Below, piece after piece: positions 1 through 11,888 of a stretch of DNA of 11,888 nucleotides (the first letter of the stretch is position 1; the number at the start of each line of letters is the position of its first letter). The stretch spans positions 1 to 11,888 of the forward strand of contig JAAFHI010000036.1 in assembly GCA_013298335.1 (NCBI GenBank), read 5' to 3'. Position numbers and translations under genes: made by a program. The notes under the pieces are model-generated. The model ran no database searches. It saw only the letters and a program-made list of their open reading frames with translations, and was not told the DNA's origin. This DNA is from Actinomycetota bacterium. GTDB taxonomy: Bacteria; Acidobacteriota; Blastocatellia; Chloracidobacteriales; Chloracidobacteriaceae.

Positions 1-8
1 AAACGTTC

Positions 9-46
9 AAAAACGCCGCTCCCGATTGCCGGGGGCGGCGTTTTTT
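9..46. terminator. Strong bidirectional hairpin terminator
   Basis: A-tract plus CGCCGC (9-19) pairs with GCGGCG plus T-tract (35-45). Four further pairs (21-24 with 30-33) extend the stem towards a 5-base loop. There is a run of six T on the plus strand and five on the minus strand, so it can act in both directions. On the minus strand it lies about 180 bases beyond the stop of the ATPase-kinase gene. On the plus strand it would end a gene lying left of the window. Confidence 0.8.
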
Positions 47-71
47 CGTTCGTGCGGGATACGCGTTCGTC

Positions 72-93
72 GCCTATGGCTCACGCCATAGGC
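72..93. repeat. Small perfect palindrome (9-bp stem, 4-base loop)
   Basis: GCCTATGGC (72-80) is followed by TCAC and then its exact reverse complement GCCATAGGC (85-93). There is no T-run, so it is not a classical terminator. It resembles the REP-like palindromes scattered through gaps elsewhere in this window. Whether it is dispersed in the genome cannot be seen here. Confidence 0.6.
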
Positions 94-105
94 TAACGGT
101 ATGCC

Positions 106-120
106 GTGCGCTCCGCGCAC
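106..120. repeat. Small perfect palindrome (6-bp stem, 3-base loop)
   Basis: GTGCGC (106-111), loop TCC, then GCGCAC (115-120). It sits 12 bases after the previous palindrome and 16 bases before the heptamer array. The three together fill most of the gap downstream of the ATPase-kinase gene. Confidence 0.5.
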
Positions 121-136
121 TCATCGGATTTTCTGA

Positions 137-220
137 ATACTGGCTGCTGGCCACTGACCACTGGCCACTGACCACTGACCACTGACTACTGACCACTGAC
201 TACTGACTACTGACCACTGC
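137..220. repeat. Heptamer tandem array, 12 units
   Basis: Twelve consecutive 7-base units occupy exactly 84 bases. The dominant unit is CCACTGA (TCAGTGG on the minus strand), with variants CTACTGA, CCACTGG and CTGCTGG. The array ends 2 bases from the TGA stop (223-225) of the minus-strand ATPase-kinase gene, so it would be the start of that mRNA's 3' untranslated region. Unit length and style recall the short tandemly repeated heptanucleotides described in cyanobacteria. That is a resemblance, not a taxonomic claim. Confidence 0.9.
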
Positions 221-222
221 TT

Positions 223-2223
223 TCAATGGATTTCCCGCAGCGCCGCGGCCATGTCCTCGGCGCTCGGGAAGCGGTCAGCCGGGTTTTTGGCGAGCGCGCG
301 GGCGATGACGGTCACGAGCGCGTCGGGTACGTCCGGGCGGAGGTCGCGCACCGGCGACGGCGTCGCATGCAGAATCGAATCAATCACCTGATAGTAGGAT
401 TTCCCGTCGAACGGCAGTCGCCCGGTGGTCATTTCATACAACACGACCCCGAGCGAGAAAATGTCGCTCGCCGGTGACGCCGCCGAATCGTTGGCGGCCT
501 GTTCGGGAGACATGTAGGTGACCGTCCCGACCAGAATCCCCGGCTCGGTGATGTCGGAGTAGGGCGGCAGGCTCTCGTCGGATTCGTTGTTGCGCCGGGC
601 GAACACGTCGAACTTCGCCAGTCCAAAATCCAGAATTTTCACGTTTCCGTGCTTGTCGATCATGAGGTTCGACGATTTCACGTCGCGATGAACAACCCCG
701 GTCGCATGTGCTTCCGCGAGCGCCTGCGCCGCCTGCGCGCCGAGCCGGGTTATGTCGGCGATGGGGAAACGGCCTTCCTGACGCAGCCGCTGGCTGATCG
801 TCCGGCCCTTGAGATATTCCATCACGAGGTAGGGCACGTCGCCGATTTCGCCGATTTCATAGACGGTGGCGATGTTCGGATGATTCAGGCTCGACGCCGT
901 CCGGGCCTCGCGCAGAAACCGGCGGCGGGTTTCATCGTCGCCCGCGTGGCGCGACTTCAAGAGTTTGATCGCGACCTTGCGGCCCAGTTCGGTGTCGCGG
1001 GCGAGAAAAACGTCGCCCATCCCGCCGCCGCCGATGCGTTCCTGAAGCTCGAACCGCCCGATTTTTTTCGGGACCTTCCGCATGCTCTCCTGGGTCATCC
1101 GCCGGGTGATGTCGCCCGACAGGCGCATCGGGTCGAGCGCCGGATCGGTGGCCGGGATTTCAATCTCCTCGACCGGTATTTCCGCCACGAGATATTCATC
1201 GGTCGTCGTCGTGCTCCGCGTCGGACGGGTCGCGACCGCCAGAAACCGGTGCGAAAACAGCCGGTTCATCCCGTTTTCCTCGATGACGTAGCCCGCGCGC
1301 TTCAAGTCCTCAAGGACGTGGGTCTGTTCCTTCGCGGGCTGCTGCCCGTCGGCCACCGCCCGGCAGACGGCGTGCTCGACTTCCGAAAAATGCTCCCAGA
1401 GATAGCGGAAATGCCCGCGGACCTCGTCGTCGAACAGCGCCTCGATAGCCGCCCGGTCGAGCGCGCCGTCCTGCAACTGTTCGAAGTAGTTCGAGCAGGC
1501 GATCTGGATGTAGAACGGGAAATTCCCGCCGAACCGGCGGATTTCGTCAACGTAGGCTTCGAGCGGAATCCCGGCCAGCGCCGACGGACGGATAATCAGT
1601 TCCCGTACTTCGTCGTTGGTGAACTGCCGCAGATAGACGTTGGTGAAAATGTTGAAAAACGGCGAATCGGCGATCTGGTCGGTGTGGCAGAGTTCCTGGA
1701 GGTCGCGCCCCGACGACGTGATGTAGGCCACTTCATAATTGTTCGCGAGCGACCGCAGGAAGGCGAAAAAGTCCGCCGAAAACGCCCGGTTCGACGTGAT
1801 GATGTCAAACTCGTCGAAAATGGCGATCAGCTTCCGGTGCGCCCCCCGCAGAAATTCGAGAATCGCCCGGACGCCGTCGAAGCTCCCCTGCGCTGCGGGC
1901 GCGCCCTCGCCCACCACCCGGCGGATCTCCGTCAGCCACTCTTCCAGAAATCCGTTCAGCGAGAGATTGCGCCGCTGCTGCAAGTCAAAGAAAACAAAGA
2001 CGTATTCCTCCGGACGCGCGAGGTGCTGGCGCTGGATTTCAGCCGTCAGAATGTAGTTGAGCAGCGACGACTTGCCGATCCGCCGGTCGCCGACCACGGA
2101 AATCGACTGCGGACGCGACGCCCCGATGCGCGAAAAAATCCGCGCCACTTCCTTGCGGCGTCCGAAGAATTGCGTGCAGTCGCGGATGGCGACGCGGTTC
2201 AGATAGGGATTGACGATGGGCAT
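223..2223 (-). CDS. AAA-type ATPase fused to Ser/Thr protein kinase
   Basis: A 666-residue fusion. The N-terminal half is a P-loop ATPase of the AAA/ORC-like kind: the entry motif FFGRRKE is at 19-25, Walker A GDRRIGKSS at 45-53 and Walker B LIAIFDEFD at 132-140. A winged-helix-like stretch follows at about 280-335 and a Thr/Glu/Pro-rich linker at about 332-388. The C-terminal half (389-666) is a complete Hanks-type kinase: Gly-rich loop about 398-405, Lys420, Glu439, HRD 512-514, DFG 532-534 and SPE 572-574. All catalytic residues are present, so it should be active. No membrane segment is seen. I chose the start at MPIVNP; the 21 upstream codons only translate the heptamer array next to the gene (ILNSQF-type residues). 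The order, ATPase first and kinase last, is the reverse of many bacterial kinase-STAND fusions. Substrate and trigger are unknown. The ATPase may sense a ligand or oligomerise to control the kinase; this is inference. Confidence 0.9.
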   Translation of the reverse strand: MPIVNPYLNRVAIRDCTQFFGRRKEVARIFSRIGASRPQSISVVGDRRIGKSSLLNYILTAEIQRQHLARPEEYVFVFFDLQQRRNLSLNGFLEEWLTEIRRVVGEGAPAAQGSFDGVRAILEFLRGAHRKLIAIFDEFDIITSNRAFSADFFAFLRSLANNYEVAYITSSGRDLQELCHTDQIADSPFFNIFTNVYLRQFTNDEVRELIIRPSALAGIPLEAYVDEIRRFGGNFPFYIQIACSNYFEQLQDGALDRAAIEALFDDEVRGHFRYLWEHFSEVEHAVCRAVADGQQPAKEQTHVLEDLKRAGYVIEENGMNRLFSHRFLAVATRPTRSTTTTDEYLVAEIPVEEIEIPATDPALDPMRLSGDITRRMTQESMRKVPKKIGRFELQERIGGGGMGDVFLARDTELGRKVAIKLLKSRHAGDDETRRRFLREARTASSLNHPNIATVYEIGEIGDVPYLVMEYLKGRTISQRLRQEGRFPIADITRLGAQAAQALAEAHATGVVHRDVKSSNLMIDKHGNVKILDFGLAKFDVFARRNNESDESLPPYSDITEPGILVGTVTYMSPEQAANDSAASPASDIFSLGVVLYEMTTGRLPFDGKSYYQVIDSILHATPSPVRDLRPDVPDALVTVIARALAKNPADRFPSAEDMAAALREIH

Positions 2224-2230
2224 GACGGGA

Positions 2231-2265
2231 AAATTCAGAATTGAGAATTGAGAATTGAGAATTTT
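2231..2265. repeat. Heptamer tandem array, 5 units, in leader of ATPase-kinase gene
   Basis: Five 7-base units: three exact GAATTGA copies flanked by AAATTCA and GAATTTT. The array ends 7 bases upstream of the chosen ATG at 2223, taking the place where a Shine-Dalgarno sequence would lie; none is evident. If the longer reading frame from 2286 were used, the array would encode Leu-Asn-Ser-Gln-Phe-type repeats, which is why I prefer the downstream start. Confidence 0.85.
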
Positions 2266-2337
2266 CGGAAATCCCAAAATCTCCAAAAGGCGTCCGAAGT
2301 TCCGGATACGCGATAAACCGAATGAATGGAATGAATT

Positions 2338-2372
2338 GTCAATTGTCCACTGTCAATTGTCCATTGTCCATT
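2338..2372. repeat. Heptamer tandem array, 5 units, after TPR gene stop
   Basis: Five 7-base units (GTCAATT, GTCCACT, GTCAATT, GTCCATT, GTCCATT) end one base from the TAA stop (2374-2376) of the minus-strand TPR gene. Read in the same phase, units of this array and of the 137-220 array share a core A-Pu-T-G-G followed by two variable positions. The arrays therefore look like diverged members of one repeat family. Confidence 0.85.
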
Positions 2373-2373
2373 T

Positions 2374-3504
2374 TTACTCCGCCGTGGGAAGCCGTCTCCA
2401 AAGATACACCCCCGCGACGAAAATGAGGATGACGCCAATCAGCGCCCAGGCGCCGAGCAGCTTTCCGGTGAGCCCGATCCAGATGCCGCCAGTCAGAATC
2501 GCGCCCAGGATCAGGCCGAGTCGGGTGGCGACGTACCCCGTCTGGGCGAGCGTCTGCTGCTGCTCCTTTTTCTGTGCTTCCGCATAGACCGCCGCCGCCA
2601 CCGGATTGAGTCCGGCTTTCAGGCGTTTCATCTTTTCCCCAAGGAAAAAACCGCCCGCCGCCGTGACGACGACGCCCCCGAGGGCCAGTCCGAGACGGAC
2701 CTTCAACGACAGCGCATCCATCCGGATCGCCATTAGAACCAACGCGATGCCGAGACCGAGCACGCCCGCCGGAATGAGCACCGCCGGGTTTTTATCGATT
2801 TGCCCCGCCACGCCCTGCCGGACATTTTCGCGATAGAGCCGGCTGTCGGGCGAGAGCTTGAGGGCCAGCGAGTAGAGTTCGACCGCCTCGGCCTTGCGTC
2901 CCTGCCGTTCGACCGCGACGGCGAGATCGTTCAGAAGGTAGGCTGCGTCGGGTTCGATTTCGAGGGCGCGCCGGAAGTGCGTCTCGGCCTCGGCGTTCCG
3001 CTGGCGGTTGAGCGCGACACTGCCGAGCAGATAAAACGACGAACTCCACTCCGGCGCGAGTTCCGCCAGATGCCGCCCGACCCGCTCGGCCTCGTCGAAC
3101 GCCTTTGCCTCGATGAGCGCCCAGCCCAGGACGTAGTGCGTTTTCGGCTCGTGGGGGTCGTAGCGAATCGCCTCCTTCGCTGCGTCGATGGCCGCCGGAA
3201 TATCACCGAGCTGGCGCAGGCAGACCGACCGCAGCCGGTAACCCCATTCGTCCTCCGGGCTGTAGCGGATGCCCTTTTCGGCGTAGTCGAGCGCCTCGCG
3301 CAGTCCACCCGCCGAGGTGTCGGACTTGCTTAAAAGGTAGGCGTAAAGGCAATAGGCGTAGTGGTTTGTCGGATTGAGCCGGATGGCCTCGTGGGCGGCC
3401 TTGCGCGCCTCGTACCAGCGCTTGACCTCGGCCAGATGCTCGGCCTGGCGGCAGAGCTGGCGATACTTCTGCGCGAAATCGTCGGTCGGCGCGGCGTGTT
3501 CCAT
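2374..3504 (-). CDS. TPR protein with C-terminal membrane region (copy 1)
   Basis: 376 residues. The N-terminal two thirds are tetratricopeptide helices, with clear units at about 23-45, 86-117, 120-151, 154-185 and 188-219 (patterns such as AIDAAKEAIRYDP and AEAETHFRRALEIEP). The C-terminal third has about four hydrophobic segments (about 241-261, 270-289, 327-345 and 350-369). Between the second and third is the motif LNPVAAAVYAEAQ (299-311), also found at the same position in copy 2. There is no signal peptide, so the TPR part probably faces the cytoplasm. The start aligns with copy 2 (LAEVKRWYEAR against LADLKRWVEAR), although the Shine-Dalgarno is weak. It follows hybrid kinase copy 1 with a 371-base gap. 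The likely role is a membrane-tethered scaffold or partner for that kinase; this is inferred only from the repeated gene pairing. Confidence 0.85.
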   Translation of the reverse strand: MEHAAPTDDFAQKYRQLCRQAEHLAEVKRWYEARKAAHEAIRLNPTNHYAYCLYAYLLSKSDTSAGGLREALDYAEKGIRYSPEDEWGYRLRSVCLRQLGDIPAAIDAAKEAIRYDPHEPKTHYVLGWALIEAKAFDEAERVGRHLAELAPEWSSSFYLLGSVALNRQRNAEAETHFRRALEIEPDAAYLLNDLAVAVERQGRKAEAVELYSLALKLSPDSRLYRENVRQGVAGQIDKNPAVLIPAGVLGLGIALVLMAIRMDALSLKVRLGLALGGVVVTAAGGFFLGEKMKRLKAGLNPVAAAVYAEAQKKEQQQTLAQTGYVATRLGLILGAILTGGIWIGLTGKLLGAWALIGVILIFVAGVYLWRRLPTAE

Positions 3505-3534
3505 GGTCCGGGTCCGTCGTTGAAATCGGGTAAC

Positions 3535-3686
3535 CGTTCAGAGTCCCCCGCTTGAGCGGGGAAAAGTGAGGGTACTTCGAAATTGCCAAAGAAAAATCGG
3601 GTTTTGTCGAAGTCTTTTCGGAGAAAGACGCGGAGAAACCGAGGGATTCCCGAAATTCTCCCCGCTCAAGCGGGGGACTCTGAACG
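3535..3686. repeat. 152-bp element with perfect 28-bp terminal inverted repeats
   Basis: The arms at 3535-3562 and 3659-3686 are exact reverse complements over 28 bases, with a 96-base interior showing no coding signal. Each arm also holds its own palindrome: CCCCGCT, a 2-base centre, then AGCGGGG. This architecture fits a REP/BIME-like pair or a tiny MITE-like non-autonomous element. No target-site duplication is obvious. It lies 31 bases upstream of the TPR copy 1 start, in the gap that separates kinase from TPR gene here but is absent in copy 2. The gap on either side (3505-3534 and 3687-3875) holds only an A/T-rich stretch near 3781-3790 and a loose 7-bp hairpin (3836-3860). Confidence 0.8.
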
Positions 3687-3835
3687 CGCCGAAAGATACA
3701 CGTTCGCGACCGAACTGAGAATCGGTCCGTGAACCCGTCCCGGTTTGGGGCGGTGTTCAACGATGACGGCGGGTCGGCCATATATATTAAGGATCGCGCG
3801 CGCGTACGATGAACGTTTCTTCAAAGTTCCGGGAA

Positions 3836-3860
3836 TCGAACCGGGGAGGTTCGGGTTCGA
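3836..3860. other. 7-bp inverted repeat downstream of hybrid kinase copy 1
   Basis: TCGAACC (3836-3842) and GGTTCGA (3854-3860) pair across an 11-base loop, 15 bases beyond the kinase stop codon. No T-run follows on the minus strand, so calling it a terminator is not justified. It could be an mRNA 3' stem. Confidence 0.35.
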
Positions 3861-3875
3861 CCGGGCGCCGCTTTT

Positions 3876-5735
3876 TCAGGTCACGGGATCCTTCATCAGC
3901 GATTCGAGGATTTCGAACAGGTCGTTTCTGCCGAACGGTTTGGGAAGAAACCGCGAGCCGACGGGCAGGTCCTTGACGCTTTCATGCGCGCCGAGCGATC
4001 CGCTGGTGAGGATGAACCGGCATTCGGGGCGCAGTTCGGCGAGCAGGCGGATGACCACGTCGCCGTACATCAGGGGCATGGCCTTGTCCGCCACGACGAG
4101 TTGAATCGGCCCGGCGTACTGCGAGGCGATGCGGATGGCCTCGGCCCCGTCCTTCGCCGTCAGCACGGTGAAGCCCTTGTCTTCGAGCATGGCCGCGATG
4201 AGGCGGCGCACTTCGGTTTCGTCCTCGGCGACGAGGGCGGTTTTCGTCGGAATGTCACCGCGGTTGCGTCCGCCGCCCGGCGTGGCGATGGAGTCCCCGT
4301 TCGAAATCGGCAGGAAGATGCGAAAAACGGTGCCCCGTCCGGGTTCGGACTCGACTTCGACGAAACCGCCGCGTTCGGAGACGAACCCGAGCGTCGTCGC
4401 GAGCCCGAGCCCGGTCCCCTGGCCCTCCGGTTTGGTCGTGAAGAACGGCTCGAAGATGCGCCGCCGGATTTCGGCGCTCATGCCGATTCCCGCGTCGGCG
4501 ACCGAAATGAAGGCGAATTCGCCGGGAATGAATGCGCGGTGGTCCAGAACGACGACTTTCGGGTCCTTGAAATCGGCTTCCAGCACCATGCGGCGACCGG
4601 TTGACATCGTCAGCAGGCCGCCGTCGGGCATGGCGTCGCGGGCGTTGACGATGAGGTTGAGAAGAACCTGGGAACAGATGCTGGGGTCGATGTCGGTCAT
4701 GAGGGGACCGTCTTCGAGTTTCATCTCGAACTGAATCCTGGCGGGCAGAATCCGCTCCACCAGCACGCCGGTTTCCTTCACGAGCAGATTCAGGTCCTGC
4801 GAACTCGGCTCGCCCGCGTTGCCCCGGCTGACGACCATCAGCCGCCGGACGAGTTCCGCGCCGCGGGCCACGGCGGTCAGGATCGCCGTTTTCCGGCGTT
4901 CGAGGCTTTCAGGACGCGCGATGGCGGTGTCGAGCAGTTCGGCGTTGCCCTGAATCACCGTCAGGAGATTGTTGAAATTGTGGGCGACGCCCGCCGTCAA
5001 CTGCCCGATGGCTTCCATTTTCTGGACGTGGCGCAGGCGGTCCTCCGCCTGGCGGCGCTCGGTCATGTCGCGCCGGACCGCCACCCAGTGCGTCAGGCGT
5101 CCCGTCTGGTCGGCAATCGGCTGAACCGTCAGTTCGGCCCAGAATTCCGTCCCGTTCTTGCGGTAGTTGAGAATCTCGACCGCGCAGGGCTTTCCGTCCA
5201 TCAGGGCTCGGCGAATCGTGGCCACGGTTTCCGGCGAGGTCCCCGGTCCGCGCAGCAGTTCGCTGATCGGCTGCCCGAGGGCCTCGGCCCGGGTAAAGCC
5301 GGTCAGGCGCTCGAAGGCGTCGTTGACGTAGACAATCGGCGGCCCTTCCGGCTCGATCCAGGCGGCTTCCGTAATCACGATGATGTCGTTGGCGTTGGCG
5401 ATGGTGGATTCGAGCAGCCGCAGGCGGTTGTCGTCCAGATCGTGGTCACTCTCCGGCGCTCCAAACGCCCCCGCGCCATAGCCCGCGAAGGCTTCGGTGA
5501 GAAACGCTCCCGCGCCGGCGAGCCGGTTGTCGTCGTCGTGTTTTGAAGACTCCCCGTCGAAGACGTGCCCAAGTGCGGCGTGGTGCAGCCGGCAGAGCGC
5601 CGGAATCGGCAGGCCCGCCTGCTGGAGCCGAACCCCGAGGTCGTGGGGTGTTTCCGAGGGGAAACCGGTCAGGTAATCCCGCAACCGGGCGGAGTATTCC
5701 TGTTCAAATGGTTCGAGTGTTCCGGACGTATCCAT
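3876..5735 (-). CDS. PAS hybrid sensor histidine kinase with receiver (copy 1)
   Basis: 619 residues from the chosen ATG. Order: an N-terminal helical region resembling RsbU_N (about 8-90); one LOV-like PAS domain (about 105-228, NYRKNGTEFWAEL at 190-202); a HisKA helix with phosphoacceptor His252 in AHNFNNLL; a HATPase domain (N box LLNLIVNARDAMPDGG, DAGIG 414-418, GTGLGL 440-445); and a receiver (about 498-615; Asp505, phosphoacceptor Asp550, Thr577, Lys599). No membrane segment is seen, so it is cytoplasmic. The start is set by alignment with copy 2 (EQEYSARLRDYL against EWEYGVVLRDYL). The frame is open back to 5951, and ATGs at 5846 and 5951 are possible; the extension encodes a Pro/Ser/Leu 12-residue repeat and is probably leader. 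The His is followed by Asn rather than Glu/Asp. Signal and target are unknown. Phosphate can pass to its own receiver, but no Hpt or DNA-binding partner is in the window. Confidence 0.9.
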   Translation of the reverse strand: MDTSGTLEPFEQEYSARLRDYLTGFPSETPHDLGVRLQQAGLPIPALCRLHHAALGHVFDGESSKHDDDNRLAGAGAFLTEAFAGYGAGAFGAPESDHDLDDNRLRLLESTIANANDIIVITEAAWIEPEGPPIVYVNDAFERLTGFTRAEALGQPISELLRGPGTSPETVATIRRALMDGKPCAVEILNYRKNGTEFWAELTVQPIADQTGRLTHWVAVRRDMTERRQAEDRLRHVQKMEAIGQLTAGVAHNFNNLLTVIQGNAELLDTAIARPESLERRKTAILTAVARGAELVRRLMVVSRGNAGEPSSQDLNLLVKETGVLVERILPARIQFEMKLEDGPLMTDIDPSICSQVLLNLIVNARDAMPDGGLLTMSTGRRMVLEADFKDPKVVVLDHRAFIPGEFAFISVADAGIGMSAEIRRRIFEPFFTTKPEGQGTGLGLATTLGFVSERGGFVEVESEPGRGTVFRIFLPISNGDSIATPGGGRNRGDIPTKTALVAEDETEVRRLIAAMLEDKGFTVLTAKDGAEAIRIASQYAGPIQLVVADKAMPLMYGDVVIRLLAELRPECRFILTSGSLGAHESVKDLPVGSRFLPKPFGRNDLFEILESLMKDPVT

Positions 5736-5770
5736 TGGAGTCCCATCTTTGAAAAAATGTGGGTCCGCGG

Positions 5771-5842
5771 GCAAGTCCGTTGCTGAGAGACTTGGGGGAG
5801 GAAGGGGCAAGTCCGGTGTCGAGAGACTTGGAGGGGAAAAAG
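5771..5842. repeat. Two 36-bp direct repeats, each a hairpin, in kinase copy 1 leader
   Basis: Units 5771-5806 and 5807-5842 match at about 28 of 36 positions. Each contains CAAGTC, 11 bases, then GACTTG, so the leader RNA can form two similar 6-bp hairpins in tandem. The unit length is a multiple of three and the minus frame stays open, giving a PSLS-x-x-DLP repeat if translated. The region lies 36-107 bases upstream of the preferred start. Confidence 0.65.
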
Positions 5843-5852
5843 GCATTCCCAA

Positions 5853-5876
5853 CTTACCTGAATCCCAAACGGTAAG
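5853..5876. promoter_or_regulatory. Dyad CTTACC-n12-GGTAAG upstream of kinase copy 1
   Basis: CTTACC (5853-5858) and GGTAAG (5871-5876) are exact inverted repeats. The left half lies within TACCTGAA (5855-5862), an 8-mer also found upstream of kinase copy 2 (9655-9662), again inside a TACC...GGTA dyad. It could be a shared operator. No regulator is identified. Confidence 0.35.
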
Positions 5877-5895
5877 ATAGATGAAAGAAGTCGGG

Positions 5896-6137
5896 TGAAC
5901 GGTGAAAACGTCTTGTAACTGTTCAGCCGTCGCCGTTTGCCCTGCCCTCAAGGACAGGGCTACTCAAAAACAAGCCTCGTGAACGAGACTCAGACGAGGG
6001 GCCCGATTCTTCAGCCCCGGTATGGTTTTTGAAAAATTGTTTCGGAAATAAATGGTTGGTTTCATTCCGGAAAGGCGCGGATGCGCCTACGTTTCAACCG
6101 GAAGCAGGGCGACGACCGGGCTGAACGGTGAAAACGT
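5896..6137. repeat. 16-base exact direct repeat pair flanking the palindrome cluster
   Basis: TGAACGGTGAAAACGT occurs at 5896-5911 and again at 6122-6137, both preceded by a CGGG-type sequence. The two copies bracket the palindromes at 5939-6088. This could be a footprint of duplication or insertion of the 226-base unit between them, or two binding sites for one protein. Confidence 0.6.
5939..6088. repeat. Cluster of four small palindromes in the 440-bp gap
   Basis: Palindromes lie at 5939-5960 (GCCCTG...CAGGGC with an inner CCT/AGG), 5976-5987 (CTCGT-GA-ACGAG), 5998-6018 (GGGGC...GCCCC) and 6073-6088 (AGGCGC-GGAT-GCGCCT). They occupy the gap between TPR copy 2 and kinase copy 1 (5736-6175). 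That gap has no convincing gene; it also holds the leader repeats of kinase copy 1 and a 16-base direct repeat. The density suggests REP-like dispersed sequences or remnants of them. Confidence 0.5.
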
Positions 6138-6156
6138 TTTAATGTAGGAAAAACGT
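6134..6156 (-). terminator. Weak candidate terminator after TPR copy 2
   Basis: On the minus strand ACGTTTT (6156-6150) and AAAACGT (6140-6134) form a 7-bp stem with a 9-base loop, followed by only three T. It sits 20 bases past the TPR copy 2 stop. It is A/T-rich and weak, so it may not terminate efficiently. Confidence 0.3.
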
Positions 6157-6175
6157 CGACCGGGTGCGTGCTGCG

Positions 6176-7324
6176 TCATTCCGCCTGATTCCTGTCCGCG
6201 CGCCGCCTGATGAACCACAGTGCCCCCAGCAGGACGAGTACGACCGGGGCGAGGCCGACCAGGCCGAGCAATACGTCATTCCGAAACGTGACCGCGTAAT
6301 AGAGCCAGCCCACGCACACCGCACCGCCGATGCCGAGGGCCACCCATTCCGGATCGAGTTTGTAGGCGGAAAGCAGCTCGTAATCCATCTGTTCCTGCGC
6401 CATCCGGTAGACGATCCCGGCGACCGGGTTGAGGCGGGAGGCGAGGTAGCGGCGCAGGGCGAGCATGCCGCCGAATGCCGCGAGTCCGACCAGAAAAGTC
6501 ACGATTCGAATGGTTTTGAGGTGTGGCTGGAACATCCACGGCACTTTGAATGAAGCGTACAGCGGAATGAGCGCCCCGAGCAGGACAAGATACACACCGA
6601 TCATGGCCGGATGGCGGTAGACCGAGGCGACGGATACCGCCTCCAGGTTTTCCTGAAAGAACTGTTCGTTCGGGTCCTGTTTCAGGGCGAGCGTGAACAG
6701 TTCGAGCGATTCCTGACGCCGTCCCAGCTTCTCGAGGGCAAACGCGAGGTAGGTAATCAGTCCCGGATCTTCCGGGGCCAGCGCCAGCGCTGTCCGGTAC
6801 AGGCGTTCGGCGTCCTCGAAGCGGCCTTCATGCAGGGCGATGCGTCCCTGAAGCTCGCTGGCGACCGTGTCGAGCGGGTCCCGTTTCCTGACCTCTTCAG
6901 CGGCTTCTTTGGCCCCGTTCAGGTCCTCCGCGAGCAGCAGCGCTTCGGCCAGCACGTGGAATCCCCGCCGGTCATCGGGGTCGCGGGCGAGGGTCTGGCG
7001 GGCGGTTTCGAGGGCGCGGGCCGGTTCGTCGAGCATCCGGTGGCAGAAGCTTTGAAGGGCATATCCCTGTGCCGCTTCCGGATCGAGGGCGGTGACCCGC
7101 CGGGCGCTGTCGAGCGCCGTGCGGAGGTCGCCGGGCGAGGTATTGTGCGTTAACAGGACTTCCGCCTTGAGGGCATGGGCTTCGGTCTGTTCCGGATCGA
7201 GCCGAATCGCCTCTTCAATCAGTTGCCGGGCTTCGACCCAGCGTTTCAGGTCGGCCAGGCGGCGGGCCCGGTGGCACAGTTCATCGTAGGGATGGTCGGT
7301 TTCGGTGTGTGGCGGATGGTTCAT
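6176..7324 (-). CDS. TPR protein with C-terminal membrane region (copy 2)
   Basis: 382 residues, a clear paralogue of the TPR protein at 2374-3504. TPR helices run from about 12 to 225, with units ending in RLDP, ALDP, ARDP, KRDP, ALAP and KQDP. About four hydrophobic segments follow (238-258, 270-290, 327-346 and 350-372). The linker motif LNPVAGIVYRMAQ is at 298-310. It ends in a basic, charged tail (RRRADRNQAE). The ATG at 7324-7322 overlaps the TGA of the upstream hybrid kinase by one base (TGATG), which predicts translational coupling and roughly matched synthesis. No signal peptide is seen; the TPR domain is probably cytoplasmic. The likely role is partner, anchor or regulator of that kinase, inferred from coupling and from the duplicated gene order. 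No enzymatic motif was seen. Confidence 0.88.
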   Translation of the reverse strand: MNHPPHTETDHPYDELCHRARRLADLKRWVEARQLIEEAIRLDPEQTEAHALKAEVLLTHNTSPGDLRTALDSARRVTALDPEAAQGYALQSFCHRMLDEPARALETARQTLARDPDDRRGFHVLAEALLLAEDLNGAKEAAEEVRKRDPLDTVASELQGRIALHEGRFEDAERLYRTALALAPEDPGLITYLAFALEKLGRRQESLELFTLALKQDPNEQFFQENLEAVSVASVYRHPAMIGVYLVLLGALIPLYASFKVPWMFQPHLKTIRIVTFLVGLAAFGGMLALRRYLASRLNPVAGIVYRMAQEQMDYELLSAYKLDPEWVALGIGGAVCVGWLYYAVTFRNDVLLGLVGLAPVVLVLLGALWFIRRRADRNQAE

Positions 7325-9567
7325 CAGGTTCTTTCGTCAGCGGGAGAAACCCCGGTCGTATCCGGGGTGGCCGTTTCTCCGGTCGCGCCGCGCATCAGGT
7401 TCTGGATGGCGTCAATCAGCTCGTTTCTGCCGAACGGTTTCTGGAGAAACCGGGCGTGCGGCGAGAGCGCGCTCATCTCGCCCTCGGTGACGAGCGAGCC
7501 GCTGGTGAGAATAAACCGGCATTCCGGGCGCAGTCGGGCGAGGAGGCGGATGACCGAATCGCCATAGAGGCTCGGCATCGCCATGTCGGTCACGACCAGT
7601 TGAATCGGGCCGCGATACTCGCCCGCGACGTGGATCGCCTCGGCCCCGTCCCGCGCCGTCAGGACGGTGAAGCCCTTTTCTTCGAGAATGGCGGCGATGA
7701 GGCCGCATACGTCGGGATTGTCCTCGGCGACCAGCGCGGTCAGGGCCGGAAAGACGCCGCTGTGGAAGGTCCGCTCGACCGGCGGGTCGGTGGCCGGGCG
7801 GGAAGCGGGCAGACCGAGCCGGAACACCGTGCCGCGCCCCGGTTCGGACTCGACCTCGATGCAGCCGCCGCGTTCGGAGACAAAGCCGAGCGACGTGGCG
7901 AGGCCCAGTCCGGTGCCCTTGCCGCTGCCTTTGGTGGTGAAAAACGGCTCGAAGATGCGCTGCCGGGTTTCCTCGCTCATCCCGATCCCCGTGTCACTGA
8001 CCGTGACGCACACAAACATTCCGGCCCGGGGCGGGTGGCTGGACAGAAAAAAGACGGACGGTCGTTCGAAGTCGGCCTCGGTCATGGCGCGGAGGCCGGT
8101 TGAAATGGTCAGTTCTCCGCCGTCGGGCATGGCGTCGCGGGCGTTGACGATCAGATTCAGCAGCGATTGCGAGAATTCCCCGGCGTCGAGGTCGCTCCAG
8201 AGCGGTTCATCCGCGAGGTTCAGCGAGAACCCGATGTTGGCCGGCAGGATGCGTTCGATCATCTGACCGGTTTCGGTCACCAGCGGGTTGACCTCCCGGG
8301 GAAACGAATTGCCCACGCTGCCCTGGCTGATGACCATCAGTTGCCGGACGAGTTCCGCGCCGTGCTGCGTCGCCGTGAGAATCGACGTCTTTTTCCGGGC
8401 GAGTGGTTCGTCCAGTCCGGTCGCGCGCCCGATCAGTTCCGCGTTCCCCTGAATGACGGTGAGCAGGTTGTTGAAGTTGTGGGCGATGCCGGACGTCAAC
8501 TGTCCGACGACCTCCATTTTCTGTGCCTGCCGAAAACGTTCCTGTTCCCGCCGCCGCTCCGTCACGTCGCGCTGGATCGCCAGCCAGTGCGTGACCCAGC
8601 CGGTCGGGTCGGCAATCGGCTGGATTGCCAGTTCCGCCCAGAATTCGGTGCCGTCCTTGCGGTAGTTGAGGATTTCGACCGTGACCGGTTCCCAGTCGTG
8701 GAGCGCCTGACGGATGCGGGCGCGGGTTTCGGGCGAGGTTCCGGGGCCCTGAAGGATGCGCGGCGTCTTTCCGACCGCCTCCGTCCGCGAATAGCCGGTG
8801 ATCCGTTCGAAGGCGTCGTTGACATAGACGATGCGCGGTCCCGGCGGGTCGTTCCGACCGGCTTCGGTAATCAGCACGATGTCGCTTGCGTTGGCGATGG
8901 CCGATTCGAGCAGCCGCAGCCGCTCTTCGTGCGCCTTGCGCTCGGTAATGTCCGAGACAACGACGAGGCGGCCCGCGCGACCGGCGAAGACGAACTTGCG
9001 ACTGGTGATTTCAACGTCAATCAGGCGTCCGTCCTTCAGCCGGTGCCGCCATTCGCCCCGCGCCGGCTGGTCGCCGTGCCGGTTGGCGATCTGCGCCCGC
9101 ACCAGTGCCCGGTCGGACTCGGGGCGGACGTCGAGAATCGTGCGCGCCAGAAACTCCTCGCGGGTGAAACCGTACTTCTCGACCGCCGCCCGGTTGACGT
9201 TCAGGAAACGGAGCGATTCTTCTTCATAAATCCACATCGGCAGCGGATTGTTTTCGAAGATCTGGCGGAAAGTTTCTTCGTGAAGCCGGTCCGGGGCGGC
9301 GGAGACCGGCGCGGCGTCGTAGGCCGTCAGCGCCTCGACCAGAAATGCTCCCGCGCGGTGGAAAAACAGCCCCGGCGTTCCGGTTTCGGCACTCACCAGG
9401 GCAAGTGCGCGGTAGTGCAGGCGGCAGAGGGCGGAGGGCGGCAGTCCCTCGCGCCGCAGCCGGGCCCCCAGATCGCGAGGTGTCGCCGGGCGCGGCATCG
9501 TCAGGTAGTCGCGCAGGACCACTCCATACTCCCATTCAAGCGATTGGAAATCCGGGGAAAGGGGCAT
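7324..9567 (-). CDS. Two-PAS hybrid sensor histidine kinase with receiver (copy 2)
   Basis: 747 residues. Order: RsbU_N-like N-terminal region (about 8-90, YLTMPRPATPRDLGARLRRE then ALCRLHYRAL); PAS1 (about 96-210, ending VVVSDITERK); LOV-like PAS2 (about 218-340, GKTPRILQGPGT and NYRKDGTEFWAEL); HisKA with His363 in AHNFNNLL; HATPase (N box 469-484, DTGIG 525-529, GTGLGL 551-556); receiver (about 609-727; phosphoacceptor Asp661 in VVTDMAMP, Thr688, Lys710). Soluble, with no membrane helix. From the ATG, GGAG lies about 5 bases upstream, a reasonable Shine-Dalgarno. It closely matches copy 1 along its length except for the extra PAS1. Its stop overlaps the start of TPR copy 2. A terminator upstream (9683-9709) implies its own promoter in the 115-base leader. 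Input signal and output partner are not visible. Confidence 0.92.
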   Translation of the reverse strand: MPLSPDFQSLEWEYGVVLRDYLTMPRPATPRDLGARLRREGLPPSALCRLHYRALALVSAETGTPGLFFHRAGAFLVEALTAYDAAPVSAAPDRLHEETFRQIFENNPLPMWIYEEESLRFLNVNRAAVEKYGFTREEFLARTILDVRPESDRALVRAQIANRHGDQPARGEWRHRLKDGRLIDVEITSRKFVFAGRAGRLVVVSDITERKAHEERLRLLESAIANASDIVLITEAGRNDPPGPRIVYVNDAFERITGYSRTEAVGKTPRILQGPGTSPETRARIRQALHDWEPVTVEILNYRKDGTEFWAELAIQPIADPTGWVTHWLAIQRDVTERRREQERFRQAQKMEVVGQLTSGIAHNFNNLLTVIQGNAELIGRATGLDEPLARKKTSILTATQHGAELVRQLMVISQGSVGNSFPREVNPLVTETGQMIERILPANIGFSLNLADEPLWSDLDAGEFSQSLLNLIVNARDAMPDGGELTISTGLRAMTEADFERPSVFFLSSHPPRAGMFVCVTVSDTGIGMSEETRQRIFEPFFTTKGSGKGTGLGLATSLGFVSERGGCIEVESEPGRGTVFRLGLPASRPATDPPVERTFHSGVFPALTALVAEDNPDVCGLIAAILEEKGFTVLTARDGAEAIHVAGEYRGPIQLVVTDMAMPSLYGDSVIRLLARLRPECRFILTSGSLVTEGEMSALSPHARFLQKPFGRNELIDAIQNLMRGATGETATPDTTGVSPADERT

Positions 9568-9644
9568 GGCCGCTCCATCCTGGCCAAAGGGGTGTGAAAC
9601 GGAGAGGGGCTTTTCCGTCGCAAAAAAAACGGCAAACAGGAAAC

Positions 9645-9671
9645 ATCGTTACTCTACCTGAACGATAGGTA
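9645..9671. promoter_or_regulatory. Nested dyads upstream of kinase copy 2
   Basis: ATCGTT (9645-9650) and AACGAT (9661-9666) are exact inverted repeats 10 bases apart. TACCT (9655-9659) and AGGTA (9667-9671) form a second, overlapping dyad. The site lies between the upstream terminator and the kinase start, the only place a dedicated promoter could be. The TACC...GGTA half is shared with the copy 1 leader. Candidate operator or promoter region; no -35/-10 pair is convincing. Confidence 0.4.
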
Positions 9672-9682
9672 CAGGTGTCTCG

Positions 9683-9709
9683 AAAAAATGCGACGGAGAC
9701 GCATTTTTT
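9683..9709 (-). terminator. Rho-independent terminator after AAA+ gene
   Basis: AAAAAATGCG (9683-9692), a 7-base loop, then CGCATTTTTT (9700-9709) form a 10-bp stem with A and T tracts on the two sides. It begins 13 bases beyond the AAA+ ATPase stop on the minus strand and isolates that gene from the kinase/TPR pair. The symmetric tracts could also let it work in the plus direction. Confidence 0.75.
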
Positions 9710-9722
9710 TCGGTCCCGAACG

Positions 9723-10982
9723 TCAGTAACCGCTGGTTTTAATGTAACCCAGCAGTTCGTCGTACATGCCGCCTTCGTTGGCAAACATCGCGTAGTTCTT
9801 CGCCGTGTCGAACCAGGCCCGGACGCTTGGCCGCACGTCGCGCAGCGCCCGCTTGAAATCCTCGGTCGTAAGTTGCCGCACCTGCCCGGTTTCGAGCGAT
9901 TCCTCAAGCGCGAACTCCGCCGCCGACTCGCAGAGGTGGGCGAGGTCCGCGCCGGAAAACTCGTTCGTTTTTCCGGCAAGCCACGCCGTATCCACCTCGC
10001 CCGCCGGGCGGCCTTCGAGGTTCATCCGCAGAATCGCCTCGCGCGCGGGCGCGTCGGGGGGCAGCACGAGCACCATCCGGTCGAGGCGACCGGGACGGCG
10101 CAGGGCGGCGTCCACGTCCCACGGGTGATTGGTCGCGGCGAGCACGAACACGCCCTCGTTGTTGCCGTCGAGACCGTCGAGTTCGGCGAGCAGCGAAACG
10201 ACCGTGTTGCGGCCCGCGTTGTTGCGCATCTGGCTGCGCTTGTGGCCGAGGGCGTCGATTTCGTCGAAAAACAGTACGCAGGGCGAATTGCGCCGGGCGG
10301 TTTCAAAGAGTTCGTGGAGTTTGCGCTCGCTCTCCCCGATGTACATGTCCATCACGTCGGAAAGACCCACCGAAAAGAACCGCGCGCCGAGTTCGCCCGC
10401 CAATGCCTTGGCGATAAAGGTTTTACCGCATCCCGGCGGACCGTAGAGGAGCAGGCCGCCGCGCAGCGACTTGCCGTAGGCCTTGCGGATTTCGGGATTT
10501 CGAATCGGTCCGAGAAAGGCGACGTTGAGCCGTTTCTTGACGGTTTCCATGCCGCCGACGTCAGCCAGCGTGACCTGCGGGCGTTCGGCGTCGTCATCAT
10601 CGTAGGCCGCGTCGGTGCCGACCACGCGCAGTTTGGGCCGGTCGCCATCCTTTCCGGGCGGCGGTGGCGGCAGAAACGAGGCCACCGGACGGTCCTGGTT
10701 CGAGGTCGCGGTCACGGTCGGCGCACCGCCGAGCGCCGTGAGAAGCTGCCGCCAGCCCCCGGCGCGCGGGTCGCCGGTCGCGTCGCCCGCCGTGGCCGCG
10801 CCGCGCAGGGCGTCGAGGTTGGCCGGCTCCTTCGCCAGAACGTGGGCGAAATGCACCAGCGCCGCCGGGGCGTCGCCGCCGTCGAGCAGCAGTTTCCCGA
10901 GATGCAGCCGCAGCGGCAGGTCGTCGGGCGTGTTTTCGAGGGCGGCGGAAAGGGCCGCGATCACGGTTGAATCCAATGACAT
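9723..10982 (-). CDS. AAA+ ATPase (SpoVK/CDC48/Vps4-like) with TPR-like N-terminus
   Basis: 419 residues from the chosen ATG. A short helical N-terminal region (about 1-70, LPLRLHLGKLLLDGGDAPAA then FAHVLAKEPANLDAL) looks like one to two TPR units. A flexible linker with a six-Pro run (about 104-110) and an Asp-rich stretch (about 128-132) follows. The AAA+ domain (about 135-385) has Walker A GPPGCGKT 181-188, pore loop MYIGESE 213-219, Walker B VLFFDE 236-241, sensor-1 Asn285 and arginine-finger region RRPGRLDR 295-302, then the helical lid with GADLAHL. All ATPase residues are intact, so it is probably a hexameric remodelling or unfolding motor; its substrate is unknown. No protease domain is present. 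The frame is open to 11102, but that start would run into the divergent gene's start. MSLDST is the better choice, although its Shine-Dalgarno is weak. Confidence 0.88.
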   Translation of the reverse strand: MSLDSTVIAALSAALENTPDDLPLRLHLGKLLLDGGDAPAALVHFAHVLAKEPANLDALRGAATAGDATGDPRAGGWRQLLTALGGAPTVTATSNQDRPVASFLPPPPPGKDGDRPKLRVVGTDAAYDDDDAERPQVTLADVGGMETVKKRLNVAFLGPIRNPEIRKAYGKSLRGGLLLYGPPGCGKTFIAKALAGELGARFFSVGLSDVMDMYIGESERKLHELFETARRNSPCVLFFDEIDALGHKRSQMRNNAGRNTVVSLLAELDGLDGNNEGVFVLAATNHPWDVDAALRRPGRLDRMVLVLPPDAPAREAILRMNLEGRPAGEVDTAWLAGKTNEFSGADLAHLCESAAEFALEESLETGQVRQLTTEDFKRALRDVRPSVRAWFDTAKNYAMFANEGGMYDELLGYIKTSGY

Positions 10983-11100
10983 AAGCCGACTCTCGTTTTT
11001 CCGGAATGCACGGGTAGCACAACTTTCCCGCAATAGTGGAAGATGCGGCGGCGCAATGTCCAGCGTCCGCCACCCCACACGAACTGACCGGGAGCCTTCC

Positions 11101-11682
11101 ATGTTCGTTTTCGAAAAACCGACCGATGAAGCGATAGAACGTTTTCTCGACGCGCAGACCGACGCGCCGTTTTCCTACCACGGCATCGGGACGACCGCCG
11201 ACGAACCGGCGATTCCGCCCGGTTATCTGATCGACCGCTACCGCGTCCGGCTCGGGAGCGGGGAAGCGACTTACCAACGGGCGCGGGCGGCGGTCCGGGC
11301 GTGGAAAATGTTTGACATCCCGTGGCTGCGGCTCCATCGCGACGACACGCCCATCGAGCCGGGCCGGACGGTGGCGATCGTTCCGGAGCACTTCGGCTTT
11401 TACTCGCTGAACGCCAGCCGCATCGTCTACACGTTCGACGAGGAAACCGCCGCCGGACAACGCTTCGGCTTTGCCTACGGCACGCTCGCCGCCCACGCCG
11501 AAACCGGCGAGGAACGCTTCGAAGTCTCCTGGGACGCCGCGGACGACAGCGTCTGGTACCGGATTCTCGCCTTCTCGCGCCCGGCGCACCCGCTCGCCGT
11601 GCTTGGATTTCCCGTGGCGCGGCTCTTTCAAAAGAGGTTTGGCGCGGATTCACAATCCGCGATGGTGCGGGCAGTAGTCTAG
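11101..11682 (+). CDS. DUF1990 family protein
   Basis: 193 residues with hallmarks of the DUF1990 family: PPGYLIDRYRVRLGSGEATY near 39-58, RAWKMFDIPW (66-75), RIVYTFDEE (107-115), GFAYGTLAAHAETGEERFEV (123-142) and VWYRILAFSRPAHPLA (151-166). The molecular function of the family is not established. GGGAG lies 6 bases before the ATG, the best Shine-Dalgarno in the window. It is the only plus-strand gene and is divergent from the AAA+ gene across 118 bases, which must hold promoters for both. The last residues, GADSQSAMVRAVV, follow the end of the family's conserved region and are partly encoded by a palindromic repeat (11643-11661). Confidence 0.85.
   Translation: MFVFEKPTDEAIERFLDAQTDAPFSYHGIGTTADEPAIPPGYLIDRYRVRLGSGEATYQRARAAVRAWKMFDIPWLRLHRDDTPIEPGRTVAIVPEHFGFYSLNASRIVYTFDEETAAGQRFGFAYGTLAAHAETGEERFEVSWDAADDSVWYRILAFSRPAHPLAVLGFPVARLFQKRFGADSQSAMVRAVV
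11643..11661. repeat. Palindrome inside the 3' end of the DUF1990 gene
   Basis: CGCGGATT (11643-11650), CAC, AATCCGCG (11654-11661): a perfect 8-bp stem with a 3-base loop. It encodes residues 181-187 (GADSQSA) and lies 19 bases before the stop. It resembles a REP-like element that has been captured into coding sequence. Confidence 0.6.
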
Positions 11683-11714
11683 GAGTCGGGAGTCTTGGCG
11701 TCTTGGAGTCAAAG
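11683..11714. repeat. Octamer tandem repeat immediately after DUF1990 stop
   Basis: Four 8-base units (GAGTCGGG, AGTCTTGG, CGTCTTGG, AGTCAAAG) begin at the first base after the TAG stop. The period is 8 rather than 7, but the position relative to the stop copies that of the heptamer arrays after two minus-strand genes. Confidence 0.65.
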
Positions 11715-11788
11715 ACATTTTGGGGCTTTCCCGGACGCTTAAATCAGACCACATGGGATTGGTACAAACGCGGCTGCGCCGCCTGATG

Positions 11789-11888
11789 GTGCGCCTGAGA
11801 GCGCGCGTGTACAGGGAGGTGAAAGTCCTTCCCAGGTATACGCTCTCCGGCCTGTACCCGACCGTCATTGCGTCGCCGCGAGGCGGGG
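11789..11888 (+). mobile_element. Probable 5' end of a group II intron (cut by window end)
   Basis: Starting at 11789 the sequence opens with GTGCG, the usual group II intron 5' end. GCGC repeats follow that can form the first domain I stem, and then GGGAGGTGAAAGTCCTTCCC (11814-11833), a hairpin carrying the GGTGAAAGTCC segment typical of bacterial intron domain I. GTACAGG (11809-11815) and CCTGTAC (11851-11857) can form an alternative long-range stem. Just upstream, GCGGC-TGC-GCCGC (11770-11782) makes a hairpin ending 6 bases before the boundary, as expected for class C introns, which insert after stem-loops. The intron-encoded reverse transcriptase would lie beyond the window. The class and exact boundary are inference. 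Confidence 0.6.

Follow-up and report, generated by a model that had tools for sequence, protein, structure and literature searches.

Organization of the locus

The window, that is, the whole stretch of DNA that was analyzed (11,888 nucleotides, one contig of a 5.1-Mb MAG of the Acidobacteriota, probably of the Chloracidobacteriaceae), carries two hybrid histidine kinases and two TPR membrane proteins on the minus strand. The transcription order is TPR-AAA ATPase, K1, TPR1, K2, TPR2, and an nSTAND2-Ser/Thr kinase fusion; a DUF1990 gene lies on the plus strand. K1 (7324..9567, minus strand, 747 aa) comprises an N-terminal helical domain, two PAS domains, HisKA, HATPase, and a receiver, while K2 (3876..5735, minus strand, 619 aa; its mechanical ORF reaches 5951) has a single PAS domain. 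TPR1 (6176..7324, minus strand, 382 aa) has four hydrophobic segments in addition to a TPR domain, whose helices span residues 12-216 and whose capping helix spans 221-234. TPR2 (2374..3504, minus strand, 376 aa) shows the same layout and is the member with close relatives elsewhere. These coordinates bear out the kinase-then-TPR order, repeated twice on this strand, that a sequence-only reading of the locus had described. They also bear out the TGATG overlap that it had noted in one copy, where the stop codon of K1 overlaps the start codon of TPR1 (7322..7326, minus strand, read from 7326 to 7322). TPR1 and K2 lie 440 bp apart, and K2 and TPR2 lie 371 bp apart.

The K2-TPR2 gap contains a REPIN/MITE-like inverted-repeat element with 38-nt arms (89%), located at 3535..3686. 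The arm core has 78 matches in the MAG (39 per strand, with up to 2 mismatches; none for a reversed-pattern control), many of which occur in inverted pairs spaced about 36-124 bp start to start. Since this repeat is spread throughout the MAG, the contig is very likely part of it; the GC content also fits, and contamination is an unlikely origin of the window. Two other repeats were observed: a tandem one of 36 nt immediately upstream of K2 (5769-5840) and one of 22 nt between TPR1 and K2 (5893-5914 and 6119-6140). No RNA element was found in the window at the gathering threshold.

The nSTAND2-Ser/Thr kinase fusion (223-2286 as ORF) immediately follows TPR2. Its kinase half matches the PADLOC PD-T4-6 and mad6 models, perhaps only through the common kinase fold. 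K1, K2, TPR1, and TPR2 had no PADLOC match to a defence system at an E value of ≤1e-5. Upstream of K1, the TPR-AAA protein (9723-10982, start inferred) combines a short TPR region with an AAA+ ATPase and belongs to a widespread family (at least 7,998 matches, all the candidates scored). Its best match in 57 relatives, among the matches listed, was to the AAA domain (45% identity). A link between this gene and the kinase-TPR genes was unsupported: its nearest relative (91%) is on a contig of 44,181 bp, which is found neither among the TPR matches listed nor among the best 120 kinase matches.

Domains and motifs of the kinases

K1 and K2 are paralogues, as previously claimed, with 62% identity over 520 columns (BLASTP) and a second, N-terminal segment of 33% identity over 248 columns. 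Pfam HisKA, HATPase_c, and Response_reg scored above the cut-off in both proteins, and the H-box histidine, the ATPase motifs, and the receiver aspartate and lysine are intact; three domains and conserved catalytic residues thus identify both as hybrid histidine kinases. The phospho-acceptors in the AHNFNN motif are His363 in K1 (8479..8481, minus strand) and His252 in K2 (4980..4982, minus strand), and the receiver aspartate of K1 is Asp661 (VVTDMAMP; 7585..7587, minus strand). Both kinases end in these intact receivers, with no output domain. The common domain order that had been read from the sequence holds for the HNFNN H-box, HATPase, and receiver, but K1 has an extra PAS domain.

The second PAS domain of K1 (about residues 219-340; 8548..8913, minus strand) aligns with LOV domains along its length and is LOV-related. 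The photoactive cysteine of the LOV motif GRNCRFLQ is missing (GKTPRILQ in K1 and GQPISELLR in K2), as is the neighboring asparagine, which sets both proteins apart from LOV blue-light histidine kinases. Blue-light sensing was rejected because of the missing cysteine.

The predicted model of the K1 N terminus shows a four-helix domain (residues 1-95; 9283..9567, minus strand) ahead of the signaling enzyme. In a fold comparison, this domain aligned best to KaiA, whereas its sequence scored below the Pfam cut-off; it may be KaiA/RsbU-like, by model only. The RsbU_N-like N terminus previously claimed did not hold up at the Pfam level: RsbU_N (PF08673) gave 13.6 bits for K1, against a curated cut-off of 25.5, and no match for K2. 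Of 16 kinases searched with the same model, 2 matched (best E value of 0.0053 at 17.3 bits, below the cut-off), and the genome itself gave no match at an E value of ≤1. Two papers (PMC12143880 and PMC11372060) describe KaiA/RsbU-type four-helix domains as serving dimerization and partner binding. In contrast to RsbU-type kinases linked to RsbT or the stressosome, K1 and K2 have no rsbT or stressosome gene beside them, as a scan of seven proteins of the window showed; PF13581 has 8 matches in the genome, all on other contigs.

The best NCBIfam hits of both kinases were PRK13557-type and CckA-type kinases (NF010076 and NF046020), which have the common PAS-HisKA-HATPase-receiver order. Every cut-off was missed: PRK13557 gave 360.9 bits for K1 and 350.6 for K2 (cut-off of 631), CckA model NF046020 gave 248.4 and 287.2 bits (cut-off of 1000), and CckA model NF046026 gave 197.8 and 238.9 bits (cut-off of 1000). 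K1 and K2 differ from these kinases by the HNFNN H-box and, by model, the putative KaiA/RsbU-like N-terminal domain. LvrA and LvrB of Leptospira are likewise an adjacent pair of hybrid proteins that are soluble and lack a DNA-binding output, but they have a different domain order and no TPR-membrane partner is described in the available part of the report (PMC5863495); the LvrB model NF047466 gave 105.3 bits for K1 and 123.2 for K2, missing its cut-off of 500.

The TPR membrane proteins

Several Pfam TPR models scored above the cut-off in TPR1 and TPR2, and these, together with an alpha-solenoid model whose helix pairs span residues 12-216 in TPR1, identify them as TPR proteins. The AlphaFold model of TPR1 shows six TPRs and the capping helix, with pLDDT mostly of 80-95, and then five helices of low confidence, four corresponding to the hydrophobic segments and one at residues 300-320 beside LNPVA. 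A fold search with this model returned TPR and other helical-repeat matches among the 50 rows listed. The two proteins share 32% identity over 390 columns (E value of 2e-49), which confirms their claimed paralogy; as for the kinases, this similarity greatly exceeds chance. A hydropathy scan found the four hydrophobic segments reported for each, none of them before residue 240. The LNPVAxxVY motif does occur at a like position, as had been noticed: residues 298-306 in TPR1 (LNPVAGIVY; 6407..6433, minus strand), between the second and third hydrophobic segments, and residues 299-307 in TPR2 (LNPVAAAVY; 2584..2610, minus strand).

A search with both proteins gave at least 120 proteins at an E value of ≤0.001 among 7,995 scored candidates. 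The full-length family among the matches listed had six members (TPR1, TPR2, and P0003 to P0006), all of which keep LNPVAxxVY in the alignment. Four hydrophobic segments were seen in TPR1, TPR2, P0003, and P0004, and three above the threshold in P0005 and P0006. The loop that carries LNPVA has a net positive charge in five members; in TPR1 it is neutral.

The two halves of TPR2 evolve differently. Compared with the relatives on contigs of 8.7 and 6.6 kb, the TPR half of the window protein is 85% identical, whereas the membrane half is 57% identical to the former and 46% to the latter. On the 8.7-kb contig, the core of K2 is 83% identical to that of the window. The TPR half is therefore constrained like the kinase, and the anchor is not: the TPR2-type TPR domain is strongly conserved and its anchor changes fast.

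Co-location of the two families

The kinase search scored 7,997 candidates, of which the best 120 were listed; the K clade comprises 12 proteins (P0121 to P0131 and K1). Each protein was listed with one contig, and two proteins were assumed to share a contig when the listed contig sizes matched exactly. Besides the window, with K1, K2, TPR1, and TPR2, both families are found on contigs of 81,511 bp and 8,659 bp, each with a K1 type, a K2 type, and a TPR2 type, and on one of 6,633 bp, with a K1 type and a TPR2 type and no K2 type listed. Two of these three further contigs come from lineages whose K1 cores differ by 32% from that of the window. Among the matches listed, K-clade kinases without the TPR family occur on contigs of 159,210, 19,302, 4,091, 2,783, and 2,431 bp, and the TPR family without a K-clade kinase on a contig of 3,621 bp. 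When only contigs larger than 5 kb are considered, the kinase is present on all four TPR-family contigs and the TPR family on four of the six K-clade contigs (the window being one in both counts); this is co-location, not direct adjacency. In a control comparison, no contig size was shared between 112 other TPR hits and 109 other kinase hits. Co-location favors a functional link between the two families.

The pairing tends to recur within a narrow clade, in a few other metagenomic lineages. Collection scans found no relative of the TPR proteins, and the kinases listed among the best 80 loci had at most 41% identity. Among the matches listed at an E value of ≤1e-185, K-clade kinases were restricted to the own genome in 162 genomes of the class (at most 6 candidates scored in each) and in 396 genomes of the phylum (at most 2 in each); in 15 genomes with up to 73 candidates scored, the best value outside the own genome was 3.8e-174. 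No full-length member of the TPR family was listed in 146 relatives (at most 13 candidates scored in each). The 396 genomes of the phylum (at most 4 scored in each) gave one distant near-full-length match among those listed (G185, E value of 1.8e-40). This homologue, in another class of the phylum, is 24% identical by profile alignment and does not keep LNPVA. It is encoded between a cytochrome c maturation (ccm) operon and an OmpA/AAA cluster (L160, 9261-10349). No called ORF in that 19.9-kb locus matches K1 or K2, no histidine kinase was found in the 10 ORFs scanned by Pfam, and the homologue was not found in 18 other genomes of the same order at an E value of ≤1e-15. Five loci encode kinases of about 40-44% identity, four of them in genomes of the family and the fifth being a third kinase of the own genome; none had a TPR-family neighbor in the stretches read. 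No description of the kinase and TPR-membrane combination was found in the titles and abstract openings searched. The kinase is of a common kind; the narrow TPR/membrane partner is the new and unusual part.

Duplication history

The nearest relative of the window, on the 81.5-kb contig, has cores 92% (K1) and 95% (K2) identical, and only TPR2 among the matches listed. Its K1 lacks the C-terminal tail that overlaps TPR1 in the window. No TPR1 orthologue was listed on this contig or on any other. In the kinase-core tree, K1 and K2 types separate (support of 77 and 100, respectively), so their split predates the separation of the window lineage from that of the 8.7-kb contig. The tree distance between K1 and K2 is 0.76, compared with 0.63 (K1) and 0.23 (K2) to the orthologues on the 8.7-kb contig; that between TPR1 and TPR2 is 3.43, compared with 0.45 between TPR2 and its orthologue on the same contig. 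Given this outsized distance, a single duplication event would need strong acceleration of TPR1; otherwise the TPR split predates that of the kinases. Of the tandem duplication of a whole module previously proposed, the paralogous pairs are confirmed, but duplication as a unit is weakened, since neither the TPR divergence, far above that of the kinases, nor the missing TPR1 elsewhere fits it. It may be that the unit seen more widely is K1-K2-TPR2 and that TPR1 is particular to the lineage of the window.

Proposed function and alternatives

We tentatively propose that the TPR membrane protein binds the cytosolic hybrid kinase and either anchors it at the inner membrane or regulates it there. 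The locus would then be an orphan hybrid-kinase signaling unit. K1 and K2 would be soluble, would sense via PAS domains that are not photosensors, would end in a receiver, and probably dimerize and bind partners through the putative KaiA/RsbU-like four-helix N-terminal domain. TPR2, and here also TPR1, would provide a cytosolic TPR domain and a variable membrane anchor. The data show the architecture, the intact catalytic motifs, the co-location on three further contigs, and the uneven conservation of TPR2, all of which speak for this reading, as do the K1-TPR1 overlap, the lack of hydrophobic segments before residue 240, the LNPVA loop with its net positive charge in five of six family members, the AlphaFold model of TPR1, and the alignment of the N-terminal model to KaiA. 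Physical interaction and membrane topology are parts that we infer, and so is any transfer of phosphate to an HPt protein or response regulator encoded at an unlinked site, because no such gene was recognized in the window. The nearest functional parallel is PknG-GlnX, a comparison of how the systems would work and not of membership. In the PknG-GlnX-GlnH system, one study (PMC8546545) proposes that a TPR domain links a soluble kinase with a membrane protein whose gene lies in the same operon. That TPR belongs to the Ser/Thr kinase itself, apart from the membrane protein, while in the present locus the TPR and the membrane part form one protein and the kinase is of the hybrid histidine type.

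The functional unit claimed by the sequence-only reading, and the recurrent neighborhood by which it was to be judged, found support in the three further shared contigs, but the distant homologue and the wider-family kinases are unpaired. An alternative explanation, which we consider rather unlikely, is local duplication of a kinase whose TPR neighbor is an unrelated protein of envelope assembly; the pairing would then reflect neighborhood and ancestry with no joint function. The homologue adjoining ccm genes without a related kinase, the five kinase loci without a TPR neighbor, and the large gaps in the second pair all agree with it; the three co-located contigs, two from lineages with divergent K1 cores, and the TGATG coupling of K1 and TPR1 argue against it. 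Rap-type TPR proteins act in Bacillus phosphorelays by binding the receiver and altering phosphate flow, and they are soluble. It is improbable, though conceivable, that the TPR protein here acts in such a Rap-like manner on phosphotransfer and not on location, binding the receiver and blocking or changing the flow of phosphate. Terminal receivers that are intact and lack an output domain, a window with no recognized HPt or response-regulator gene, and a TPR half of TPR2 about as conserved as the kinase core would suit this role, but TPR1 and TPR2, unlike Rap proteins, carry four hydrophobic segments. The least probable of these explanations, to which we give little credence, has K1 and K2 act as a cascade from one kinase to the other or as a heterodimer, in the manner of other tandem hybrid kinases, with incidental TPR proteins. 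The window and the contigs of 81,511 and 8,659 bp do each carry both a K1-type and a K2-type kinase, and Lvr of Leptospira offers a precedent in phosphotransfer between adjacent hybrid proteins (PMC5863495), but no K2 type is listed on the 6,633-bp contig, where a K1 type and a TPR protein are.

Tethering or regulation of the kinase at the membrane by its TPR partner could be extended, more speculatively and at low probability, to an undescribed class of membrane-tethered phosphorelays. In such a class, a TPR membrane protein would recruit soluble hybrid kinases via their KaiA/RsbU-like domain, and in one lineage the partner would have been duplicated and have diverged fast, giving each kinase its own tether. 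If true, this would offer a testable handle on the placement or control of orphan hybrid kinases, many of which have no known partner, and KaiA/RsbU-type partner domains might extend to the hybrid kinases of Acidobacteriota.
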